This document shows, piece by piece, positions 1-64,000 of a stretch of DNA of 64,000 bases (positions are counted from its first letter, which is position 1; the number at the start of each line of letters is the position of its first letter). The notes under the pieces are model-generated. The model did no database searches and was not told the origin of the DNA. It saw nothing but the letters and a program-made list of their open reading frames with translations. This DNA is from Levilactobacillus fuyuanensis (lineage in GTDB: Bacteria > Bacillota > Bacilli > Lactobacillales > Lactobacillaceae). The stretch covers positions 62,001-126,000 of the forward strand of contig NZ_RHNZ01000005.1 of the NCBI RefSeq assembly GCF_003946395.1. The letters are read 5' to 3'. A program made the translations under genes and the position numbers.

Positions 1-465
1 CATTGGCAACATCATCATGAAGTCGTAGATCCGTTGCATCCCCCAGTCGATGTAACCGTTGAAGTACCCGGAAATCAGGCCCCAACAGATCCCGAAGGTG
101 GATGAGATGACCGTCAAACCAATGGCGATCCCGATTGAGTTCCGTGAACCGACGATCAATTGCTTAGCAACCGAACGACCAGCGGAATCGGCACCGAGCC
201 AGAAGTCTGCGGTAAAGGGTTGGTTGAAGTAACCCATGATGTTGGTCTCCATCATTTTCGGGGTATTGATGAACAAAGCCCCAATCATGACGAAGAGGAT
301 GAAGCCGACAATGATAATGAGTGCTGCCATGGCGGGTTTGTCCGCCTTGAATTCACTCCAGATGATTTTAGCCGTTGAAGGGGTGGCTTCCGCCTGAGCC
401 TCTTGCGTCAGCCGGGCTAAATCAGCTGCGGAAATGTCTGAGTGTTGTTCGAAATTTTCTGCCAT
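1..465 (-). CDS. oppC: Oligopeptide ABC transporter permease OppC, 3' end beyond window
   Basis: Second membrane permease of a peptide importer. The visible 155 residues begin with a cytoplasmic N-terminus rich in Ala/Glu, then a hydrophobic segment at about residues 45-67 and the LGADSAGRSVAKQLIVGSR region typical of OppC/DppC permeases, followed by the start of the transmembrane core. The gene runs off the left edge, so the EAA loop is not visible. The ATG at 463-465 is preceded by AAAGGAGG. It follows oppB after 16 bases, so it belongs to the oppDFBC operon, and an oppA substrate-binding gene may lie beyond the edge. Family assignment is firm; peptide specificity is inferred from the ATPase partners. 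Confidence 0.93.
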   Translation of the reverse strand, partial: MAENFEQHSDISAADLARLTQEAQAEATPSTAKIIWSEFKADKPAMAALIIIVGFILFVMIGALFINTPKMMETNIMGYFNQPFTADFWLGADSAGRSVAKQLIVGSRNSIGIAIGLTVISSTFGICWGLISGYFNGYIDWGMQRIYDFMMMLPM

Positions 466-481
466 TCTGTTTTAGCCTCCT

Positions 482-1441
482 TTACTGGATTCGAATTCGT
501 GGATCGACAATGCTGAGAATAATATCTGAAAGTAACGTCCCAATCAGGTTCAAGATCCCGTAAATCAGGACCAGTGCGGTAATAACCGTGTAGTCCCGGT
601 AGCTGATGGAGTTCACGAAGAGCAAGCCCATCCCGGGGTAAGAGAAGACCGTTTCGGTAAAGATCGACCCGTTTAACAAACCGGTGATCGAGTAACCAGC
701 GAAAGCGGCGATTGGAAGTAAGGAATTCCGGAAGATATGGTGACGGTAGATGTCTTTGCTTGGGACACCCTTTGAACGCGCCGTCCGTACATAGTCGGAA
801 TGCTTGGAATCAATAACTTCGGAACGCAAGTACTGGACAATGTTGACGGTCCCGAACAAGGCACCGAGAAGACCAGGTAACAGAATATGGTAGAAACGCG
901 ATCCGAAGGTATGTAGCCAACCGGTTGCGTCCGACGATATTGATCCGGTCGTGGGGAACCAACCCAGAACGTAACCAAAGATCCAAATTCCGATAACTAA
1001 GATAACGAAGAATGGAATACAGTAGGTGACGTAGGTGTAGACCCGGATGATGGTGTCGGGTAATTTACCTTCATGCCGACCGGCGTAGACACCCATTGGT
1101 AAGGCGAAGGCGTAGGTCAGAATCATGGTAAAGAGGGCCAGCCATAAGGTGTTGGCAGCCCGGCCACCAATCAGACGGGTGACGGGTTCCTGGTATTGGT
1201 AACTGTTCCCTAAGTTTCCGTGGAACAAGTGAACGACCCAGTTCCAGTATTGTTGGTACCAAGGGTCGTACAACCCATTGATTTTCATTAAATGATGAAT
1301 CTGTGCGGGGTCCGCCTTAGGGTTAATGGAGCCGGTAAATGGGTCACCGGGCATCGCCTTGGCCAAGAGGAAGACCAGAATACTTAGGACAATGACTTCG
1401 GGAATCATGATCAAGAAACGCCGTAGAATCGTTTTCCACAT
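482..1441 (-). CDS. oppB: Oligopeptide ABC transporter permease OppB
   Basis: First permease of the opp importer, 319 aa, a normal length for OppB. An N-terminal membrane segment (about 9-28), an extracytoplasmic domain containing PGDPF, and several further membrane helices from about residue 95 are visible. The cytoplasmic EAA loop that contacts the ATPases lies at about residues 216-243 (DYVRTARSKGVPSKD...RNSLLP). Its ATG overlaps the stop of oppF in a TAATG junction, which indicates translational coupling. The permease forms a heterodimer with OppC in the cytoplasmic membrane. Confidence 0.95.
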   Translation of the reverse strand: MWKTILRRFLIMIPEVIVLSILVFLLAKAMPGDPFTGSINPKADPAQIHHLMKINGLYDPWYQQYWNWVVHLFHGNLGNSYQYQEPVTRLIGGRAANTLWLALFTMILTYAFALPMGVYAGRHEGKLPDTIIRVYTYVTYCIPFFVILVIGIWIFGYVLGWFPTTGSISSDATGWLHTFGSRFYHILLPGLLGALFGTVNIVQYLRSEVIDSKHSDYVRTARSKGVPSKDIYRHHIFRNSLLPIAAFAGYSITGLLNGSIFTETVFSYPGMGLLFVNSISYRDYTVITALVLIYGILNLIGTLLSDIILSIVDPRIRIQ

Positions 1442-2415
1442 TAGGCCTGCACCTCCCCTTCCTGGCTAGCGAGTTGTTGCGCGATAGTTTGTGGTAAGGC
1501 CACGGCGTGCGTTGGGGTGACCTGCACCAAAGGGTAGGCCGCACCGTTATCGTCGTAGTACTTACTCTGTTGATCCTGGTAGACCTGTTCAACGGCTAGC
1601 CGAGAAGCCCGGTGGGCCTCACGCGAGTTGACGTCGGTTTCAGGGATGGCAGCCAAGAGACGCTTGGTGTAGATGTGGAGGGGATGGTTGTAAATATCAT
1701 CCCGGGTCCCAATCTCGACCAGCCGACCGCGGTTCATGATGGCAATGTTATTACACATGTGCCGCACGACCCCTAAGTCATGGGAAATGAATAAGTAGGA
1801 GATACCGAATTCCCGTTGAATCTTTTTCATGAAGTTCAACACCTGAGCTTGAACGGAAAGGTCCAACGCGGAGACGGGTTCGTCGGCGATAATCAGCTTA
1901 GGGTTGGTAGCCACCGCACGGGCAACCCCGATCCGTTGCCGTTGTCCACCGGAGAATTGGTGAGGGTACTTATAGAGTGCATCGGCATCCAGCCCGACGA
2001 TGTTTAATAATTGCAAAACCCGTAATTTTTCATCGTCCTTGCTGAGGTGCTCGAAGTTGCGGAGGGGTTCGGCGATGATGTCTTCGATGCGCTTCCGGGG
2101 ATTCAAACTGGATAGGGAATCTTGGAAAATCATCTGAACATCGTGGTTATAATCCAACTTACGCCGGTTCTCAGCCTTAGTGATATCGAGGCCCTTGTAC
2201 ATAATGGAACCGCTCGTTACCTTTTCCAGACCGACCACGGATTTCCCCGTGGTGGACTTGCCGGAACCGGATTCGCCAACCAGTCCGTAGGTTTCGCCGG
2301 CTTCAATGTTGAAGCTGACGCCGTCCACGGCCCGAACGGAATCGGTGATCCGATTCCAGAACCCGGAGCGAATCGGGTAGTGGACTTTTAAATCTTTGAT
2401 TTCGATTAAGCTCAT
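1441..2415 (-). CDS. oppF: Oligopeptide ABC transporter ATPase OppF
   Basis: One of two nucleotide-binding subunits that power peptide import, 324 aa. Walker A is GESGSGKST at residues 47-55; the ABC signature SGGQRQR and Walker B IIADEPVSALD follow at about 157-180, and the switch histidine lies in LFISHDLGVV. The C-terminal tail of about 60 residues is the oligopeptide-transporter extension of the OppD/DppD group. Its ATG overlaps the end of oppD by four bases (ATGA), so the two ATPases are probably made in equal amounts. All catalytic motifs look intact. Confidence 0.95.
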   Translation of the reverse strand: MSLIEIKDLKVHYPIRSGFWNRITDSVRAVDGVSFNIEAGETYGLVGESGSGKSTTGKSVVGLEKVTSGSIMYKGLDITKAENRRKLDYNHDVQMIFQDSLSSLNPRKRIEDIIAEPLRNFEHLSKDDEKLRVLQLLNIVGLDADALYKYPHQFSGGQRQRIGVARAVATNPKLIIADEPVSALDLSVQAQVLNFMKKIQREFGISYLFISHDLGVVRHMCNNIAIMNRGRLVEIGTRDDIYNHPLHIYTKRLLAAIPETDVNSREAHRASRLAVEQVYQDQQSKYYDDNGAAYPLVQVTPTHAVALPQTIAQQLASQEGEVQA

Positions 2416-3425
2416 ACCGTCACGCTCCCTTGCTCATCTGGAAATTGAAAATGTTTGTAGCAGGTGCAACGGACTTCGTGGCCCGGTGCGACCTCGTGCA
2501 TTGTTGGATTTTCTTCGTGAGCTTCGGCAGGGACCCAAGGAATTCGGGGAGCGAACCGGTCGCCCTTGGCTGGCATCTTCTGTAAGGAAGGCACATTGCC
2601 TTTAATGACGTAGAGGTCATCGTTTTCGTTGTCCCGTTGTGGCATTGACCGTAATAGGGAACGCGTGTAAGGATGCTCAGGGGTGTTGAAGACCTGTTCG
2701 GCCGTCCCTTGTTCGACGATTTGACCGGCGTACATCACGGCAACCCGGTCGGCCGTCTCAGCAACGACACCCAAATCATGAGTGATGAGGATGATACCGG
2801 CGTGGTTTTCCTTTTGAATGTCACGAAGCACATCCAGAATCTGAGCTTGGATGGTAACATCCAGCGCCGTGGTTGGTTCGTCGGCGATGATTAAGTCTGG
2901 TTTGCAGGCAATCGCGATGGCAATGATGACTCGTTGGCGCATCCCACCGGAAAGTTCATGGGGGAATTGACGCGCCGTCCGTTGGGGATTAACGATCCCA
3001 ACTTGGTTTAACAGTTCAATGACGCGGTTGTGCTTGTCTTCAGCGGATAAGTCGGTGTGATAGTCCATGACTTCACTGATTTGTTCTTCAATTCTCTTCA
3101 ATGGATTCAAGGCTGACAGGGGATCTTGGAAGATCATCCCAATCTTAGCGCCTCGAAATTGGTTGTATCCTTTTTCATCTAACTTGAGGAGGTCGGTGCC
3201 TTCAAAGTCTACTTCGCCGGAAATCTTAGTTTCTGCCGGATCATGGAGACCCATGATGGTAGTGGCCAGGGTACTTTTACCACAACCTGATTCACCAACG
3301 ATGGCGAGAATTTCGTCGTGTTGGACCTGGAGGTTAATGTGGGAGATGGCGTCGTAGTACTGGCCATTAATCTTGAAAGCCGTGCTGACGTCCTTAATGT
3401 TTAGAAAGTTTGATGCGGTTTCCAC
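2412..3425 (-). CDS. oppD: Oligopeptide ABC transporter ATPase OppD
   Basis: Partner ATPase of OppF, 337 aa from the chosen start. It has Walker [10 protein letters not shown], signature LSGGMRQR, Walker [13 protein letters not shown] and switch region [10 protein letters not shown]. The Cys-containing C-terminal part (VRCTCYK) resembles the Fe-S-binding tail region seen in several OppD/DppD proteins, though only two close cysteines are seen here. The GTG at 3423-3425 was chosen because a GGGAGGG ribosome-binding site lies seven bases upstream; a TTG at 3438-3440 would sit inside that site. First gene of the opp operon, transcribed leftwards from the promoter near 3530-3558. Confidence 0.93.
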
Positions 3426-3529
3426 GGAAATCCCTCCCAATGTTCTAATCTACCTCTCATTTGTAGATGAAGCCCGATGAATAAACGCATTTGCGTATTC
3501 AATTCGCTCCTGAACAATAATTGTTTTTG

Positions 3530-3558
3530 ATTATAGTTAATCAAATTCTCATTTACAA
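3530..3558 (-). promoter_or_regulatory. Promoter of the opp operon
   Basis: On the minus strand TTGTAA (3558-3553) and TATAAT (3535-3530) are separated by 17 bases. The roughly 100-base leader that follows contains the palindrome ACGCATTTGCGT near 3485-3497 and a hairpin ATCTAC/GTAGAT before the oppD ribosome-binding site. No known riboswitch was recognised. The rest of the 3426-3858 gap is AT-rich and holds no gene that I can see. Confidence 0.6.
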
Positions 3559-3858
3559 CCCCTTAATTCTTAAAAGTGGTCATAATTTATTCATAAAATC
3601 CTCATAAACTTTGTTATATCAATCTTCTCAGATAACTAATAAAATGATAAAAAATTTAACCTAAATGTGTTAAGTTGGGCAATTTGCTTGCTGAACCAAT
3701 GATTAACGGTGCTAATGTATACAAACTTTTGAAAAGTTATGCATGTATATTCGAGATGAGAATTTGCTCATGGATTGCCAGAGAACGACATGTTACGTCA
3801 CGGAATGTGGTATGATACCAGTATTGATTACAGACTTTTTGAAAGCGATGGCTAGACG

Positions 3859-4320
3859 ATGAGATTAGACTTTTCCGTTGCCGTGCACAGCTTGCTCTAC
3901 CTGGACGAGAATCGCCCCCGGAAGATTGCGAGCCGCGAACTGGCAACGTCACTACAATTAAATGCGGTGATGATCCGCAATATTCTCTCCGTGTTGCACA
4001 AGCAAGGCTACATTGAGGGTTCCGTTGGGAAAAATGGCGGGTACCAATTGATTCGAAGCCTTGATGAAATCAACGTGGGGGAGCTTTACGACCTGACGAT
4101 TCCACCGACAATTAGCTACGCGCGGTTCATTACGGGCGATTCTAAGGGTACGAAGGCCACGGATACGACCGATATTTCTGCCAACATTTCGCAAACGCTG
4201 ACCGATCTGTTCACGTTGGCCGATGAGGACTACCGGAAGTTCTATCATCAATTCACGATGACTGACCTCAAGCAGGACCTCCACGCCCACGGTTATTTCC
4301 GGCGTCTAATTAACGACTAG
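3859..4320 (+). CDS. Rrf2-family winged-helix transcriptional regulator
   Basis: DNA-binding protein of 153 aa. The N-terminal winged helix has the Rrf2 pattern: MRLDFSVAVHSLLYL, recognition helix around IASRELATSLQLNAVMIRNILSVL and wing GSVGKNGGYQL. Rrf2 proteins that bind Fe-S clusters carry three cysteines after residue 90; none is present here, so this is a cluster-free member like CymR or the NsrR-like regulators of lactobacilli. The ribosome-binding site is weak. An extended -10 TGGTATGAT lies upstream near 3809. A palindrome and candidate small RNA directly downstream (4338-4478) may be a target. The ligand cannot be told from the sequence. Confidence 0.82.
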   Translation: MRLDFSVAVHSLLYLDENRPRKIASRELATSLQLNAVMIRNILSVLHKQGYIEGSVGKNGGYQLIRSLDEINVGELYDLTIPPTISYARFITGDSKGTKATDTTDISANISQTLTDLFTLADEDYRKFYHQFTMTDLKQDLHAHGYFRRLIND

Positions 4321-4337
4321 TTTGTGAGCTAAATGCT

Positions 4338-4478
4338 ACTAAACTTTAGTTAGCGGCGTTATAATAGAGGTACAAAATCGAATGGTGACTAAGGCCATCA
4401 TTAATAACAGTCATAACTGCCAGAGGTGAACTCTGACGGGGGCTGGATCCACACTCTGCTGGGTGTGGATCTTTTTTT
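4338..4478 (+). ncRNA. Candidate small RNA or orphan leader with intrinsic terminator
   Basis: A perfect palindrome ACTAAACTTTAGT (4338-4350) lies where a -35 box would be, ten bases before TATAAT (4360-4365). The predicted transcript from about 4372 contains a hairpin CAGAG-GTGAA-CTCTG and ends in a strong terminator, stem GATCCACAC/GTGTGGATC (4446-4454/4463-4471) followed by seven T. A 15-codon reading frame starting at the ATG near 4382 (MVTKAIINNSHNCQR) might be a leader peptide. No gene follows within 500 bases, so the RNA would be free-standing. I do not recognise it as a known family. Confidence 0.4.
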
Positions 4479-4624
4479 GTAAAAAGAGTGCGGAACAAGG
4501 CGGTTAGGTCCTGAGCATTAACGTCAATAAGGGCAAAATCCCGGGCCTGGATTTTTCCTTATTGGGGTTAAGCGCAGGGACCTGCCTTGTGGAGCACGTT
4601 TCGGCAACGTAAAATTAGAGAGCA
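4479..4624 (+). repeat. Dispersed structured repeat family A, copy 1
   Basis: About 145 bases, almost the same as the reverse complement of 36348-36491. Conserved blocks are GAGTGCGGAACAAGGCG, TTAGGTCCTGAGCATTAACG, GTTAAGCGCAGGGACCTGCC, TTGTGGAGCACGTTTCGG and AAAATTAGAGAG. The two central blocks are imperfect inverted repeats (AGGTCCTGAGC...GCGCAGGGACCT), so the unit can fold into one long hairpin. No coding potential was seen. Confidence 0.75.
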
Positions 4625-4655
4625 AGGTTCTGAACCAGTAAAAAAAATAGTAGTC

Positions 4656-4745
4656 TGGATTTTTCCTTATCGGGGTTAAGCGCAGGGACCTGCCTTGTGG
4701 AGCACGTTTCACCAATATGAGGTTAGTGGTAAAGACTCTGAACCA
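4656..4745 (+). repeat. Family A repeat, partial copy 2
   Basis: This tandem partial copy follows copy 1. The segment GGGGTTAAGCGCAGGGACCT through GAGCACGTTTC matches exactly, while the left half with TTAGGTCCTGAGC is missing. It ends in GACTCTGAACC, which resembles GGTTCTGAACC at the end of copy 1. The stretch from here to 4930 holds nothing else recognisable. Confidence 0.65.
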
Positions 4746-4932
4746 GCAAAAATCCACAAAAGTCTTCCAAGAGATAGTTAATTTACCATCCAAATTTCTA
4801 CGAGAGTGAAACCAACATTTTCACACGTTACAAGTATCTTCATAAGTCCCCATATTACCCGGTCCCTAAGCTATTTTCACCGCATCAAGATGAGACAGTT
4901 TACACACTCTTTTCCATTATATTGACGCTAAA

Positions 4933-4961
4933 TTGTAATCGGTTCCAATGCGTGCTATCAT
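4933..4961 (+). promoter_or_regulatory. Promoter of the lipoate ligase gene
   Basis: TTGTAA (4933-4938), 17-base spacer, TATCAT (4956-4961) with the extended TGC immediately before the -10. This is the only good promoter match in the 60 bases upstream of the 5020 start codon. Confidence 0.6.
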
Positions 4962-5019
4962 TTATCGTAGTCGGGGTCGTTACCCGGCGGTTGGTTAATT
5001 CGAAAGGGGTTTTTGAGTT

Positions 5020-6033
5020 ATGTATTGGTATGCCATGAAGTCACATGATATTCGTCACAACTTAGCAACCGAACAGTACTTAATGAACAATAAGAAGTTC
5101 GATGAACCACTGGTTTTGTTCTACTACGAAGGGCCTTGCATCATCGTTGGTCGGAATCAAAACACGTTGGAAGAAATCAATCAAAAATACGTGGAGGAAA
5201 ATGACATCACGGTCACCCGTCGGTTATCGGGCGGTGGTGCGGTCTATCAAGATCTCGGTAATCTTTGCTTTAGCTTCGTGGTTGATAGCGACAGTGAAGA
5301 ATTTGGCGATTTCAAATCCTTTGTCCAACCCATCGTGGATGCTTTGCACGCCATGGGAGCCAAGACGGTAGAAGTTTCTGGCCGAAATGACATCTTGGTT
5401 GACGGTAAGAAGTTCTCCGGGAACGCGATGTATTCGCATAGTGGCAAGACCTTCTCTCACGGGACGTTGATGCTTGACGTGGATCAAGACGTTATCGCTC
5501 ACACGCTGAATGTGCCAGAAGATAAAATGAAGTCAAAGGGAATCAAGTCCGTCCGTTCGCGGGTTACAAACTTAAAGCCTTACTTAGCACCAGAGTATCA
5601 AAATCTGACGGTTCCTGAATTCAGGGATACCTTGCTGAAAGAACTGTTCCACGTGGACAGCCTCGATGCGATTGCCGACAAAGAAGTTCAGATTGCCGAC
5701 AGCGAACAGGCGGCTATCGATAAAATCTTTAATGAATACTATGCCAACTGGGACTGGGTTTACGGCAATTCTCCTGAATTTACGGTCAAGAAGCGGCAAC
5801 ACTTCACGGCTGGGACCATTGATGCTCGGCTGTTGGTTGACAATGGGAAGATTGAGAACATCAAGTTCTACGGTGACTTCTTTGGGCCAAGTGATGCCAC
5901 GGAATTGGCGGATCAACTCAAGGGCGTACGCTACGACCGTGAACATGTGGGGGCTGTCCTGAACAGTGCCAACACACAGTTGTACTTTAACGGGATCGAT
6001 ACCAAAGACGTGCTGGACCTGTTAGTCGATTAA
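5020..6033 (+). CDS. lplA: Lipoate-protein ligase
   Basis: Attaches scavenged lipoate through lipoyl-AMP to the E2 or H proteins of 2-oxoacid dehydrogenase complexes; 337 aa, normal for the bacterial single-chain LplA. The nucleotide/lipoate-binding motif RRLSGGGAVYQDLGN is at residues 67-81, followed by KKFSGNAMYSHSGKTFSHGTL, which holds the conserved active-site lysine. A C-terminal accessory domain of about 85 residues is present. Start ATG is preceded by AAAGGGG. The gene is monocistronic under its own promoter; no 2-oxoacid dehydrogenase genes are seen nearby. It fits a cell that cannot make lipoate and imports it. Confidence 0.93.
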   Translation: MYWYAMKSHDIRHNLATEQYLMNNKKFDEPLVLFYYEGPCIIVGRNQNTLEEINQKYVEENDITVTRRLSGGGAVYQDLGNLCFSFVVDSDSEEFGDFKSFVQPIVDALHAMGAKTVEVSGRNDILVDGKKFSGNAMYSHSGKTFSHGTLMLDVDQDVIAHTLNVPEDKMKSKGIKSVRSRVTNLKPYLAPEYQNLTVPEFRDTLLKELFHVDSLDAIADKEVQIADSEQAAIDKIFNEYYANWDWVYGNSPEFTVKKRQHFTAGTIDARLLVDNGKIENIKFYGDFFGPSDATELADQLKGVRYDREHVGAVLNSANTQLYFNGIDTKDVLDLLVD

Positions 6034-6168
6034 TTATCGTCTAAGATTGGCGGATTTGCTGATTTTATAGGCTAGATACGTTAGAATAGAAAATGAAATT
6101 GACGAAAGCGTGGTCGATTGTGGCCACGTTTTTAATTACTTAGCACTTATTGAGGAGTTTAATTCTAA

Positions 6169-6594
6169 ATGAAAGATCGTAACGTGATTTCCTGGGCCAT
6201 CATCTCGATGTTTGGTTTCCTAGTGATTAATTTTCTGATGTCCCGGACGTTTGCCGGTTTAACCACGTCCATGAGCGAATTTTGGCGATCCACCTTCTTG
6301 GCAATCGCCCTGTATGCGGTGACCATTGTGTTGGCAGCATTGGACTGGAAGCCTTCGTTTTACCTGATGGGGCTGGTCATTGCGCTCTACACACTGTCTC
6401 TAATTAGCGTGCTGATCACGATGTGGAGCTACGACAAGGCAACCTTCATGATTCGGGTGCTGATGTCGGCGGGGAGTATCGCCGTGATGGTGATCAACGC
6501 CTACTGGTTAGTTCTGGCGCTACGGTTACGGAAACGTGAGCGAGATAAGCACGACCGAGAAAGATTTCAGCATCAAAACGAGGTGGGTAAATGA
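6169..6594 (+). CDS. Four-helix integral membrane protein, unknown
   Basis: A 141-aa hydrophobic protein with predicted membrane segments at about 8-30, 41-60, 66-88 and 96-118, then a strongly charged cytoplasmic tail (RLRKRERDKHDRERFQHQ). I do not recognise the family. GAGGAG precedes the ATG. Its last codons overlap the start of the next gene in an ATGA junction, so the two are probably translated together and may act together. Confidence 0.75.
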   Translation: MKDRNVISWAIISMFGFLVINFLMSRTFAGLTTSMSEFWRSTFLAIALYAVTIVLAALDWKPSFYLMGLVIALYTLSLISVLITMWSYDKATFMIRVLMSAGSIAVMVINAYWLVLALRLRKRERDKHDRERFQHQNEVGK

Positions 6595-7073
6595 AGCGAG
6601 AAGTACAAACGTTTATTGACGCGGTAGCGGATGATAAACTAGAACATTTCACAGCGGAGACCACGCAAGCGAAGTTCTTTGGGAACCCAGATGGCGCGAT
6701 GGCTCCGTTGGCGGATTTCATCCGGCAACAGATTAGTGCGGACAAGTTGGCGCAAGCTGAGTTGAACGTGACCGATACGGAAGTTTCTGTGCGGTTGGAA
6801 CTGAGCGTGATCAACTTACCATTGCAAGATACCAAGACCATCGGTAAGATCATGGAAACGGACGAGGAACGTGAGCTCAACGTCTATGCTGTGATCGAAA
6901 CGCCAGACATCAACGTTTCTGGCCTACGAATCGATGCATTGGCGCCAGCCACAATCTATGTGGATCAAGCGGCTACGGCCGATCAAAGTCTGCATGACTG
7001 GTTAGGGCTGCAGATTGAAAAGCTTCAAGCCGCTGCGACTAACAAAGAAGAAACTGATGTAAAGAAGAAATAG
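6591..7073 (+). CDS. Hypothetical soluble protein, 160 aa
   Basis: Coupled to the preceding membrane-protein gene by a four-base overlap. It has no signal peptide or membrane helix; the composition is acidic with alternating hydrophobic strands (VRLELSVINLPLQ, LNVYAVIETPDINVSGLRIDAL) and ends in a Lys-rich tail. I recognise no family. The overlap suggests the product is a cytoplasmic partner of the upstream membrane protein. A promoter for the candidate RNA at 7111 lies just after its stop codon. Confidence 0.75.
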   Translation: MKREVQTFIDAVADDKLEHFTAETTQAKFFGNPDGAMAPLADFIRQQISADKLAQAELNVTDTEVSVRLELSVINLPLQDTKTIGKIMETDEERELNVYAVIETPDINVSGLRIDALAPATIYVDQAATADQSLHDWLGLQIEKLQAAATNKEETDVKKK

Positions 7074-7075
7074 CC

Positions 7076-7321
7076 TTGCGTTGGGGCAATAGCTGTGGTA
7101 GTATTGTTTCTATGCGATGAGTCGAGAAATCACGCGTTCCTTGCTTGCAAGGGGCGTCCGCGCAAGCGGCTAGGTGAATTTGTCAGCAGGGCACATATGT
7201 CACCGTATTGTGACGTGCTTGATTTTGAGGGAATGTGGATTCCGAGATAAATCCATTCGTTTCGGCGAATGCTGTGTGAAAAACGTCTGATTGGCCTTTG
7301 GGCCGGTTGGGCGTTTTTTTT
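7076..7321 (+). ncRNA. Candidate structured non-coding RNA of about 205 nt
   Basis: Promoter TTGCGT (7076-7081), 17-base spacer, TAGTAT (7099-7104), start expected near 7111. The transcript would contain in order: CCTTG/CAAGG hairpin, CCGC-GCAA-GCGG hairpin, GCAC..GTCAC/GTGAC-GTGC hairpin, TGGATT/AATCCA hairpin, CATTCG/CGAATG hairpin, and a 14-bp terminator (ACGTCTGATTGGCC with GGCCGGTTGGGCGT, 7283-7314) followed by seven T. There is no open frame of use. Size and context would allow a 6S-like or regulatory RNA, but I could not match it to any family. From 7322 to 7621 there is only AT-rich sequence, including an inverted ACCACA/TGTGGT near 7515-7536 beside an extended -10 TGGTATCAT that may serve the next gene. 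Confidence 0.5.
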
Positions 7322-7621
7322 GCGTTCATGAGAATAGTTCGTTCAAATAAGGCAACCAGAAATAAAAGAATTTGAACTGCGTGATTTGTTTTTTGAATTG
7401 TAAGCGGTTAATTTTATAGTGTAGACGAAATATTTAGAAATAACGCAGCTTTGACAAGATGAAGCTTCTTCTATGATAGCAATGAATTTAATAGCCATAC
7501 ACATTAACGTTATTAACCACAATGGCAAATGTGTGGTATCATTTTCTATCTATTTAATGTTATAGTTTTTATATAGAAAAACTAATAAATGAAGGCGATA
7601 AATAAAAGGGGAAAATAATTT

Positions 7622-8050
7622 ATGAAGAAATGGTATAAGGGTATCTTGGCTTTAGCGATTGTCATTAGTGTTGGTGTGGCTTGGAACTTTGTCTGGTCAA
7701 TGAGTAGTCATCAGAAGAACATACTGTCACCGAGTACGTCGGTTAGGGCGGATGCGGCAAAATACGTCAAGCCTAGCGAGATGACGCATGACTCCGTATT
7801 GGATCAAACCAATAGTGAGGATCAGCAACTTAATTCGAAACCCAAGACGATCAAATACGTTCGGGCCAAGACCATGATTCGCCGTTATGAGGACGTTAAC
7901 CTGACGAAAGTCGTGCAAGCTTACCAGCAGGGGACGGTCTTCACGGTTAAGGGCTGGGACTACGCCCATACGGCTTCTGGTACCAAGCGCTACAAGGTGG
8001 CTGGTGGCTACATTACCGCCAACAGTAAATACGTCACAGCGGTTAAATAG
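7622..8050 (+). CDS. Small secreted/anchored protein with DUF5776-like C-terminus
   Basis: A 142-aa protein. Residues 1-26 form a signal peptide or anchor (KKWYKGILALAIVISVGVAW) with no clear cleavage site. A Ser/Asn/Gln-rich linker is followed by an SH3-like C-terminal part with RYKVAGGYITANSKYV, similar to the DUF5776 modules found on Lactobacillus surface proteins. A role at the cell surface is inferred. AAGGGG precedes the ATG. A terminator hairpin GCTGCC/GGCGGC with five T lies at 8063-8085. Confidence 0.7.
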   Translation: MKKWYKGILALAIVISVGVAWNFVWSMSSHQKNILSPSTSVRADAAKYVKPSEMTHDSVLDQTNSEDQQLNSKPKTIKYVRAKTMIRRYEDVNLTKVVQAYQQGTVFTVKGWDYAHTASGTKRYKVAGGYITANSKYVTAVK

Positions 8051-8062
8051 ATTTCCCCAGAG

Positions 8063-8085
8063 GCTGCCAGCAATGGCGGCTTTTT
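8063..8085 (+). terminator. Intrinsic terminator
   Basis: Stem GCTGCC/GGCGGC with a six-base loop and TTTTT directly after; it follows the 7622-8050 gene. Confidence 0.6.
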
Positions 8086-8186
8086 GATTCCCCACAATTG
8101 CCCACGGAAACCCGCCGGTAACACCGTTCAGCCATTGTTCCCACTGGCTAATCATTATATACTAGCCATGTGAGGGGCGATGACCT

Positions 8187-8741
8187 ATGGGAAAGAATAC
8201 CAAGCAACAGCTTTCGGCGGCGCTCGTGACTCAGTTACAGCGGACGCCGGTCGACAAGATTACGATCAAATCGATCGTTGATGCCTGTGACCTGACACGG
8301 CAGACCTTTTATAATCATTTCAGTGACATCTATGAGCTAGTTGAGTGGACGGCCAAGGAGGCCACGGCGGAATCACTCAAGAACGTCGCGGATTATGACA
8401 ATTGGCAACACGGTTTCTACAATGTGATGGTGACCATCAAGGCCAATCGTTATCTGGTGGAGAATACCTACCAGTCGGCGTACCGTGACCTGCTGGAGAA
8501 GTACATCTACACCGTGCTTTATCAGTACATCATAGCCGTCGTTGAGCGCCAGGCAGTGGGCATGCAAGTGGCGCAGAAGCACAAGGACTTTATTGCACAT
8601 TTCTATAGTCTGGCTTTTATTGCGTTGATTTTTGAGTGGGTCAAGGATGGACTCAAAGAGGATCCCGGTGACATCGTTGAACAGACCGGCGTGCTGATTC
8701 AGGGAGACTTTAAAAAAGCATTACATAAATACGCAGAGTAG
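8187..8741 (+). CDS. TetR/AcrR-family transcriptional regulator
   Basis: DNA-binding protein of 184 aa. The helix-turn-helix is near the N-terminus (KITIKSIVDACDLTRQTFYNHFSDIYEL, residues about 24-51), matching the TetR consensus, and the C-terminal part resembles the DhaS/TetR_C group that binds small ligands. The gene sits 190 bases upstream of and in the same direction as the oleate hydratase gene, and a palindrome with TTGACA lies between them. Control of oleate hydratase by fatty acids is therefore plausible, but this is inference. GAGGGG lies nine bases before the ATG. Confidence 0.85.
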   Translation: MGKNTKQQLSAALVTQLQRTPVDKITIKSIVDACDLTRQTFYNHFSDIYELVEWTAKEATAESLKNVADYDNWQHGFYNVMVTIKANRYLVENTYQSAYRDLLEKYIYTVLYQYIIAVVERQAVGMQVAQKHKDFIAHFYSLAFIALIFEWVKDGLKEDPGDIVEQTGVLIQGDFKKALHKYAE

Positions 8742-8828
8742 GCGTCGGACGCAATCTCTGGGACCACGTTGCCGCCATTTTATCTGGTGAAGAATAAACT
8801 AAATTGAATTTTTACATTTCCAGCGAGC

Positions 8829-8862
8829 TGTCAAAATCTTGACAACCCGCTTTTTCTGTCAA
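8829..8862 (+). promoter_or_regulatory. Palindromic operator candidate upstream of oleate hydratase
   Basis: TGTCAAAATCTTGACA (8829-8844) is a perfect 16-base palindrome, and another half-site TGTCAA occurs at 8857-8862. The right arm is an ideal -35 box TTGACA, although no good -10 follows at 16-18 bases. The position between a TetR gene and ohyA makes it a likely TetR-family operator. Confidence 0.5.
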
Positions 8863-8931
8863 TTGTTTCCGCTTTCTTCTGGCCTTATCGTTGAGACAAG
8901 CAAGAAATCCAAAACGAAGAAGGTCATCTCC

Positions 8932-10731
8932 ATGAATATCTATCAAACGATGTATCGGCCGCTAAAACCGGCTGGGATTGACGATCGACGTGCAAATATT
9001 GTTGGTGGTGGGATTGCTGGACTGGCAACTGCGGTATTTCTGATTGACGACGCACAGATGCCAGCGCGTAACATTACGATTTTCGAGAAGAAACCCGTTA
9101 TGGGAGGCTCGATGGACGGAACCAAGGATAGCCAAGGTTACCTGTGTCGGGCTGAACGTGAACTGGAACCCTACATGGAATGTCTGTGGTACCTCTGCAG
9201 TAAGATTCCATCACTGGAGAATCCCGGGCGGACGGTGTTGGATGACGTGGTCGACTTTAACCGTGATGAACCCATTCACAGTGAAGCGCGGGTCATCATC
9301 AACCAAGGTGAAATCGACAGCCACTACCACGATTACAAATTAAAGCCGGAATATGCGGCAACCATGCAACTGATCGTGAACTCGACGGAAGAGGAGTTGG
9401 CCGACAAACGGTTGGACGAATTCTTCGACCCCGGCTTCTTCCGCACCAACTTCTGGACTTGCTTCCACAGCCAACTGGCCTTCAAACACTACCACAGTGC
9501 GATCGAATGCCGGCGTTACTGGCAACGGTTCACCTTCATTTCCCGGCACGAGTACTTGGAAGGCTTCGTGCACACGAAGTACAACGAATACGATGCCATC
9601 ATCCTGCCAATCGAACGTTGGTTGATCGACCAGGGTGTCCACTTTGAAAATAACTTTAACGTGACCGACTTGGGCTTCTCCGACGCCAACAACACGGTCA
9701 ATGAAATTATCGCAACCCGTGACGGCAACGCTGCCAACGTTCATGTGAACCGGCAGGACTTGGTCTTCGTCACGACCGGTTCCATCAGTGAAAACAGTAC
9801 CTTCGGCGACAACCACACCGTGGCGCCGACGAACCGCGATACTGAGGATATGGGAACCTTCACGATTTGGCAGAACTTAGCAAAGAAGGATGCGAAGTTT
9901 GGTCATCCTGAGAAGTTCTTAGGTCAGATTGACAAGACCAAGTGGATCTCCTTCTTCCCAACGGTTAAGGATTATCCCGAATTCTTCAAACGGATTGAAG
10001 AGATGTCTGGCAGTCCGGCTGGTACGGGTGGACTGATGACGTTCAAGGATTCCAACTGGGACCTGTCCTTTGAAATTCACCACAAGCCATTCTTCCCGTA
10101 TCAAGCTGACGATGAAGAAGTTGGCTGGGGCTACGGCTTGTACGGTGAGAACGAAGGGAACTACATCAAGAAACGGATGTGGGACTGTACCGGAGATGAG
10201 ATCCTGACGGAACTGCTCTATCATCTGGGAATGCTCGACATCAAGGATGAAGTTCTCGCCCACACCTACATGTCGACGGCGATGATGCCATACTGTACCA
10301 GCCAGTTCATGCCACGTAAGGCGGGCGATCGTCCGCTGGGCGTGCCAGCTGGATGCACCAACTTGGGCCTGTTAGGGCAGTTTGTGGAAATTGACGATGA
10401 CGTGGTCTTCACGGTAGAAACTTCCGTCCGGACCGGGTTAGAAGCCGTTTACCAACTGCTGAACTTTGACAAGAAGCCACTGGAAGTCAACCCCTCGCGT
10501 TACGACATCCGGTACCTCTTGGAACGGCTCAAGCGATTCCAAGGTATCCATGGCGATGTGACGGTCGCGGACTTGCCACAGGTTGACCCCGCAGAGTTGC
10601 CCGCTCTGACGGAGAAACTCCTGAAGGTCGTCAACGCCGTACCACCGTACTACCAGATGTATCTTGGCCGTGACCAAACAATCCCCCAAAAGGCCGCGGT
10701 GCTCCATCCTAAGGCACCACACAGCAAATAA
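8932..10731 (+). CDS. ohyA: Oleate hydratase
   Basis: FAD-dependent hydratase that adds water across the cis-9 double bond of oleic or linoleic acid to give 10-hydroxy fatty acids, which detoxifies unsaturated fatty acids. 599 aa from the ATG at 8932, close to other lactobacillar members. The FAD-binding GGGIAGLATAVFL is at residues about 24-36, followed by EKKPVMGGSMDG; the long conserved body contains SFFPTVKDYPEFFKRI, HHKPFFPYQADDEEVGWGYGLYG and QFMPRKAGDRPLGVPAGCTNLGLLGQFVE. An upstream TTG at 8839 would add 31 unconserved residues and overlap the operator palindrome, so the ATG with AAGAAGG is preferred. Terminated at 10776-10800. Confidence 0.95.
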   Translation: MNIYQTMYRPLKPAGIDDRRANIVGGGIAGLATAVFLIDDAQMPARNITIFEKKPVMGGSMDGTKDSQGYLCRAERELEPYMECLWYLCSKIPSLENPGRTVLDDVVDFNRDEPIHSEARVIINQGEIDSHYHDYKLKPEYAATMQLIVNSTEEELADKRLDEFFDPGFFRTNFWTCFHSQLAFKHYHSAIECRRYWQRFTFISRHEYLEGFVHTKYNEYDAIILPIERWLIDQGVHFENNFNVTDLGFSDANNTVNEIIATRDGNAANVHVNRQDLVFVTTGSISENSTFGDNHTVAPTNRDTEDMGTFTIWQNLAKKDAKFGHPEKFLGQIDKTKWISFFPTVKDYPEFFKRIEEMSGSPAGTGGLMTFKDSNWDLSFEIHHKPFFPYQADDEEVGWGYGLYGENEGNYIKKRMWDCTGDEILTELLYHLGMLDIKDEVLAHTYMSTAMMPYCTSQFMPRKAGDRPLGVPAGCTNLGLLGQFVEIDDDVVFTVETSVRTGLEAVYQLLNFDKKPLEVNPSRYDIRYLLERLKRFQGIHGDVTVADLPQVDPAELPALTEKLLKVVNAVPPYYQMYLGRDQTIPQKAAVLHPKAPHSK

Positions 10732-10775
10732 TCGACCCTTTACCCCCGTAGATCCTGTGTGATGTTTGTGAAAAA

Positions 10776-10800
10776 GGCTGCCGTCATGGCGGCCTTTTTT
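10776..10800 (+). terminator. Intrinsic terminator after oleate hydratase
   Basis: Stem GGCTGCC/GGCGGCC around loop GTCAT, followed by six T. Confidence 0.8.
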
Positions 10801-10854
10801 TGCGTTGTTAAGTGATCAAGATAACTCCTATCCGTATTGTAATATGGGGTGAGA

Positions 10855-10947
10855 ATGATGGTCAGCGCAAACGAATTTAAGCCACAAGTCCTGGCACCAA
10901 ATTCAGATGGTTTGCGTAGTATACGGGACTGCCAGAAGTTTGGCTAG
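10855..10947 (+). CDS. Possible 30-aa peptide, uncertain
   Basis: A frame of 31 codons starts ATG-ATG after GGGGTGAG and encodes a hydrophilic peptide beginning MMVSANEFKPQV. The ribosome-binding site is good, but there is no family support and it may be chance. Immediately downstream are a CCCC-CTAAAATAA-GGGG hairpin and the inverted pair GGACGGC (10975-10981)/GCCGTCC (11049-11055). Nothing else was recognised between 10801 and 11139. Confidence 0.25.
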   Translation: MMVSANEFKPQVLAPNSDGLRSIRDCQKFG

Positions 10948-11139
10948 CCCCCTAAAATAAGGGGATTTATAAAAGGACGGCGCGTGACTGGGGCTATCGG
11001 CTTTCAAATTCTCAAAATAATTTCTTCAAACTCGAAGTCCTGCTAATAGCCGTCCAACATCATGTGAGGCCTTATCTACCCCGCCTATAAACAGTTATGC
11101 TATTCTAAAACTATCATAATGTTTTGAGGGGGATTTTGG

Positions 11140-11730
11140 ATGAACAAAGGACGCGTGGAGGCTTTCACGGATGCTGTGATCGCAATTGCGCTGACCATTA
11201 TGATTTTGGAATTTAAGACGCCGGAGGAACCGACGTTTACGGCGCTAATGGCGAACTGGAGTTATCTCGTGGCGTATCTGATTAGTTTTCTATTTATCGG
11301 TGTGGCTTGGTACAACCATCACTACATGTTTAGTCTGACCAAACGGGTGACGAAGAAAATCTATTGGGTCAATAATCTCTGGATTCTGACCATGAGTATG
11401 TTGCCGGTCTCGACAGCTTGGGCTGGACGGTTTATTAACGATGTTCAACCGGAGTTATTCTACTTCTTTATTTTCACGTTGTGGGCCTTGGCTTACGCGG
11501 CACTATCCTATACCGTTATGCGAACCAACCGGAAGGACCATCCGGAAATCGCCGAGAAGATTCGAAAGATACCGGCTTACCGATTACACGCGAATGTTTG
11601 GTTCTGGCTGATCTGGGCGGGTGTGATTGCCCTCATCTTTTACTGGCCACCAATATCATTGGTCTTCACAACGGCGGAGTTGGTGCTGATGGCCGTTCTG
11701 ACGCCGGCGGATAGTGATAAATTATTTTAA
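11140..11730 (+). CDS. TMEM175-family (DUF1211) potassium channel subunit
   Basis: A 196-aa membrane protein, one six-helix repeat as usual for bacterial TMEM175. The family signature RVEAFTDAVIAIALTIMILE occupies residues 4-23 (the RxxxFSD-type pore-helix motif), followed by helices at about 42-60, 82-101, 105-125 and 150-190. Bacterial members assemble as tetramers that conduct K+. GAGGGGG precedes the ATG. Monocistronic, with a terminator at 11748-11778. Confidence 0.87.
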   Translation: MNKGRVEAFTDAVIAIALTIMILEFKTPEEPTFTALMANWSYLVAYLISFLFIGVAWYNHHYMFSLTKRVTKKIYWVNNLWILTMSMLPVSTAWAGRFINDVQPELFYFFIFTLWALAYAALSYTVMRTNRKDHPEIAEKIRKIPAYRLHANVWFWLIWAGVIALIFYWPPISLVFTTAELVLMAVLTPADSDKLF

Positions 11731-11747
11731 AATAATGGACACTAAAG

Positions 11748-11778
11748 GACCCATCAAAACATACAGATGGGTCTTTTT
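11748..11778 (+). terminator. Intrinsic terminator
   Basis: Stem GACCCATC/GATGGGTC with five T after it, downstream of the TMEM175-type gene. Confidence 0.8.
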
Positions 11779-11834
11779 GGCGCAACCGGCCGGACGTGGT
11801 ATCCTAAACGTATCAATTGTTTTGGAGGAGTCTC

Positions 11835-12902
11835 ATGCAAGATGAATTATTTAGTATCCCCCCAGTCGTTTATTGGGGCTGGTTGGTGCCGCTCTTATTC
11901 GGCGCCATCTTCTTTACCAGCTATGCCATCGAGAAACGGCGACTGAGCAATGGCATCTGGTTTTCACTGTTCTTCTACAGCACCATGGTCATGCTGGCTG
12001 TCTCAATTATGGGATATGGCAACAAGCTCCTGTTCGGTTTTAGTCTGATTGCCTTCATCGGGGTGATCCTACTGATTGGGCTGGCGTTCGTGCTCCAAGC
12101 CTTCCTCTTGCTGTGGAATGCGTGGATTGTCTGGCGCCGCGAGAGTCATACGCTGGCGAACATGCTGACGTTATTTCTGGGTATCGCAATTCTGCTAGCT
12201 CCGTTTATCATGCGGCTGACCTCGCTTTACCTGCCATTGCCGCTGGCGACGTTCATTAATTTATTTCCTGGCATGGTTATTTTCTACGTGCTCTTTTGGT
12301 TCTACAACTACTTAACGATGCTGGTGATTTATCAGTTCAACCATCCGCGTTACCGGCAGGATTACCTGATTGTTTTGGGGGCGGGCCTGCTAAATGGAAA
12401 TGAGGTTTCTCCGCTACTGGGTCAACGGATCGATCGCGCCTTAAAATTTTACCGCAAGCAACTGCGTAAGATTGGCCAAGGCCCTGTGATCATCTTCTCC
12501 GGAGGTCAAGGTGGTGACGAAACGGTGCCCGAGGGGGTGGCTATGCGCCAATACGCCATTGACCATGGTTTACCACCTGAGCAGGCGATTGCCGAAGATC
12601 AATCGAGGACCACCTATGAGAACATGGTCTTTTCCAAGAAGATCATCGCTGACCGAGGCACTGTTCAACCACGGATAACGTTTGTGACCAATGGCTACCA
12701 CACTTTCCGCGCGGGGATGATTGCCCGCAAGGCTGGTCTGAAAGCCAATGGTATTGGTGCCCACACGGCGAAGTTCTTCCTACCCAACGCCATCATTCGC
12801 GAATACATCGCCATTTTCGTTGGCAATAAGCGTTGGCACGCCATCGCCATTGGGTTGATGTTCGTACTGAGTCTGGTTCTCGTTTGGGCGGAATATCAAT
12901 AA
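11835..12902 (+). CDS. YdcF/SanA-type DUF218 membrane protein
   Basis: 355 aa. The N-terminal half is membrane-embedded, with about five or six helices (residues about 10-30, 40-60, 68-100, 118-140 and 150-170). The C-terminal half is a DUF218 domain with YLIVLGAGLLNG, IFSGGQGGDE...PEGVAMRQY, EDQSRTTYENM and VTNGYHTFRA, followed by a last helix. Related proteins (SanA, ElyC, YdcF) are linked to envelope or peptidoglycan homeostasis, but their reaction is not settled. The ATG at 11835 follows GGAGG; a TTG at 11817 lies upstream of that site and is unlikely. Confidence 0.85.
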   Translation: MQDELFSIPPVVYWGWLVPLLFGAIFFTSYAIEKRRLSNGIWFSLFFYSTMVMLAVSIMGYGNKLLFGFSLIAFIGVILLIGLAFVLQAFLLLWNAWIVWRRESHTLANMLTLFLGIAILLAPFIMRLTSLYLPLPLATFINLFPGMVIFYVLFWFYNYLTMLVIYQFNHPRYRQDYLIVLGAGLLNGNEVSPLLGQRIDRALKFYRKQLRKIGQGPVIIFSGGQGGDETVPEGVAMRQYAIDHGLPPEQAIAEDQSRTTYENMVFSKKIIADRGTVQPRITFVTNGYHTFRAGMIARKAGLKANGIGAHTAKFFLPNAIIREYIAIFVGNKRWHAIAIGLMFVLSLVLVWAEYQ

Positions 12903-12938
12903 AATTGTATTGTAAGCAACCATGAAGCATCAATAAAA

Positions 12939-12989
12939 CAGGAATTTCAGGTTTCTCCACAATAGAGAACTCTGAAATTCCTGCTTTTA
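12939..12989. terminator. Bidirectional terminator
   Basis: Stem CAGGAATTTCAG/CTGAAATTCCTG with T-rich tracts on both strands, between the YdcF-type gene and the convergent 34-aa peptide gene. Confidence 0.75.
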
Positions 12990-12990
12990 G

Positions 12991-13095
12991 TTACTCATCA
13001 CGATGGGCCTGATAGCTTGCGAACGCCGCGTAACCTAATGCGATGGCCAGCAAAGTTCCCAGACCGTAAAATAAGATATTCCCCAGTGCTACCAT
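12991..13095 (-). CDS. 34-aa single-helix membrane peptide
   Basis: A short gene with a strong ribosome-binding site: AGGGAGGG lies eight bases before the ATG at 13093-13095. The product starts MVALGNILFYGLGTLLAIAL, forms one transmembrane helix and ends in a charged tail (YQAHRDE). A -10-like TATATT and a TTAACC element lie upstream on the minus strand around 13125-13160, and the gene ends at the shared terminator 12939-12989. The pattern YGLGTLLAIALG resembles the CydX/YbgT small subunits of cytochrome bd oxidase, but the similarity is short and no cyd genes are in the window. Confidence 0.65.
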   Translation of the reverse strand: MVALGNILFYGLGTLLAIALGYAAFASYQAHRDE

Positions 13096-13199
13096 AAATG
13101 GTGCCCTCCCTATGTCGATTAACCTCTAATATAATATCAAAAGGTTAATATCGGGTAAACCGGTAGCGGCTAGTTTGTTAATTTGTAATATTTGGCGGG

Positions 13200-14051
13200 C
13201 TATTTCACGAGGTAAACGTGGTCCTTGACCAAGTCAATCGGCGTGAAGTGGTGGTTCAACGCGCGGGTATCCTTGTTTTCCAGAAGCTCGGAGTGATTCC
13301 AGAAGTCTTCGGAACCGGTTGCGCCGTGGGGTTCTCCAATGACGACGAAGTCCACATCCTTATTCGCGGCGCGGATGGCCTGCAGTAGCTCCCAATCCAG
13401 TGGTAAGCCGTCGGGAGACCAAGACATGACGACCACGCCGACCTCATCTTGATACTTTTCCCAGGCGTCGACGGCGGCCAACGGTTCGATGGCTGTCAGC
13501 GGGTGCCGACCCGTTTCGTTTTCACTGGTCCACGCCTGACTATCCGTGGCGTAGACCGTCTTGTGGGCGTCGCGAAGGCCTTTGGAAATGTAGCCATTGC
13601 CAGCCATCACTTCTAGCACGGCCCGGTCACCCACGAATTTCGCGAGATCGGTCACGAATGGGGCAGACGTGTAGGCCCACATCCCGTAGTGTGTCTCCAA
13701 GTAATCGCGGAAGGACCGCAAGTCATGGTCCAAGTCGGGCAGGGCGGCAGTCAGCTCATTCCAGAGCTTATCCCCAGTCGCATCGCCAGCGGGATACTTT
13801 TCGCCCAACTTCTTAAAAATTTGGTCCTGCACATCATCCGGCAGCTGAAGGAGGGGGACTTGTTGTGGCAAATCGCCAGCAGCCAGCATCCGGTCGGCCA
13901 GCAGAATATTACTGATCAGAATCTTAACGGCAGGAAAGTCATTGAATTGATGATAATAGTCCGTCATTCGCGCAATATAGGTGGTTTTCCGCTGGGTTAA
14001 GGGTTGATGGCGAATCTTTTTTTTGAGCTTTTTGAGTTTTTTAGGATTCAA
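13200..14051 (-). CDS. SAM-dependent methyltransferase-like protein
   Basis: 283 aa. A Lys-rich N-terminus (PKKLKKLKKKIRHQ) precedes a helical region and then a Rossmann core with AVLEVMAGNGYISKGL, which matches methyltransferase motif I, and later VGVVVMSWSPDGLPLDW and DFVVIGEPHG. The substrate is unknown; the basic N-terminus could bind nucleic acid. Start TTG at 14049-14051 is preceded by GAAAGGA. The gene ends just before an AT-rich segment that holds the 34-aa peptide promoter. Confidence 0.72.
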   Translation of the reverse strand: MNPKKLKKLKKKIRHQPLTQRKTTYIARMTDYYHQFNDFPAVKILISNILLADRMLAAGDLPQQVPLLQLPDDVQDQIFKKLGEKYPAGDATGDKLWNELTAALPDLDHDLRSFRDYLETHYGMWAYTSAPFVTDLAKFVGDRAVLEVMAGNGYISKGLRDAHKTVYATDSQAWTSENETGRHPLTAIEPLAAVDAWEKYQDEVGVVVMSWSPDGLPLDWELLQAIRAANKDVDFVVIGEPHGATGSEDFWNHSELLENKDTRALNHHFTPIDLVKDHVYLVK

Positions 14052-14110
14052 GGGAGAGGGTCCTTTCGAAAGTGAATTTGTAATTTAAAGAGAAACTAAG
14101 AGGAAGCTTG

Positions 14111-14347
14111 ATTGGTCTATGGGCTAAACCGGTGTTAGCCGAGAGGGTGGTGAAAATAGGCCCAGCCGTGGGAATTATCTTAGTGGCTGGGCCACTTAGA
14201 TAATTGGTATCTTTGAAACTCGGTTCTCAGTGGTTCAAAGTAAGCCTAGAGACCGTTCTTTGGCTCTAGGCGTCCGCCTACCGCGTCACGGCCTATTTTC
14301 ATCACCCGGTAAGGCGAATGGACACCGGTTTAGCCCCAAGAACCAAT
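14111..14347 (+). repeat. Dispersed structured repeat family B, copy 1
   Basis: About 237 bases with long imperfect terminal inverted repeats: GGGCTAAACCGGTGT near the left end, ACACCGGTTTAGCCCC near the right. Inner inverted arms are GGTGGTGAAAATAGGCC and GGCCTATTTTCATCACC. Between them are further paired blocks (GGCCCAGCC/GGCTGGGCC; TTTGAAACTCGGTTCTCAGTGGTTCAAAG; GCCTAGAGACCG...TTTGGCTCTAGGCG). The whole unit can fold into a branched RNA or cruciform. It shares this order with 20565-20782 and, inverted, 61648-61882. It fills the gap between the methyltransferase and Xre genes. Confidence 0.8.
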
Positions 14348-14385
14348 AAAAAGTCGACCGGCGAGAACCGGCCGACTCATCATAT

Positions 14386-14811
14386 TTAATGGTCGTCTAA
14401 ATGCAGATCCAATTCTTCTTGCTGGTTGGTATCCTGCGGCGTAACTCGGTTTTCCCGGCCGTGCAGGTAGCCATCGATCAATTGGTAGATTTCATAACGA
14501 TCGCGACCGCTCAGCAGTTCCCGGTTGAAGCTGAGTTGTTTACCGGAGAGGAATAACCGCCCGAGATCGTACTCGTCACGTTCGGCCTTCCCAGTGAGGT
14601 AGTCCATGGTGACGTCGAAGTATTCCGCGAGCTTACGGACCTCGATAAATGAAGGGGTCCGGATACCCCGTTCCCAATTACCAATCTGTGAAGCCGTGTT
14701 TTTGGAATGGTCATCCGGCCCCACGGACTGTTGTTCGTTTAAGCCCGTTGCCAGTTGTTCCAATGTAATGTGTTGACCGCGCCGTAAAGCCCGAAGTCGT
14801 TCAGAAAACAT
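14386..14811 (-). CDS. Xre-family helix-turn-helix regulator
   Basis: 141 aa. A Cro/CI-type helix-turn-helix covers residues about 5-62 (ERLRALRRGQHITLEQLATGLN...GNWERGIRTPSFIEVRKLAEYF), with an unusual insertion of about 15 residues between helices 2 and 3 (NEQQSVGPDDHSKNTAS). The acidic C-terminal part (DLHLDDH) is of unknown role. It is a single-gene unit preceded by GGGTGAG. The target is unknown. Confidence 0.83.
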   Translation of the reverse strand: MFSERLRALRRGQHITLEQLATGLNEQQSVGPDDHSKNTASQIGNWERGIRTPSFIEVRKLAEYFDVTMDYLTGKAERDEYDLGRLFLSGKQLSFNRELLSGRDRYEIYQLIDGYLHGRENRVTPQDTNQQEELDLHLDDH

Positions 14812-14884
14812 TCAACTCACCCGTTTCTTTCGATAGTCTTTACGCTTATTATACCACTTAGCGTTGCTTTTAACCGAAAGTTGA

Positions 14885-16693
14885 CTATTTCACCAGTGAA
14901 TCGGTTAGCCGCATAAATTCTGCAACATCCTGTTTGATCAATTTAACACCGGCCGACCAGAAGTCCGGCTTGGTCAGGTCGACTCCGAGGTGCTTCTGGG
15001 CCAGCTCTTCAGTGGACATGTTCGCCGTGTCCCGGAGTAAGGCGATGTAGCTATCCTCAAAGTCACCCTCCTGCTGAGCCTTGGCGTAGATACCCAGACT
15101 GAATAGATAGCCGAAGACATAGGGGAAGTTGTAGAAGGCGGGTTCGTCGATGTAGAAATGCAGTTTGCTGGCCCACAGGTGTGGCGAGTAGGTCGACAGG
15201 TCGTGACCGAAGGCTTCCTTCTGGGCGTTTAACATCAGCTCGTTGAGTTCGGCTGGGGTAACCAGCTTCTTCTGTCGGAGTTGGTAGAAGTGCGTTTCAA
15301 AGAGGAACCGTGCGCGGATATTCAGGAACATGGCTAGTGGATTATCCATCTTGGCGTTGATCAGCGTAATCTTCTCCGCGTCGGTCTTAGCGGCCTTGAC
15401 GTTGGCATCCGCCACGATCAATTCACCAAAGGTCGAGGCCGTTTCTGCCACGTTCATGGCGTAGTCTTGCCGCAACTGAGGTAAGTCTTCCATGACGCTG
15501 GAGTGAAAGGCGTGGCCCAACTCATGTGCCAGGGTGGAGACGTCGTTTGGTGAGCCAGTGAAGGTCATGAAGATCCGCGATTCATTGGTCTCTGGGGCAC
15601 TTTCCATCCAGCCACCAGGCGCCTTGCCAGCGCGGTCTTCGGCTTCGATCCAACGGTTTTCAAAGGCCCGTTGCGCAAGTGCCGCCATCTTCGGGGAGAA
15701 CTCACCGTAGTGCTTGATAATAAAGGCTGCAGCTTCGTCGTAAGTGAAGTGGTGGAGTTGGCTACCCGGCAGGTTGATCGGTGCTTCCACGTCCTGCCAA
15801 CCGGCATGCTTCTTGCCTAACAGTGCCGCCTTGCGGTCGAGGTAGTCGAGGAGAAATTGCTTATTGTCGTCGACCACTTGCCAAATGGTATTCAGAGTTT
15901 CGGCACTTAACCGATTGTCCTTTAAAGGTTCACGCAGAAAATCAGTGGTGCCATGAGCAGCGTATTCGGTCAATCGGAAGCCAGCCAAATGGTTCAACGT
16001 GTCGGCAAAGAGCTGTTCCTTGTCCGTCCAGGCCTGTTCCCACGCGGGTAAGAGGTCGGCCCGGTATTGCGGATCGGCGTTTCCCAACAGATTGTTGTCG
16101 GCTTGCCCAGCGGATAGCGTGACGGGGTTACCATCCGCATCGTGGAAGGGCACGGTAACCGTGGCGACCAGGGAGTCGTAGTGCGAGCTCCAGGCGGCTT
16201 TACCATCGAGGTTGAGCCGGCTGATGAGGGCCTCGGTCTTGTCGTCCAGCAGTTCCTTCCCATCCTCGCGCATTTCCTTCAGGTTGAAGGCGATTGGTTT
16301 AAGGTCGGGTTGGGCTAACATCTCGGCAAAGTTAGCGTCGGGAACTTGGACCAGAACCTTTTTGAGCTTGCCACTAACGTTGTCGGCCTGGGTGCCGAGG
16401 TCTCGCAGTTGGGCTTCCATCGGGGCCACGTCGGGATTGTTGACGTCGGCGGAACCTACGGCGGTGATGAAGATACCCGCCTGGCCGATGGCGTTGTTGA
16501 TGGCCTGAAGCTGGGTGATCAGTTTCAGAAATTGCTGATACTGTGGGGCGTCACTGGCCGCATCCCAGCGGTCCAGGAGATCGCCGAGGGCCGCAATGGC
16601 AGTCTTGGTCTGTGCCAATTTCGTTTTCAATTGAGCGGAGTTGATGCCGCCACTAAAGAGTGAATCGAGATCCCAATTCAAAGAATATTTCAT
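14885..16693 (-). CDS. pepF: Oligoendopeptidase F, M3 family
   Basis: Zinc metallopeptidase that cuts oligopeptides of about 7-17 residues in the cytoplasm; 602 aa, the normal PepF size. The HExxH zinc motif is HELGHAFHS at about residues 389-397, and the third ligand glutamate lies in NVAETASTFGEL about 25 residues later. No signal peptide. AGGAGGG precedes the ATG. It completes the peptide-use pathway that starts with the Opp importer. The gene is divergent from the alpha/beta hydrolase at 16897. Confidence 0.94.
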   Translation of the reverse strand: MKYSLNWDLDSLFSGGINSAQLKTKLAQTKTAIAALGDLLDRWDAASDAPQYQQFLKLITQLQAINNAIGQAGIFITAVGSADVNNPDVAPMEAQLRDLGTQADNVSGKLKKVLVQVPDANFAEMLAQPDLKPIAFNLKEMREDGKELLDDKTEALISRLNLDGKAAWSSHYDSLVATVTVPFHDADGNPVTLSAGQADNNLLGNADPQYRADLLPAWEQAWTDKEQLFADTLNHLAGFRLTEYAAHGTTDFLREPLKDNRLSAETLNTIWQVVDDNKQFLLDYLDRKAALLGKKHAGWQDVEAPINLPGSQLHHFTYDEAAAFIIKHYGEFSPKMAALAQRAFENRWIEAEDRAGKAPGGWMESAPETNESRIFMTFTGSPNDVSTLAHELGHAFHSSVMEDLPQLRQDYAMNVAETASTFGELIVADANVKAAKTDAEKITLINAKMDNPLAMFLNIRARFLFETHFYQLRQKKLVTPAELNELMLNAQKEAFGHDLSTYSPHLWASKLHFYIDEPAFYNFPYVFGYLFSLGIYAKAQQEGDFEDSYIALLRDTANMSTEELAQKHLGVDLTKPDFWSAGVKLIKQDVAEFMRLTDSLVK

Positions 16694-16896
16694 AAGCAGG
16701 CCCTCCTAGGCAATGTTTTAGCTTGAAATTAAGGTGATATCACGCGGTGAAGTCGCATGTAAACGGCGCATGTTGTGCCTATTATAGCAAACTTCGTATT
16801 GATTGCGCTTGCCGGAAGAACTCCGTATACTAACGGAAGAGAGAAATTGTGTGCAGGCCCATCGCGGCGGGCGCAGGGAATTGGGAGGCAACAATT

Positions 16897-17841
16897 GTGA
16901 GTAAACGAAAAAAATGGGGACTGATCAGTCTCGGCGTCATCGTCGTGCTGATTGCGGGGGGCTTGCTGGGTGCGAGTCTGTACTTCTACAACATGACGGT
17001 GGCTAGCGGCAAGAAGGACTTTGTCGCAAGTGGGACAACGCTGAAGAAGAGCGACCCGATGTACAGCCAGAAAAAGTGGTATCAGGATGTGAAGAAGCAA
17101 CGGTGGACGGAGAAGGCCGCCGGGGCCAATTTGAAATTAGTCGCTGACTACATTCCAGCGGCCAAGGCCACCAAGAAGACAGTCGTGCTGGTCCACGGCT
17201 TTGGGTCCAACAAGGAAGCCATGGGGGGCTATGTCGCCATGTTCCATCAGTTGGGCTACAACACGCTGATTCCGGATACGCGCGGTCAGGGCCAGAGCCA
17301 GGGGAAAGTCATCAGTTATGGCTACTATGAGAGTAAAGATTATCTGAAATGGGTCAATCAGGTCATCGCCAAGCAGGGGAAGCAGTCGCAGGTCGTTCTA
17401 TTCGGGGTCTCCATGGGGGGCGCCACGACCATGATGACCAGTGGCCTGAAGACGCCGAGTCAGCTGAAAGCCTACATTGAAGACTGTGGGTATACCGATG
17501 CCCAGTCAGAAATCACCTACCAGGCCAAGCAGATGTACAACATTCCTTATTGGCCGCTGGTGCCGTTAACCAGTACGGTGGCGCGGGTCAAGGCCGGCTT
17601 CCATTTCAAGGATGCCAACGCCGTCGCCGCGGTTAAGAAAAACCATAAACCAATGCTATTCATTCACGGCGGGGCGGATACCTTCGTGCCGACGCGAATG
17701 GTCTACCAAGTCTATCGGGCCGACAACGGACCTAAGCAATTACTGATTGTACCGGGTGCCAAGCACGCAGCAGCACTGTCTCACAGTCCAGCAGTGTACG
17801 AACGCAAGGTTAAGGCATTTTTGGCGGAATATATTAAGTAA
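16897..17841 (+). CDS. Membrane-anchored alpha/beta hydrolase
   Basis: 314 aa. An uncleaved N-terminal membrane anchor (WGLISLGVIVVLIAGGLLGA, about residues 7-26) places the catalytic domain outside the membrane. Hydrolase motifs are VVLVHGFGSNKEAMGG (oxyanion region), nucleophile elbow GVSMGGA, acid region HGGADTFVPT and catalytic His in GAKHAAALSHS. The substrate is unknown; related lactobacillar proteins are annotated as cell-surface hydrolases. The GTG start at 16897 has GGGAGG eight bases upstream; an ATG-like extension to 16849 lies before that site. Confidence 0.85.
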   Translation: MSKRKKWGLISLGVIVVLIAGGLLGASLYFYNMTVASGKKDFVASGTTLKKSDPMYSQKKWYQDVKKQRWTEKAAGANLKLVADYIPAAKATKKTVVLVHGFGSNKEAMGGYVAMFHQLGYNTLIPDTRGQGQSQGKVISYGYYESKDYLKWVNQVIAKQGKQSQVVLFGVSMGGATTMMTSGLKTPSQLKAYIEDCGYTDAQSEITYQAKQMYNIPYWPLVPLTSTVARVKAGFHFKDANAVAAVKKNHKPMLFIHGGADTFVPTRMVYQVYRADNGPKQLLIVPGAKHAAALSHSPAVYERKVKAFLAEYIK

Positions 17842-17995
17842 TTGGGTTCAGTGAAAGAATTATAAGGATTGGTAATTTTTAAAGGGTATGCGGCGGCGAT
17901 ATTCGGCTAGTTTCCATGGGTAAAGACTATGCTAGCTGGCAGAATCTCTGGCAGCCGCAAGCGACAACTTCGAACAGGAAAGGGTGGTGACGCAC

Positions 17996-18688
17996 ATGGA
18001 AATGGAGACAACGCGGCAATTTCGCCCGGTGACCGACACGGTGCTGGGCCTGGGCGCGACCCTTTTGATGGGGGCCATCGATGCCGACACCTTTCTCAAG
18101 CACGGCGAGGTCCTGGTCAGCGCCCAGACGGGGAACCTGATCGTGGGGGTGGTCAAGCTGGTCACGACTGGTTGGCAAGCCGCGTGGGTCAACGGATTCG
18201 TGTGGGTCGGCTACTTTCTGGGGTGTTTCGTGGCACAGGGCCTGAGCGAACACGTGAGTGAGCATGATCATCGCCGGCAAATGCGGTGGCTAATGCTGAT
18301 TGATGTGGTGGCTTACGCTGCATTGGCCGGATTGCAGCGTAGTCTGCCCGAGCAGTGGCTGCTATTTTCCTTAGGAATCATGGCTGGCTTTGAGCTGACC
18401 ACCTTTCGACAGGTTGGTGGGATCGCCATTAATAATGGCATCATGACCGGGAATACAAAAAATATGGCAACCAGTGCCTACCAAGCATTGATCGATGGGA
18501 ATCGGGCTGCTCGCAAACGATTTTTCCGGTTCATTCTCGTCCTGCTGACCTTCCTGTTGGGGTGTGGGTTGGGCGTTGGTCTCGCAAATTTAGCAGCGCT
18601 CGATGTTTTATGGGTAGCCAGTGGGTTCAAGCTAGCCCTACTGTGCTGGCTGTTTGTGCCGATGGCGATGGAAAAACCGCGCACGTGA
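17996..18688 (+). CDS. DUF1275 (YoaK-type) integral membrane protein
   Basis: 230 aa with about six membrane helices. The family hallmark is repeated twice: SAQTGNLIVGVVKL in the first half and GIMTGNTKNMATSAYQAL in the second. Function is unknown for the whole family. The ATG at 17996 is preceded by GGAAAGGGTGG; a GTG at 17984 is in frame but sits inside this ribosome-binding region. Confidence 0.85.
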   Translation: MEMETTRQFRPVTDTVLGLGATLLMGAIDADTFLKHGEVLVSAQTGNLIVGVVKLVTTGWQAAWVNGFVWVGYFLGCFVAQGLSEHVSEHDHRRQMRWLMLIDVVAYAALAGLQRSLPEQWLLFSLGIMAGFELTTFRQVGGIAINNGIMTGNTKNMATSAYQALIDGNRAARKRFFRFILVLLTFLLGCGLGVGLANLAALDVLWVASGFKLALLCWLFVPMAMEKPRT

Positions 18689-18786
18689 ACGGTTGGGTTG
18701 TGGCCGCAAATAGCGTATAATTAACGAGATAAGTGACCAACCCACCCGAGAGCCTTTCGGGACTGAAAACTAAGGAGCACAGCATA

Positions 18787-20391
18787 TTGTTAATAACAGG
18801 ACTAATTATCGGTCTGTTGTTGATCGGGCTGGTGCTCGGCTACCTCATCAGACGGCGACAACACCGCGCAGAATTAATGGCGGTGCAAGCAAAAGCCCGC
18901 GAGATTATTGCCCAGGCGACCGAGCAGACCAAAGCAAAGGTAGACCAGCTTAACCAAAAGAGCCGGCGCGATACCTTGGCCTATCAACAATCCGTAAAAG
19001 ATGAATTGACCGAACAGCAGAGTGACATTCAGGTAAGAGAACAACGGCGCCAGCAGCGTGAACAGCTCATGGGGCAGATGGCCGTCCGCTTAGACGACCA
19101 GACGGCCATGTTAGATGAGCGCAGCCAGGCTAACCGGGATCAACGACAAGCGATTCATTTGCGTCGCGACCAGGCAGGAGAATTGCGTGAAAAACGTGAG
19201 GAAACGCTGGCTGAACAGGCGGGGATGGACGCGAAGGCCGCGCAAGACACGGTGGTTCAAAACACCGAGTTGGAATTGAAGCGCGACCGCGACGTTGAGA
19301 TCAAGGCGTTGAATGATAACGCCGTGGCGAGCGCCGAACGTTGGGCCAAGGACGTGGTGCTTTCTGCCACCGAAAGTGGTCCCCAAGATTTGCCGAAGGA
19401 ACATTTGGAACACACCGTCACCGTCCCTAATGGTGAGATTCGCAGTAAGATCATCGGTCGCGAGGGCCAGCACATTCGCCTGCTCGAGACGTTGACCGGG
19501 ACTGATTTGATTTTCGTGCCGGATGATAACACCACGTTATTTATTAGCACACACGATCCAATTCGCCGTGAGGTCGCACGGGTGGCTCTGACCAACTTGG
19601 TTGCCAGCCGGCGAATCTCCGCGACACAGATCGAAACGCAGGTCGAAAATGCCCAGCGTGACGTCAACCACAGCTTGTGGGAGACCGGGGAGCAGACCGT
19701 GAGCCTGCTTCACGTGGGCTGGATGCATCCCGACCTGATGAAGCTGATTGGCCGTCTCAAGTACCGAACCAGTTATGGTCAAAACGTGTTGCTTCACTCG
19801 ATTGAAGTCGCCCAGTTGACCGGGGCCATGGCCGCACGCCTGGGCTACAACACCCGCTTAGCGCGTCGTGCTGGTTTACTCCATGACTTGGGGAAGGCCA
19901 TCGACCATGAAGTTGAGGGCACCCACGTGGAAATCGGAACGGAATTCGCTCAGAAATATGGTGAAGAGGACGTTGTGATCAATGCGATTGCGGCCCACCA
20001 TGGCGACGTTGAGAAGACGTCACCACTGTCTGACCTAGTTGCTGCGGCCGATGCCATTTCTGGTGCGCGGCCTGGCGCCCGGAGTGAGTCAGTTGAAGAT
20101 TACATCAACCGACTACGCGCGCTGGAACAGATTGCCAATGAGCAGTCTGGTGTTTCAGAAAGCTACGCCATTCAGGCTGGTCGGGAACTACGGATCATCG
20201 TCAAGCCACAAGAGCTGGACGACAGTGCTTCAGCCAAGTTGACCCAAGAAGTGGCCAAGCAGGTTGAAGCCAAGCTGACGTATCCCGGCAAGATCAAGGT
20301 CACCACGATTCGAACGTCCACGGCGGTCGAATACGTTGGCGATGAAAAGAAAAAGAAGAAACACAAAAAGAAAAAAGCCGCTAATGCTTAG
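18787..20391 (+). CDS. rny: Ribonuclease Y-like endoribonuclease
   Basis: Membrane-bound endoribonuclease that starts mRNA decay. 534 aa from the TTG at 18787, which has AAGGAG nine bases upstream; a GTG at 18733 would add 18 unlikely residues. Order: membrane helix (residues about 2-24), long coiled coil (to about 190), KH domain with SKIIGREGQHIRLLETLTG, and HD domain with LLHDLGKAIDHEVEGTHVEIG and AAHHGDVE. The C-terminus carries a Lys/His-rich tail (EKKKKKHKKKK) that canonical RNase Y proteins lack. No recA/cinA neighbours are present, so this may be a second RNase Y paralogue. Confidence 0.88.
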   Translation: MLITGLIIGLLLIGLVLGYLIRRRQHRAELMAVQAKAREIIAQATEQTKAKVDQLNQKSRRDTLAYQQSVKDELTEQQSDIQVREQRRQQREQLMGQMAVRLDDQTAMLDERSQANRDQRQAIHLRRDQAGELREKREETLAEQAGMDAKAAQDTVVQNTELELKRDRDVEIKALNDNAVASAERWAKDVVLSATESGPQDLPKEHLEHTVTVPNGEIRSKIIGREGQHIRLLETLTGTDLIFVPDDNTTLFISTHDPIRREVARVALTNLVASRRISATQIETQVENAQRDVNHSLWETGEQTVSLLHVGWMHPDLMKLIGRLKYRTSYGQNVLLHSIEVAQLTGAMAARLGYNTRLARRAGLLHDLGKAIDHEVEGTHVEIGTEFAQKYGEEDVVINAIAAHHGDVEKTSPLSDLVAAADAISGARPGARSESVEDYINRLRALEQIANEQSGVSESYAIQAGRELRIIVKPQELDDSASAKLTQEVAKQVEAKLTYPGKIKVTTIRTSTAVEYVGDEKKKKKHKKKKAANA

Positions 20392-20410
20392 GCGTTGCGG
20401 ATGACCTGAA

Positions 20411-20451
20411 GGTAGTCAACCGGTAGTGATACGGGTTGGTTACCTTTTTTT
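20411..20451 (+). terminator. Intrinsic terminator after the RNase Y-like gene
   Basis: Stem GGTAGTCAACC/GGTTGGTTACC (two G-U pairs) followed by seven T. Confidence 0.8.
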
Positions 20452-20564
20452 GATGCGCGTTTATTATGTCTATTGGCCGATGTGAAATGATTTTAAATTT
20501 GTTAGAGTTAGATGATGGTGGAAGAAGTATGCGGACAAGAAGTGAGGCGTGATAGTACTGGCGG

Positions 20565-20782
20565 GTTAAGTTGATGTAAAGCCGTAGGGATGGTGAAAAT
20601 GGGCTCAACTGTGGGAATTATCTTAGCGGTGAGTTACGCCGCTTAGGTAATTGGTGCGGGTGAAACTCGGTTCTCAGAGGTTCACCCGCAAGCCTAAAGA
20701 CCGTCCTTTGGCTTTAGGCGTCCGCCCTCAGTGTCACGGCCCATTTTCACCATCCCGAAGGCATTGGCAACACCAGTTTAAC
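20565..20782 (+). repeat. Family B structured repeat, copy 2
   Basis: 218 bases in the same orientation as copy 1. Ends are GTTAAGTTGATGT and ACACCAGTTTAAC; inner arms are GGTGAAAATGGGC and GCCCATTTTCACC. The block GAAACTCGGTTCTCAGAGGTTC and the paired AAGCCTAAAGACCG/CTTTGGCTTTAGGCG are conserved in sequence or by compensating changes. It occupies most of the gap between the rny-like and nucleotidase genes. Confidence 0.8.
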
Positions 20783-20836
20783 AAAAAAGCAGTTATCACT
20801 AGCATCTCAGGTAAGGAGATAACAGTGATAACTGCT
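20782..20836 (-). terminator. Terminator of the 5'-nucleotidase gene
   Basis: Stem AGCAGTTATCACT/AGTGATAACTGCT with T-tract on the minus strand; it lies just past the 20855 stop codon. Confidence 0.8.
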
Positions 20837-20854
20837 CTTTAAGCAACGCAAAAA

Positions 20855-22429
20855 TTATTCAGGATCGTAAACGACAGTAAAATTCTTATTTGCAGTGGCG
20901 TCAATTGTCGGGTGTTCTTGCAGGTAATCCGCAATGATTTCACTCATGGCACCCTGGCTTTCAGCGCGAATCTTGTCGGCGCTGTACATCGGATAATGAC
21001 CGCCACCGACCGCACGATACTGGTTCAGTGCAATGCGGAGCCGTTGGTCGTCTTCGATTGGTTGGCCGTGGTAGGTGAGATTTTCAATCCGTTGACCCAT
21101 CGGTTTGGCCACGTTGATTCGGTAGTCGACGCCTTCGTACATATCGTAATTGTATTGGCGGCGCTTGGGGTGGATGAACGCCGGGTTAACGATAATCTTA
21201 CCGTCTTGCGAACTAAAGTAACGGGCAGTCACTTCTAGCGCGCCTTTCAAATCCGCACCGGTAATGTTCAGGAGAGACAGACCATTCGGGTAGACGTAGT
21301 TAGTCATAATATTTCGCATGGTGATGGGGTTTTCAAATCCACGGGCTTCATCGTTAAATAACGCCGTTGCGGAAATGTCTGCGCCCATCGTGGCCATTTG
21401 AACTTTTTGAATAAATTCGATGTAGGGTGTCTCGTCGATGCGGGCTGCAAAGGGGTCGGTGAAGGTCATGTCGCCCTTGATATGGCCTAGCGGTTGATCT
21501 AGCCAGTGGCCGACCTCATCGTTCAATCCATTAGCGGCTTTCAGAACCTTTTCGTCCAGTGGTGCTTCGGCTGCTGAGACCAGTTCAGAGTCGTGATTGA
21601 CGACGATGACCTTGCCATTGGCGTCACGGTCGAGGTCCAGCGTGATTTTACCGATAGCTTGGCCCCGGAAACCGGGTTGCGTGGTGGGGATGTCAAAGAC
21701 GTCCGTTGCCAGTTGCCGGTGTTGGTGACCGGTGACCAGGGCATCGATGCCGGGAATGGCCTCTAAGATGTGGTAGGCTTCGTTTTCGCCGACGTGAATG
21801 TCGTTAGGCTTACCGGTAGTCAGATCGCGTTCAAAGCCACCGTGATAGCATACAACGACGATGTCAGCTTGCTCGCGAATGATGGGCACGTATTTCTTAG
21901 CGGCGATGTAGGCCGATTCAAACTGTAGACCGCTGATATTGGTGGCCTTTTCCCACTTGTAGACGGCTTGGGTGGTGAGCCCCAGCACGCCGATCTTGAT
22001 GCCTTCCTTTTCGATAATACGGTAAGGTTGGCCGTATTCGGGATCCCCATTATTGTCTAAAATGTTGGCACATAAAATAGTTCGCTTAGCATCACGAATC
22101 GCAGCTTGTAAATATTTTTGGCCGTAGTTAAACTCGTGATTACCGAGAATCCCACAGTCATAGTCGATTTGGTTATAAATGTTCATTAAGGGTTGAGGAT
22201 CGCGGTCGGGATTTACCCGCGCCACGTAATAGGCGAGGGGTGACCCCTCAAGGAAATCCCCATTCTCAATGGTGACGACCGGACCCTGTTCCTTGGCAGC
22301 GGCTTGCTCTTGAGCAATGACCGTGGCCGCACGGGCCAGTCCGAAGCCCAGTTGGGTGCCCTTCTTCACGTAGTTCGTGGGGAAGACGTACCCGTGGGTA
22401 TCGCTTGTCGATAAAATTGTCAGCTTCAT
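20855..22429 (-). CDS. Metallophosphoesterase/5'-nucleotidase
   Basis: 524 aa. N-terminal calcineurin-like domain with dimetal motifs STSDTHGY, NGDFLEGSP, LGNHEFNYG, VCYHGGFE and TGHQHRQ; C-terminal 5'-nucleotidase domain with NIMTNYVYPNGLSLLNITG and YRAVGGGHYPMYS for substrate binding. No signal peptide or cell-wall anchor is present, so unlike YfkN/UshA types the enzyme should be cytoplasmic. Likely substrates are nucleoside monophosphates or 2',3'-cyclic nucleotides. GGAGGG precedes the ATG. Confidence 0.88.
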   Translation of the reverse strand: MKLTILSTSDTHGYVFPTNYVKKGTQLGFGLARAATVIAQEQAAAKEQGPVVTIENGDFLEGSPLAYYVARVNPDRDPQPLMNIYNQIDYDCGILGNHEFNYGQKYLQAAIRDAKRTILCANILDNNGDPEYGQPYRIIEKEGIKIGVLGLTTQAVYKWEKATNISGLQFESAYIAAKKYVPIIREQADIVVVCYHGGFERDLTTGKPNDIHVGENEAYHILEAIPGIDALVTGHQHRQLATDVFDIPTTQPGFRGQAIGKITLDLDRDANGKVIVVNHDSELVSAAEAPLDEKVLKAANGLNDEVGHWLDQPLGHIKGDMTFTDPFAARIDETPYIEFIQKVQMATMGADISATALFNDEARGFENPITMRNIMTNYVYPNGLSLLNITGADLKGALEVTARYFSSQDGKIIVNPAFIHPKRRQYNYDMYEGVDYRINVAKPMGQRIENLTYHGQPIEDDQRLRIALNQYRAVGGGHYPMYSADKIRAESQGAMSEIIADYLQEHPTIDATANKNFTVVYDPE

Positions 22430-22556
22430 TAGATCTCACCCTCCAATAACGTCTAACAGATCACTAGCGAACAGCCGCCGAATCTATAACGTGTTAAAGA
22501 AATTATAAGCTAGTTTGTACCGAGTGTAAATTTACGATGGCAAATTCTCTTAAATT

Positions 22557-23090
22557 ATGAGGAGTTTTCTCACAATTGGACGAGGAAAGGGCGTGGGAAC
22601 CGGTTTCTTTTGGGGATGTTTTTTGTTGGAAAATTTTGGAGATGGGGTATTTTGGTTTGGGTCGCTAAATTTTCTCTCGCCAGGATATTTGGGAAATATG
22701 CGGCCTCTGAAACGCGTTCAGTCGGGCAGGTCCCTGCGCTTAACCCAGATAAGCACCGGCTCGGCTCCGCCAAGCTGGCACTTATCTACGTTAATGCTCA
22801 GGACCTACCGCCCGCCTTCACTCTCTGGTCGAAACGAGTTCCGCAAGCCAGACTCCTCCGCTTAGCAAAATAAGGAACTCCTGTCCGACGAGGCCGTTGC
22901 TGATTATTTTGGTTTAGTTCGTTAGATTTTCTCTCGCCATGATACTTGGAAAATATGCAGCTTCGGAAACGAGTTACGCAAGGCAGGTTCTTCCGCTTAG
23001 AAAGCTAAGCCCTCCTGTCCGGCGAGGCCGAACAGAAGATCTTAGCTCCCTAATGCTCAGAACCTAATCGCCTTGCTTCACTCTCTTTAA
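22557..23090. repeat. Two diverged family A repeat copies in tandem
   Basis: This 870-base gap (22430-23300) holds no gene. About 22700-22840 is a family A copy in the reverse orientation (GGGCAGGTCCCTGCGCTTAA, GTTAATGCTCAGGACCTA, CGCCTTCACTCTCT). About 22960-23085 is a more diverged copy (GGCAGGTTCTTCCGCTTAG, AATGCTCAGAACCTAATCG, CTTCACTCTCT). Each is preceded by a shared spacer, CTAAATTTTCTCTCGCCA or TTAGATTTTCTCTCGCCA, so the duplication covered about 250 bases. Confidence 0.7.
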
Positions 23091-23091
23091 C

Positions 23092-23129
23092 AAAAAAACA
23101 GCGACCGGACCAAATTGTCCGCATCGCTG
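23092..23129 (-). terminator. Intrinsic terminator, minus strand
   Basis: Stem CAGCGACCGGAC/GTCCGCATCGCTG with seven T on the minus strand. It probably ends the antiporter transcript coming from 23301. Confidence 0.7.
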
Positions 23130-23300
23130 CTTGAAGAAAAAACGTTTATTACGTTTGGAGTTGGTCGATACCATAGCGGATCGACCGTAATTTTTACTTT
23201 GGAGGAGTAAAATTATTAACTTATTCGTTCGTAAATTCGTAAGTTATGAGGTCAACTATAACAGGTAATTGTGAAGAAAATATGACGGCGGGAAAATAAT

Positions 23301-25256
23301 CTAATCGGTGCCAGCAATTTCTTGGGTGTAGAGCATCTGGTCCATTGAAACTTGCTGGTAGAGTTCATCCGCCAGTTCTGAGGGAATTGCGCCGGTCGTT
23401 CGTCGCTGCTGAATGTAAGTGTATTCGTATTGGAAAGCCTGGATAAATAAGTCATTCTGTTGGTCGGTTGATTTGTTGGCCATGAAGCGGCTGTGACGGG
23501 CATTGTAGTAATTGCGGACGGAATTTACCTCAGTCTGGTTGTCCACCGTGGAAATTTCAGTTAAAAAGTTAATGACGCTTGTGTAAATGTCAGCTTCAAT
23601 TTTTAAATAGTTTTCACGTTGTTGTTGTCTGGCAACATGCTTAACGCGGCGCCAATCGTGACTGAACATGAATGTTATCCGGTGGCCAATGAACCGGAAC
23701 CATAACGACAGGTTGACGAAAGGATTATGACTGCTCATCTGTGACTTCATCACCAGAATTCGTACGTAGCGGTTGGCAAAGCCGTTAGAAATGACATGAT
23801 TATCAGCCATTTTTTGGACGGTCTGAACCTCTACCTGAGCCGCTCGATTGAGGAGAATCCGGACTTTTTTACGGTCTGGTCGGATGTCAGTAGCTTGACT
23901 ACTCAAGGTTTCAATCACGGATTGCGCAACTGCAGTGTCATTCGGATTTTCTTGCGCGAGGCGTTCCGCAGCGTAAGCCACTAACGCTTTACGTTCTTGG
24001 ACGAGAGTATCGGGGTCTACAGCAGTCGTTTTCTTAGGAAGGATAAACGGTAAGATAATGGTTGGAACCAGTAGACTCAAGATGATGACAATGGCGGCCA
24101 CGAAGATTAGGGTATTTCTGAAGGGAAAGGCTGCGCCATGGAGTGTTAACGGGAGTGAAAAGGCCATGGCCAGTGTAATGGTTCCGTGGACACCGGAGAG
24201 GGCGCCAATCAAGGCGTTCCGCGATCTGTCTTTTTTATCAGAGCGAATCAGTGCCCAGTCGAAACGAATCCAGAGGTAACGCAAGGCTAACATGACCAAG
24301 TAAAGGATGACGGCCAGCAGAAGAAAGCTAGGCAATGACTTGGTGCCATCACGTTGAATATTTACCCATACGGTTGGCAGAGAGACACCCAACAGGACAA
24401 AGACGAATCCATTTAAAATACTGGTAAAGAAATCCCAGGTGGAGCGTGAGACGAGCTGTAATTGCGTACTGGATAGGCGCAGTTGATTGCTGGAGGCACT
24501 GTAGATCAGGCCCGCGGCAACGACAGCCAAGATCCCGGATAATTCAAGGTGTTCTGCAGCCAAATAGATTAGAAATGGCATAATTAAATCATAAGGGATA
24601 ATCACGCTTGAGGAGTCTTTCCCGCTCTGGACTAGAAAGACCCGGATGATAACGGAGGCAATTCCTAAAACGAGTCCAATTAATAGACCACCAAGAAAGA
24701 CTACAAAGAAGTGCTTGATGCCGGCATCCAAGGAGAATTGACCAGTCGTGAAAGCAACGAGTGCCAGATTGAAGGCAACCAATCCAGAAGCATCGTTGAA
24801 GAGCGATTCACGTTCCAGCATGCCCATGACGCGCTCCGGCACGGCCATGTTACTGGTAATGGAAGAGACGGCAACGGCATCGGTTGGGGTGACGATCGCT
24901 GCGAGCGCAAAAGCTAAGGCTAAAGGAATCCCGGCGATAACAGCATGACTTAGATAACCCATACCGACCACTGTTAAGACAGCTAGAATAATGGCCATTG
25001 AGATGATTGATCCCATATTTTTGCGGAGCTCACCGGCATTGGCGTTTTTTCCGTCATAGAACATGAGGGGCGCAATGATGATGAGCATGAACATCTCGGG
25101 TTCGAGAACGAAGTGGTGGTACATCGGCACCAGTGAAAGGATGGCTCCGGCAAAAATCTGATAGAAAGCTTTCGGAATCACAGGAAAATAGGGATAGACT
25201 GTATTGGCGACGATGGTCGCGACAATCAGTAAAACAACAGCGTAAAAGGCTAGCAA
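23301..25256 (-). CDS. Na+/H+ antiporter, CPA1/NhaP family
   Basis: 651 aa. About twelve N-terminal membrane helices carry the CPA1 motifs ALAAIVTPTDAVAVSS and ERESLFNDASGLVAFNLAL (the ND ion-binding pair). From about residue 400 a long cytoplasmic tail of about 250 residues follows, rich in charged helices, of the type that regulates transport. It exchanges cytoplasmic Na+ or K+ for H+ and so supports pH and salt balance. The TTG start at 25254-25256 has GGAGG eight bases upstream. Monocistronic. Confidence 0.9.
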   Translation of the reverse strand: MLAFYAVVLLIVATIVANTVYPYFPVIPKAFYQIFAGAILSLVPMYHHFVLEPEMFMLIIIAPLMFYDGKNANAGELRKNMGSIISMAIILAVLTVVGMGYLSHAVIAGIPLALAFALAAIVTPTDAVAVSSITSNMAVPERVMGMLERESLFNDASGLVAFNLALVAFTTGQFSLDAGIKHFFVVFLGGLLIGLVLGIASVIIRVFLVQSGKDSSSVIIPYDLIMPFLIYLAAEHLELSGILAVVAAGLIYSASSNQLRLSSTQLQLVSRSTWDFFTSILNGFVFVLLGVSLPTVWVNIQRDGTKSLPSFLLLAVILYLVMLALRYLWIRFDWALIRSDKKDRSRNALIGALSGVHGTITLAMAFSLPLTLHGAAFPFRNTLIFVAAIVIILSLLVPTIILPFILPKKTTAVDPDTLVQERKALVAYAAERLAQENPNDTAVAQSVIETLSSQATDIRPDRKKVRILLNRAAQVEVQTVQKMADNHVISNGFANRYVRILVMKSQMSSHNPFVNLSLWFRFIGHRITFMFSHDWRRVKHVARQQQRENYLKIEADIYTSVINFLTEISTVDNQTEVNSVRNYYNARHSRFMANKSTDQQNDLFIQAFQYEYTYIQQRRTTGAIPSELADELYQQVSMDQMLYTQEIAGTD

Positions 25257-25800
25257 AGCGGGTTCCTCCCGACAAAAACGAAATTTATGATGCCTTCATT
25301 TTACGCTTCTAGGGATAAAAAGTGGGGAGAAATCCCTTGTCAAAGAAAAGGACTAACCATTTTGGTTAGTTTGAGTAAGCGTTTTTACGAACCGAGTCAA
25401 AAAATAAATGAATATTTAAACGAATCAAATGAATATTAATACATTTCAACTCAAAAGAGACGCCTGGACCGTTTCTGACAATTAATTGTGGCCCTATCAC
25501 GAGATAGTTGAATAACTACCCTAACTTTGTGGAAGCTTAAGCGGCAATGTTTTCAAGGATTCTTGCGACTTATCACAAGTGGATGGATGATTGAGAAAAT
25601 AGTTGGGAAGGACAACCAACCCACCAAAAAATGTTGGCGGTTATTTAGAAAGTTTCCAAAAAGGGTTGATTATTCATTCAATTGTGGTAACATATAAATT
25701 GGTTCTACTAGATAGTTCAGTGAAATATTCGGGGGGAACCAGAACGAGTCAGTTGTTTTTTCTATCGTTACTCAATCCAACGATAAGGAAGTGCTTAGAT
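25257..25800. other. Intergenic region upstream of the Spx-like gene
   Basis: This AT-rich 540-base gap holds no convincing gene. It contains a hairpin ACTAACC-ATTTT-GGTTAGT near 25353-25371 and a plausible promoter TTGATT, 16 bases, TAACAT at about 25667-25694, which would give the Spx-like gene a leader of about 100 bases. Confidence 0.4.
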
Positions 25801-26199
25801 ATGATCAATTTGTATATTGCGCCAAGTAGCGCATCCAGTCGGAAGGCACGAGCATGGCTGAAGGAACACGACATTGCGTTTAACGAACGGAATATCAAGT
25901 CCAAGCCACTAAATGCCGCCGAAGTTAAGCAGATTCTGCGCTTAACGGAAAATGGCAGTGAGGACATCATCTCAACGCGGTCCAATGTATTTAAAGAATT
26001 ACACGTTGATTTAGACAGTCTCTCAGTTAGCCAACTTGTTGACTTAGTTGTTAAGTACCCAGATTTAATCAAGCGACCTATCATCTTTGATGACAAACGA
26101 CTTGAAGTGGGTTACAACGAAGAGGAAATTCGCCGGTTTTTACCACGTGAAGTGCGGACGGCCGAATTACACCACTTAGAATCACAATTAAGCTCATAG
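25801..26199 (+). CDS. Spx-family regulator lacking the CxxC redox switch
   Basis: 132 aa, full Spx length. Spx proteins bind the RNA polymerase alpha C-terminal domain and redirect transcription under disulfide stress. The conserved body is present: SRKARAWLKEHDIAFNERNI, ILRLTENGSEDIISTRSNVF, RRPIIFDD-type KRPIIFDDKRLEVGYNEEEIRRFLPREVR. The usual PSCxSC switch is PSSASS, with Ser at positions 10 and 13, so redox sensing through that pair is impossible. It is therefore a constitutive or antagonistic Spx paralogue, or one controlled by level only. The ATG at 25801 is preceded by AAGGAAG; a longer upstream frame is not conserved. Confidence 0.9.
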   Translation: MINLYIAPSSASSRKARAWLKEHDIAFNERNIKSKPLNAAEVKQILRLTENGSEDIISTRSNVFKELHVDLDSLSVSQLVDLVVKYPDLIKRPIIFDDKRLEVGYNEEEIRRFLPREVRTAELHHLESQLSS

Positions 26200-26206
26200 A
26201 CCGGAT

Positions 26207-26241
26207 CGATCAGTTCTCGGGGGAGTGCTGGTCGGTTTTTT
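26207..26241 (+). terminator. Intrinsic terminator after the Spx-like gene
   Basis: Stem CGATCAG/CTGGTCG followed by six T. Confidence 0.75.
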
Positions 26242-26272
26242 GCGGAGAACACTAAATATAAACGAATAAATA

Positions 26273-26320
26273 AAGCGATTGCCGAGTCAACTTTTGAGTT
26301 GAAGGGGTAGTCGCTTTTTT
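26273..26320 (+). terminator. Second structured terminator
   Basis: Nested stems GCGATTGCC/GGGTAGTCGC and CAAC-TTTTGA-GTTG followed by TTTTTT. It lies only 30 bases after the first terminator, with no gene between them. Confidence 0.6.
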
Positions 26321-26356
26321 CGGTTTGTCAGTTTTGCATAGTTTCTTCACGAAGGA

Positions 26357-26390
26357 TAAAAAAGTACTGGGCCATCTGCTCAGTACTTTT
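26357..26390 (-). terminator. Terminator of the ATP-cone gene
   Basis: Stem AAAAGTACTG/CAGTACTTTT; T-tract on the minus strand. Confidence 0.75.
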
Positions 26391-26442
26391 CGAATACAGT
26401 AAATTTAAGAATTAGTGTTGCCAGTAGCTAACCTGCAACTAA

Positions 26443-26730
26443 CTAAGCGTGTTGTTGCTTCCGGTAGCTCCGGGCCATATTGGTATAGCCGAGCTGTTCC
26501 AGAGTGTCAACTACGGTGGCTTCGATCGTTCCCGTAGCAACGACGTCAAAGCCTGCTAGTTGGGCCACGATGAGGCTTTCCACACGGTGGACAACGGTTG
26601 GGTCGTTGGTCAGCGCCGATAATGCCGCGTGAATCTGACGGGAATTAAACGGTACGTGCTCTCCAGCCAAATTTTCCACGGTTAGGCCACCTGGATGCAT
26701 CGTGGTCTGTGATCTTCTTAAAACGTCCAT
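26443..26730 (-). CDS. Stand-alone ATP-cone-like protein
   Basis: 95 aa. After about 15 N-terminal residues the chain follows the ATP-cone plan: VENLAGEHVPFNSRQIHAAL (the VxxxDGxxxxFxxxKIxxAL pattern), VHRVESLIVAQLAG, TGTIEATVVDTLEQLGYTNMARSYRKQ. This domain normally binds ATP/dATP at the N-terminus of ribonucleotide reductases or in NrdR. Here it stands alone, without a catalytic part or a zinc ribbon. AGGAGGG precedes the ATG and the gene has its own terminator. A nucleotide-sensing role is inferred. Confidence 0.65.
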   Translation of the reverse strand: MDVLRRSQTTMHPGGLTVENLAGEHVPFNSRQIHAALSALTNDPTVVHRVESLIVAQLAGFDVVATGTIEATVVDTLEQLGYTNMARSYRKQQHA

Positions 26731-26911
26731 CGTCTCTAGCCCTCCTAGGTTTGCCGAACCCGTTAATCAGAATTTCTAACGACCGGTCAAAATGAGTATA
26801 GGTCTATGTTACGATGAATTTCAGAAAATTACAACTAGATATAGTACGAATGTGTGAGACTTTTCTACATATGGTAGTAAGACCACAGATCGTGGCCCTC
26901 TAATTTTTCTG

Positions 26912-27844
26912 TTACTTGATGCCCTTTAGACTTTCCTGACTATGGATCAGTTGAGCGAGCAGCGCGTTGGTTGGGGCAGGCACGTTGAGCTTAGCCCCGA
27001 GTTTGGCAACGTAGCCATTAAGAAAGTCGATTTCAGTTGGCCGCTTCTTGGCCATATCTTGGTGCATCGACGGGTAGTGGCCACCATTTTTGCTAGGATC
27101 GAACTGTGCGGCAATCAATGCCGTTACATCGGCCGCGCTGAATTGAATCTTAGATGCTGTGGCAACGGCTTCGAACTCGTCCAGGACGGCATCGTTCAGT
27201 GTCCGCCAATTAGGAAGACTTCCAAACTCGGCGATATTGCAATCGAACAGGGTGCAGTAAGTATTGAGGACACTATTTAGACCGGCCTTTTTCCAGATGG
27301 CGGCTAGGACATTTTCGGCTGGGCTGGCGTTGAGACTGGCACCATTTAAGGTGGTAATCAGTCCGGGTAAGTCTGGGAACTTTTCGGGCACGATGGCCTG
27401 CAGGGAAATACTCCCGGTTCCCGTGACCGTAATGTGGCCGGGTCCGGTAAGGCTAGAAGACCAAACCGTGGTTCCCGCGACGACGTGATCCTTTGGCACG
27501 TGGCGTTCAATGGTCTCGACGTTCCCAATCCCGTTGGCCAGCGTCAACACGGCGGGCTGATTGCCCAGCACACCGCTGAGTTGTTGGAGCATCTGATCCA
27601 TCTGCATAGCTTTGGTAAAGAGGATGACGAGGTCAAACTGTTCGGTGACATCTTCAGGCCGCTTAGCCGTCATGTGGTAAACGTGGTTGGTGCCATCATC
27701 GGTCGTAACGGTCAGACCTTGTTGCTGAATGGTCGTAACGTGCTCGGCCCAGTTATCGATCAAGGTGACCTGGTTACCAGCTGATTGAAGTTTTACGCCA
27801 AAACGGCTACCCATGGCACCCGCGCCGGCAATTGCAATTTTCAT
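26912..27844 (-). CDS. panE: 2-dehydropantoate 2-reductase family protein
   Basis: 310 aa. NADPH-dependent reductase of ketopantoate to pantoate in pantothenate synthesis; some lactic acid bacteria use members of this family on branched 2-oxo acids to form hydroxy acids. N-terminal Rossmann motif AIAGAGAMGSRFG (residues 4-16), hinge ANGIGNVETIERHVP, and the C-terminal catalytic block WKKAGLNSVLNTYCTLF with the conserved Lys and Asn. AAGGAG precedes the ATG. No other pan genes lie nearby, so the oxo-acid reductase role remains possible. Confidence 0.85.
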   Translation of the reverse strand: MKIAIAGAGAMGSRFGVKLQSAGNQVTLIDNWAEHVTTIQQQGLTVTTDDGTNHVYHMTAKRPEDVTEQFDLVILFTKAMQMDQMLQQLSGVLGNQPAVLTLANGIGNVETIERHVPKDHVVAGTTVWSSSLTGPGHITVTGTGSISLQAIVPEKFPDLPGLITTLNGASLNASPAENVLAAIWKKAGLNSVLNTYCTLFDCNIAEFGSLPNWRTLNDAVLDEFEAVATASKIQFSAADVTALIAAQFDPSKNGGHYPSMHQDMAKKRPTEIDFLNGYVAKLGAKLNVPAPTNALLAQLIHSQESLKGIK

Positions 27845-28017
27845 TTCAAGCTCACTCCTTCTGTTTGCGTTACTTCCAGTGTAGCAGGTTTCGGTGGGAG
27901 CGGCGGGTCAATCTCTGGATTGGCAATTGACATCGCCCAAGTGCTGGATTAACATTAAACCAATTATTTGATGAGAAAATAATGAGAAAATTTATAAATA
28001 GCTAGGAGCGATGCGGT

Positions 28018-29991
28018 ATGTCCCAAGGGGTCAGTGCACAAGATCTTTATCGATTAAAATCGGTGTCTCAAGCATCAGCGGCGGATCATCAGATTTTCTT
28101 CGTCGAAAACAGTATTGATGAGGCAAATAATCAGTATTTGGCCCGCGTTAAGCGTGTTGACCAAGCTGGTCACACGCAAGACATGGCGGTCAACGGTCAA
28201 CTGAATTTACAACCTACCGTTGCCGGCAAGCAGTTGTTCTATGCGGCCAAGGTTGGCACAGCAAAGCCGCAACTGTTTACGGTGCCCGTGAGTGGTGGTG
28301 AACCGACGTTGGTAACCACGACGACGCCAGGTGAGGCCGTGAATACGGTGATTGCGGCTGCGGACGGCCAAAGCGTTTATTTCAAGACGACTGAGACCGC
28401 TGAGCTCCCCAAGTTACCGAACCAAGAAAAGTTTCCTAAGACCCGTCACGTTACTCGGCTAGTGAATAAAGCCGATGGTTACGGCTGGTTACCACAGGAC
28501 GTGACCTATCGTTTGCGACGCTATTTGCCGGCAACCGGTGTGGTGGAAGAAATCACCCAACAAGGTGCCGACTTCAGCTTGACCTCGGTCAGTCAGGACG
28601 GGCGCTACGTCACCATTCTTCAAGATGATCAACCCGATGACGACCGTAACTTTGCCCACGGCGCGTATTGTCTGGATACGCAAACGGGTCAGACAGTAGA
28701 CCTGACGGCGAGCCTGATTCACGGCCACTTTGCGGATGCCACGCTGTCGCCCGATGGCCAACAGGTGGCGTTGGTCGGGGACAACGGTGCGGCTGGCCGG
28801 CATACCGTGGCCAACGTCTACCTCGTCTCTGCCACTGGTGGTGACCTGACTAGTCTGACCGATGACCTGGATGCCGATCCGAATCCCGAATTTGCGGGGG
28901 ACTTTGTTCAGCAGGCTGGGAGTAAGCTCGTGCGTTGGTTGGATGCCGATCGCGTTGTCTTCGTCACGGCCTTTCACGGACACAGCCAACTCTACGTAGG
29001 TGATGCCCGAGGGATTACCCTGATTGACGATACGGCTCGCCAAATCGTGGACCTTGACGTGATTGATGCCGAGACGTTGGCACTGAGTGTTTCCTATCAA
29101 GATGAACCGAGTCAGCTCCGGACGTTTACGGTGGCCGATGGGACTGAAGCCGTCAGCTATAATCCCAACGCGGCCTATGAGGGCACCCACGAGTTCGCCC
29201 ATCCCCAACGTTTCGATTACACGTCTGCGGACGGCCAGACGCTGGAGGGGTGGTACTTGCCAGCGCAAACCAACGCGCCGAAGCAACCGGTCTTGCTCTA
29301 CGTTCACGGGGGACCGCATGCCAACTATGGTGAGGCCTTCTTCTATGAATTCCAAGTCCACGCGAGTCGTGGCTATGGGGTAGTCTTCTTCAATCCACGG
29401 GGCTCGACCAGTTATGGCCAAGCCTTTGAAAGCAACGTGAATGGCCACTACGGCGAGGATGACTACGATGACGTCATGACTGGGCTGGACGCGGCGTTAG
29501 CCAAGTTCCCCCAGCTGGACGCGGATCGCCAGTACATTGCCGGTGGATCGTATGGGGGCTTTATGACGACGTGGGCGGTTGGCCACACGAAGCGGTTTGC
29601 GGCGGCTGTCTCACAGCGGTCGGTGACGAACTGGATCAGTCTCTTTGGTATCAGTGATATTGGGTTTTACTTCAATCCGGAAGAATTGGCAATCGACTTG
29701 TTCGCGGACGGTGGGGTTGAATCCTACTGGAAGCAGTCACCATTGGCCTATGCCCAGAACGTGACGACCCCAATTCGCCTGCTCCACGGGGAGTGGGACA
29801 TGCGTTGCCCAATCAGTCAATCGGAGGAATTCTTTACCGCCGTCAAACGTAACGGGGTCGATGCGGACTTCATTCGCTACCCGCAGAGTTTCCACGGTAT
29901 CTCGCGGAACGGGTTACCTAGTCTACGCATTCAGCGGATCGATGACATGACGGCATGGTTCACGGCCCATCCTTCAGTGAACCGGGGCTAG
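28018..29991 (+). CDS. S9-family prolyl oligopeptidase/acylaminoacyl-peptidase
   Basis: 657 aa. An N-terminal beta-propeller with WD40-like repeats (about residues 1-390, e.g. ATLSPDGQQVALVGDNG) gates a C-terminal alpha/beta-hydrolase domain. The oxyanion region is VLLYVHGGPHANYG; the triad is Ser511 in GGSYGGFMT, Asp594 in GEWDMRCP and His626 in SFHGISRNG. No signal peptide, so it acts on short peptides in the cytoplasm. The ATG has GGAG nine bases upstream. Confidence 0.92.
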   Translation: MSQGVSAQDLYRLKSVSQASAADHQIFFVENSIDEANNQYLARVKRVDQAGHTQDMAVNGQLNLQPTVAGKQLFYAAKVGTAKPQLFTVPVSGGEPTLVTTTTPGEAVNTVIAAADGQSVYFKTTETAELPKLPNQEKFPKTRHVTRLVNKADGYGWLPQDVTYRLRRYLPATGVVEEITQQGADFSLTSVSQDGRYVTILQDDQPDDDRNFAHGAYCLDTQTGQTVDLTASLIHGHFADATLSPDGQQVALVGDNGAAGRHTVANVYLVSATGGDLTSLTDDLDADPNPEFAGDFVQQAGSKLVRWLDADRVVFVTAFHGHSQLYVGDARGITLIDDTARQIVDLDVIDAETLALSVSYQDEPSQLRTFTVADGTEAVSYNPNAAYEGTHEFAHPQRFDYTSADGQTLEGWYLPAQTNAPKQPVLLYVHGGPHANYGEAFFYEFQVHASRGYGVVFFNPRGSTSYGQAFESNVNGHYGEDDYDDVMTGLDAALAKFPQLDADRQYIAGGSYGGFMTTWAVGHTKRFAAAVSQRSVTNWISLFGISDIGFYFNPEELAIDLFADGGVESYWKQSPLAYAQNVTTPIRLLHGEWDMRCPISQSEEFFTAVKRNGVDADFIRYPQSFHGISRNGLPSLRIQRIDDMTAWFTAHPSVNRG

Positions 29992-30042
29992 TTTGAAATG
30001 CCACTTTAAGATGATGTAAAGAAAATTTAACCTTAGTTGAGG

Positions 30043-30074
30043 AGGTCGGGTCTGTAAAGGGCGTCGGCCTTTTT
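30043..30074 (+). terminator. Intrinsic terminator after the S9 peptidase
   Basis: Stem AGGTCG/CGGCCT followed by TTTTT; a 16-base loop makes it moderate. Confidence 0.5.
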
Positions 30075-30189
30075 GGCGTGGGTGATATTCCCCGGTGTTG
30101 CCGCATTGACCATATACAGCGGCCAAACAGAGGAGTATCCTTGCGAGTGGTGCTTTTAGCACTAGACTAAATTGGTGTGTGCAAATTTA

Positions 30190-31800
30190 ATGGATAAAAA
30201 AATTATTTCAGGATCATTTTGGCTCTCGTTTGGGAGCATTTTTTCACGAATCTTAGGCGTCGTCTACTTGATTCCCTGGTTGGCGATGATTGGCTCGCCC
30301 CAGCATCAGACCGTGGCGCAGGCGCTGTTCAATACGGCCTACACACCTTACGCGCTGTTCATTGCGCTGGGGACGGCGGGTTTTCCGTCCGCGATTGCTC
30401 GGCGGGTAGCTTTCTTTAATGGGGAAGATAGCTTCATTAACTCTAAACACATTGCGTTTGCGGGCTTTGGTTTCATGCTGGTGTCCGGTGTGATCTGCGG
30501 GGCGTTGTTATACGGCCTCGCACCAATCCTAGCCGCCAACAGTCCCGTTAGATCGGTGGCCAACGCGACGATTGCTATTCGTTGCTTGGTTCCAGCTATC
30601 GTGATTCTCCCGTCGATGAGTATTCTCCGCGGCTGGTTTCAAGGGAACGGGGACCTCAAGCCCTTTGGAATTTCGCAACTTTGGGAACAGTTTATCCGGA
30701 TCATTGTGATTCTCGGCGGGACCTACTGGTTGATTGAAGTCAGCCACCAGGGCTATGTACAGGCAGTCTTTCTGAGCGTCGCGGCGGCCTTTGTGGGTGC
30801 CGTGGCCAGTTACCTCTACTTATTAGGGCACTTGTGGCGTCAGCGCGGCGTTTACCGTCAAATGACGGCCGCGAGCCAGACTGGCAAGCAGCATGCCGCG
30901 GGCAAGCTCCTGCGGATGATTGGTTATGAGTCGATTCCGTTTGTTATTGTGGGCTCGGGGATTACCCTGAGTCAGCTGATTGATCAGCTTTTCTTCAAGC
31001 AGATCATGCAGGGCCTCCTGCACCAGTCGGCGGCGGCCACACAATATGTCTTTACGATCTTCTCGGCCAATCCCAACAAGATTACCACGGTGATCGTGTC
31101 GTTGGCGATGGCGGTGGCAGAGACGTCGCTACCGTTGTTGGCGGGGAAGTTAGCCGACATCAAGAAGAATCGCCAAGAGATTGGGGCGCTGTTGACTAAC
31201 AACGTTCAGCTACTGACGTTTGTCCTCTTGCCGCTGGTGGTGTTGGTGAGCACTTTTGCCTATCCCATCTACGGAATCTTCTTCAACTTTGACGGTGCCG
31301 GGGCAACCTATCTGGTGGCCAACGTCTGGCAAAGCTTGGTTCTGGCACTGGCGCTGGACTTATTGACAGTGCTCCAGGCGTTACGGATGAGTAAGAAGGC
31401 CACAACATACCTGCTGACCGGACTGGGTATCAAGCTGGTCCTGCAGTTGCCACTGGTCTACCTGTTCCAAGGTTACGGGGCACTGCTGACCACAGGGATT
31501 GCCTTTGGTTGGATCACCATCGTTAGCTGGCGTCTGATTCGGCGGAGTTATGCGGTAACCCTTGGCGATATCAAGCCGATTGTCCGGCTGAATCTGGTCT
31601 TTGCGGTACTCGCAACGATTCTGGTGGATGGCTGTCAGTGGCTCTTTGGCGGAATCTTCTTTACGGGGAAGCTGCTCACGATGGGCTATGCAGCTGTTCT
31701 CGGGTTGATTGCGGTCGGTCTGTACGTCTGGCTGGCTAATCGACTGGGTGTGGCCCAGCTGGTCTTCAAGCGACCACTTAAATTAGAAATTCGGCGTTAA
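30190..31800 (+). CDS. MurJ/YtgP-like lipid flippase of the MATE/PST superfamily
   Basis: 536 aa with about fourteen hydrophobic helices. It begins KKIISGSFWLSFGSIFSRILG, the typical start of the Firmicutes polysaccharide-export/MurJ group (YtgP, SpoVB), and keeps SILRGWFQGNGDLKPFGISQLWEQFIRI. Its probable role is to flip lipid II or other undecaprenyl-linked sugars. No clear ribosome-binding site precedes the ATG at 30190; GTG at 30172 is an alternative that adds six residues. Ends at the terminator 31809-31836. Confidence 0.87.
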   Translation: MDKKIISGSFWLSFGSIFSRILGVVYLIPWLAMIGSPQHQTVAQALFNTAYTPYALFIALGTAGFPSAIARRVAFFNGEDSFINSKHIAFAGFGFMLVSGVICGALLYGLAPILAANSPVRSVANATIAIRCLVPAIVILPSMSILRGWFQGNGDLKPFGISQLWEQFIRIIVILGGTYWLIEVSHQGYVQAVFLSVAAAFVGAVASYLYLLGHLWRQRGVYRQMTAASQTGKQHAAGKLLRMIGYESIPFVIVGSGITLSQLIDQLFFKQIMQGLLHQSAAATQYVFTIFSANPNKITTVIVSLAMAVAETSLPLLAGKLADIKKNRQEIGALLTNNVQLLTFVLLPLVVLVSTFAYPIYGIFFNFDGAGATYLVANVWQSLVLALALDLLTVLQALRMSKKATTYLLTGLGIKLVLQLPLVYLFQGYGALLTTGIAFGWITIVSWRLIRRSYAVTLGDIKPIVRLNLVFAVLATILVDGCQWLFGGIFFTGKLLTMGYAAVLGLIAVGLYVWLANRLGVAQLVFKRPLKLEIRR

Positions 31801-31808
31801 GGTATTGA

Positions 31809-31836
31809 AGTCTAGGCCAATTGCCTGGACTTTTTG
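31809..31836 (+). terminator. Intrinsic terminator after the flippase gene
   Basis: Stem AGTCTAGGC/GCCTGGACT with TTTTT; nearly the same as the terminator at 32131-32156. Confidence 0.8.
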
Positions 31837-31931
31837 TTTTTGTTAGAATTGATAGGTATTAGGGGATAATCAGCTATAGGAGGCAAAAGGAGCTAACCCA
31901 AGGAATTATCGGAAAGTTCTGGAGAGGAAAA

Positions 31932-32093
31932 ATGGGGGATCGGATGCGATTTGAAAATCTGTTTTATCTTTGTTTTTTTGGCGGATTTGTTATTTTCATG
32001 GCATTTTCGGTACCTAAGTGGATTGTCGTCATATACACTATTTTAGGCATTGTTGGAATTTGCTATTTTGATAGAAAACACAAGCAACGTTAG
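31932..32093 (+). CDS. 53-aa small membrane protein
   Basis: A short gene between two almost identical terminators. GGAGAGG lies five bases before the ATG. The product starts MGDRMRFENLFYLCFFGGFV, has two close hydrophobic segments (about 10-26 and 30-46) and a basic tail (DRKHKQR). I do not recognise a family. Base composition is AT-richer than the flanking genes. Confidence 0.6.
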   Translation: MGDRMRFENLFYLCFFGGFVIFMAFSVPKWIVVIYTILGIVGICYFDRKHKQR

Positions 32094-32130
32094 AAAAATG
32101 GCGCTTATTTAGGTTGCGTTTTAGGAATGG

Positions 32131-32156
32131 GTCTAGGCAAATTGCCTGGACTTTTT
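32131..32156 (+). terminator. Terminator after the 53-aa gene
   Basis: Stem GTCTAGGC/GCCTGGAC and TTTTT. It duplicates the terminator at 31809-31836 with few changes. The following bases to 32344 hold only the promoter region of the next gene. Confidence 0.7.
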
Positions 32157-32344
32157 ATTTTGGAAATAAGTCTTCAGAATGATTAGCTATACAGGGCTAA
32201 CGCTTGACGCCTGGGCGTTCGCAACCTATTATGCAACCATGACGGGCGCAACTAGCCCGGGCAAAGTGCGTGATGTTCGACTTTGTTCGCTAGGAAGCCC
32301 GAGGTGTATCGAGTATGATAAATTAAATCAAAGGGGATGAGAGC

Positions 32345-32701
32345 ATGGAGAATGTGTTTAGTCAGCAATTGGTAAAATTGCGGCGTCAGCAGAATTTATC
32401 ACAAGAGCAACTCGCTCACGAGCTATTTGTGTCTCGGCAGTCGATCTCAAAGTGGGAGCAGGGTGAAACGTCACCGGATTTGGATACGGTTGTGAAGCTC
32501 GCCAATCTCTTACAAGTGGATCTGAATGAGCTAATCGGGGGTCAAGTCGTAGAGGCCAAGGCACAGCCTTACAAGGCAGTCAAAACTTTGCCAGAGGGAC
32601 AACGACCGATGAATGGTTGGGAATTTCTTTCGAAAAATTGGTGGATGGTTTTTCCGCTACTGGCTACGCTCAGCTGGGTTGTTGGAATGTTTCAACATTA
32701 G
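32345..32701 (+). CDS. Membrane-anchored Xre-family regulator
   Basis: 118 aa. A Cro/CI helix-turn-helix at residues 5-60 (LVKLRRQQNLSQEQLAHELFVSRQSISKWEQGETSPDLDTVVKLANLL), a linker, and one C-terminal membrane helix (NWWMVFPLLATLSWVVGMF, about 97-115). HTH-plus-helix proteins of this shape often respond to the state of the membrane or control a neighbouring small membrane gene, here possibly the 53-aa protein upstream. GGGGATGAGAGC precedes the ATG. Confidence 0.85.
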   Translation: MENVFSQQLVKLRRQQNLSQEQLAHELFVSRQSISKWEQGETSPDLDTVVKLANLLQVDLNELIGGQVVEAKAQPYKAVKTLPEGQRPMNGWEFLSKNWWMVFPLLATLSWVVGMFQH

Positions 32702-32730
32702 CTGTCAGCTAGATTAATATGGATGAATTG

Positions 32731-32771
32731 AAAAGCGGTCGCCCCATCTCAATTGTGGGGCGACCGCTTTT
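32731..32771. terminator. Strong bidirectional terminator
   Basis: Fourteen-base stem AAAGCGGTCGCCCC/GGGGCGACCGCTTT with T-tracts at both ends. Confidence 0.85.
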
Positions 32772-32790
32772 AGCTATTTTCAGGTAAAAC

Positions 32791-32823
32791 AAAAACCCTC
32801 GCTGCGACGTAACGGCGAGGGTT
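32791..32823 (-). terminator. Terminator of the NlpC/P60 gene
   Basis: Stem AACCCTCGC/GCGAGGGTT with a T-tract on the minus strand. Confidence 0.8.
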
Positions 32824-32859
32824 AGAACTTATTTCATTTATGAAGGTTAGACGAGATTA

Positions 32860-33336
32860 TTACTTAACGTTTGCGACCCGTGCGTAACCAACGGCGTGCC
32901 ACCAAGGTGCGTGAACGGCTTCAGTAACGACCCCACGGTTTTGGGAATCGATCATCCGGCCACCACCAACGTACATACCAACGTGGGAGATAGAGTGCTT
33001 AGAACCACCGAAGAAGACCAAGTCACCCTTCTTAATGTTCTTGTAGCTAACGTGCTTGTACTTGTTGTATTGTGCTTGGGCGGTACGAGGGATCTTCTTG
33101 GAAGCACCCTTCTTGTAAACGTAACCGGTAAAGCCAGAGCAATCAAAACGGGAAGGACCAGTAGAACCCCAACCGTAAGGCTTACCTAATTGGGCCTTTG
33201 CGACCTTATGTAACTTGCTGTAAGAAACGGTGCTAGCAGCGGATGCACTAACAGGTTGGTTAACGGCGATGCCGGCAACCGTGAAAGCCACCATAGCGAT
33301 TAATGATAATACAATTTTAGTCAACGTCTTCTTCAT
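32860..33336 (-). CDS. Secreted NlpC/P60 peptidoglycan endopeptidase
   Basis: 158 aa. Signal peptide at about 1-34 (KKTLTKIVLSLIAMVAFTVAG...ASA) and a bare NlpC/P60 domain: catalytic Cys in FDCSGFTGYVY, His in SKHSISHVGMYVGGGRMID, and the third polar position in HAPWWHAVGYARV. It cleaves gamma-D-glutamyl-diamino-acid bonds in the cell wall. There is no wall-binding repeat, unlike typical p60 proteins. The ATG at 33336 was preferred; a TTG at 33348 lies only two bases after AAGGAG. Monocistronic, own terminator. Confidence 0.9.
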   Translation of the reverse strand: MKKTLTKIVLSLIAMVAFTVAGIAVNQPVSASAASTVSYSKLHKVAKAQLGKPYGWGSTGPSRFDCSGFTGYVYKKGASKKIPRTAQAQYNKYKHVSYKNIKKGDLVFFGGSKHSISHVGMYVGGGRMIDSQNRGVVTEAVHAPWWHAVGYARVANVK

Positions 33337-33494
33337 AAATGTAAACAAACTCCTTTAATTTCAATTAATTTTTAGTATTAAATGTTCTTTCGTTCGATTC
33401 AACATGCTTAATACTATCAGGGAGTTGTTACAGAAATGTCTCAAACGAATATCAATCGGATTAAAGGTGAGATTAAGGTTTGCAACATTCCGAA

Positions 33495-34451
33495 TTATTC
33501 AGGGGAGTAGGCATGTGGATAATGCCGGTAGGCCGCCATTTCTGGCGTTAATGTTATTTGTTGCAAACGCCCAGATTTTCGTGAAATAAAATTGTAAGTT
33601 GCGGTGGAAATATCGATGATTGCCCGGTAATGGGTGTAATTATGGTTCAATTTGTCACGTCGAACCGGGTCATAAGGCAGGCTAACTTCGGCTAACCAGT
33701 GGAAAATCTGATGCAAACTAGCGGCCGTTGTGGTCATTGGCAGGGTACCCCAGCGCCGCAGTGCCATGTGAATAAAGCGCGTTGTGGGAATGGTTCCAGT
33801 GGGGAGTGGTGCGCCACTCTGAAGATATTCACGTGCGGCCGTGACCGTTTGGCCGGTGAACTCTGTGCCTGGGACTTTCAGAAAATCATTTAAATTCTGC
33901 AAATGTGTGGCTAGAATAGGCGTGTTTGTGAGAACCCCGACCGGATTCAGTTGGGCCTTCAGGGGACCGCCGGTGGGTTCAATCACCAATGTTTGGCCGC
34001 TACGATCACTGAGAATCCAGTGGAAGGGGTAGACGTAGGGGTCGTTCCCCCAGCGGCGTGCCACCAATGTGACCTGAGGAAGGTCGGCCACGACTTCGGC
34101 TAACGTTGCGTGTTCGCCTAACACCCAGTTGATGAAATCCTGTGGCGTGAGGTTAATGCGCCCGGCAACGGGATCACTGGCGTAGTTGACGACGCCAGGC
34201 AGGTAGAGCTCGGCACAGGTGATACCGCCCTCGTTGATGCCGTCTGCCATGAGATAGGTCGAGAAGTCTGCGGCTGGTCGACCACCGCCGAGAAAGGCAT
34301 AGCGGGTCGTTCGTGGCGTATGAAGCGCGGTTTGCCAGTGATAGTTGCGGGGCAAGAAGACTGGTCGCCAGGGCGTGGTCGTGGGAAAGTCCATGGTGCG
34401 GGCGAAAAAGTGATGTTCAGCGGCTGATGTATAGGTTAGACTGGTACACAC
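33495..34451 (-). CDS. Choloylglycine hydrolase-family Ntn amidase
   Basis: 318 aa, the usual length for conjugated bile acid hydrolase/penicillin V acylase. The N-terminal nucleophile is Cys2 (MCTSLTY), exposed after removal of Met; Arg18 and Asp21 (ARTMD) match conserved catalytic positions, and further ones lie in GVLTNTP (Asn) and TTRFIHMAL (Arg). It hydrolyses amide bonds of conjugated bile salts, acyl-homoserine lactones or penicillin V; sequence alone does not choose between them. GGAGGAC precedes the ATG. Confidence 0.88.
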   Translation of the reverse strand: MCTSLTYTSAAEHHFFARTMDFPTTTPWRPVFLPRNYHWQTALHTPRTTRYAFLGGGRPAADFSTYLMADGINEGGITCAELYLPGVVNYASDPVAGRINLTPQDFINWVLGEHATLAEVVADLPQVTLVARRWGNDPYVYPFHWILSDRSGQTLVIEPTGGPLKAQLNPVGVLTNTPILATHLQNLNDFLKVPGTEFTGQTVTAAREYLQSGAPLPTGTIPTTRFIHMALRRWGTLPMTTTAASLHQIFHWLAEVSLPYDPVRRDKLNHNYTHYRAIIDISTATYNFISRKSGRLQQITLTPEMAAYRHYPHAYSPE

Positions 34452-34689
34452 GAGAGAGTCCTCCTCGGATATAAAAGAATTAATTTTAGTATAGCTTAGG
34501 CCTGAGGAGAGTCAAACCCGGGCGTGATGAAAATGCCTATAACACCCTACGAGCGGATGACAGTGTTTTCGGGCGGTGATGCCATAATTTTCAAGAAGTA
34601 GCGCTTGTATTCCCACCGTGAATCTCGTAAGCTAATAGAGAACAGAAATACCCGTAAGAGGTTTGTTTCTTGGAAGGGAATTGGGAACT

Positions 34690-35334
34690 ATGAAATCAGC
34701 ATGGAACTTAGTGGGGATGGGCCTATGGTTGGTCGTCCTCGTGACACTCGTGTGGATGGTCCACGACATGCGGGTTCGGCGCATTCGGTTGATCGTGAAA
34801 GAACACCGCAGCTTCTCGTGGCAGAACTTGACGCTCTCAACGATTGAGTTGGTGGTGTGGCTACTGTTCTTTGGTGGCATGAGTTACACGACCTTCTTCC
34901 AAAACGTGAATCAGCTGGGGAGTAATCGGGTCAGTCAAACGACCCGCTACGAGCCATTGGTCATCAACACGGGCGCGTCGTCCGGTTCGGCCTACTACGT
35001 TGAAGTCGACAACAGTGACGGTAAGAAGCCGGTACAACGCTATACGTACTTGACCGAAGGCGAGAAGTATCAGGTCAGCAGCACCGATGCCACCGTTTCG
35101 GATGGCAAGAAGCCGATTAACTTGCCGGCTTCTGCTTACAAATGGGATGAAAAGAAGGTCGCCAAGTATGACCAGCGCCATCAAAAGGCGTGGGTCGGCG
35201 TCATCGAAACGACTTATAAGAAGTCATTCGTTAACGGACTTGGCCTACACGCGGGTCGGCTGGCGAACCGCTTCACGTTGATTCGGATTCCGGATCATTC
35301 CTTTATGTTGAAGGATTCGGGTTACACCAATTAG
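34690..35334 (+). CDS. LVIS_2131-type membrane protein, unknown function
   Basis: 214 aa. Two N-terminal membrane helices (about residues 5-25 and 47-67) and an extracytoplasmic domain of about 145 residues rich in Tyr and Lys (YVEVDNSDGKKPVQRYTYLTEGEKYQVSS...). It resembles proteins annotated as the LVIS_2131 family in lactobacilli, named after an L. brevis locus; this is from memory. The ATG at 34690 is closer to a usable ribosome-binding site than the ATG at 34663. A terminator follows. Confidence 0.7.
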   Translation: MKSAWNLVGMGLWLVVLVTLVWMVHDMRVRRIRLIVKEHRSFSWQNLTLSTIELVVWLLFFGGMSYTTFFQNVNQLGSNRVSQTTRYEPLVINTGASSGSAYYVEVDNSDGKKPVQRYTYLTEGEKYQVSSTDATVSDGKKPINLPASAYKWDEKKVAKYDQRHQKAWVGVIETTYKKSFVNGLGLHAGRLANRFTLIRIPDHSFMLKDSGYTN

Positions 35335-35350
35335 TTGAACAATTTATGAG

Positions 35351-35383
35351 AGGGCCTGAGCGAGTGCTTGGGGCCTTTTTTTT
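35351..35383 (+). terminator. Intrinsic terminator
   Basis: Stem GGGCCTGAGC/GCTTGGGGCC and eight T after the 34690 gene. Confidence 0.65.
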
Positions 35384-35428
35384 GATAGTTCTTTTAGTCT
35401 GCGCTGCCTTCATGAATGGACTGTAATT

Positions 35429-35473
35429 AAAAAATTGGAACCGACTCGCTCAGCAAGTCAGTTCCAATTTTTT
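35429..35473 (-). terminator. Terminator of the VanX-like gene
   Basis: Stem AATTGGAAC-GACT/AGTC-GTTCCAATT flanked by A- and T-tracts, so it can act on both strands. Confidence 0.8.
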
Positions 35474-35475
35474 AG

Positions 35476-36048
35476 TTATGCATGTTCTGCGATTTGAAAA
35501 TCGTTAGGATCAGCCGTTGCTGGTGGATAATCATCCATCTGCGTGTCGCGGTAGTCCCACCACTCGTTTTCGTAGCCAAAGAATCCGGCTGACTGCATAG
35601 CTTCGTCGAGAATTTGGTAATTTTTTTCCTGAAGTGGTGTTCGAGTGAAGTCCCGGTGAGCGGCAACTGAGAAGTCGTCGAATTCCGTCTGCATTTCAAA
35701 TTCCCTGCCAGTGGCATCACACAATGTGACATCGAAGGTAACGCCCTTTTGATGGGAAAAGTTCGGGTTGGGTTTGGCAACGAATGACGGATCGGGGTAG
35801 ACTTCATAGAGCCGCTCTTGCGCGGTGACGGGGCGGTAGGCATCCCAGACTTTCAGCCGATAGCCCTGTGCCCGCAGAAGTTCGCTTGCTTTGGCTAACT
35901 TCTTGGCGGTTCCTGTACGGGCGATGGCGGTGGCGAAATCGTAAATGACTTGGTGGGTAAAGTTATCCGTGGTGGCGTAGCGCAGGTCGACAATAATGCT
36001 GGGATCCAGCGCTTGGACGTTGGTGAAGCCAGTTTCTAGTTGTGACAT
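35476..36048 (-). CDS. D-alanyl-D-alanine dipeptidase (VanX/DdpX family), altered zinc site
   Basis: 190 aa. M15D zinc dipeptidase that splits D-Ala-D-Ala. Conserved Arg72 (WDAYRPV), zinc ligands His99 and Asp106 (SHQKGVTFDVTL), and catalytic Glu162 in EWWDYRD. VanX has EWWH at that place, so the third zinc ligand is Asp165 instead of His. Lactobacilli often end their peptidoglycan stem in D-lactate, and such an enzyme would then act in D-Ala-D-Ala clearance. ATG at 36048 has GGGAGG eight bases upstream; a GTG nine bases further up overlaps it. Confidence 0.85.
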   Translation of the reverse strand: MSQLETGFTNVQALDPSIIVDLRYATTDNFTHQVIYDFATAIARTGTAKKLAKASELLRAQGYRLKVWDAYRPVTAQERLYEVYPDPSFVAKPNPNFSHQKGVTFDVTLCDATGREFEMQTEFDDFSVAAHRDFTRTPLQEKNYQILDEAMQSAGFFGYENEWWDYRDTQMDDYPPATADPNDFQIAEHA

Positions 36049-36120
36049 GTGGGGCACCTCCCAATATAGTTAGTGCTAGTATACCGGGTTTGCCGGGAGA
36101 AAGCTTGTGAAGTGGCTTGA

Positions 36121-36347
36121 ATGGATGGGGATGGTTTGGGGAGTGAACTGGTGTGATGTGCTTTCTGGGGGAATGGATTTTGGTTGGGAGATTGCTGGGT
36201 GGTTTTTTAGGGGAGTCGTTTGTTAGGTTAGTGTTCGTTCTGCAGGGGATGCTTTTATTTTTGTGGCGTTGGACGGGGCTAGGTCTTTGAGTTAATTCGT
36301 ACTAGGTAAGGGACTGGTCTTTGGGACTTCTAGTTGGTTTGGTGCAT
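36121..36347 (+). other. Non-coding segment with extreme G/T strand bias
   Basis: Across these bases the plus strand is almost all G and T with very few C (for example GGATGGGGATGGTTTGGGG), unlike flanking DNA. No open frame, hairpin or promoter accounts for it. It may be decayed or low-complexity sequence left by repeat family A, whose copy 5 follows directly. Confidence 0.5.
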
Positions 36348-36491
36348 GCTCTCTAATTTTATACAGCCGAAACGTGCTCCACAAGGCAGGTCCCTGCGCT
36401 TAACCCCATTAAGCCTAAAAGCCAGGCCCGGGCTTTTTGACTTAATGACGTTAATGCTCAGGACCTAAGCGCCTTGTTCCGCACTCTTTAC
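36348..36491 (-). repeat. Family A structured repeat, copy 5, inverted
   Basis: Full-length copy that, reversed, matches 4479-4624 almost throughout; the centre differs (AAGCCCGGGCCTGG with longer arms) while the long hairpin is kept. It gives the best estimate of the unit ends. Confidence 0.8.
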
Positions 36492-36529
36492 AAAAAAAAC
36501 GACCAGAGCCTCAGGAGGGGGTCTGGTCG
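36492..36529 (-). terminator. Terminator of the nnrE gene
   Basis: Stem CGACCAGA/TCTGGTCG with eight T on the minus strand. A second small hairpin ACGAAAG/CTTTCGT lies at about 36543-36565. Confidence 0.8.
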
Positions 36530-36637
36530 CAGTCAAGAAACACGAAAGTCACTCTAGCTTTCGTAACTTTTAGTTTACGCTTTAATGGGAAATTGCTTGT
36601 GGCGAATGACACGGTTGGTTCAGTCAGCGACCTTAGT

Positions 36638-37288
36638 TTAGCGGGCGTGCTCGAGATGGTCTTGCGCGTAGATGCCAATGTCGGCCACGTGGACGGTGCC
36701 GCTGTGTTGCTTGCCGGTGATCGTCAGGAGACCAATCTTGTTGTAGGCCATGGTGGTCGTGCTGTCGGCGACGACCGCGACACCCATGACTTCACCAGTG
36801 TCCGCGTTGATGCCGGATGGGACGTCGATGGCAACCGTCTTTGCGTCGGCCGCGTTAATCGCGTTGATGGCATCGGCAAATTTACCGGTGATGTCACGCG
36901 ACAGACCAACGCCGAAGATGGCGTCGACAATCAGCGTGGCGTTGACCACGTGATTGAGGTCGGTCGTGAACGGAATGTGATAGTAGTTGGCAATCTTAAG
37001 TTGTTGTGTCGTCTGCGGAGTGGCCTTGGCCGGATCGCCCAGGAGGTAAACCTCAACGTCGATACCGCGAATGTGCAGCAACCGGGCGACGGCAATCCCA
37101 TCGCCACCGTTGTTGCCGGTCGCAGCCACAACCACGACGCGGCTCAAATCAAAATCATCATTTAACAGGTTATTAAACGTTGCCAAGGCGGCGCGCTCCA
37201 TGAGAACTAATGCGGGAATACCAATCTCGTTGATGGTATGCGCGTCATAACGTTGGGCTTCGGCAATGGTAATGGCTTTACTCATCAT
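36638..37288 (-). CDS. nnrE: NAD(P)H-hydrate epimerase
   Basis: 216 aa, YjeF N-terminal domain alone. It interconverts R- and S-NAD(P)HX so that the dehydratase can repair hydrated cofactor. Visible motifs: LMERAALATFNNL, VVVAATGNNGGDGIAVARLL (nucleotide loop), IVDAIFGVGLSRDITG and AIDVPSGINADTG. The dehydratase partner NnrD is not in the window. AAGGAGGG precedes two adjacent ATG codons; the first is used here. Terminated at 36492-36529. Confidence 0.93.
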   Translation of the reverse strand: MMSKAITIAEAQRYDAHTINEIGIPALVLMERAALATFNNLLNDDFDLSRVVVVAATGNNGGDGIAVARLLHIRGIDVEVYLLGDPAKATPQTTQQLKIANYYHIPFTTDLNHVVNATLIVDAIFGVGLSRDITGKFADAINAINAADAKTVAIDVPSGINADTGEVMGVAVVADSTTTMAYNKIGLLTITGKQHSGTVHVADIGIYAQDHLEHAR

Positions 37289-37322
37289 GAATCCCTCCTT
37301 AGATGGGGAAAAACAAGGTTAA

Positions 37323-37775
37323 TTATGAATGTTCCGTTTGCTGATCCTGCAGGACGCTACTGGAAAGTAATTGCAGTTGGGCGGTGATGCTGGCGTAGTC
37401 GAAGTCGGCATCGGTCGGCGTGGCTTGTTGCCACCAATCGTGGAGGACCTCAATGGCTTGTTTTACCAAACGTTTACCGTCGGTGGTTAACTTTAAGCGA
37501 CGGTTACGGCGATCACGCGGGTCCGTTTCCTTTTGCAATAGGGACAGCTTAACCAGGTGCTGCACCATCCGGGCCATAAGACCTTCGTCCACAGCCATCG
37601 TCCAGGCGGCTTTCCGTTGGTTCAGGTGGCTGGTCTCAGAGACCAGCACTAACAAATAAAATTCAGTGATATTTACCGGCATTTCATCGGCTTCAAGAAT
37701 CTGATTCATTGCCCGCTGAAATTGCCGGTGGAGAATGGCCAGGTTCGTAGTAAAGTCTAGTATCGAGTCTTCCAT
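37323..37775 (-). CDS. MarR-family transcriptional regulator
   Basis: 150 aa. Winged helix in the centre: SETSHLNQRKAAWTMAVDEGLMARMVQHLVKLSLLQKETDPRDRRNRRLKLTTDGK, with the DxRxxR wing motif that defines MarR proteins. A C-terminal helix completes the dimer interface. It lies 34 bases upstream of nnrE in the same direction, so the two may share a transcript. AGGAGGTGG precedes the ATG. Ligand unknown. Confidence 0.88.
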   Translation of the reverse strand: MEDSILDFTTNLAILHRQFQRAMNQILEADEMPVNITEFYLLVLVSETSHLNQRKAAWTMAVDEGLMARMVQHLVKLSLLQKETDPRDRRNRRLKLTTDGKRLVKQAIEVLHDWWQQATPTDADFDYASITAQLQLLSSSVLQDQQTEHS

Positions 37776-37911
37776 GAGCCACCTCCTAGGTAGTCAGAAT
37801 GTTTGCATACCCCTAGTTTACACCAGATTTGAATAGAGGATAACATTCGCACTCGTTTCTTTGCGAGGAAGTGCTAGAATAGCAGTAAAACTAATTATGG
37901 GAGGCATTCCA

Positions 37912-38238
37912 ATGTTTATTCAGATACCAACCGATATGGACGAGGTGCAACTGCGCCAATTACAATTAAAGCAGCACGGTGAAGACAAGACTGAGGATGA
38001 GATTATCAGTCAAGCCGTTTTGGATATCTTCCAAGGATTCTTGGATCAAGTGGAGGATGGTCACTACGATACTGCCAGTTGGCAGGGTGAAACGCTAATC
38101 GTGACGGATATCGACGGCGAGCAAACGGCCACGGTGACCGCGCAGGGGGCCAGTTTCAATGCCGATTTCCGGGAGAGTGCCGAGAAACTCGAGCTGTATT
38201 TGGAACAAGAGGCGGTCCGAGCATCGGGTGCGCGCTAA
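37912..38238 (+). CDS. Hypothetical cytoplasmic protein, 108 aa
   Basis: A small acidic protein with a helical N-terminal half (MDEVQLRQLQLKQHGEDKTEDEIISQAVLDIFQGFL) and a beta-rich C-terminal half (GETLIVTDIDGEQTATVTAQG). No family is recognised. GGGAGG lies seven bases before the ATG at 37912. The upstream extension to 37861 is not used. No terminator separates it from the tRNA gene, so the two could be cotranscribed. Confidence 0.72.
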   Translation: MFIQIPTDMDEVQLRQLQLKQHGEDKTEDEIISQAVLDIFQGFLDQVEDGHYDTASWQGETLIVTDIDGEQTATVTAQGASFNADFRESAEKLELYLEQEAVRASGAR

Positions 38239-38284
38239 ATTATTTGGTATTGTAACTAATTTTGAACTACACTAGGGATGTTAG

Positions 38285-38356
38285 GCGTCCTTAGTGTAAT
38301 GGATAGCACGAGAGATTTCGGTCCTTTCGATCGGGGTTCGACTCCCCGGGGACGCA
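38285..38356 (+). tRNA. tRNA-Arg, anticodon TCG
   Basis: 72-base cloverleaf. Acceptor GCGTCCT/GGGACGC plus A73, D-stem GTGT/GCAC, anticodon stem AGAGA/CCTTT with loop TTTCGGT (anticodon TCG at positions 34-36), T-arm CGGGG-TTCGACT-CCCCG. The A-C mismatch at the top of the anticodon stem is unusual. CCA is not encoded. A terminator GACGCCA/TGGCGTC with T-tract follows at 38380-38410. Amino acid identity is from the anticodon. Confidence 0.88.
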
Positions 38357-38379
38357 TCTTGAAAAATAGTGTTGTGTGA

Positions 38380-38410
38380 GACGCCATGGTTACGTGGCGT
38401 CTTTTCTTTT
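38380..38410 (+). terminator. Terminator after tRNA-Arg
   Basis: Stem GACGCCA/TGGCGTC followed by TTTTCTTTTT. Confidence 0.8.
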
Positions 38411-38416
38411 TGCCAA

Positions 38417-38455
38417 AATACAGGCAGGCCCATTCAACTGGGACCTGCCTGTATT
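38417..38455 (-). terminator. Terminator of the GGDEF gene
   Basis: Long stem AATACAGGCAGG.CCC/GGG.CCTGCCTGTATT between the tRNA terminator and the 38472 stop codon. Confidence 0.7.
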
Positions 38456-38471
38456 AAGTATAAATAACGAT

Positions 38472-39653
38472 TTATTGAAATTCTCGTGTGTCACCCTCAA
38501 CGGTAATTCGGTCACGACCGGCTTCCTTTGCGAGATAGAGGTAGTGGTCGACCCGTTTGAACCAATTGTCGAAGTCGGCATCGTCCGCTTGTAAGGCCGA
38601 GATACCGATGGAGACGGTCACAACTAGCTGCTTGCCATTTATTTTTACGGGATGCTGCTGTAGCGTGTCGCGAATCGATGTGACGATGTGCTGGGCGTCA
38701 GTGGGGGAAGTGTCTTTAAAGATGATAACGAATTCTTCGCCACCGTAGCGGAAAAGCTCGCCGTTATTCGTTTGGCGCGTCAGCTCTGCGTTGAAGTGTT
38801 GAGCCACGTGTTTGAGCACGGCATCACCAGTCAGGTGGCCATACTCGTCGTTGAAGTGTTTAAAATGGTCGATATCAAACATCGCCATGGTAATCGGTGT
38901 CGTGGGGTGCTGACGGTAAACGCCAAAGACCCCAACCGTGGTCGAATCAAAGTTGGCCCGGTTGCGGACACCGGTCAGTTCGTCGTAGTTAGCTTCCTGA
39001 TCCAACCGCTCGAAGTGGCTGATCACGCGGTTGACCCGCGTGACGAAGAAGCGAATGATCCACATGTAAATGATAAAGACCACGAGGACGTTGACTGTGT
39101 AGAAGAGCAGAAACGGCCGCACGGACCAGATGACCATACACCATGCAAGGCCGTATAGGAGTTGCAAGAGTAGAAAGCGCCACTCGGAATCCAACGCCAG
39201 TGCTTGATGGTGGCTGATATAGAGGATGACGCCAAACAAGGTAGCCGCTGCGATGGCAAAGACCCACCAGTGTTGCAGGCTGGCACCCAGATAGAGTGCC
39301 TGACCGTAGAAGAATAGCGGCATGGCCAAGTTGACCAAGGTCACCGCAAAATTATGCATGGCGTAGAGACTGTATAACAGAATCATTAATTGCGCAATGG
39401 CATAGCCCCAACTCAGGACATTACCACCATTCAGGACCCAGAAGGTTTGTCGGAGAATCACGACACTAGCGATGACAATGACGCCTTCCACTAGTTCCAA
39501 AATTACAGTGGTCGACCGTGACCGCTGGGCCGCCCGTTGTGAGAGGAGATAGGTCATTGCCATCATAATCGCAATGAGGCCAACGGTAATTAAAGCCATG
39601 ATGATTGATTTTATATTAAAGATATCTTGAAAAAAGTTTTCAAAGAGGTACAT
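38472..39653 (-). CDS. Membrane GGDEF diguanylate cyclase
   Basis: 393 aa. Residues 1 to about 205 hold six or seven membrane helices, probably a sensor. The C-terminal GGDEF domain begins ANYDELTGVRNRANFD and has FDIDHFKHFNDEYGHLTGD, the active-site loop RYGGEEF, and the closing VTVSIGISAL. All catalytic residues for making c-di-GMP from two GTP are present. The RxxD inhibitory site normally just before RYGGEEF is not conserved (TNNG), so product inhibition should be weak. No EAL, HD-GYP or PilZ protein is in the window. Confidence 0.9.
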   Translation of the reverse strand: MYLFENFFQDIFNIKSIIMALITVGLIAIMMAMTYLLSQRAAQRSRSTTVILELVEGVIVIASVVILRQTFWVLNGGNVLSWGYAIAQLMILLYSLYAMHNFAVTLVNLAMPLFFYGQALYLGASLQHWWVFAIAAATLFGVILYISHHQALALDSEWRFLLLQLLYGLAWCMVIWSVRPFLLFYTVNVLVVFIIYMWIIRFFVTRVNRVISHFERLDQEANYDELTGVRNRANFDSTTVGVFGVYRQHPTTPITMAMFDIDHFKHFNDEYGHLTGDAVLKHVAQHFNAELTRQTNNGELFRYGGEEFVIIFKDTSPTDAQHIVTSIRDTLQQHPVKINGKQLVVTVSIGISALQADDADFDNWFKRVDHYLYLAKEAGRDRITVEGDTREFQ

Positions 39654-39834
39654 GGATTCACCTACTCATCTTACTGTTCTAAGTATATAGATAAGCATAC
39701 CATAAATGGGGGTAACGGTTTCATTGATTAATAAATAAATTCATAAAACGCTGTGCATAGGGTTAATGAAGCGATGTCAATGAAATGGTATAGAGCTGAA
39801 ATTAAATTTTAGATTCTTATTTTTTAAACGTTTA

Positions 39835-39867
39835 TGGACATAATGTGTCCAAATGAGGTGCTATGCT
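39835..39867 (+). promoter_or_regulatory. Island promoter P1 with shared palindromic operator
   Basis: TGGACATAATGTGTCCA (39835-39851) followed 27 bases from its start by an extended -10, TGC-TATGCT (39862-39867). The palindrome covers the -35 position, which has no TTGACA-like box. The same arrangement appears at 40710-40742 and, inverted, at 44618-44664; the two outer sites are 16/17 identical. Confidence 0.65.
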
Positions 39868-39914
39868 ATCAATATAGCTTAACCGATAAAGCGTACTTAA
39901 AGGAGGCGTCGATT

Positions 39915-40112
39915 GTGAATCCAGTCTACGTGAAGACTTCGGATAGTATTCAGTTAGTGCTGACTATGTTGACCTTGTCAAAGCAACTTTCGGGGGAATT
40001 ACCGACTGCTACAGAATTTGAACAGAGCCTTATCCGGTTACATTTGGATCGGACGCCGGAACTTATGGTGGCCGTCACCCGAAATTTTCCGGAAATTGGT
40101 ATTGAAGCGTAA
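39915..40112 (+). CDS. Hypothetical 65-aa protein
   Basis: First gene of the accessory island. GTG at 39915 has AAAGGAGG six or seven bases upstream; a longer frame from 39834 would run through the operator and -10, so it is rejected. The product is mostly helical (SDSIQLVLTMLTLSKQLSG, ATEFEQSLIRLHLD) without signal or membrane segment. No family recognised. It is followed after 29 bases by the lipoprotein gene in the same direction. Confidence 0.6.
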   Translation: MNPVYVKTSDSIQLVLTMLTLSKQLSGELPTATEFEQSLIRLHLDRTPELMVAVTRNFPEIGIEA

Positions 40113-40141
40113 TTGCTTAAGACAGAACATAGGAGGAAGTA

Positions 40142-40702
40142 ATGATGAAAAAATTATTAGTTGTGATTAGCACTATATTGGCAGTGGGGAGCCTAGCTGC
40201 CTGCACTAGCCAGTCAAAGAGCCCATCGCACGTCACTAACGGGAGTAGCCACACGGTAAATAATTTGGGCCGACGAAATCAAAAAGTCGTGATTAAGAAT
40301 GCCACTTATGAATTGGACATTGCGAATTGGGGAATCCTGAAACCCGGACAGAATCCGCGTCAGGACGGTGATTCTTCACGGAATTATACGGGAAAGCAGC
40401 CAGTATTCATCTTGGACGTCGATTTTTGGCCAAAGAAGGCGTCGACCCAAGACAAGTGGGGGGAAAAGTATCAGAAATATGTTTCAGTCTCACAGCAGGG
40501 TCAACAGCTGAGTATTGCATCGTTCACTAAGGAAGATAACCAGAGTGGTTTTGATTATACGGACAATGAATCCGTTCAGGTTGCCGTGCCCTATATCATT
40601 AAGAGCGAGACGGCTCCAGTTAAGTTGACGGTTAAAAATCCGGCGGGTAAAGTCATCAAGACCATGGTTTATACCAAGCAAGTTTATCGTTCAAATTGGT
40701 AA
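40142..40702 (+). CDS. DUF5067-like surface lipoprotein
   Basis: 186 aa. Signal peptide with lipobox SLAAC (Cys at about residue 21), then a Ser/Asn linker and a beta-rich domain containing YELDIANW, KQPVFILDVDFWPKK and VSVSQQGQQLSIASF, which resembles the DUF5067 pattern of Gram-positive lipoproteins (a Q-G-x-x-L segment after a ydytN-like strand). AGGAGG precedes two adjacent ATG codons. No terminator is seen before the next promoter. Whether it works with the downstream WYL cassette is unclear. Confidence 0.72.
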   Translation: MMKKLLVVISTILAVGSLAACTSQSKSPSHVTNGSSHTVNNLGRRNQKVVIKNATYELDIANWGILKPGQNPRQDGDSSRNYTGKQPVFILDVDFWPKKASTQDKWGEKYQKYVSVSQQGQQLSIASFTKEDNQSGFDYTDNESVQVAVPYIIKSETAPVKLTVKNPAGKVIKTMVYTKQVYRSNW

Positions 40703-40709
40703 CAAATTT

Positions 40710-40742
40710 TAGTCATCATATGTCTTAATAGGGTGCTATACT
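40710..40742 (+). promoter_or_regulatory. Island promoter P2 with degenerate copy of the operator
   Basis: TAGTCATCATATGTCTT (40710-40726) matches the P1 palindrome at 11 of 17 positions. It lies at the same distance (27 bases) from the extended -10 TGC-TATACT (40737-40742). It drives the 417-aa protein, WYL and UDG-like genes. Confidence 0.55.
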
Positions 40743-40788
40743 CACTTTATAAAGTGGAGTCGCTCAGGGACAGTAAGGAGTGGATCAC

Positions 40789-42042
40789 GTGACAAAGCAG
40801 GGAATGCAAGCGTTGAATCGGTATATGCAAGCTAATAATTTGGGCGCAAATTTACTCGTTTATGAGTATAGTTCAGCTGATGAGATTGTCGTGGGTCAGG
40901 CTGAAACGTTGTTGTCCGCAACGGCCCGCCGGCTGACGGAGTCGCTGGGACGTTACCAGCTCTACGATGAACACGGTATCTGTTTTGTTGATGGAGGAGA
41001 TTTGGATAAGCTCAAGTCCGCATTGCGGCGAATGTTAGCGACAAACCATTTAGCACCAGTCACGTATGAAGTACCTAATCTAATGGTCATTAGCCAAATG
41101 ATTCAGGCCGCCAATCGCCAGGGCGTGACCATAACTGGTCGCCGCCGAGTTTGTCGAGATACTTGGCAGGTTCCCGATGATCGGCGCTTGATGGCGGTGC
41201 TTCGGGAACCCTTGGCGACACGGAGTGCCCAATTGATTCCTATTCAAAGGAAAGACGGTTCACAACTACTGGTTAATTTACAGCGCGAAGAAGTGCTGGT
41301 GCGTGATCAAACAATTGTGGGGCGAATAGGGCTTGACGATGTGTACTACGACTTACAAGGGCCGGATGGGTTTCAATTGGTGGCAGTGCCCGCTGAACAA
41401 CTCGGTATTGTCTTACTCTGTACTTTATACGGAATGCAGTCCCGGACGATTCGTCAGTTGTTCTTGTGGCCCGATTTATCACAGGAAGTGTTAGCGGCGG
41501 CCGACTTGATTTATGAACGGTGTGAGACCTCACTGCCCCGAGAGATGAAGTCGCTTCCCGATCTTGATACGCTGGCGGATGACCCAATCCAACCAGGGGA
41601 TGGCCTCAGTTATTGCTATCGGTTCTTTGATGGTCGTCGCAACGGTCAGACGTTGGGTGTGCCATTTGCAGCAAGTGATATTGTTGATGTTTTAAAGCGA
41701 ACGGCGCGTGGCGGGCTGACACCACGTCTTCGTCGGCAACAACGGTTGTCTGACTGGCTAGTGACAAGCGCTAATCAAATGGGTTGGCATCTCTATCGTC
41801 GACAACGCCGTCAAGTCAACGTTTGTGACATTGAGAACTTCAAAATTGAAAATGATGAAATTATAGATCTGAGTGCAGTGTCACGTGGGCCGGAGCGTGT
41901 CTACGTGACGCAAACCGTTTTTGAAATTCGCGATGAAAGTGGAAAGGTAGTGGCGCAAGATCTGCCATTCAATGATCTAGTCACGACCTTGCTGACGGCG
42001 GCAGTGAAGAATGATGCAAACTTCTTTGACCAATTCAAGTAA
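40789..42042 (+). CDS. Unknown 417-aa protein of the WYL cassette
   Basis: No family recognised. The chain is soluble, mixed alpha/beta and Arg-rich (ARRLTESLGRYQLYD, TGRRRVCRDTWQVPDDRRL, TPRLRRQQRLSDWLV, YRRQRRQVNVCD), which could fit nucleic-acid binding. No catalytic signature stands out. GTG at 40789 has AAGGAG eight bases upstream; the GTG nine bases earlier overlaps that site. It ends 28 bases before the WYL regulator start, so the two are cotranscribed. Composition is near the genome average, unlike the AT-rich gene that ends the cassette. Confidence 0.65.
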   Translation: MTKQGMQALNRYMQANNLGANLLVYEYSSADEIVVGQAETLLSATARRLTESLGRYQLYDEHGICFVDGGDLDKLKSALRRMLATNHLAPVTYEVPNLMVISQMIQAANRQGVTITGRRRVCRDTWQVPDDRRLMAVLREPLATRSAQLIPIQRKDGSQLLVNLQREEVLVRDQTIVGRIGLDDVYYDLQGPDGFQLVAVPAEQLGIVLLCTLYGMQSRTIRQLFLWPDLSQEVLAAADLIYERCETSLPREMKSLPDLDTLADDPIQPGDGLSYCYRFFDGRRNGQTLGVPFAASDIVDVLKRTARGGLTPRLRRQQRLSDWLVTSANQMGWHLYRRQRRQVNVCDIENFKIENDEIIDLSAVSRGPERVYVTQTVFEIRDESGKVVAQDLPFNDLVTTLLTAAVKNDANFFDQFK

Positions 42043-42070
42043 ATTAATACGGGAAATGGAGGATCAGGAA

Positions 42071-43015
42071 ATGACAGCGATGGCGCGTAACATGGATTTT
42101 ATGATACGGATGTTGAAGGGAGAAAAGTTAACGACTCAGGAGATGACGGCGGAAACTGGACGTTCTTCCCAAACAGTGAAACGCGATATGAGAGCTATTG
42201 GGTCAATGGTTGAGGAGCTTCCGGACTGTGAATTTCATCAAGAAATCGTTGGTATAGAAAACAAGCGCTTCTGGATTACAATAAATACGATGAGCTTTGA
42301 GGAAGTACTGGCATTGCTGAAAATCTTGATTGGCACGCGGTCACTAAATCAAGCTGAGATGACACAAGTGAAGGATCACTTGCTGAATTTGTTGTCGGAA
42401 AAGAAACAAAATCTTGCTAAGAAACTGATTACCACGACGGTCACGGCTTATACGCCAGTTAATGCAGGACAAGACTTGTTGCCCCGGCTTGCTGAATTCG
42501 CTGGTTATATTCAAAACAGGACGCCCATCAAGTTTACCTACAGCAGTAGTACTCAGGGGACAAATAAAGACGCGGGTTTACCAATGGGGTTAACGTTTGC
42601 CGATTTTTATTACTACGTGGTGATGTATAGCGAGAAAAATGATACAACCCATTTCTACCGATTGGATCGCTTCGGGGATGACGTGGTTCCAGATGTGGAT
42701 CAAAATAGTAATGTTCCACGTGCTAAGAAGCTAGATGAAGGTGAATCGCTGAATAAAACTTATTTGTTAAGTGGTGGCACCGTGGTTAATTACGAGTTCA
42801 AGTACTGGAATTTTCCTCAAACGGCGTTGGATCGATTACCCAAGTCGACATGCACGCCAAATAAGGACGGTAGTGTCACAATTAAGGGAGAAGCCTTTTC
42901 ACAAGGATTGGTCCTGTGGATACTGAGCCAAGGCTCCAATATTCAAGTGATTAGGCCAAAATCTCTGGTTGATGAGGTTCAGGAAGAGATTAAGAAGATG
43001 GCGGCGCTGTATTGA
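42071..43015 (+). CDS. WYL-domain transcriptional regulator
   Basis: 314 aa. N-terminal helix-turn-helix (residues about 9-45: MIRMLKGEKLTTQEMTAETGRSSQTVKRDMRAIGS), then a central WYL domain with PIKFTYSSSTQG, LPMGLTFADFYYYVVMYS and THFYRLDRFGDDV, and a C-terminal WCX-like extension. WYL proteins sense nucleic-acid or nucleotide ligands and often control antiphage operons (BrxR, CapW). ATG at 42071 has GGAGG eight bases upstream. It is the obvious candidate to bind the palindromes at P1, P2 and P3. The bases 43016-43139 hold a strong ribosome-binding site followed by only a very short frame. Confidence 0.85.
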   Translation: MTAMARNMDFMIRMLKGEKLTTQEMTAETGRSSQTVKRDMRAIGSMVEELPDCEFHQEIVGIENKRFWITINTMSFEEVLALLKILIGTRSLNQAEMTQVKDHLLNLLSEKKQNLAKKLITTTVTAYTPVNAGQDLLPRLAEFAGYIQNRTPIKFTYSSSTQGTNKDAGLPMGLTFADFYYYVVMYSEKNDTTHFYRLDRFGDDVVPDVDQNSNVPRAKKLDEGESLNKTYLLSGGTVVNYEFKYWNFPQTALDRLPKSTCTPNKDGSVTIKGEAFSQGLVLWILSQGSNIQVIRPKSLVDEVQEEIKKMAALY

Positions 43016-43139
43016 TAGAAACGGATAAGTTTAGGAGGTGGTTATTGCTGATTTCAAGAAAGTGGTCGGCAAGAATAAATGATTATAAAAGTTTCAAGTT
43101 GTCCGTTACTTATTTTTCAATATAGAAGGAGCTGCGCTT

Positions 43140-44177
43140 ATGCCAACTAATGGTGAAGTATTAAATGGATTGGAAGGGGTTGAAACAGGCTTTTTCATTC
43201 CAGGTAGTAAAGATAAGTCAGGAAATCCAATTGAGGTAAAGTTAAAGTATATGAGCTCAATTATTGCATTTAAAAAGCTGCCGACTAATGATGCAATTAA
43301 AGTGGCAGTTGCTCATAATGAAAAAGTGGATGGCGTAACGCCAACTAATATTGAGAAGTCTATTGATATCGACTTAAGCGTAGATGACACAATTTTTACC
43401 GATAAGAGCCAGAGAGACCAACCATTTAATTCAGACTACATGTTCGTTGGGTTAAATATTGCAGCTCGTAAAAAGGAACCTGACGCTGATGGTGCTTGGG
43501 GCCAGTTCCATGACATGGAGTTTAAAACGCCTACATATAAATTTGCTTTTATGACGAATGACAAACGCTTCCGGGGATGTTATATCACTGATATTTTGAA
43601 GAATACCGTGGATAGCAGTTCGGCAAATATTAGCGATGATTACTTTGTGGATATGGAGGAGAAACAGCCTGGAATGTTCCTTGACGAGAGCGATGAAAAT
43701 GTTAAGAAACTTGCAGTCAAAGGTTATCCTAAATACGTAAAGCGGTATCGATCGGAATTGGTAAAGAATGCAGACAGCGTTGAAACGGTTGTTGAGGATG
43801 GTAAAGTCATTAGCAGATATACCCGAGATCTCCGAAATGTTGGCGCTGATACTTTTATCGAGAGTTCCGAGGACTATGAAGCCGTAGTCAGAGAGAATCA
43901 ACAAAAGTATCGTAGAAGTGCCGAATTATTTATCCAAGAGTACCAGATTATCCAACCGAAACATCTGATTGTGTTAGGTAAAAAAGCACAACAGGTTGTT
44001 CAAAACATGCGAGCCGATGGGCTTTTTGAAAATAATCCGGAAGTTGCCAGATTGGCGGATACCTTGATTGAAGCACAACATTACAGCAGACAAGGCAAAA
44101 AAACTTCCACGTTAGATTATATGAATTATCTGCAAACGTTACTGAAGAAAACGGATGTCGATGCAGTGAACGAATAG
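43140..44177 (+). CDS. Uracil-DNA-glycosylase-superfamily-like protein
   Basis: 345 aa, AT-rich compared with its neighbours. After about 95 N-terminal residues the chain follows the UDG fold: DYMFVGLNIAARKK (motif 1), a W..FHDMEF segment, FRGCYITDILKN, and near the C-terminus IQPKHLIVLGKKAQQVV and EAQHYSRQG (the LGxxA and HPS-like motif 2). The usual GQDP and HPSP residues are replaced, so base excision is not certain; the fold may serve nucleotide or DNA recognition. GAAGGAG precedes the ATG. Ends the cassette at a strong terminator. Confidence 0.5.
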   Translation: MPTNGEVLNGLEGVETGFFIPGSKDKSGNPIEVKLKYMSSIIAFKKLPTNDAIKVAVAHNEKVDGVTPTNIEKSIDIDLSVDDTIFTDKSQRDQPFNSDYMFVGLNIAARKKEPDADGAWGQFHDMEFKTPTYKFAFMTNDKRFRGCYITDILKNTVDSSSANISDDYFVDMEEKQPGMFLDESDENVKKLAVKGYPKYVKRYRSELVKNADSVETVVEDGKVISRYTRDLRNVGADTFIESSEDYEAVVRENQQKYRRSAELFIQEYQIIQPKHLIVLGKKAQQVVQNMRADGLFENNPEVARLADTLIEAQHYSRQGKKTSTLDYMNYLQTLLKKTDVDAVNE

Positions 44178-44210
44178 ATTAGTTGCTGATAAGTACGATA
44201 ATTTTATAGG

Positions 44211-44251
44211 AGCCAGATGATGCGTGTTGGTTATGCATCATCTGGCTCTTT
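44211..44251 (+). terminator. Terminator of the WYL cassette
   Basis: Thirteen-base perfect stem AGCCAGATGATGC/GCATCATCTGGCT with T-rich tail. Confidence 0.85.
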
Positions 44252-44276
44252 CATAATGGATATTATCTTAGGCTTA

Positions 44277-44307
44277 CAAAACCGCCATAGGATTGGCTAT
44301 GGCGGTT
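44277..44307 (-). terminator. Terminator of the 54-aa gene
   Basis: Stem AACCGCCATAG/CTATGGCGGTT; short T-tract on the minus strand. Confidence 0.7.
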
Positions 44308-44364
44308 AGCAAGGGTTCTACTTGTTTTCGTTTTTTATCTATTATCAATAAACATCCTTATAGA

Positions 44365-44529
44365 TTATTGAATATCAAGAATTTCCCAATCAACATCGTC
44401 AACGCCTTGCTCTTTTTGAAGTTTATCGACTTCTTCAAATAAATCAGACATATCTTCAATATTCAAAATTTTGTAGTCACTTGTAGTTCCGTTATCAGTA
44501 ATATGAGTCGTCGTAATCTTAACTTTCAT
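44365..44529 (-). CDS. Acidic 54-aa protein facing the WYL cassette
   Basis: A gene below usual size limits but with GGAGGAG seven to ten bases before its ATG, a promoter and a terminator. The product is very acidic: 14 Asp/Glu against 5 Lys, with a run such as EDMSDLFEEVDK and the end GVDDVDWEILDIQ. It has no membrane segment or cysteine. It shares its operator with the convergent cassette. Small acidic proteins can mimic DNA, as Ugi does for uracil-DNA glycosylase; that role is only a hypothesis here. Confidence 0.65.
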   Translation of the reverse strand: MKVKITTTHITDNGTTSDYKILNIEDMSDLFEEVDKLQKEQGVDDVDWEILDIQ

Positions 44530-44617
44530 CGTAATAAACTCCTCCAGTATAGTCTCAATTTTTTTGAGTTCATTTGTTATCTGTTTGACTCCTAGCTTAG
44601 TTTTGAAAAGGATTACC

Positions 44618-44664
44618 GATCAATCAAGTAAAGTATAGCATTAGAGATGGACACATTATGTCTA
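44618..44664 (-). promoter_or_regulatory. Island promoter P3 with inverted operator copy
   Basis: TGGACACATTATGTCTA on the plus strand (44648-44664) is the reverse complement of the P1 palindrome with one change. On the minus strand it is followed by extended -10 TGC-TATACT at the same 16-base distance from TGTCC, leading to the 54-aa gene. Confidence 0.65.
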
Positions 44665-44784
44665 TAGAAAGAGCCGATGCATGATTAAGTAGTAAATTTG
44701 CCAATCAGATCAGCTGCTCATTCATGTACAACCATGCTGAGCTTACCACGTTTGCAGACTGCCTTTGTTCGCAGCATAAGAGAA

Positions 44785-45180
44785 TCAGGCCTCTAATTTA
44801 GCACGCAAAGCATCGGTCAATGTTGCCGAAAAATTGATTTGAGCGGCAACCCCTAGATCATTGAGATATTTTGGAATCGTCAAAGTTTTTTTGATACTCC
44901 GGTTTTCTTCCCGTTCGCGGGCAATTCGTGTGTCGACTTCGATGGGGACAATCAATTGTTGTGCTGTGTGGGAAATGCTAATTGGGTCTGACGGTTGGGG
45001 TAGGTGTTCCTGAGTATCCTCAGCGGTGAGCAAATAGCCGGTTAATGCGTCACTAGCCATGTGCAGGGCGTCTGAAATATTCTCGCCGAAGGTTGCGGCA
45101 TTGGGTGCCAAATCGGGAAAGGTAACTTCCACCTGCCCGTTTGAATTTTGAGAAAAGAGTGCAGCATATAGGTATTTCAT
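44785..45180 (-). CDS. hicB: HicB-family antitoxin
   Basis: 131 aa. N-terminal partly degraded RNase-H-like HicB domain (KYLYAALFSQNSNGQVEVTFPDLAPNAATFGENISDALHMASDALTGYL, the typical GF-x-V-x-FPDL-x-GA-x-T-x-G pattern) and a C-terminal DNA-binding helix-strand part (KKTLTIPKYLNDLGVAAQINFSATLTDAL). It binds and blocks HicA and represses its own promoter. ATG at 45180 has GGAGG eight bases upstream. It follows hicA after 46 bases. Confidence 0.85.
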   Translation of the reverse strand: MKYLYAALFSQNSNGQVEVTFPDLAPNAATFGENISDALHMASDALTGYLLTAEDTQEHLPQPSDPISISHTAQQLIVPIEVDTRIAREREENRSIKKTLTIPKYLNDLGVAAQINFSATLTDALRAKLEA

Positions 45181-45226
45181 GTGTGGGACCTCCAATTGTG
45201 TGGTTAACTCGTTCGGTTATTGTAGC

Positions 45227-45415
45227 TTACTTTAGTCCAGCCTGTTTCAAAATGCTGTTGAGGGTGCCTTTAGGAATATCTTTTCGAGGATGAGGAACGG
45301 TCACAATGCCAGGCTTGACCGGATGCTTGAAGTGACGATGGTCACCGGTAACTCTGGCAAGGTACCAGCCGTCTTTTTGAAGTATTTTGATGATTTCACG
45401 GGAATCGATAGGGAT
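45227..45415 (-). CDS. hicA: HicA-family mRNA interferase, no standard start codon
   Basis: 62 codons encode a complete HicA double-stranded-RNA-binding fold: PIDSREIIKILQKDGWYLAR, catalytic His in TGDHRHFKHP, VTVPHPRKDIPKGTLNSILKQAGLK. However, the frame opens with ATC-CCT-ATC, where relatives usually have ATG-CCT-ATG, and a TAA stands three codons upstream. An AGAGGAA ribosome-binding sequence lies just before the ATC, and an extended -10 TGC-TATACT (45440-45435) puts the transcript start about 13 bases upstream. Either ATC is used as start or the toxin is silent. Confidence 0.75.
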   Translation of the reverse strand: MPIDSREIIKILQKDGWYLARVTGDHRHFKHPVKPGIVTVPHPRKDIPKGTLNSILKQAGLK

Positions 45416-45492
45416 TTCCTCTTAGAATAGGTTGAGTATAGCACGTGTTAAGTAACGATAACTGGGCTTCTCATCTTTTTTTAATTTACCCA

Positions 45493-45521
45493 TTGATTTT
45501 TAATAATCGACTAGCTATAAT
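45493..45521 (+). promoter_or_regulatory. Promoter of the first T-box/brnQ unit
   Basis: TTGATT (45493-45498), 17-base spacer, TATAAT (45516-45521). Confidence 0.7.
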
Positions 45522-45539
45522 AAGCAACAATACTTATAA

Positions 45540-45781
45540 AACGTTGAAGAAAGTAGTAGCGAATCCGTTGGTGCCTAGGGAGTCATGTGAAGTGGAAAGT
45601 GACCACCGCGCGTTCGTGAAGGTTAATTCTGAGTTCGGCAGTTGCTAAGGCTGTCGTGGTCGCCACCATTACCTGGCTAGCGGATGTTTGTCCGCGATGA
45701 GTGTGGTGGGTGACTGCCGCAAAAAGGTGGTACCGTTCTACTTGTAGAGCCCTTTTCCCGTATGGGAGAGGGCTCTTTTTC
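45540..45781 (+). promoter_or_regulatory. T-box leader, specifier GTT (Val)
   Basis: Starts with GAAGAAAGTAGTAGCGAA, keeps the distal AGGGAGTC...GTGGAAAGTG of stem I and the T-box GGTGGTACCG (45726-45735). The 3' side of stem I (TTCGT pairing with GCGAA) is followed by GAAG-GTT-A, so the specifier is GTT at 45622-45624, valine. The terminator GAGCCCTTTTCCC/GGGAGAGGGCTC with T-tract is at 45747-45780. Uncharged tRNA-Val would stabilise the antiterminator and switch on brnQ. Confidence 0.85.
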
Positions 45782-45821
45782 ACGTTTACGGGTAAAAAAT
45801 TAAGTTCAGGAGGAATTGAAG

Positions 45822-47204
45822 ATGGCAGAAATTAACGCAACACCACAGAAAAATTTGGGGCAATTATTAGTCGTCAGTTCGTTGATCTTCGGGATGTTCT
45901 TTGGTTCCGGTAACCTGATCTTTCCCGTGCACTTGGGCCAGATGGCCGGATCGAATTGGTTTTTGGCAGCACTGGGCTTTGCGATTTCCGGCTCGCTGTT
46001 CCCGTTACTGGCGATTCTTGCCGTTGTGGTGACCAAGAGCGATGGTCTGCTCGACTTCGCGCGACCGCTGGGACGCCACTTCGCCGCCATTTTCCTCGTA
46101 CTGGTTCACTTGACGATTGGCCCGTTCTTCGCCACGCCACGGACGGCCGCCACGGCTTATCAAATGGCGGTGGAACCCTTTATTCCCAAGCATTTTTCGA
46201 CACTGGGGATGCTGCTCTTTACCGGTTTATTCTTTGCGGTGACTTACTTGGCCGCGACCCATCAGAACAGTTTATTGAAGATTGTGGGTAAGTATCTGAA
46301 CGCTGGTTTTCTGACGCTGTTAGCCATCGTCTTCCTAGTGGCCTTTATCAAACCAATGGGTAACCTCAGTCAGACGCCGACCGCCGCCTACCAGGCAAAT
46401 GCTACAATTGGTGGGTTGCTGGAGGGCTACAATACGCTGGATGCCGTAGCCTTATTGGCGCTGAGCGTAACGTTGATTCACGCCATTCGTGGTTTGGGTT
46501 ACCGGGGTCGTGCCTTGACCAAGCTGACGGCCAAGGCCGGTCTGATCAGCATTTCACTGGAAGTATTGATCTACTTCGGGTTAGTCATGTTAGGTGCCTT
46601 GAGCATGAATCGGTTCAAGTTATCTGCAAATGGGGGCATCGCGCTGTCTCAGATCGTGGGGCACTACTTCAGTAGCGTGGGCACGCTGTTGTTGGGTGCA
46701 CTGGTCACGTTGGGTGTGTTGACCACCGCCATCGGTTTAGTTTGTTCGTTTGCCCAAGATTTTCATAAATTGTTCCCCAAGGTCAGTTACCGCGCTTGGT
46801 TACGGACAACGACCATTCTGTCCTTCCTGGTGGCTAATGCGGGTCTCAATACCATCATCTCCTGGTCACTCCCCGTTCTGATGCTGATGTATCCGTTGGC
46901 CTTGGCACTGATTCTGTTGTCGCTGACTATTTCGCAACGGCCGTACGCTGGTACCGTCTACAAGGTCACGATTGCCTTTACCATTCTGCCAGCGGTTCTC
47001 GATATGTTGGCCAATACACCGGCTACCATCTCTGGCTTGGCACCGATTCAGCGCCTATTGACGCTGTATCACACAGCAATTCCGTTTGCGAGCCTCGGCC
47101 TGGGGTGGCTGGTACCAACACTGATTGGCTTTACCATCGGCATCATCTGGGGGCGTCTACGCTGGGTCGGCCAACGCGGGACGGTGCCGGAGAGTGATCG
47201 TTAG
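45822..47204 (+). CDS. brnQ: Branched-chain amino acid carrier BrnQ, copy 1
   Basis: 460 aa, about twelve membrane helices, LIVCS family. It imports Leu, Ile and Val with Na+ or H+. Starts QLLVVSSLIFGMFFGSGNLIFPVHLGQ, the family hallmark. ATG at 45822 has AGGAGG eight bases upstream; TTG at 45816 is too close to that site. It is about 75 percent identical by eye to the copy at 51795, with nearly equal leader RNA, so the two arose by duplication. Specifier reading suggests a valine response. Confidence 0.92.
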   Translation: MAEINATPQKNLGQLLVVSSLIFGMFFGSGNLIFPVHLGQMAGSNWFLAALGFAISGSLFPLLAILAVVVTKSDGLLDFARPLGRHFAAIFLVLVHLTIGPFFATPRTAATAYQMAVEPFIPKHFSTLGMLLFTGLFFAVTYLAATHQNSLLKIVGKYLNAGFLTLLAIVFLVAFIKPMGNLSQTPTAAYQANATIGGLLEGYNTLDAVALLALSVTLIHAIRGLGYRGRALTKLTAKAGLISISLEVLIYFGLVMLGALSMNRFKLSANGGIALSQIVGHYFSSVGTLLLGALVTLGVLTTAIGLVCSFAQDFHKLFPKVSYRAWLRTTTILSFLVANAGLNTIISWSLPVLMLMYPLALALILLSLTISQRPYAGTVYKVTIAFTILPAVLDMLANTPATISGLAPIQRLLTLYHTAIPFASLGLGWLVPTLIGFTIGIIWGRLRWVGQRGTVPESDR

Positions 47205-47212
47205 GAGAAGAG

Positions 47213-47290
47213 TGGGGCAAAAGGCGGTTAGCAGTTTTAAGCGGAACCGACTACCTTTGGTGCACGTTTCTACCATATAACATTAGAGAG
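47213..47290 (+). repeat. Family A repeat, degenerate copy 6
   Basis: GAAGAGTGGGGCAAAAGGCG, GGTGCACGTTTC and ACATTAGAGAG align with the left and right ends of family A. The hairpin centre is lost. Confidence 0.5.
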
Positions 47291-47292
47291 CA

Positions 47293-47327
47293 ACAGAGCC
47301 TAGGATAAATTCCCGGGCTCTGTTTTT
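47293..47327 (+). terminator. Terminator after brnQ copy 1
   Basis: Stem ACAGAGCC/GGGCTCTGT followed by TTTTT. Confidence 0.75.
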
Positions 47328-47338
47328 AGTGACCAAAT

Positions 47339-48262
47339 CTATTGGGCGACGGCCTTGAGAAAGTCGGATTCGCCGATAATGGTGATGACGGGAAAGACGC
47401 GGTTGAGCTCCTCAGCCTTACGAATATTGGGCGACTTACCGTCGTTACCAACGACCTGTGGATTGGTGTGACCGACCACCAGAAAGTTAGTGGTCGCCGT
47501 CAGTGTGTGCTGTGGGGTGCCACCGACCGCGGTAATTTTTTGAAACGCGGTAGCGCGGGTCATGAGTTGGAGATTACCGGTGAGCACCACGTTTCGTTGA
47601 TAGAAGAGTGCGGCGGGCGTGAACCTTTCGAAGGTTGCCGTTTTCACGTCATGCGAGATGTCCATCAGATCGAGGACGCTGGTCCGTTGAAACTTCTTCT
47701 GTTCCAGTTGTGAGGATACTCCCAGTTGGTGAAAGCCAGCCGCGTTCAGGAGACTGTTGAGCGTGGGAACTTCGAGCTGAGCGACCAACGCGGCGACGAT
47801 GTGGCCACACGTTTGTGCGTCGCTGAGAGCGTGGTGTTCGTGGGGGTTATGAATGCCGAAGTAGGCGGCCATGTCGGTGAGCCGATGATGTGGGTAGTCG
47901 ATGAGTTGTTGGCAGACGACGTAGCTGTCGAAGTATTTGAAAGCCAGCTGTGGTTGCCCGTGTTTTGCCAACGTTTGACGTAAGGCTGAGATGTCAAAGT
48001 TGGTGTGGGAAACGATCAACTGGTGGTCGAGCCAGCGATGGAGGAGCGGCAAGAGGTCGCTGAAGGTTGGGGCAGTGGCGACTGTGGTGGCGTCAATCCC
48101 ATGAATGGTAGTGTTGCGGGCGGCGAACGGTTCGTGTGGGTTGATGTGGCTGTAGAAACTGTTAGTCAGTTGGCCATTTTTGAATTGGGCGATCCCGATG
48201 GCACAAATTGAGGCGCGCGAGGCGTTCGCCGTTTCGACATCGATTGCAACGTAGTCTTCCAT
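47339..48262 (-). CDS. DEDDh 3'-5' exonuclease with BRCT domain
   Basis: 307 aa. N-terminal DnaQ-type exonuclease: Exo I in VAIDVETAN, Exo II in IVSHTNFDISALRQ, Exo III in HHALSDAQ. A BRCT domain at about 225-305 (RNVVLTGNLQLMTRATAFQKITAVGGTPQHTLTATTNFLVVG...) should bind other repair proteins or DNA ends. This pairing is known in Firmicutes. A role in DNA repair is inferred. ATG at 48262 has AAAGGAG ten bases upstream; the frame extends to 48373, but that part is not conserved-looking. Confidence 0.88.
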   Translation of the reverse strand: MEDYVAIDVETANASRASICAIGIAQFKNGQLTNSFYSHINPHEPFAARNTTIHGIDATTVATAPTFSDLLPLLHRWLDHQLIVSHTNFDISALRQTLAKHGQPQLAFKYFDSYVVCQQLIDYPHHRLTDMAAYFGIHNPHEHHALSDAQTCGHIVAALVAQLEVPTLNSLLNAAGFHQLGVSSQLEQKKFQRTSVLDLMDISHDVKTATFERFTPAALFYQRNVVLTGNLQLMTRATAFQKITAVGGTPQHTLTATTNFLVVGHTNPQVVGNDGKSPNIRKAEELNRVFPVITIIGESDFLKAVAQ

Positions 48263-48586
48263 AGTTATGAGGCTCCTTTGATTGGCCAGTAAATGTAACC
48301 CACAGTTAGCAGATTCGGACTGGACATTTTCTCCATCATACGGTATAAAGTTAAGAAATACTAGACAATTCACGGTGACCTTATTGGGTAATATGGTTGC
48401 CCGATTAGGGAGTGTGGGACGGTAGTGGATTAAGAAGTGTTGGTGGGGCGTGATGGTCGACAGGAGGTCTTAAAAGCGAGCCTGATGTAGCGCGCGTTAC
48501 GATTTGGCAGGTGGCGAGATTAGTTTTAATGCCTTTTGTTCAATGGCTAAACGGGTTATGATTGACCTAAAAGGGTGGTGATTCTC
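48263..48586. other. Intergenic region between exonuclease gene and rarA
   Basis: No gene, hairpin terminator or repeat recognised. The part 48415-48500 is G-rich on the plus strand. Promoters for both divergent genes should lie here, but no good hexamer pair stands out. Confidence 0.4.
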
Positions 48587-49915
48587 GTGGAGCAGGAGTC
48601 GTTATTTGACAATCAACAGAATAGGCCGTTAGCCAGTCGAGTACGTCCGCGGTCGCTTGCGGATTTCGTGGGTCAGGCGCACTTACTGGGGCCCGGCAAG
48701 ATTCTTCGCGAGCTGATTGAAAATGATGAAGTTTCGTCGATGATTTTCTGGGGACCACCGGGTGTCGGCAAGACCACGTTGGCGGAGATTATCGCGCGGC
48801 AGACGCAGGCTAAGTTTCTACGCTTTAGTGCCGTCGATAGCAGTATCAGCCAGATTAAGAAAATCATGAAGCAGGCGGCAAGCGACATGGCAATCGGCGA
48901 GAAGACCATCGTGTTTGTCGATGAAATCCACCGTTTCAACAAAGCCCAACAGGACGCTTTTCTCCCGTATGTGGAACGTGGGAGTATTGTGTTGATCGGG
49001 GCGACGACTGAAAATCCGTCGTTTGAGATCAACTCGGCACTTTTGTCTCGCTGCAAGGTGTTCGTGCTCAAGGCGTTGGAAACTAAGGACGTTGAACAGC
49101 TCCTAACCAATGCGCTGGCGAGTCCGGATGGGTTTAAGGGCAACGTCAAAATTGGTGACGATGAGTTGCGGGCGATTGCCGAATTTGCCAATGGGGACGC
49201 GCGAAGTGCCTTGAACACGCTGGAGATGGCGGTGCTCAACGGCAACAAGCAAGGCGACCAGGTGACCGTCAACCTGGCGGATCTGAAGCAGCTAATTTCG
49301 CAGAAGTTTGTGCTTTACGACAAGACCGGCGAAGAGCACTACAACATTATTTCCGCGCTGCATAAATCTATGCGTAACAGTGATCCGGACGCCGCCATTT
49401 ACTGGCTGTCGCGGATGCTGGAAGGTGGCGAAGACCCGCTTTACATTGCACGGCGATTGGTGCGGTTTGCCAGCGAAGACATTGGTCTGGCCGATACGAA
49501 TGCCCTGAACGTGGCGGTCAACGTCTTTCAAGCGTGTCAATTTCTGGGGATGCCGGAGTGTGACGTGCATCTGACGGAAGCCGTGACCTATCTGGCGTTG
49601 GCGCCGAAGTCTAACGCCATTTACAAGGCCCGGCTAGCGGCTAAACGGGACGTCAAGGAGACGCGCGATGAACCGGTTCCGTTGCAGATTCGTAATGCCC
49701 CGACCAAACTGATGAAGGACTTAGATTACGGGAAGGATTACCAGTACGCCCATGATACCAAGGATAAGTTGACCACGATGCAGACGCTGCCGGACTCGCT
49801 GGTGGGTCATGAATATTACCAGCCTACGGATCAGGGTCGGGAAGACTTGTTCAAGAAGCGCTTGGACTATGTGAAGGAGTGGCGGCGTGAGCATGCGGAT
49901 GATGGGAAAAAGTAA
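48587..49915 (+). CDS. rarA: Replication-associated recombination protein RarA
   Basis: 442 aa AAA+ ATPase of the RarA/MgsA/WRNIP1 family, which acts at stalled replication forks and resembles clamp loaders. Walker A GPPGVGKTT and Walker B IVFVDEIHRFN lie in the first 120 residues; sensor 1 is LIGATTENPSFEIN and the arginine finger is in LLSRCKVF. The C-terminal tetramerisation domain includes HKSMRNSDPDAAIYWLSRMLEGGEDPLYIARRLVRFASEDIGLAD. GTG at 48587 follows AAGGGTGG; a further in-frame GTG at 48575 overlaps that site. Confidence 0.93.
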   Translation: MEQESLFDNQQNRPLASRVRPRSLADFVGQAHLLGPGKILRELIENDEVSSMIFWGPPGVGKTTLAEIIARQTQAKFLRFSAVDSSISQIKKIMKQAASDMAIGEKTIVFVDEIHRFNKAQQDAFLPYVERGSIVLIGATTENPSFEINSALLSRCKVFVLKALETKDVEQLLTNALASPDGFKGNVKIGDDELRAIAEFANGDARSALNTLEMAVLNGNKQGDQVTVNLADLKQLISQKFVLYDKTGEEHYNIISALHKSMRNSDPDAAIYWLSRMLEGGEDPLYIARRLVRFASEDIGLADTNALNVAVNVFQACQFLGMPECDVHLTEAVTYLALAPKSNAIYKARLAAKRDVKETRDEPVPLQIRNAPTKLMKDLDYGKDYQYAHDTKDKLTTMQTLPDSLVGHEYYQPTDQGREDLFKKRLDYVKEWRREHADDGKK

Positions 49916-49945
49916 GGTAGTTAAATAAGGCTTGATGAGATATTA

Positions 49946-50077
49946 AATAAACAGGGATCATTTAATACTGATTATTGAAAAATAGAGGATATTTGAATAA
50001 TCAGAGGATATTTTGTTCTGTTTATTGAAAAATGAACGATATTTAAATAAACAGTACTTATAAACGCGCTGTTTATT
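49946..50077 (+). repeat. 50-bp tandem array of inverted repeats upstream of fic
   Basis: Two 37-base stem-loops, CTGATTATT...AATAATCAG (49968-50004) and CTGTTTATT...AATAAACAG (50018-50054), are flanked by a lone right arm AATAAACAG (49946-49954) and a lone left arm CTGTTTATT (50069-50077). Arms repeat every 50 bases, with 13-14-base spacers between units. The layout suggests a cooperative operator array for the fic promoter or a structured leader. Confidence 0.7.
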
Positions 50078-50181
50078 CGAAAATCGCTCTTTTTTTGATT
50101 TATAAAGTCAAACTACATCTTTTATATTCAAAAAAATGGTATGATTTGCAATAATAAGAAAATTTGGAATGGAGCGATATC

Positions 50182-51441
50182 GTGGACTATCAATTATTAG
50201 CAAAATATAAATATAATGGCAGTGGTCCGCGATACTCAGCCGCTGAAGTTGATTTTGAATATCAGAATCGGCTGAACGGCTATTCAACCATCGTGACAGC
50301 ACTTCATCCTATGCTAGAAGTGAATCGAGAGGGTCAGCAGACTAATCGTTTTCCACTCTTTTTTGTTCAGATCAATGAGATCATCCAGTTAGATGATATT
50401 ATTAAAAGGAATTCTCAGCAGATTCGTCAAATTATGAAGCAACTTCCTGGGATTGCTAAGACCAGCTATAGCAATCGTTTACTGACTTCCGAAATCTATT
50501 TTACTAATGAAATTGAAGGAGTAAAGACCGACAGAGTAGAGATTGGAACGGTCGTAGCGGAAAGACAACAGCAGTTAGTGGCGCATAAACCGCGTCGTTT
50601 AGAGTCGACTGTTCATCAATACGCTACCGTGTTGCAGGGAACATCTGAAAATATTCAATCTTTAGCAGATTTCAGAAGGATCTATGATGAGCTGCTGAAA
50701 GGCGAGATTGCTCAAAGTGAATTGCCAGATGGTGAACTTTTTCGAAACGATGAGGTTTATATCGGAACGGCGTCGAGGCGAGTCCATGTGCCGCCTATGA
50801 ATGAGGATGCTATTACTGAGGCTTTGGTACCGCTGATAACATTCATGAATTCGCACCAGACGGCCTATTTGACTAAAGCCGTCGTGACGCATTTTATGTT
50901 TGAAAATACCCATCCATTTAACGATGGTAATGGCCGAATGGGTCGCTATTTATTGGCGTCGTATATAGCTAATAAGCTAGATCCTTTCACCGGACTATCA
51001 ATTTCTGGTGCAATTCATCAGCAACGTGATACTTATTATCGGGTATTTAAAGATGCAGATGATGCTGAAAATCGGGCAGATGTGACACTTTTTGTTAAAA
51101 CAATGTTGGAAATAATTGAAAGCGGCCAGGATCATGTTATTCGAGCACTGCAGGACTTGTCAGATGAATTAACAGCAGTGAGTGCGCAACTACAGCAGGT
51201 TGTTTCTGAAGAGGCCTTCCCAGTGGCTTACATTTTTGCACAGTCCAGTTTATTCGCAGGAAATGAGGAGCTGGGGATCAAAGACACTGAACTAATTGAA
51301 GTCTTAAATAAACGGAATAGTCGTCAGTTCTCACGCGCAGTGATTAAGCGGATCATCAATCAATTAGAGGATGAAAACATCATCGTTCGTGTTAAGAGTC
51401 GACCACTACAACATGTCCTAAGTAAGCAATTCAGAAAATAA
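50182..51441 (+). CDS. Fic-family AMP-transferase with internal inhibitory motif
   Basis: 419 aa. Fic proteins move AMP from ATP onto Tyr/Thr/Ser of target proteins. Active-site loop HPFNDGNGRMGR is at residues 244-255, complete. An N-terminal inhibitory helix TNEIEG (residues 108-113) matches the (S/T)xxxE(G/N) motif, so this is a class II, self-restrained Fic. A C-terminal winged helix (about 350-415) may bind DNA. GTG at 50182 has GGAG seven bases upstream; TTG at 50164 is unlikely. The gene is AT-rich and lies between the two brnQ units, consistent with acquisition. Confidence 0.9.
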   Translation: MDYQLLAKYKYNGSGPRYSAAEVDFEYQNRLNGYSTIVTALHPMLEVNREGQQTNRFPLFFVQINEIIQLDDIIKRNSQQIRQIMKQLPGIAKTSYSNRLLTSEIYFTNEIEGVKTDRVEIGTVVAERQQQLVAHKPRRLESTVHQYATVLQGTSENIQSLADFRRIYDELLKGEIAQSELPDGELFRNDEVYIGTASRRVHVPPMNEDAITEALVPLITFMNSHQTAYLTKAVVTHFMFENTHPFNDGNGRMGRYLLASYIANKLDPFTGLSISGAIHQQRDTYYRVFKDADDAENRADVTLFVKTMLEIIESGQDHVIRALQDLSDELTAVSAQLQQVVSEEAFPVAYIFAQSSLFAGNEELGIKDTELIEVLNKRNSRQFSRAVIKRIINQLEDENIIVRVKSRPLQHVLSKQFRK

Positions 51442-51466
51442 AATGAGAAAATAATTAAAATTACCA

Positions 51467-51495
51467 TTGCATTTTCATTTCCACCCACCTATAAT
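51467..51495 (+). promoter_or_regulatory. Promoter of the second T-box/brnQ unit
   Basis: TTGCAT (51467-51472), 17-base spacer, TATAAT (51490-51495), 25 bases before the leader. Confidence 0.75.
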
Positions 51496-51512
51496 ACAAT
51501 CAATACTTAAAA

Positions 51513-51757
51513 AACGTTGAGGAAAAAAGTAGTTCCCGTAGCGATGCGTAGTGAGTCACGGTTAGTGGAAAGTGGCCATCAAGCGGGGACGAAGATCATT
51601 TCCGAGTTCGATGCTGATATGTAGGTAATCGTGGTGGCCACCATTATTTGGCTAGCGGATGTTAGTCCGCGATGAGTGTGGCGGGCAACCGTCACAAAAA
51701 GGTGGTACCGTTCTACTTGTAGAGCCCTTTTCCCGTAGTGGGAGAAGGGCTCTTTTG
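51513..51757 (+). promoter_or_regulatory. T-box leader, specifier ATC (Ile)
   Basis: Closely related to the leader at 45540. Stem I GTTCCC pairs with GGGGAC and is followed by GAAG-ATC-A, giving specifier ATC at 51595-51597, isoleucine. T-box GGTGGTACCG at 51701-51710, terminator GAGCCCTTTTCCC/GGGAGAAGGGCTC at 51722-51756. The base-paired part of stem I has changed on both strands compared with copy 1, while the specifier frame is kept. Confidence 0.88.
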
Positions 51758-51794
51758 ACGTTTAAAACTAAAATTAAGTTGTGGAGGAATCAAT

Positions 51795-53174
51795 ATGGAT
51801 AAGACAGTAACTAGCAAACCGCGCAGAAATCTTGGGCAATTATTAGTGGTAAGTTCCCTGATTTTTGGGATGTTCTTTGGTTCCGGCAACTTAATCTTCC
51901 CTGTACATCTGGGGCAAATGGCAGGGGGCCACTGGTTCACCGCAGCTCTCGGGTTCGCCATCTCCGGGTCATTATTCCCGTTATTGGCAATTCTGGCGGT
52001 CGTGGTCACCAAGAGTGACGGCCTCTACGATCTGGCCAAGCCGGTAGGTCGACACTACGCCGCGCTGTTCCTGGTCTTGGTTCACCTGACCATCGGCCCC
52101 TTCTTCGGGACACCCCGGACGGCCGCCACGGCGTATGAAATGGCGTTACAACCATTCTTGCCTAAACGATTCGACACGGTAGGAATGTTAGTTTTCACCG
52201 GATTATTCTTCGGCGCGGCTTACTTGCTGGCAACGCATCAAAATAATCTGGTCAAGGTTGTCGGTAAGTATTTGAACGCCGGATTCTTGGCGATGTTGGC
52301 CGTCATCTTCGTTGTGGCGTTCATCGATCCGATGGGTGGCTTGGATCATGCGGCCACGACGGCTTACCAGAGTAACGCGACGATCAGTGGGTTCCTGGAA
52401 GGCTACAACACGGTGGATGCTGTGGCATTGTTAGCTTTGAGTGTCACGTTTGTCCACGCCGTCCGCGGTTTAGGATACCACGATCGCGAGCTGACTAAAC
52501 TGACGGCAAAGGCCGGGACACTGAGTATCGTCTTGGAAATCCTGATCTACTTTGGACTGGTTTTGCTGGGAGCGTTCAGTTTGAGTAAATTGACGTTGTC
52601 CGCCAACGGTGCGGTGGCCCTCTCACAAATTGTCGGTCACTACTTCACGCGATTTGGGACGGCCTTCCTGGGTGTTCTAGTCACGTTAGGGGTCTTCACC
52701 ACGGCACTGGGTTTGGTTACGTCCTTTGCCCAAGACTTCCATAAATTATTCCCCAAGGTCAGCTACCTCAACTGGTTGCGGGTGACCACGTTTGTTTCCT
52801 TCTTGGTCGCTAATGCGGGGTTGAACACCATCATTGCCTGGTCGTTGCCCGTATTGATGCTGTTATACCCACTGTCCTTGGCCTTGATCTTAGCCTCATT
52901 GACCGTTGCCAAGCGGCCATACGCCGGAATTGTCTACAAGTTGACGATTGCCTTTACGGTAGTGCCAGCGGTCTTGGATATGTTGGCAAATTCACCACAG
53001 GTGGTCACCAGCTTTGGTCCGGTCGCCAGTGTCCTGAGCTTCTATCATCAGGTTGTCCCATTTGCCAGTCTGGGACTCGGCTGGTTGGTGCCAACATTCG
53101 TGGGCTTCGTTCTGGGTATCGTCTGGGGTCATCTTCGCTGGGCGAACGAACAGTCTACGGTGGTTGAAAAGTAG
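51795..53174 (+). CDS. brnQ: Branched-chain amino acid carrier BrnQ, copy 2
   Basis: 459 aa, LIVCS family, about twelve helices, beginning like copy 1 with QLLVVSSLIFGMFFGSGNLIFPVHLGQ. Differences cluster in loops and the two ends. GGAGG lies seven bases before the ATG. Its leader reads an isoleucine codon, so it probably responds to isoleucine shortage while copy 1 responds to valine. Terminated at 53196-53230. Confidence 0.92.
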   Translation: MDKTVTSKPRRNLGQLLVVSSLIFGMFFGSGNLIFPVHLGQMAGGHWFTAALGFAISGSLFPLLAILAVVVTKSDGLYDLAKPVGRHYAALFLVLVHLTIGPFFGTPRTAATAYEMALQPFLPKRFDTVGMLVFTGLFFGAAYLLATHQNNLVKVVGKYLNAGFLAMLAVIFVVAFIDPMGGLDHAATTAYQSNATISGFLEGYNTVDAVALLALSVTFVHAVRGLGYHDRELTKLTAKAGTLSIVLEILIYFGLVLLGAFSLSKLTLSANGAVALSQIVGHYFTRFGTAFLGVLVTLGVFTTALGLVTSFAQDFHKLFPKVSYLNWLRVTTFVSFLVANAGLNTIIAWSLPVLMLLYPLSLALILASLTVAKRPYAGIVYKLTIAFTVVPAVLDMLANSPQVVTSFGPVASVLSFYHQVVPFASLGLGWLVPTFVGFVLGIVWGHLRWANEQSTVVEK

Positions 53175-53195
53175 TTAATGTAAATGAAGATTTAG

Positions 53196-53230
53196 ACATC
53201 GCACGGATTAATTTCCGGTGCGATGTTTTT
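53196..53230 (+). terminator. Terminator after brnQ copy 2
   Basis: Stem ACATCGCAC/GGTGCGATGT followed by TTTT. Confidence 0.8.
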
Positions 53231-53379
53231 AGTTTTCCTAAAGGCTGCGAAAAAAGTGAGACAATTTTGGGGGATTTTACATTAGTAGTAAGTGTAGAGG
53301 TAATTTTGGAGCGGTTCGATATTTGCTGAAAGCGAGTCATGGTATACTTTTACCAGAATAGTGTAGAGGTGGGAGAAAT

Positions 53380-53712
53380 ATGGGAGCTTCAGATTCAAAT
53401 TGGAACTTTTCTGGTGTTATGCAGGAACTACGCGATTTACGGGACCAGCGTGGATGGCGCAAGTATCATACATTACCAGCTTTGGCCCGCGCGTTGTCGG
53501 TTGAAGCTGCAGAGGTTAATGAGATATTCCTATGGCAAAATGACCAAAGTGAACTATCTTCCAAAAAACAGGCTGATTTGAAGATGGAGCTAGCGGACAC
53601 GCTCACTTACCTGTACTACATGTGCGATCAACTAGGGGTTGATCCTAATGAATTGGTTCATGAAAAGTTGAAAGTTAATCAAAATCGTCATTGGTCGTTT
53701 GATCAGAAATAG
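53380..53712 (+). CDS. MazG-like nucleotide pyrophosphohydrolase
   Basis: 110 aa, all-alpha NTP-PPase of the iMazG/RS21-C6 type. The metal-binding pattern ExxE...ExxD is seen as VEAAEVNEIF and LKMELADTLTYLYY. Such enzymes hydrolyse (d)NTPs to monophosphates and PPi. GGGAGAA precedes the ATG. It ends 14 bases before the GIY-YIG-DUF2075 gene, so the two form an operon. AT-rich for this chromosome, which suggests transfer. Confidence 0.87.
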   Translation: MGASDSNWNFSGVMQELRDLRDQRGWRKYHTLPALARALSVEAAEVNEIFLWQNDQSELSSKKQADLKMELADTLTYLYYMCDQLGVDPNELVHEKLKVNQNRHWSFDQK

Positions 53713-53726
53713 GGGAGGTGATAGTA

Positions 53727-55451
53727 ATGGCAAAGCTTCCGCAACCCGTTATTCAGGAAGTTGATTTTAGTAAGGACGGTTTAGTCACTATTAGGCAGAA
53801 ATCACAGGGAAATCAAGCGGAGCTATTACTTGAATTTCCGACCGTTTATCTGGTCTATGACGAAACTAAACCGGCTGCATATGACGTTTACGTTGGTGAA
53901 ACGAATAATATTGAGCAGCGGACACAGCAGCACCTTCTTGATGATGTTCATCGCCGGCAGGATTGGAAATATCTGGCTGATAGTCGAAGCTCAAAGTTAT
54001 TGGTTATTGGACATGAACACTTTAATAAATCGCTGACGTTAGATATTGAAAATAAAATGATGTTGTACATGTCGGGCGTTGCTAGTGTTAAACGCTTAAA
54101 TAATCGTCGTGAAAATCAACAAAATAAGTATTATACGGCTGATGAAAGAGATACTATTTTTTCTAAGATTTGGCGAAAACTCAATCAATTTGATCAAAAT
54201 CTATTTCCAGTAGAGTCGGTTATTCAGGACTCAGCATTATTCAAGGCGTCTCCATTTCATGCATTGACGACCGAACAGGAACATGCACGCGAGCTTATCT
54301 TGCGACGCATCGAGGCGGTATTGCGATCAAACAAGGGCCATCAATTAATTCTAGTTGAAGGTGAGGCGGGTTCCGGAAAGACGGTGTTGTTAAGCACACT
54401 ATTCTATCAACTTTGGCAGTTAGGCCAGGATAAAAATTACTCGGATTTCAGTGTTAGTCAAAATTACTTATTAGTAAATCATGATGAGCAAGTTAAGGTT
54501 TATGACAACATTGCCCGGAAGCTGGGGATGGACACGACTCATGTTAGTAAACCAACGCGTTTTATTAACCAACATAGTGCTGAGGCACCTGCGGATATCG
54601 TTCTCGTGGATGAGGCGCATCTCTTATGGACTCAGGGGAAGCAGTCCTATCGCGGGAAAAATCAACTCAAAGATATTATAGATCGTGCAAAATTGACGGT
54701 GGCGGTATTTGATCCTAAGCAAATTTTAAAAACAGAAGAGTATTTGACCAGTAACGAAATTAAAGCTTTGGAAGCGAAGGTTGGTCAACAGGGGAATTTG
54801 ATTAAATTTAAGACCCAAATGCGAATGAATGCTAGCGAGGCAACGACGATGTGGCTTCGTGAACTGATAGATCGACGAGTCGTTTCTAAGATTCCAAAGG
54901 ATGACAACTATGATCTGCGCATATTCGATGATCCAGTAGAGATGTATGAAGCAATTAAACGTAAGTCAACCGATGAACAATCAGGATTATCGCGTGTGCT
55001 AGCAACGTTTGATTGGCCATACAAGAGTGGTAGTCAGGAAGTTGATTACGTGACGGTTGGCAATCTTTCGTTACCCTGGAATTTACAGTTGCCACTAGCA
55101 CCAGAACAACGGGGGCAAGGAAAAAAGCTAGCGTGGGCAGAGCAGAATCAGACAATTGGTGAAGTTGGATCAACGTACACCATTCAAGGATTTGATTTGA
55201 ATTATAGTGGGGTTATCATTGGCCCTTCGGTAAAATATCGTGATGGTAAGATTATTTATGATCCCAAGCTAAGTTCAAATAAGCGTGCCACGGAAAGACG
55301 GACGTTGTCGAGTGGTGAGAAGAACTTTGTTTACGAAGATTTGTTGCCGAATGAATTGAATGTTCTGTTGACACGTGGCGTCAATGGCTTGTACATTTAT
55401 GCGGTAGATGATGAGCTTAGGTCGGTACTGCTGGCAGCTGCTGGCAAATGA
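53727..55451 (+). CDS. GIY-YIG nuclease fused to a DUF2075 helicase-like ATPase
   Basis: 574 aa. Residues about 35-135 form a GIY-YIG domain (VYLVYDETK...YDVYVGETNNIEQRTQQHL, then a conserved Glu region LDIENKMML). From about 190 follows the DUF2075 superfamily-1-like ATPase: Walker A EGEAGSGKTVLL, Walker B IVLVDEAHLLW, motif III-like VAVFDPKQIL, and late motifs TYTIQGFDLNYSGVIIG and NVLLTRGVNGLYIYA. Predicted to move on and cut DNA or RNA. ATG at 53727 has GGAGG eight bases upstream. Together with the MazG-like gene it resembles a compact defence module; this is inference. Confidence 0.88.
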   Translation: MAKLPQPVIQEVDFSKDGLVTIRQKSQGNQAELLLEFPTVYLVYDETKPAAYDVYVGETNNIEQRTQQHLLDDVHRRQDWKYLADSRSSKLLVIGHEHFNKSLTLDIENKMMLYMSGVASVKRLNNRRENQQNKYYTADERDTIFSKIWRKLNQFDQNLFPVESVIQDSALFKASPFHALTTEQEHARELILRRIEAVLRSNKGHQLILVEGEAGSGKTVLLSTLFYQLWQLGQDKNYSDFSVSQNYLLVNHDEQVKVYDNIARKLGMDTTHVSKPTRFINQHSAEAPADIVLVDEAHLLWTQGKQSYRGKNQLKDIIDRAKLTVAVFDPKQILKTEEYLTSNEIKALEAKVGQQGNLIKFKTQMRMNASEATTMWLRELIDRRVVSKIPKDDNYDLRIFDDPVEMYEAIKRKSTDEQSGLSRVLATFDWPYKSGSQEVDYVTVGNLSLPWNLQLPLAPEQRGQGKKLAWAEQNQTIGEVGSTYTIQGFDLNYSGVIIGPSVKYRDGKIIYDPKLSSNKRATERRTLSSGEKNFVYEDLLPNELNVLLTRGVNGLYIYAVDDELRSVLLAAAGK

Positions 55452-55542
55452 GCAGTTATGGAAATATAAAAATTGCAGTGAAGTTAACTGAGCTCCGAAG
55501 TGTTGTAAATAATATTTGATGACTTTAAGGGAGGTTTCACCC

Positions 55543-55956
55543 ATGCCCCAACTCTATTTTCTCTGTACCGGAAACTCGTGTCGAAGTCAAATGGCAGAAG
55601 GGTTTGCCCGTCAAATGGCCCCGCAAGATTGGCGAATCGCCAGTGCCGGTGTCGAACGGCACGGGTTAAATCCGCTAGCCGTCAAAGTTATGGCGGAACG
55701 GGGTGTCGACATCAGCCAGCACCAGTCCAAACTGATCGATAATGATTATCTACAGCACAGCGACGTGGTGGTGACGCTGTGTGGGGATGCCCGCGACAAG
55801 TGTCCAATGACACCGCCGACAGTCGCCAAGCGCCACTGGCCACTACCGGATCCCGCCCAAGTGACTGGCAGTGATGAGGAAGTTCTTGCTGTTTTCCGGC
55901 AGGTTCGGGATGATATTGAGGGTCGGGTTAAAGACTTGATTCAGACGCTAAGCTAG
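55543..55956 (+). CDS. arsC: Arsenate reductase, low-molecular-weight phosphatase type
   Basis: 137 aa. P-loop C8-TGNSC-R14 (CX5R) and the redox pair Cys80/Cys87 in LCGDARDKCP match the thioredoxin-coupled ArsC of Gram-positive bacteria; DP in WPLPDPAQ gives the acid. It reduces arsenate to arsenite. No arsB, acr3 or arsR lies nearby, so arsenite export would need a gene elsewhere. ATG at 55543 has GGGAGG eight bases upstream. Confidence 0.9.
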   Translation: MPQLYFLCTGNSCRSQMAEGFARQMAPQDWRIASAGVERHGLNPLAVKVMAERGVDISQHQSKLIDNDYLQHSDVVVTLCGDARDKCPMTPPTVAKRHWPLPDPAQVTGSDEEVLAVFRQVRDDIEGRVKDLIQTLS

Positions 55957-56012
55957 GTCAATCGTTGCTGCTAAAGTAATTGTGAAAGTAATTATGAAAT
56001 TGAGCTATTGCG

Positions 56013-56051
56013 TCGTGGTTAGGTGTGCGAGAAGGCCTGACCACGATTTTT
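56013..56051 (+). terminator. Terminator after arsC
   Basis: Stem TCGTGGTTAGG/CCTGACCACGA followed by TTTTTAT. Confidence 0.8.
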
Positions 56052-56167
56052 ATGTTTAAGGTGGAGATACTCCCCCCAGTAACCTAATCACGGCACTAAT
56101 CAGAAAAAATATGAACAAATTAGCAACAAACAGTTGATATTTCACAAGGTGTGGGCGATACTGGGGT

Positions 56168-56272
56168 TAGTTGGTTCACTGAACCATGATGCTAGTTTCT
56201 GTTATCGCTTCCAATCGAATTATCAATGAGTCAGCTAGATATCACGGTTAGTTGGTATTATTGCTGCACTAA
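56168..56272 (+). promoter_or_regulatory. Probable XylR operators upstream of xylR
   Basis: GTTAGTTGGT occurs twice. The first copy extends into the perfect palindrome TGGTTCACTGAACCA (56172-56186); the second (near 56246) is followed by CACTAAC. They share the GTTGGTT core with sites at xylA and xylT, so XylR probably represses itself. Confidence 0.55.
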
Positions 56273-56321
56273 CAGTAACGACTTGAGAAGTGGTGCAAGA
56301 ACGACCTAAGGAGGGATTTGG

Positions 56322-57521
56322 ATGGTTCGTCGTAGTATGAATCGTAATCAGTTGCATGATCAGAACTTGAAGTTCGTTCTGCAGCAGATTTTTAATAACC
56401 ATCCCACCTCGCGGATCGAGATTTCTCACCAGCTTCACCTAAATAAGTCAACGGTCTCATCGCTGTACAACACTCTGATGGCCGAAGGTTACTTGACGGA
56501 ATTAGGCCTGGGGGAGGCTTCCACTGCGGGTGGGCGCAAGCCGACGTTAGTTGAGATCAACCAGAACTATGGGTACACGTTGACGTTTGATTTGGGATAC
56601 CGGCACTTGCATGCGCTGGCAACACGGTTAGACGGTCACGTTTGGCAGTACGATCGGATTGAAACCAAGGATCAGTCGATTCATGAAATGGTCGCCCGCA
56701 TTCAGCAATACATTGCGGATACGCAGGCCGCCGATACCAGCAGTAATGGCTTGCTGGGTATCTGCTTCTCCATTCACGGGATCGTGATGAATAATAAAGT
56801 GGTCACGTCACCCTTCATTAAAATGGATGGCGTTGATTTGGAACAGGTCTTTACGGACGCTTACCAGGTACCCGTTGTTTTGGAAAACGAAGCCAACCTG
56901 TCCGCCGTCTACGAACGTGACTTTAACGGTGCTCGGAACCTGAACAGTGCCGTCACCATCAGTATCCACCGTGGGATTGGGGCCGGGGTCATCTTGCACC
57001 GGGACCTCTTCCGTGGGGAACACGGGGATGCCGGTGAAATTGGACGGACGGTTGCCAGTCTGCAATTTGACGATGCCGGTAACGCCCGGCCAATTCACGC
57101 CGAAGATATCTGTTCGGAAGACGCCATCATTCAGCAGGTCGAGGAACGCAAGGGTTTGAGCAATCTTGACCGGGACGACATTGTCCGCCTGTACAAAGAT
57201 GGCGATGCGGAAACGACGCGGATCTTGAAGACCTTTGTGACCGGGATTGCCGGGTTGATCTACAACACGATGCGGACTCTGGATCCCGATGCCTTCTTTC
57301 TCAACTCACCGTTAGTTGAGGAGTTGCCAGGTATTCTGGACGACATCCGGATTGCTTACCGGAAATTGTCCGAGAACGATGACCGAGGGATTGAGCTGAC
57401 CAACAACGCACGTTTGGCCACGGTCCTAGGTGGGTGTTCTTTGATTACCCACCGCGTGCTGAACCTGAACGGGTACGAGTTGAACTTTACGCGGCCGAAA
57501 GCCAAAGATACCGAAATCTAA
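56322..57521 (+). CDS. xylR: Xylose-responsive ROK-family repressor XylR
   Basis: 399 aa. N-terminal winged helix (TSRIEISHQLHLNKSTVSSLYNTLMAEGYL, about residues 28-58) and ROK sugar-binding domain with TFDLGYRHLHALATRLDG, VVLENEANLSAVYERDFNG, IGAGVILHRDLFRGEHGDAGEIG. The zinc-binding CxCxxxGC cluster of typical ROK proteins is reduced, as in known XylR proteins. It represses xylA, xylB and xylT in the absence of xylose. AAGGAGGG precedes the ATG. Confidence 0.92.
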   Translation: MVRRSMNRNQLHDQNLKFVLQQIFNNHPTSRIEISHQLHLNKSTVSSLYNTLMAEGYLTELGLGEASTAGGRKPTLVEINQNYGYTLTFDLGYRHLHALATRLDGHVWQYDRIETKDQSIHEMVARIQQYIADTQAADTSSNGLLGICFSIHGIVMNNKVVTSPFIKMDGVDLEQVFTDAYQVPVVLENEANLSAVYERDFNGARNLNSAVTISIHRGIGAGVILHRDLFRGEHGDAGEIGRTVASLQFDDAGNARPIHAEDICSEDAIIQQVEERKGLSNLDRDDIVRLYKDGDAETTRILKTFVTGIAGLIYNTMRTLDPDAFFLNSPLVEELPGILDDIRIAYRKLSENDDRGIELTNNARLATVLGGCSLITHRVLNLNGYELNFTRPKAKDTEI

Positions 57522-57540
57522 AGTGTAAATAACGTACAGA

Positions 57541-57587
57541 AAAAGCAATGGCTGACACGATGAATTTCGCGCCGACCATTGTTTTTT
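57541..57587. terminator. Terminator between xylR and the surface-protein gene
   Basis: Stem AAAGCAATGG/CCATTGTTTT with T6 on the plus strand and A-rich left side, so it may serve both converging genes. Confidence 0.65.
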
Positions 57588-57601
57588 GAGTTGCTATCAA
57601 A

Positions 57602-59794
57602 TTAATTACGTTTACGGAAACGAGCGGTAATCCCAATGAGACTGGCAAGCAGGAGTCCAAGACCAATCAGTGGGGAGGTGCGGTGCTCACTGGTTTGGGG
57701 AAGAGCTGGTTGGGATTGCTCAGTTAGTGTCATCGGCTTGAGATTTTTAGATGCTGTGGCTGGGCGTTGGGGATGTTTGTTCGTGACTGAAATCGTTGCG
57801 GCACCGTTACCGGGCGTAGGGAGAGCTTGTTGTGGTTTGACCGGTTTGATTGTGTCGGGCTGAGAAGAATCGGTGGGCGTCTCTGACGTTGAAGATGTAT
57901 CACCGCCACCACTAGTGCTGAGTTGATGATACGTAACGGTGATAGTTTGGTCATGATTACCAAATGTACCGGTTGGATTATTTGTGGAAGTCAGCTGATA
58001 GCCCGTAAGTGTGGGGGTCGTGACGTGATAAGACGTACCAGGTTGACCAGTTAGTTTGGCATCGGTTAGTAATTGCCGACCCTGCTCGTCTTGGTAGTGG
58101 ACGGTGACGGTCACGGTGCTGGCTGGGGTCACAGGTGGTGTGACTGGCTTCGTAGTATCTTTCTTGTAGTAAAGGGTAATTGTTTGGGCCTGATCAGTGA
58201 AGGTAATTGTGGTTGAAGTGTTTTTATTGCGTTCGGTATCGTAAGCGTACCCGGGTACCGCCAGTTGGTCCGGTGTTAGGGTGTAGGTATCGCCGGTTAC
58301 TTTCCCTGTGCCAAGGGTCAGATCTGGTTTTATTGACGTAGAATTATCTTGGTCATTGCGATAGTGGATAGTAATGGGGGCTGCTGCGGTTGCGTTTGAA
58401 TAAGGAATGAAGATAATGAATGATCCGCCCGTACTACACCATAAATTGGCACGTAGATAGTATCTGTGATTACCAGGAGTGGGAAGACCCATTGAAAACG
58501 GGTATCCACCATATGTACCGCCAAAGTGATATGTTACCTGAGAAGAGATAGAGTTGAAGGCAATACTACCGCCATCATCACTGAGCTGAAAGCCATCTGA
58601 TGGCTCGCCTGAAAAATAAAGCTGAAATATGCTTTTACCAGAATTAGTACCAAGATGAAATTCTTGAATCATAATTTCTTTTTTTTCGAAACCATCTTCA
58701 ATGGCAAAGGGCATGATAATTTTACTTTTAGAATTTTTAGGCAAATGTATTGGGAGGGCTACAGTAATCGCGTGGGTTGCGAGATTAACAAATTGACGTT
58801 GTGCATAATCGACTATAACTATTTGTTTTCTGATCTTTAACGATGTGATTTGATTGGCATCCAACATGGAAAAGTCAGCAATGCGATTGTTTGTGACATC
58901 AAGAGTCTTGAGATTTTTTAATTGAGCAAGAGGGGTTAAATCATGGATCTTATTTCCTGAGAGATCTAATGTTACTAAATTTTGAAGACAGTTCAATGGA
59001 GAAATATCAATGATATCACCCGAATTGCCAGATCCATTGGGCGAATATTCCAAATTAGTGTAGTCATCTTTTCCCCTCGTGTTGCCATAAGATAAATCTA
59101 AGGTTGTAAGATTGATAGCCCATTCGAGTCCCTTCAATGAGAAGGGGGTCTGTCCATCTACGAATGTCGTACTGCCGACTTTATGTTGTGAGGTCAGAGT
59201 GGTTAGCTTAGTCATGGCTTGGGGTGAGAGATCTGAGACACTTATTCCTAAAGCATCGGCAACCATCTTTTGTAATGTAGTGTTGGGCATCCATTCACTT
59301 ATTGATTGACTTGGTGCGACCTGAACCTGGGGGTTAGGAGCAACCGGAGTTACAGGAGCAGGTGATGTTGCGGGGGGCGTGGACACTACTGGCTGTGGCT
59401 TTTCTGGTGTGGGTGATGCCAAGGAGGAGCGGCCGGTTGGCTTAGATGGTGGTAACGCCATAGTCGCCGTATGTACAGAACTAGATTTTTTTGGAGCTTC
59501 TTCAGAAGGTAGTTCTAAGTTGTCGCGATTATTAGTGTCCGTTGATGGTTCTTTAGGTGCTGCATCTTCAGGGATTTCAAGTTTATCAGGTTTGTGAGGC
59601 GTTGTGGGTGATTGTGATGTTTTGGGCGTATTTATTTCTCCGGTTGCGACTGGAGAATCGGCCGTTGTATCCGCATATACCACTGGATTGCTTAGCGTAA
59701 AGAGGACACCTGCCGAGATGAGACTGACAAAAATCCAATTCTTTCCGACTTTATACACTAACGAATTTTCCGATTTCTTATCGAGAGTAACCAT
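57602..59794 (-). CDS. Cell-wall-anchored LRR/MucBP surface protein
   Basis: 730 aa. KxYKxGKxW-type signal peptide (VYKVGKNWIF..., cut near VVYAD), Pro/Thr/Ser-rich stalk (about 40-170), leucine-rich repeats at about 205-330 (NLTTLDLSYGN, NLVTLDLSGNKIHDLTPLAQLKNLKTLDVTNNRI), a beta-rich region, two MucBP-like modules (ITIHYRNDQDN...; VTVHYQDEQGRQLL...) and a C-terminal LPQTSE sorting signal, helix and basic tail. Probable adhesin binding mucin or other host or plant surfaces. ATG at 59794 has AAGGAGG five bases upstream. It sits between xylR and xylA, opposite to them, and has no obvious link to xylose use. Confidence 0.88.
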   Translation of the reverse strand: MVTLDKKSENSLVYKVGKNWIFVSLISAGVLFTLSNPVVYADTTADSPVATGEINTPKTSQSPTTPHKPDKLEIPEDAAPKEPSTDTNNRDNLELPSEEAPKKSSSVHTATMALPPSKPTGRSSLASPTPEKPQPVVSTPPATSPAPVTPVAPNPQVQVAPSQSISEWMPNTTLQKMVADALGISVSDLSPQAMTKLTTLTSQHKVGSTTFVDGQTPFSLKGLEWAINLTTLDLSYGNTRGKDDYTNLEYSPNGSGNSGDIIDISPLNCLQNLVTLDLSGNKIHDLTPLAQLKNLKTLDVTNNRIADFSMLDANQITSLKIRKQIVIVDYAQRQFVNLATHAITVALPIHLPKNSKSKIIMPFAIEDGFEKKEIMIQEFHLGTNSGKSIFQLYFSGEPSDGFQLSDDGGSIAFNSISSQVTYHFGGTYGGYPFSMGLPTPGNHRYYLRANLWCSTGGSFIIFIPYSNATAAAPITIHYRNDQDNSTSIKPDLTLGTGKVTGDTYTLTPDQLAVPGYAYDTERNKNTSTTITFTDQAQTITLYYKKDTTKPVTPPVTPASTVTVTVHYQDEQGRQLLTDAKLTGQPGTSYHVTTPTLTGYQLTSTNNPTGTFGNHDQTITVTYHQLSTSGGGDTSSTSETPTDSSQPDTIKPVKPQQALPTPGNGAATISVTNKHPQRPATASKNLKPMTLTEQSQPALPQTSEHRTSPLIGLGLLLASLIGITARFRKRN

Positions 59795-60138
59795 AATTTC
59801 CTCCTTGATTTTTATCATCTACCTGTGTACGCCATTATTATAGCGTGTTTGCAACGGACAACCTATAATATACGTGAAAAAGTTTATCATAAAAACTTTT
59901 GTACATATGTCTTAATAAAATGACCTTGATTTCATGAGTACAAGCTACTGTTTGACGTTTCTTCATCGAAGATTGCTCTGACCACGAATCCATCAGGCTA
60001 AAAAAACGCAACAGATTTTCCAATACTATATAAAGGAAAAGGAACAAATCCGACCGAATCACTACGCCCCGTAAGCATCTCCTGAAATGCCGATCTACCG
60101 CCTTTAGAAATCGCTACCAATTTTTTAAATCTTTTTTT

Positions 60139-60206
60139 CGAAAACGCTTGCATTAACACAGAAACCTTGTATAATTGAATTTGTAAGTTGGTTGTCGCAA
60201 CGAACT
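60139..60206 (+). promoter_or_regulatory. xylA promoter with cre box and XylR operator
   Basis: cre-like CGAAAACGCTTGCA (60139-60152) overlaps -35 TTGCAT (60148-60153); 16-base spacer; TATAAT (60170-60175). The palindrome AGTTGGTTGTCGCAACGAACT (60186-60206) follows the start point, a good place for a repressor. The cre overlap indicates CcpA repression by preferred sugars. Apart from this, 59795-60138 holds no gene. Confidence 0.8.
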
Positions 60207-60229
60207 AACTAGGAGGGTTTTTATAAATT

Positions 60230-61579
60230 ATGGCAGAAGAATATTGGAAAGGTATCGACAAGATTCAATACGTCGGTCATTCAGATAAAAAATCAGGTTT
60301 AGGCTTTCAGTACTACAATCCAGATGAAGTTATTGGTGGTAAGAAGATGCGCGATTGGTTACGGTTTGCCGTAGCTTACTGGCACACTTTCGATCAACGC
60401 TTAGTTGACCCATTCGGTGACGGTACTGCTCAACGTCCTTACGACAAGTACACTGATCCTATGGACTTGGCTTTAGCCAAGGTTGATGCTGCATTCGAAT
60501 TTTACGACAAATTGGGTGTAGATTACCTTTGCTTCCACGATCGTGACTTAGCTCCAGAAGGCGACACGTTACGTGAAACTAACGCCAACTTGGACAAAGT
60601 TGTTGACAAGATCGTTGAATACCAAAAGACGAGTGGCATGAAGGTTCTGTGGAACACTTCAAACATGTTCACGAACGCTCGGTTCGTTGAAGGTGCCGCA
60701 ACCTCACCATACGCTGACGTTTATGCTTACTGTGCCGCACAATTGAAGCACAGTTTGGAAATTGGTAAGCGTGTCGGCTCTGAAAACTATGTCTTCTGGG
60801 GTGGCCGTGAAGGTTACGAATCACTCTGGAACACTAACATGAAGGAAGAACAAGAACATGCAGCTAAGTTCTTCCACATGGCTAAAGACTACGCTAACGA
60901 AATTGGTTTCGATGCACAAATGTTGCTCGAACCAAAGCCAAAGGAACCAACGACTCACCAATACGACTTCGATGCCGCAACCACTATCGCATTCATGAAG
61001 GAATACGATTTGGACAAAGACTTCAAGTTGAACTTGGAAGGTAACCATGCTAACTTGGCTGGCCACACTTACCAACACGAAATCCGTGTTGCTCGTGAAG
61101 CAGGCTTGTTAGGTTCATTGGATGCTAACCAAGGTGACAAGTTGATCGGCTGGGATATTGATGAATACCCATCTAACTTGTACGAAACGACTGCTGCTAT
61201 GTCAGAAGTTGTTGACAACGGGAGTATCGGCCCTCGCGGTGGTTTGAACTTCGATGCTAAGCCTCGTCGTTCATCATTCGCCCCAGAAGACCTCTTCTAC
61301 GGCCACATTGTAGGTATGGATAGCTTTGCTGCCGGCTTACGTGTTGCTGTTGCTATGAAGGAAGACGGCTTCTTGGACAACTTACGTAAGAACCGTTACA
61401 GCTCTTACGAATCAGGTATCGGTGCTGATATCGAAAGCGGCAAGGCTGACTTCAAGTCCCTTGAAAAGTACGCTATCGACATGCCACAATCACAATTGAT
61501 TGCTGCTACGCACTCAGATCACTTGGAAGAAGTCAAGGATACAATCAACCATTACATCATTGACACTTTGAGCAAGTAA
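60230..61579 (+). CDS. xylA: Xylose isomerase
   Basis: 449 aa, class II xylose isomerase length. Converts D-xylose to D-xylulose with two divalent metals. Catalytic His in [13 protein letters not shown]; metal and substrate ligands in [33 protein letters not shown] and [17 protein letters not shown] lies upstream of the ATG with a 12-base gap. Codon use is strongly biased to favoured codons (GAC, AAC, AAG, TTG), as expected for a highly expressed gene. A terminator at 61611 separates it from xylB. Confidence 0.97.
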
Positions 61580-61610
61580 TCTCGCGTTCTGCGAAATAAA
61601 ATATCAATAG

Positions 61611-61646
61611 AATGGCGGACGGACGGTGTGTTCGTCCGCCATTTTT
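61611..61646 (+). terminator. Terminator after xylA
   Basis: Ten-base stem AATGGCGGAC/GTCCGCCATT followed by TTTTAT. Confidence 0.85.
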
Positions 61647-61647
61647 A

Positions 61648-61882
61648 TAACCAACGGGTTTTGTATGGCCTGAGTCTGGCCGCCTTGCCGGGTGGTGAAA
61701 ATAGGCTGGAACGCTGGGGCGGACGTCCGGAGCCAAAGTGCGGTCTCCGGGCTTGCTTTGAACCTCTGAGAACCGAGTTTCAAAGGCACCAATTCTCTAA
61801 GCAGCAAAGTAACGCTACTAAGAGAATTCCCACGGCTGAGCTTATTTTCACCACCCTCACGGCTAACTTAGATCGACCAAGT
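61648..61882 (-). repeat. Family B structured repeat, copy 3, inverted
   Basis: Read on the minus strand it gives GTGAGGGTGGTGAAAATAAG, CTCAGCCGTGGGAATT, TTTGAAACTCGGTTCTCAGA, GGAGACCG...TTTGGCTCCGG and CCTATTTTCACCACCCGGC, in the same order as copy 1 at 14111. Stem positions vary in pairs (for example CCGGAGACCG/TTTGGCTCCGG for CTAGAGACCG/TTTGGCTCTAG), which points to a conserved structure. It separates xylA from xylB. Confidence 0.8.
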
Positions 61883-62003
61883 AGAATACGTTGGTTAGTC
61901 AAGCCTAGGTTGTGTGGATTATGAAATGGTCTACTGATTAATCGGCTTGCTGATAGTATGACATTAATAAAATAAACGAAACGACAATTAGGAGGAATGA
62001 CCG

Positions 62004-63512
62004 ATGGGGAAGTACGTTCTCGGTGTTGACCTAGGAACGAGTGCCGTTAAGGTTTCCGCACTAGATCACAGTGGGCAGATTGTCGCCCAAGAGAGTTTTG
62101 ATTATGATTTGATTCAGAAGAAGCCTGGCTACAACGAACAGAATCCAGAGGACTGGGTTTCTGGCACGACCGTTGCGATTGTGCGTTTGATTTTAAACGA
62201 TCACTTAACGGCCAGCGACATTGAAGGCTTGAGCTTTTCCGGGCAAATGCACGGGTTAGTTCTGCTGGATAAGGACAAGAAGGTTCTGCGGCCATCCATT
62301 CTGTGGAATGATACGCGGAGCACGCCACAACGTGAAGAAATCGAAGCCAAGATGGGTGACGAATTCGTTGATATTACGCGGAACCAACCACTGGAAGGGT
62401 TCACGTTAACCAAGCTGTTGTGGGTTAAGGAAAACGAACCAGATATCTGGGCTCAGGCCAAGTACTTTGTTCTGCCTAAGGATTACGTGCGCTACCGCAT
62501 GACTGGCAACCTGGCTATGGATTATTCCGATGCCACTGGGACCGTTCTGCTCGACGTTGCTAAGGGCGAATGGAGCAAGAAGATTTGTGATACCTTCGAT
62601 ATTCCAATGAGCATGTGTCCACCATTGATCAAGTCTGTTGATTTCGCTGGGACGGTTACGCCGGCCTATGCCGAATTCTCTGGCTTGACCACGGACACCA
62701 AAGTCTTTGGTGGGGCCGCCGACAATGCCGCCGGGGCCGTTGGTGCTGGGATTTTACACCCCAACATGGTCTTATCCAGTATCGGGACATCCGGTGTTGT
62801 CTTGAAGTATGAAGACACGCCTGACGTAAATTACCATGGTGTCGTGCAATTCGAAGACCACGCTATTCCTGACAAATACTACTCCATGGGGGTTACTTTA
62901 GCCGCTGGGTACTCACTCAGCTGGTTCAAGAAGACCTTCGCACCAAACGAAGACTTCACGGACTTCGTGTCGAGTGCTGCTAAGTCCACGGTCGGGGCAA
63001 ATGGGTTGCTCTACACCCCTTACATTGTGGGTGAACGGGCACCATATGCCGACGCTGACATCCGGGGGAGCTTTACCGGGGTCGATGGCACACACAAGCG
63101 CTACGACTTCGTTCGGGCCGTTCTGGAAGGCATCGTCTTCTCCTTCAGAGACTTGTTCGATATCTATGAAGAAAACGGTGGGGACTTCGATACGGTCGTT
63201 TCCATCGGTGGTGGGGCTAAGAGCCCACTCTGGCTACAGATCCAAGCCGACATCTTTAACCGTAAAGTTGTCAGCTTGAAGAACGAACAGGGTCCTGGCA
63301 TGGGGGCAGCGATGATTGCCGCCACTGGCCTGGGCTGGTTCGATTCCTTACAGGACTGTGCTGAAACCTTCGTTCACTTCGGCAAGGCTTACGAACCAAA
63401 CCCAGAGAACGCGGCTAAATATGCTAAAATGCACAAGATCTACAAGCAGGTCTACCAACAAACGAAGAGCATTAGTGCTCAGCTGTTGGATTACCGGCGT
63501 AAAGAACTTTAA
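62004..63512 (+). CDS. xylB: Xylulokinase
   Basis: 502 aa FGGY-family kinase that phosphorylates D-xylulose with ATP, feeding the phosphoketolase route. N-terminal phosphate loop [12 protein letters not shown], substrate motif [14 protein letters not shown]-terminal FGGY signatures [17 protein letters not shown] and [20 protein letters not shown] with catalytic Asp in the [11 protein letters not shown] neighbourhood. AGGAGG precedes the ATG. Its own promoter is probable because xylA ends in a terminator. Confidence 0.96.
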
Positions 63513-63526
63513 GATGAATTATCGGA

Positions 63527-63556
63527 AGGTGTGGGAGAAATCCTGCACCTTTTTTG
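63527..63556 (+). terminator. Terminator after xylB
   Basis: Stem AAGGTG/CACCTT followed by TTTTT. Confidence 0.65.
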
Positions 63557-63741
63557 TCGGCCAAATGGTCATCTCACCTTTTAGCGGATTGACTATGGTC
63601 TGTAAATCTTCCAACAGTGACAGAACGTTCACTGAACTTTCAAAATAGTAAATATGAGTGGTAGCTACCGGCCTTTTACTAAACAATTCGGCGATGAAAC
63701 CAAGTGATTACTAAAACTTAACCGAAATTAATCAATTGTCT

Positions 63742-63812
63742 AGAAAACGCTTTCATTTTGATGAACAGCGTGCTATGATAGGCTCATGGTTGGTTGGGGT
63801 TATCAACCAACC
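63742..63812 (+). promoter_or_regulatory. xylT promoter with cre box and XylR operator
   Basis: cre-like AGAAAACGCTTTCA (63742-63755) overlaps -35 TTTCAT (63751-63756); 17-base spacer; extended -10 TGC-TATGAT (63774-63779). A 25-base palindrome with arms GGTTGGTTG/CAACCAACC lies at 63788-63812, just after the start point. It matches the xylA layout. No other feature was seen in 63557-63741. Confidence 0.8.
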
Positions 63813-63904
63813 AGCGTTAACCAACTTACATTTTTCAGCTATACTTTCTCTACATACTGCCACTGCTGACATGACGGCGCTTGCCGTACTAAGGAGCGAT
63901 ATCT

Positions 63905-64000
63905 ATGCGAAAAGTTTCGACCGGATTTGTTTACTTTTTCGGTGCATTAGGTGGATTGCTGTTTGGGTATGATACCGGGGTTATTTCCGGGGCCATTCTG
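63905..64000 (+). CDS. xylT: D-xylose:H+ symporter, N-terminal part
   Basis: The first 32 codons of a major-facilitator sugar symporter, cut by the right edge. The visible start MRKVSTGFVYFFGALGGLLF is followed by GYDTGVISGAIL, the first-helix signature of the sugar porter family. AAGGAG lies eight bases before the ATG. Identity as the xylose carrier rests on its position after xylAB and on the shared cre/XylR sites. Confidence 0.88.
   Translation, partial: MRKVSTGFVYFFGALGGLLFGYDTGVISGAIL

What the first reader, a model, noticed from the sequence alone, without database searches (positions are those of the whole stretch)
39835..44664. WYL-controlled cassette with a UDG-like protein and an unknown 417-aa partner
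Seen: a terminator-bounded operon encodes a 417-aa protein of no known family, a WYL regulator and a 345-aa protein with UDG-like motifs (VGLNIAARK, RGCYITDILKN, LIVLGKKA, HYSRQG). A 65-aa protein and a lipoprotein lie upstream and an acidic 54-aa protein faces it. Known: WYL regulators such as BrxR and CapW commonly control antiphage operons. Inference: this may be an undescribed defence or DNA-damage-response module.
Basis: partly seen in the sequence, partly recalled or inferred. Interest (0 to 1): 0.8.

Follow-up and report, generated by a model that had tools for sequence, protein, structure and literature searches.

The report
WYL-switched DNA glycosylase module of lactobacilli
A small group of genes in lactobacilli, including a relative of enzymes that cut wrong or foreign bases out of DNA, shares one on-switch that resembles the DNA-damage switch of mycobacteria and sometimes sits beside known anti-virus genes, which suggests a defence or repair module that has not been described before.

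Summary
The cassette is real: P65, a lipoprotein, a 417-aa protein without a family (U417), a WYL regulator, a diverged UDG-superfamily protein (UDGL) and a facing acidic 54-aa gene (P54). UDGL occurs in 19 of 251 Lactobacillaceae genomes, U417 in 18 of 397. WYL lies within 3 kb of UDGL in 10 of 19 and of U417 in 13 of 18. New: a shared promoter without a -35 box, GACA-N5-TGTC-N12-TAnnnT. It precedes P65, P54 and, with one mismatch, U417. In 55 stretches 25 exact copies lie upstream of module genes against 0.26 expected, in four genera. DNA patterns of this promoter alone fetched 45 virus-collection stretches; three hold a WYL gene, each directly behind the site. Its geometry equals the mycobacterial tTGTCRgtg-8nt-TannnT promoter of the PafBC regulon. 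Best reading: a PafBC/SiwR-like activator, loaded by single-stranded DNA, turns on a base-excision module. UDGL keeps the UDG Asn, Phe and His but has Asp where uracil enzymes have Asn, as in Brig3. At five loci checked, restriction or candidate defence genes stand alongside. Defence is favoured over repair, unproven; U417 is unsolved.

The parts
39835..39867 (+). promoter 1: palindrome TGGACATAATGTGTCCA (39835-39851), then extended -10 TGCTATGCT; stands before P65 and the lipoprotein
   Evidence: exact TGTC-N9-TGCTATRCT occurs 3 times in the 2.72 Mb genome, all in this cassette
39915..40112 (+). P65, small protein (65 aa, GTG start)
   Evidence: homologues directly upstream of module genes in 4 other genomes of the genus (L. 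hammesii, G650, G672, G682)
40142..40702 (+). lipoprotein (186 aa), weak DUF5067 match (24.8 bits, cut-off 27)
   Evidence: no convincing homologue at the other loci (one blastp hit E 0.002, none)
40712..40742 (+). promoter 2, upstream of U417: GTCA-N5-TGTC-N9-TGCTATACT (one mismatch in the left half)
40789..42042 (+). U417, 417-aa protein of a new family; weak sign of an internal duplication
42071..43015 (+). WYL regulator (HTH-WYL-WCX), RxxR of the WYL domain kept (YRLDRF)
43140..44177 (+). UDGL, UDG-superfamily protein: VGLN106, F123, ITD151, H314-Y-S
44208..44250 (+). hairpin behind UDGL, probable terminator
   Evidence: not listed by the simple scan
44280..44307 (-). hairpin behind P54, probable terminator
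   Evidence: not listed by the simple scan
44365..44529 (-). P54, acidic protein (pI 4.1), found in no other genome searched
44632..44664 (-). promoter 3, upstream of P54: TAGACATAATGTGTCCA, then TGCTATACT

Best explanation
The cassette is a small inducible regulon. SHOWN by sequence: one promoter type, GACA-N5-TGTC-N12-TAnnnT without a -35 box, stands before P65, P54 and (one mismatch) U417 here and, in relatives, also before WYL and UDGL genes, and this gene set recurs across lactobacilli. INFERRED: the WYL protein is a dimer that binds the inverted repeat and, once its WYL domain holds single-stranded DNA (damage, stalled forks, or entering phage or plasmid DNA), brings sigma-A polymerase to these promoters, as PafBC does and SiwR may do. 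The induced effector UDGL is a DNA glycosylase: it has the Asn of motif 1, the stacking Phe and the His of motif 2, with an acidic residue in the base-reading position, so it probably removes a base other than plain uracil (a cytosine derivative or a damaged base). The abasic sites then lead to destruction of foreign DNA or, less likely, to repair. U417 and P65 are partners of unknown biochemistry. P54 is possibly an acidic inhibitor of the glycosylase, of the Ugi or p56 kind (recalled).
For: Co-occurrence. Promoter: 3 exact copies genome-wide, all in the cassette; with up to one mismatch 6 sites against 2 of the reversed control. 25 exact copies upstream of module genes against 0.26 expected, five control patterns 0. 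The left half GACA was not in the pattern that found the foreign sites, yet 9 of 10 have it. DNA patterns alone lead to WYL genes in unrelated contigs, 3 of 45 stretches, all correctly placed. Published consensus with the same 12-nt gap (PMC5656591), tied to PafBC in PMC8223512; PafBC and SiwR act at -26. RxxR kept in 39 of 42. UDG kinship. D at the reading site in 34 of 34 with the column present; Brig1 E147, Brig3 D127.
Against: No experiment. Profile comparison of UDGL with two local UDG families was not significant, and Foldseek hits to UDGs are weak (E 0.2-1.8). Asp is also seen by eye at what looks like the same place in an ordinary PF03167 family of these genomes, so it does not prove a cytosine substrate. 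RxxR may be a general WYL feature (recalled). Six of the 17 closest WYL genes have no module partner in the fetched 14 kb. 42 of the 45 stretches found by DNA pattern hold no WYL match. P54 is found only here. TGTC at a given spacing is a short match, so likeness to the mycobacterial promoter could be convergence.
Confidence: 0.55

Rival explanations
1. Antiphage module of the Brig kind (a sharper form of the best reading): UDGL removes a modified base that phages carry, the WYL protein senses infection, U417 is a helper (compare Brig3 with BapA).
For: UDG kinship with an acidic base-reading residue as in Brig1 and Brig3; patchy distribution; low GC of UDGL and P54 (0.395 and 0.315 against 0.485). 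Defence genes directly alongside at five loci: a type II restriction-modification set in G135, GmrSD-type genes (Pfam GmrSD_N over cut-off; PADLOC HEC-05) in G624 and G234, the PADLOC candidate PDC-M09 A and B behind UDGL on a Lactococcus plasmid, MvaI/BcnI-type restriction genes before a UDGL fragment on a Liquorilactobacillus plasmid.
Against: Those loci were chosen by eye, three of them are one chromosomal site in related genomes, and there was no control. PADLOC has no model for UDGL or U417 of the window; among 27 UDGL members one C3a59 hit (E 5.9e-5) and one Csm2 hit (0.03); the Brig1 model reaches E 0.033 in 1 of 27. No phage with a suitable base is known to me for these hosts.
Confidence: 0.42
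2. Accessory DNA repair: a RecA-independent damage regulon of lactobacilli whose enzyme removes a damaged base (deaminated, oxidised or alkylated).
For: Promoter geometry of the mycobacterial damage regulon; chromosomal site shared by five genomes.
Against: Present in under a tenth of the genomes (19 of 251); the genome has two other PF03167 proteins over the cut-off; defence genes beside it at five loci.
Confidence: 0.23
3. Toxin-antidote cassette: UDGL harms the host's own DNA when induced, P54 or U417 is the antidote, and the WYL protein is a repressor that keeps it silent.
For: Small acidic P54 faces UDGL and has the same promoter; WYL proteins BrxR and CapW are associated with immune operons (listing).
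Against: UDGL stands without WYL, U417 or P54 nearby in several genomes; P54 is not conserved; promoters without a -35 box suggest activation.
Confidence: 0.15
4. Unrelated genes that merely share a WYL-type promoter and drift together at an integration hot spot beside tRNA-Arg.
For: The tRNA-Arg site holds different subsets in five genomes; some U417 and UDGL genes stand alone.
Against: The same three families are found together at other sites and in other genera, in shuffled order and with the same promoter.
Confidence: 0.1

Closest known systems
PafBC and its RecA-independent promoter (mycobacteria)
   Same: HTH-WYL-WCX regulator; promoter without -35 box, TGTC 12 nt before TAnnnT; RxxR in the WYL domain
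   Different: Here mostly one WYL protein per locus, a palindromic site instead of a non-palindromic one, three promoters found by exact pattern in this genome instead of over 150 genes, Bacillota instead of Actinobacteria; response to damage untested
SiwR and DriD (homodimeric WYL activators)
   Same: Palindromic site; SiwR needs the -26 region; small regulon next to the regulator
   Different: Other target genes (SiwR: DinB/YfiT-like; DriD: didA and others)
Brig1 and Brig3/BapA antiphage glycosylases
   Same: UDG superfamily, acidic residue in the base-reading position, Brig3 in an operon with a helper
   Different: Brig1 model not reached (Brig3 has no model here); motif 1 is GLN (GxNPG in short forms); partner U417 belongs to no known family; activity unknown
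BrxR and CapW (WYL regulators of defence operons)
   Same: WYL gene inside a small variable operon
   Different: Operator position and lack of a -35 box point to activation rather than repression

Membership tests
UDG superfamily (PF03167) | score over the Pfam cut-off | tested here: inconclusive
   window member 15.1 bits against 24.3; 12 of 27 relatives match at E up to 0.1, best 8.5e-6
UDG superfamily (PF03167) | motif 1 Asn/Asp, stacking Phe, motif 2 His in this order | tested here: met
   35 distinct members: N 35 of 35, F 35 of 35, H 33 of 33 with the column present; motif meaning recalled; short forms read VGxNPGN or VGxNQGN
UDG superfamily (PF03167) | UDG fold | tested here: inconclusive
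   model pLDDT 76.5, pTM 0.79; best PDB hits UdgX, with SMUG1 and UNG among the first ten, but E 0.2 or worse; profile comparisons not significant
UDG superfamily (PF03167) | glycosylase activity | not testable with these tools
   needs assay
Brig antiphage glycosylases | sequence model NF047634 (Brig1) | tested here: not met
   E 0.033 in 1 of 27 members
Brig antiphage glycosylases | acidic residue in place of the uracil-reading Asn | tested here: met
   D in 34 of 34 with the column present, matched to ITN82 of the S. tokodaii enzyme by motif only (paper passage)
PafBC/SiwR-type WYL activators | HTH, WYL and WCX domains | tested here: met
   WYL and WCX over cut-off, HTH_11 below it
PafBC/SiwR-type WYL activators | -26 element TGTC at 12 nt from TAnnnT, no -35 box | tested here: met
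   consensus from PMC5656591
PafBC/SiwR-type WYL activators | arginine pair that binds ssDNA | tested here: met
   RxxR 39 of 42 with the region present, 46 in all; equivalence with SiwR R204/R207 by motif, not by alignment
PafBC/SiwR-type WYL activators | activation by ssDNA or DNA damage | not testable with these tools
   needs experiment
known antiphage system | PADLOC models for the module's own genes | tested here: not met
   none for U417 or UDGL; the WYL protein matches WYL models (best 1.8e-17) and, weakly, Cas3c and Aga models
known antiphage system | neighbours that are defence genes | tested here: inconclusive
   met at five loci, chosen by eye; ten neighbour proteins scanned, 7 with PADLOC matches; no control set

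The most novel reading that the evidence does not exclude
A previously unknown base-excision immune module triggered by single-stranded DNA: infection or DNA entry loads a PafBC-like WYL activator, which switches on by sigma adaptation a glycosylase that attacks cytosine-type bases of foreign DNA, with U417 as a new partner protein and P54 as brake. It would be the first PafBC-type promoter regulon outside Actinobacteria known to me, and its operator also marks WYL genes on recombinase-bearing elements in virus-collection contigs.
Probability: 0.3. Interest if true: 0.88.

Novelty: new variant of a known kind. Interest (0 to 1): 0.74.

Why it matters
It links an orphan WYL regulator, a diverged DNA glycosylase and a protein family without a name through one DNA signature that can be searched for. 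If the promoter works as in mycobacteria, sigma adaptation by WYL activators reaches beyond Actinobacteria, and the signature gives a direct way to find such regulons and their unknown effectors. The glycosylase offers a testable case of a UDG relative that may read cytosine derivatives.

Tried and rejected
Single-sequence AlphaFold of U417 gave nothing (pLDDT 35.5). PDB sequence searches: A1 one chance hit, A2 three chance hits, A4 only the S. tokodaii UDG at E 0.2, one short UDGL alone none. Virus-structure library: no hit under E 0.17, some UDGs among the weak ones. hhalign of UDGL against two UDG families: not significant. Fusion of P65 to the N-terminus of U417 in G093 and G166: G093 scores above all 2000 shuffles, G166 below 2 of its own 1000; suggestive only, the two are of one genus. 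Internal duplication of U417: hhalign E 9e-4, probability 23%; suggestive only. Viral and phage collections: no UDGL relative (phages 13, 35), no U417 relative in virus contigs (the phage records were not searched with U417), no P54 in phages or plasmids. Plasmids: no match for long UDGL or U417. Idea that the two palindromes are ends of a mobile element: dropped, since the same sites lie at -26 of promoters in other genomes.
Full report
1. What is there. The window lies in a 2.72 Mb genome (G000, contig C45). Genomes that the tool places in the same genus have contigs of exactly the lengths of named Levilactobacillus contigs (L. hammesii, L. zymae, L. paucivorans, L. lindianensis), so the genome is very probably a Levilactobacillus (inference). 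Between tRNA-Arg and a GGDEF gene on the left and a HicB-like gene and a brnQ-type transporter gene (by eye) on the right stands the cassette: P65, lipoprotein, U417, WYL and UDGL on the + strand, P54 facing them. Two strong hairpins lie at the meeting point; they are probable terminators, though the simple scan did not list them. UDGL and P54 are poorer in GC (0.395 and 0.315) than the window (0.485).

2. Family distribution. With single proteins, UDGL is found in 19 of 251 Lactobacillaceae genomes and U417 in 7 of 251; with a profile U417 is in 18 of 397, the own genome included each time. Outside the family, profiles of UDGL find 1 genome besides the own among 348 of the class sample, and with short forms only the own genome among 398 of the phylum sample. 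Plasmids: 4 records with a short UDGL relative; one has a split WYL gene before it, one lies behind restriction-modification genes, one before a candidate defence pair. UDGL gave no relative in phage records or virus contigs, U417 none in virus contigs. Long UDGL forms have 264-379 aa, short forms 194-241; two members are truncated.

3. Co-occurrence. I fetched the neighbourhoods of all 18 U417 genomes and all 19 UDGL genomes. WYL lies within 3 kb of U417 in 13 of 18 and of that UDGL gene in 10 of 19; UDGL lies within 3 kb of U417 in 8 of 18. All three stand together in 7 of 18 (G000, G084, G135, G624, G672, G682, G715). The misses: U417 without WYL in G015, G234 (fragment), G093, G166 and G640 (broken); UDGL without WYL in G182, G229, G084, G214 (contig end), G111, G135, G117, G076 and G029, of which G084 and G135 have WYL beside a second, short UDGL. 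Order and strands are shuffled between genomes. P65 homologues stand directly upstream in L. hammesii, G672, G682 and G650. Starting from WYL instead: of the 17 hits with E up to 1e-50 in 251 genomes, 11 have UDGL or U417 within 3 kb and 6 (G185, G218, G211, G175, G193, G125) have not; weaker WYL hits were looked at only in a few cases. The own genome has one further, distant WYL protein (28% identity).

4. The promoter. A perfect palindrome TGGACA-N5-TGTCCA lies before P65, and one with a single mismatch before P54; each is followed by TGCTATRCT. Exact TGTC-N9-TGCTATRCT occurs three times in the whole genome, all in this cassette (before P65, U417 and P54); with up to one mismatch there are 6 sites against 2 of the reversed pattern. 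Over 55 stretches the exact pattern has 6 sites upstream of module genes and 1 elsewhere (that of P54), the reversed pattern none. With up to one mismatch, ten foreign sites lie before P65, WYL, UDGL or U417 genes of other genomes. Nine of the ten have the half-site GACA, which was not part of that pattern, 5 nt upstream of the right half; L115 has GACG, and the window's U417 promoter GTCA. None of the 12 sites written out has more than 3 of 6 matches to a -35 box at 15-19 nt; the standard sigma-70 scan does not list the window's three.

5. Test of the promoter. In the 55 stretches (1.57 Mb counted on both strands) the generalised pattern GACA-N5-TGTC-N12-TAnnnT occurs 25 times within 250 bp upstream of a P65, U417, WYL or UDGL gene and 11 times elsewhere; 0.26 upstream hits are expected from the rest. 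Five control patterns with other spacers or letters have no upstream hit. The 25 come from 17 genomes of four genera, some closely related; one is the window's own. Some of the 11 others stand before further genes: P54, a 344-aa gene in G237, a secreted protein in G176, small genes in Companilactobacillus. Scans of a virus collection with two DNA forms of the pattern gave 13 and 32 stretches; a control for the first form gave 0. Three of these 45 hold a WYL gene (E 1e-46 to 2e-47), and in all three the site is about 25 bp before it in the right direction; two are copies of one element with serine recombinases (by eye). The other 42 hold no match to the module's profiles and may be chance. This is an independent sign that the site belongs to WYL regulators of this type.

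6. What the promoter looks like. A published consensus of LexA/RecA-independent damage promoters in mycobacteria is tTGTCRgtg - 8 nt - TannnT (PMC5656591, passage): TGTC, 12 nt, TAnnnT, the same geometry as here. The PafBC motif closely resembles this promoter (PMC8223512, passages). PafBC binds at -26 and lets sigma-A polymerase start without a normal -35 contact once ssDNA sits in its WYL domains (PMC11804915 and PMC6789036, passages). SiwR, a homodimer, binds a 19-bp palindrome between -35 and -10 and needs the -26 region (PMC10693628, passages). DriD is also homodimeric and ssDNA-activated (PMC12340889, passages). RxxR is kept in 39 of 42 WYL proteins here. That the present WYL protein is an activator by ssDNA is inference.

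7. UDGL. Its UDG kinship rests on Pfam UDG hits in 12 of 27 members (best E 8.5e-6), weak UdgX, family-4 and Brig1 models (E 0.004-0.08), the S. tokodaii UDG as sole PDB match of the short-form profile (E 0.2), and UdgX, SMUG1 and UNG among the first ten Foldseek hits (E 0.2-0.7) of a fair model; two profile families compared directly gave nothing significant. Across 35 distinct members N106 and F123 are invariant, H314 in 33 of 33 and D151 in 34 of 34 with the column present. By motif order D151 of ITD matches ITN82 of the S. tokodaii enzyme. Brig1 has E147 there; Brig3 has D127 in the matching list of pocket residues (my reading), and D127N served as inactive form (PMC11078745 and PMC13160076, passages). 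In E. coli UDG a double mutant with N123D acts on cytosine and tells it from methylcytosine (PMC3989344, abstract start in the listing). Against a strong claim: in an ordinary PF03167 family of these genomes the equivalent place also seems to be Asp (by eye). The genome has two other PF03167 proteins over the cut-off.

8. Defence context. Ten neighbour proteins picked by eye were scanned. In G135 a type II restriction enzyme and two D12 methyltransferases stand beside the U417-UDGL pair. In G624 a GmrSD-type gene stands next to U417-UDGL, and in G234 another next to a U417 fragment. On the Lactococcus plasmid UDGL is followed by PDC-M09 A and B. Seven of the ten matched PADLOC; three did not. 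On the Liquorilactobacillus plasmid a UDGL fragment follows MvaI/BcnI-type genes. No control set was run, and the three chromosomal cases are one site in related genomes.

9. U417, P65 and P54. U417 has no known family. Its profile aligns weakly with itself, first half to second half. The single-sequence model is useless. P65 weakly resembles an N-terminal extension of U417 in two genomes. P54 (pI 4.1) was found in none of the other 34 of 35 genus genomes and in no phage or plasmid record; an inhibitor role like Ugi or p56 is a recalled analogy.

10. Verdict. Mechanism of regulation: likely. Chemistry of UDGL: plausible. Defence is favoured over repair, unproven. Not in print as far as searches (listings only) show; that library lacks most subscription journals.

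Noticed in passing
L175:3050-4062; L177:11939-12951; L194:237-1245: The same promoter pattern stands directly before WYL genes on contigs of a virus collection; two (L175, L177) are one element with serine recombinases (by eye).
   Followed up: partly
L042:7933-9776, L165-L168: Companilactobacillus genomes have tandem WYL genes beside UDGL; in three copies (L042, L166, L167) the RxxR pair is not kept, which recalls the PafB/PafC division of labour.
   Followed up: partly
L041:6515, L046:7027, L047:8722, L053:1761, L070:7158, L162:3543: The inverted repeat, with a -10-like hexamer at or near the usual distance, also stands before other genes (amidotransferase-like by eye, 102- and 226-aa proteins that look alike, a 344-aa protein, a secreted protein): possible further regulon members.
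   Followed up: partly
window 38285-38356; L063, L064, L037, L169: tRNA-Arg(tcg) borders this chromosomal site in five genomes, with different subsets of the module: a hot spot.
   Followed up: partly
L054:25-6002, L106:10550-14347, L116:6562-8723: One chromosomal site in three related genomes has a type II restriction set or a GmrSD-type gene divergent from U417.
   Followed up: partly
window 38472-39653: A GGDEF (diguanylate cyclase) gene lies between the tRNA and the cassette here; it was not seen in the L. hammesii stretch.
   Followed up: no
window 44785-45420, - strand: HicB-like antitoxin gene (Pfam just below cut-off); the stretch next to it reads by eye like HicA.
   Followed up: no
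L105:2027-9555: UDGL relative followed by PDC-M09 A and B on a Lactococcus plasmid that also carries predicted macrolide-resistance genes.
   Followed up: partly
L114:6612-7871, L116:6562-6873, L102:7099-7885, L056:7863-8801: Decayed copies: U417 split or truncated in G640 and G234, WYL split on the L. paracasei plasmid and in C. hulinensis.
   Followed up: no
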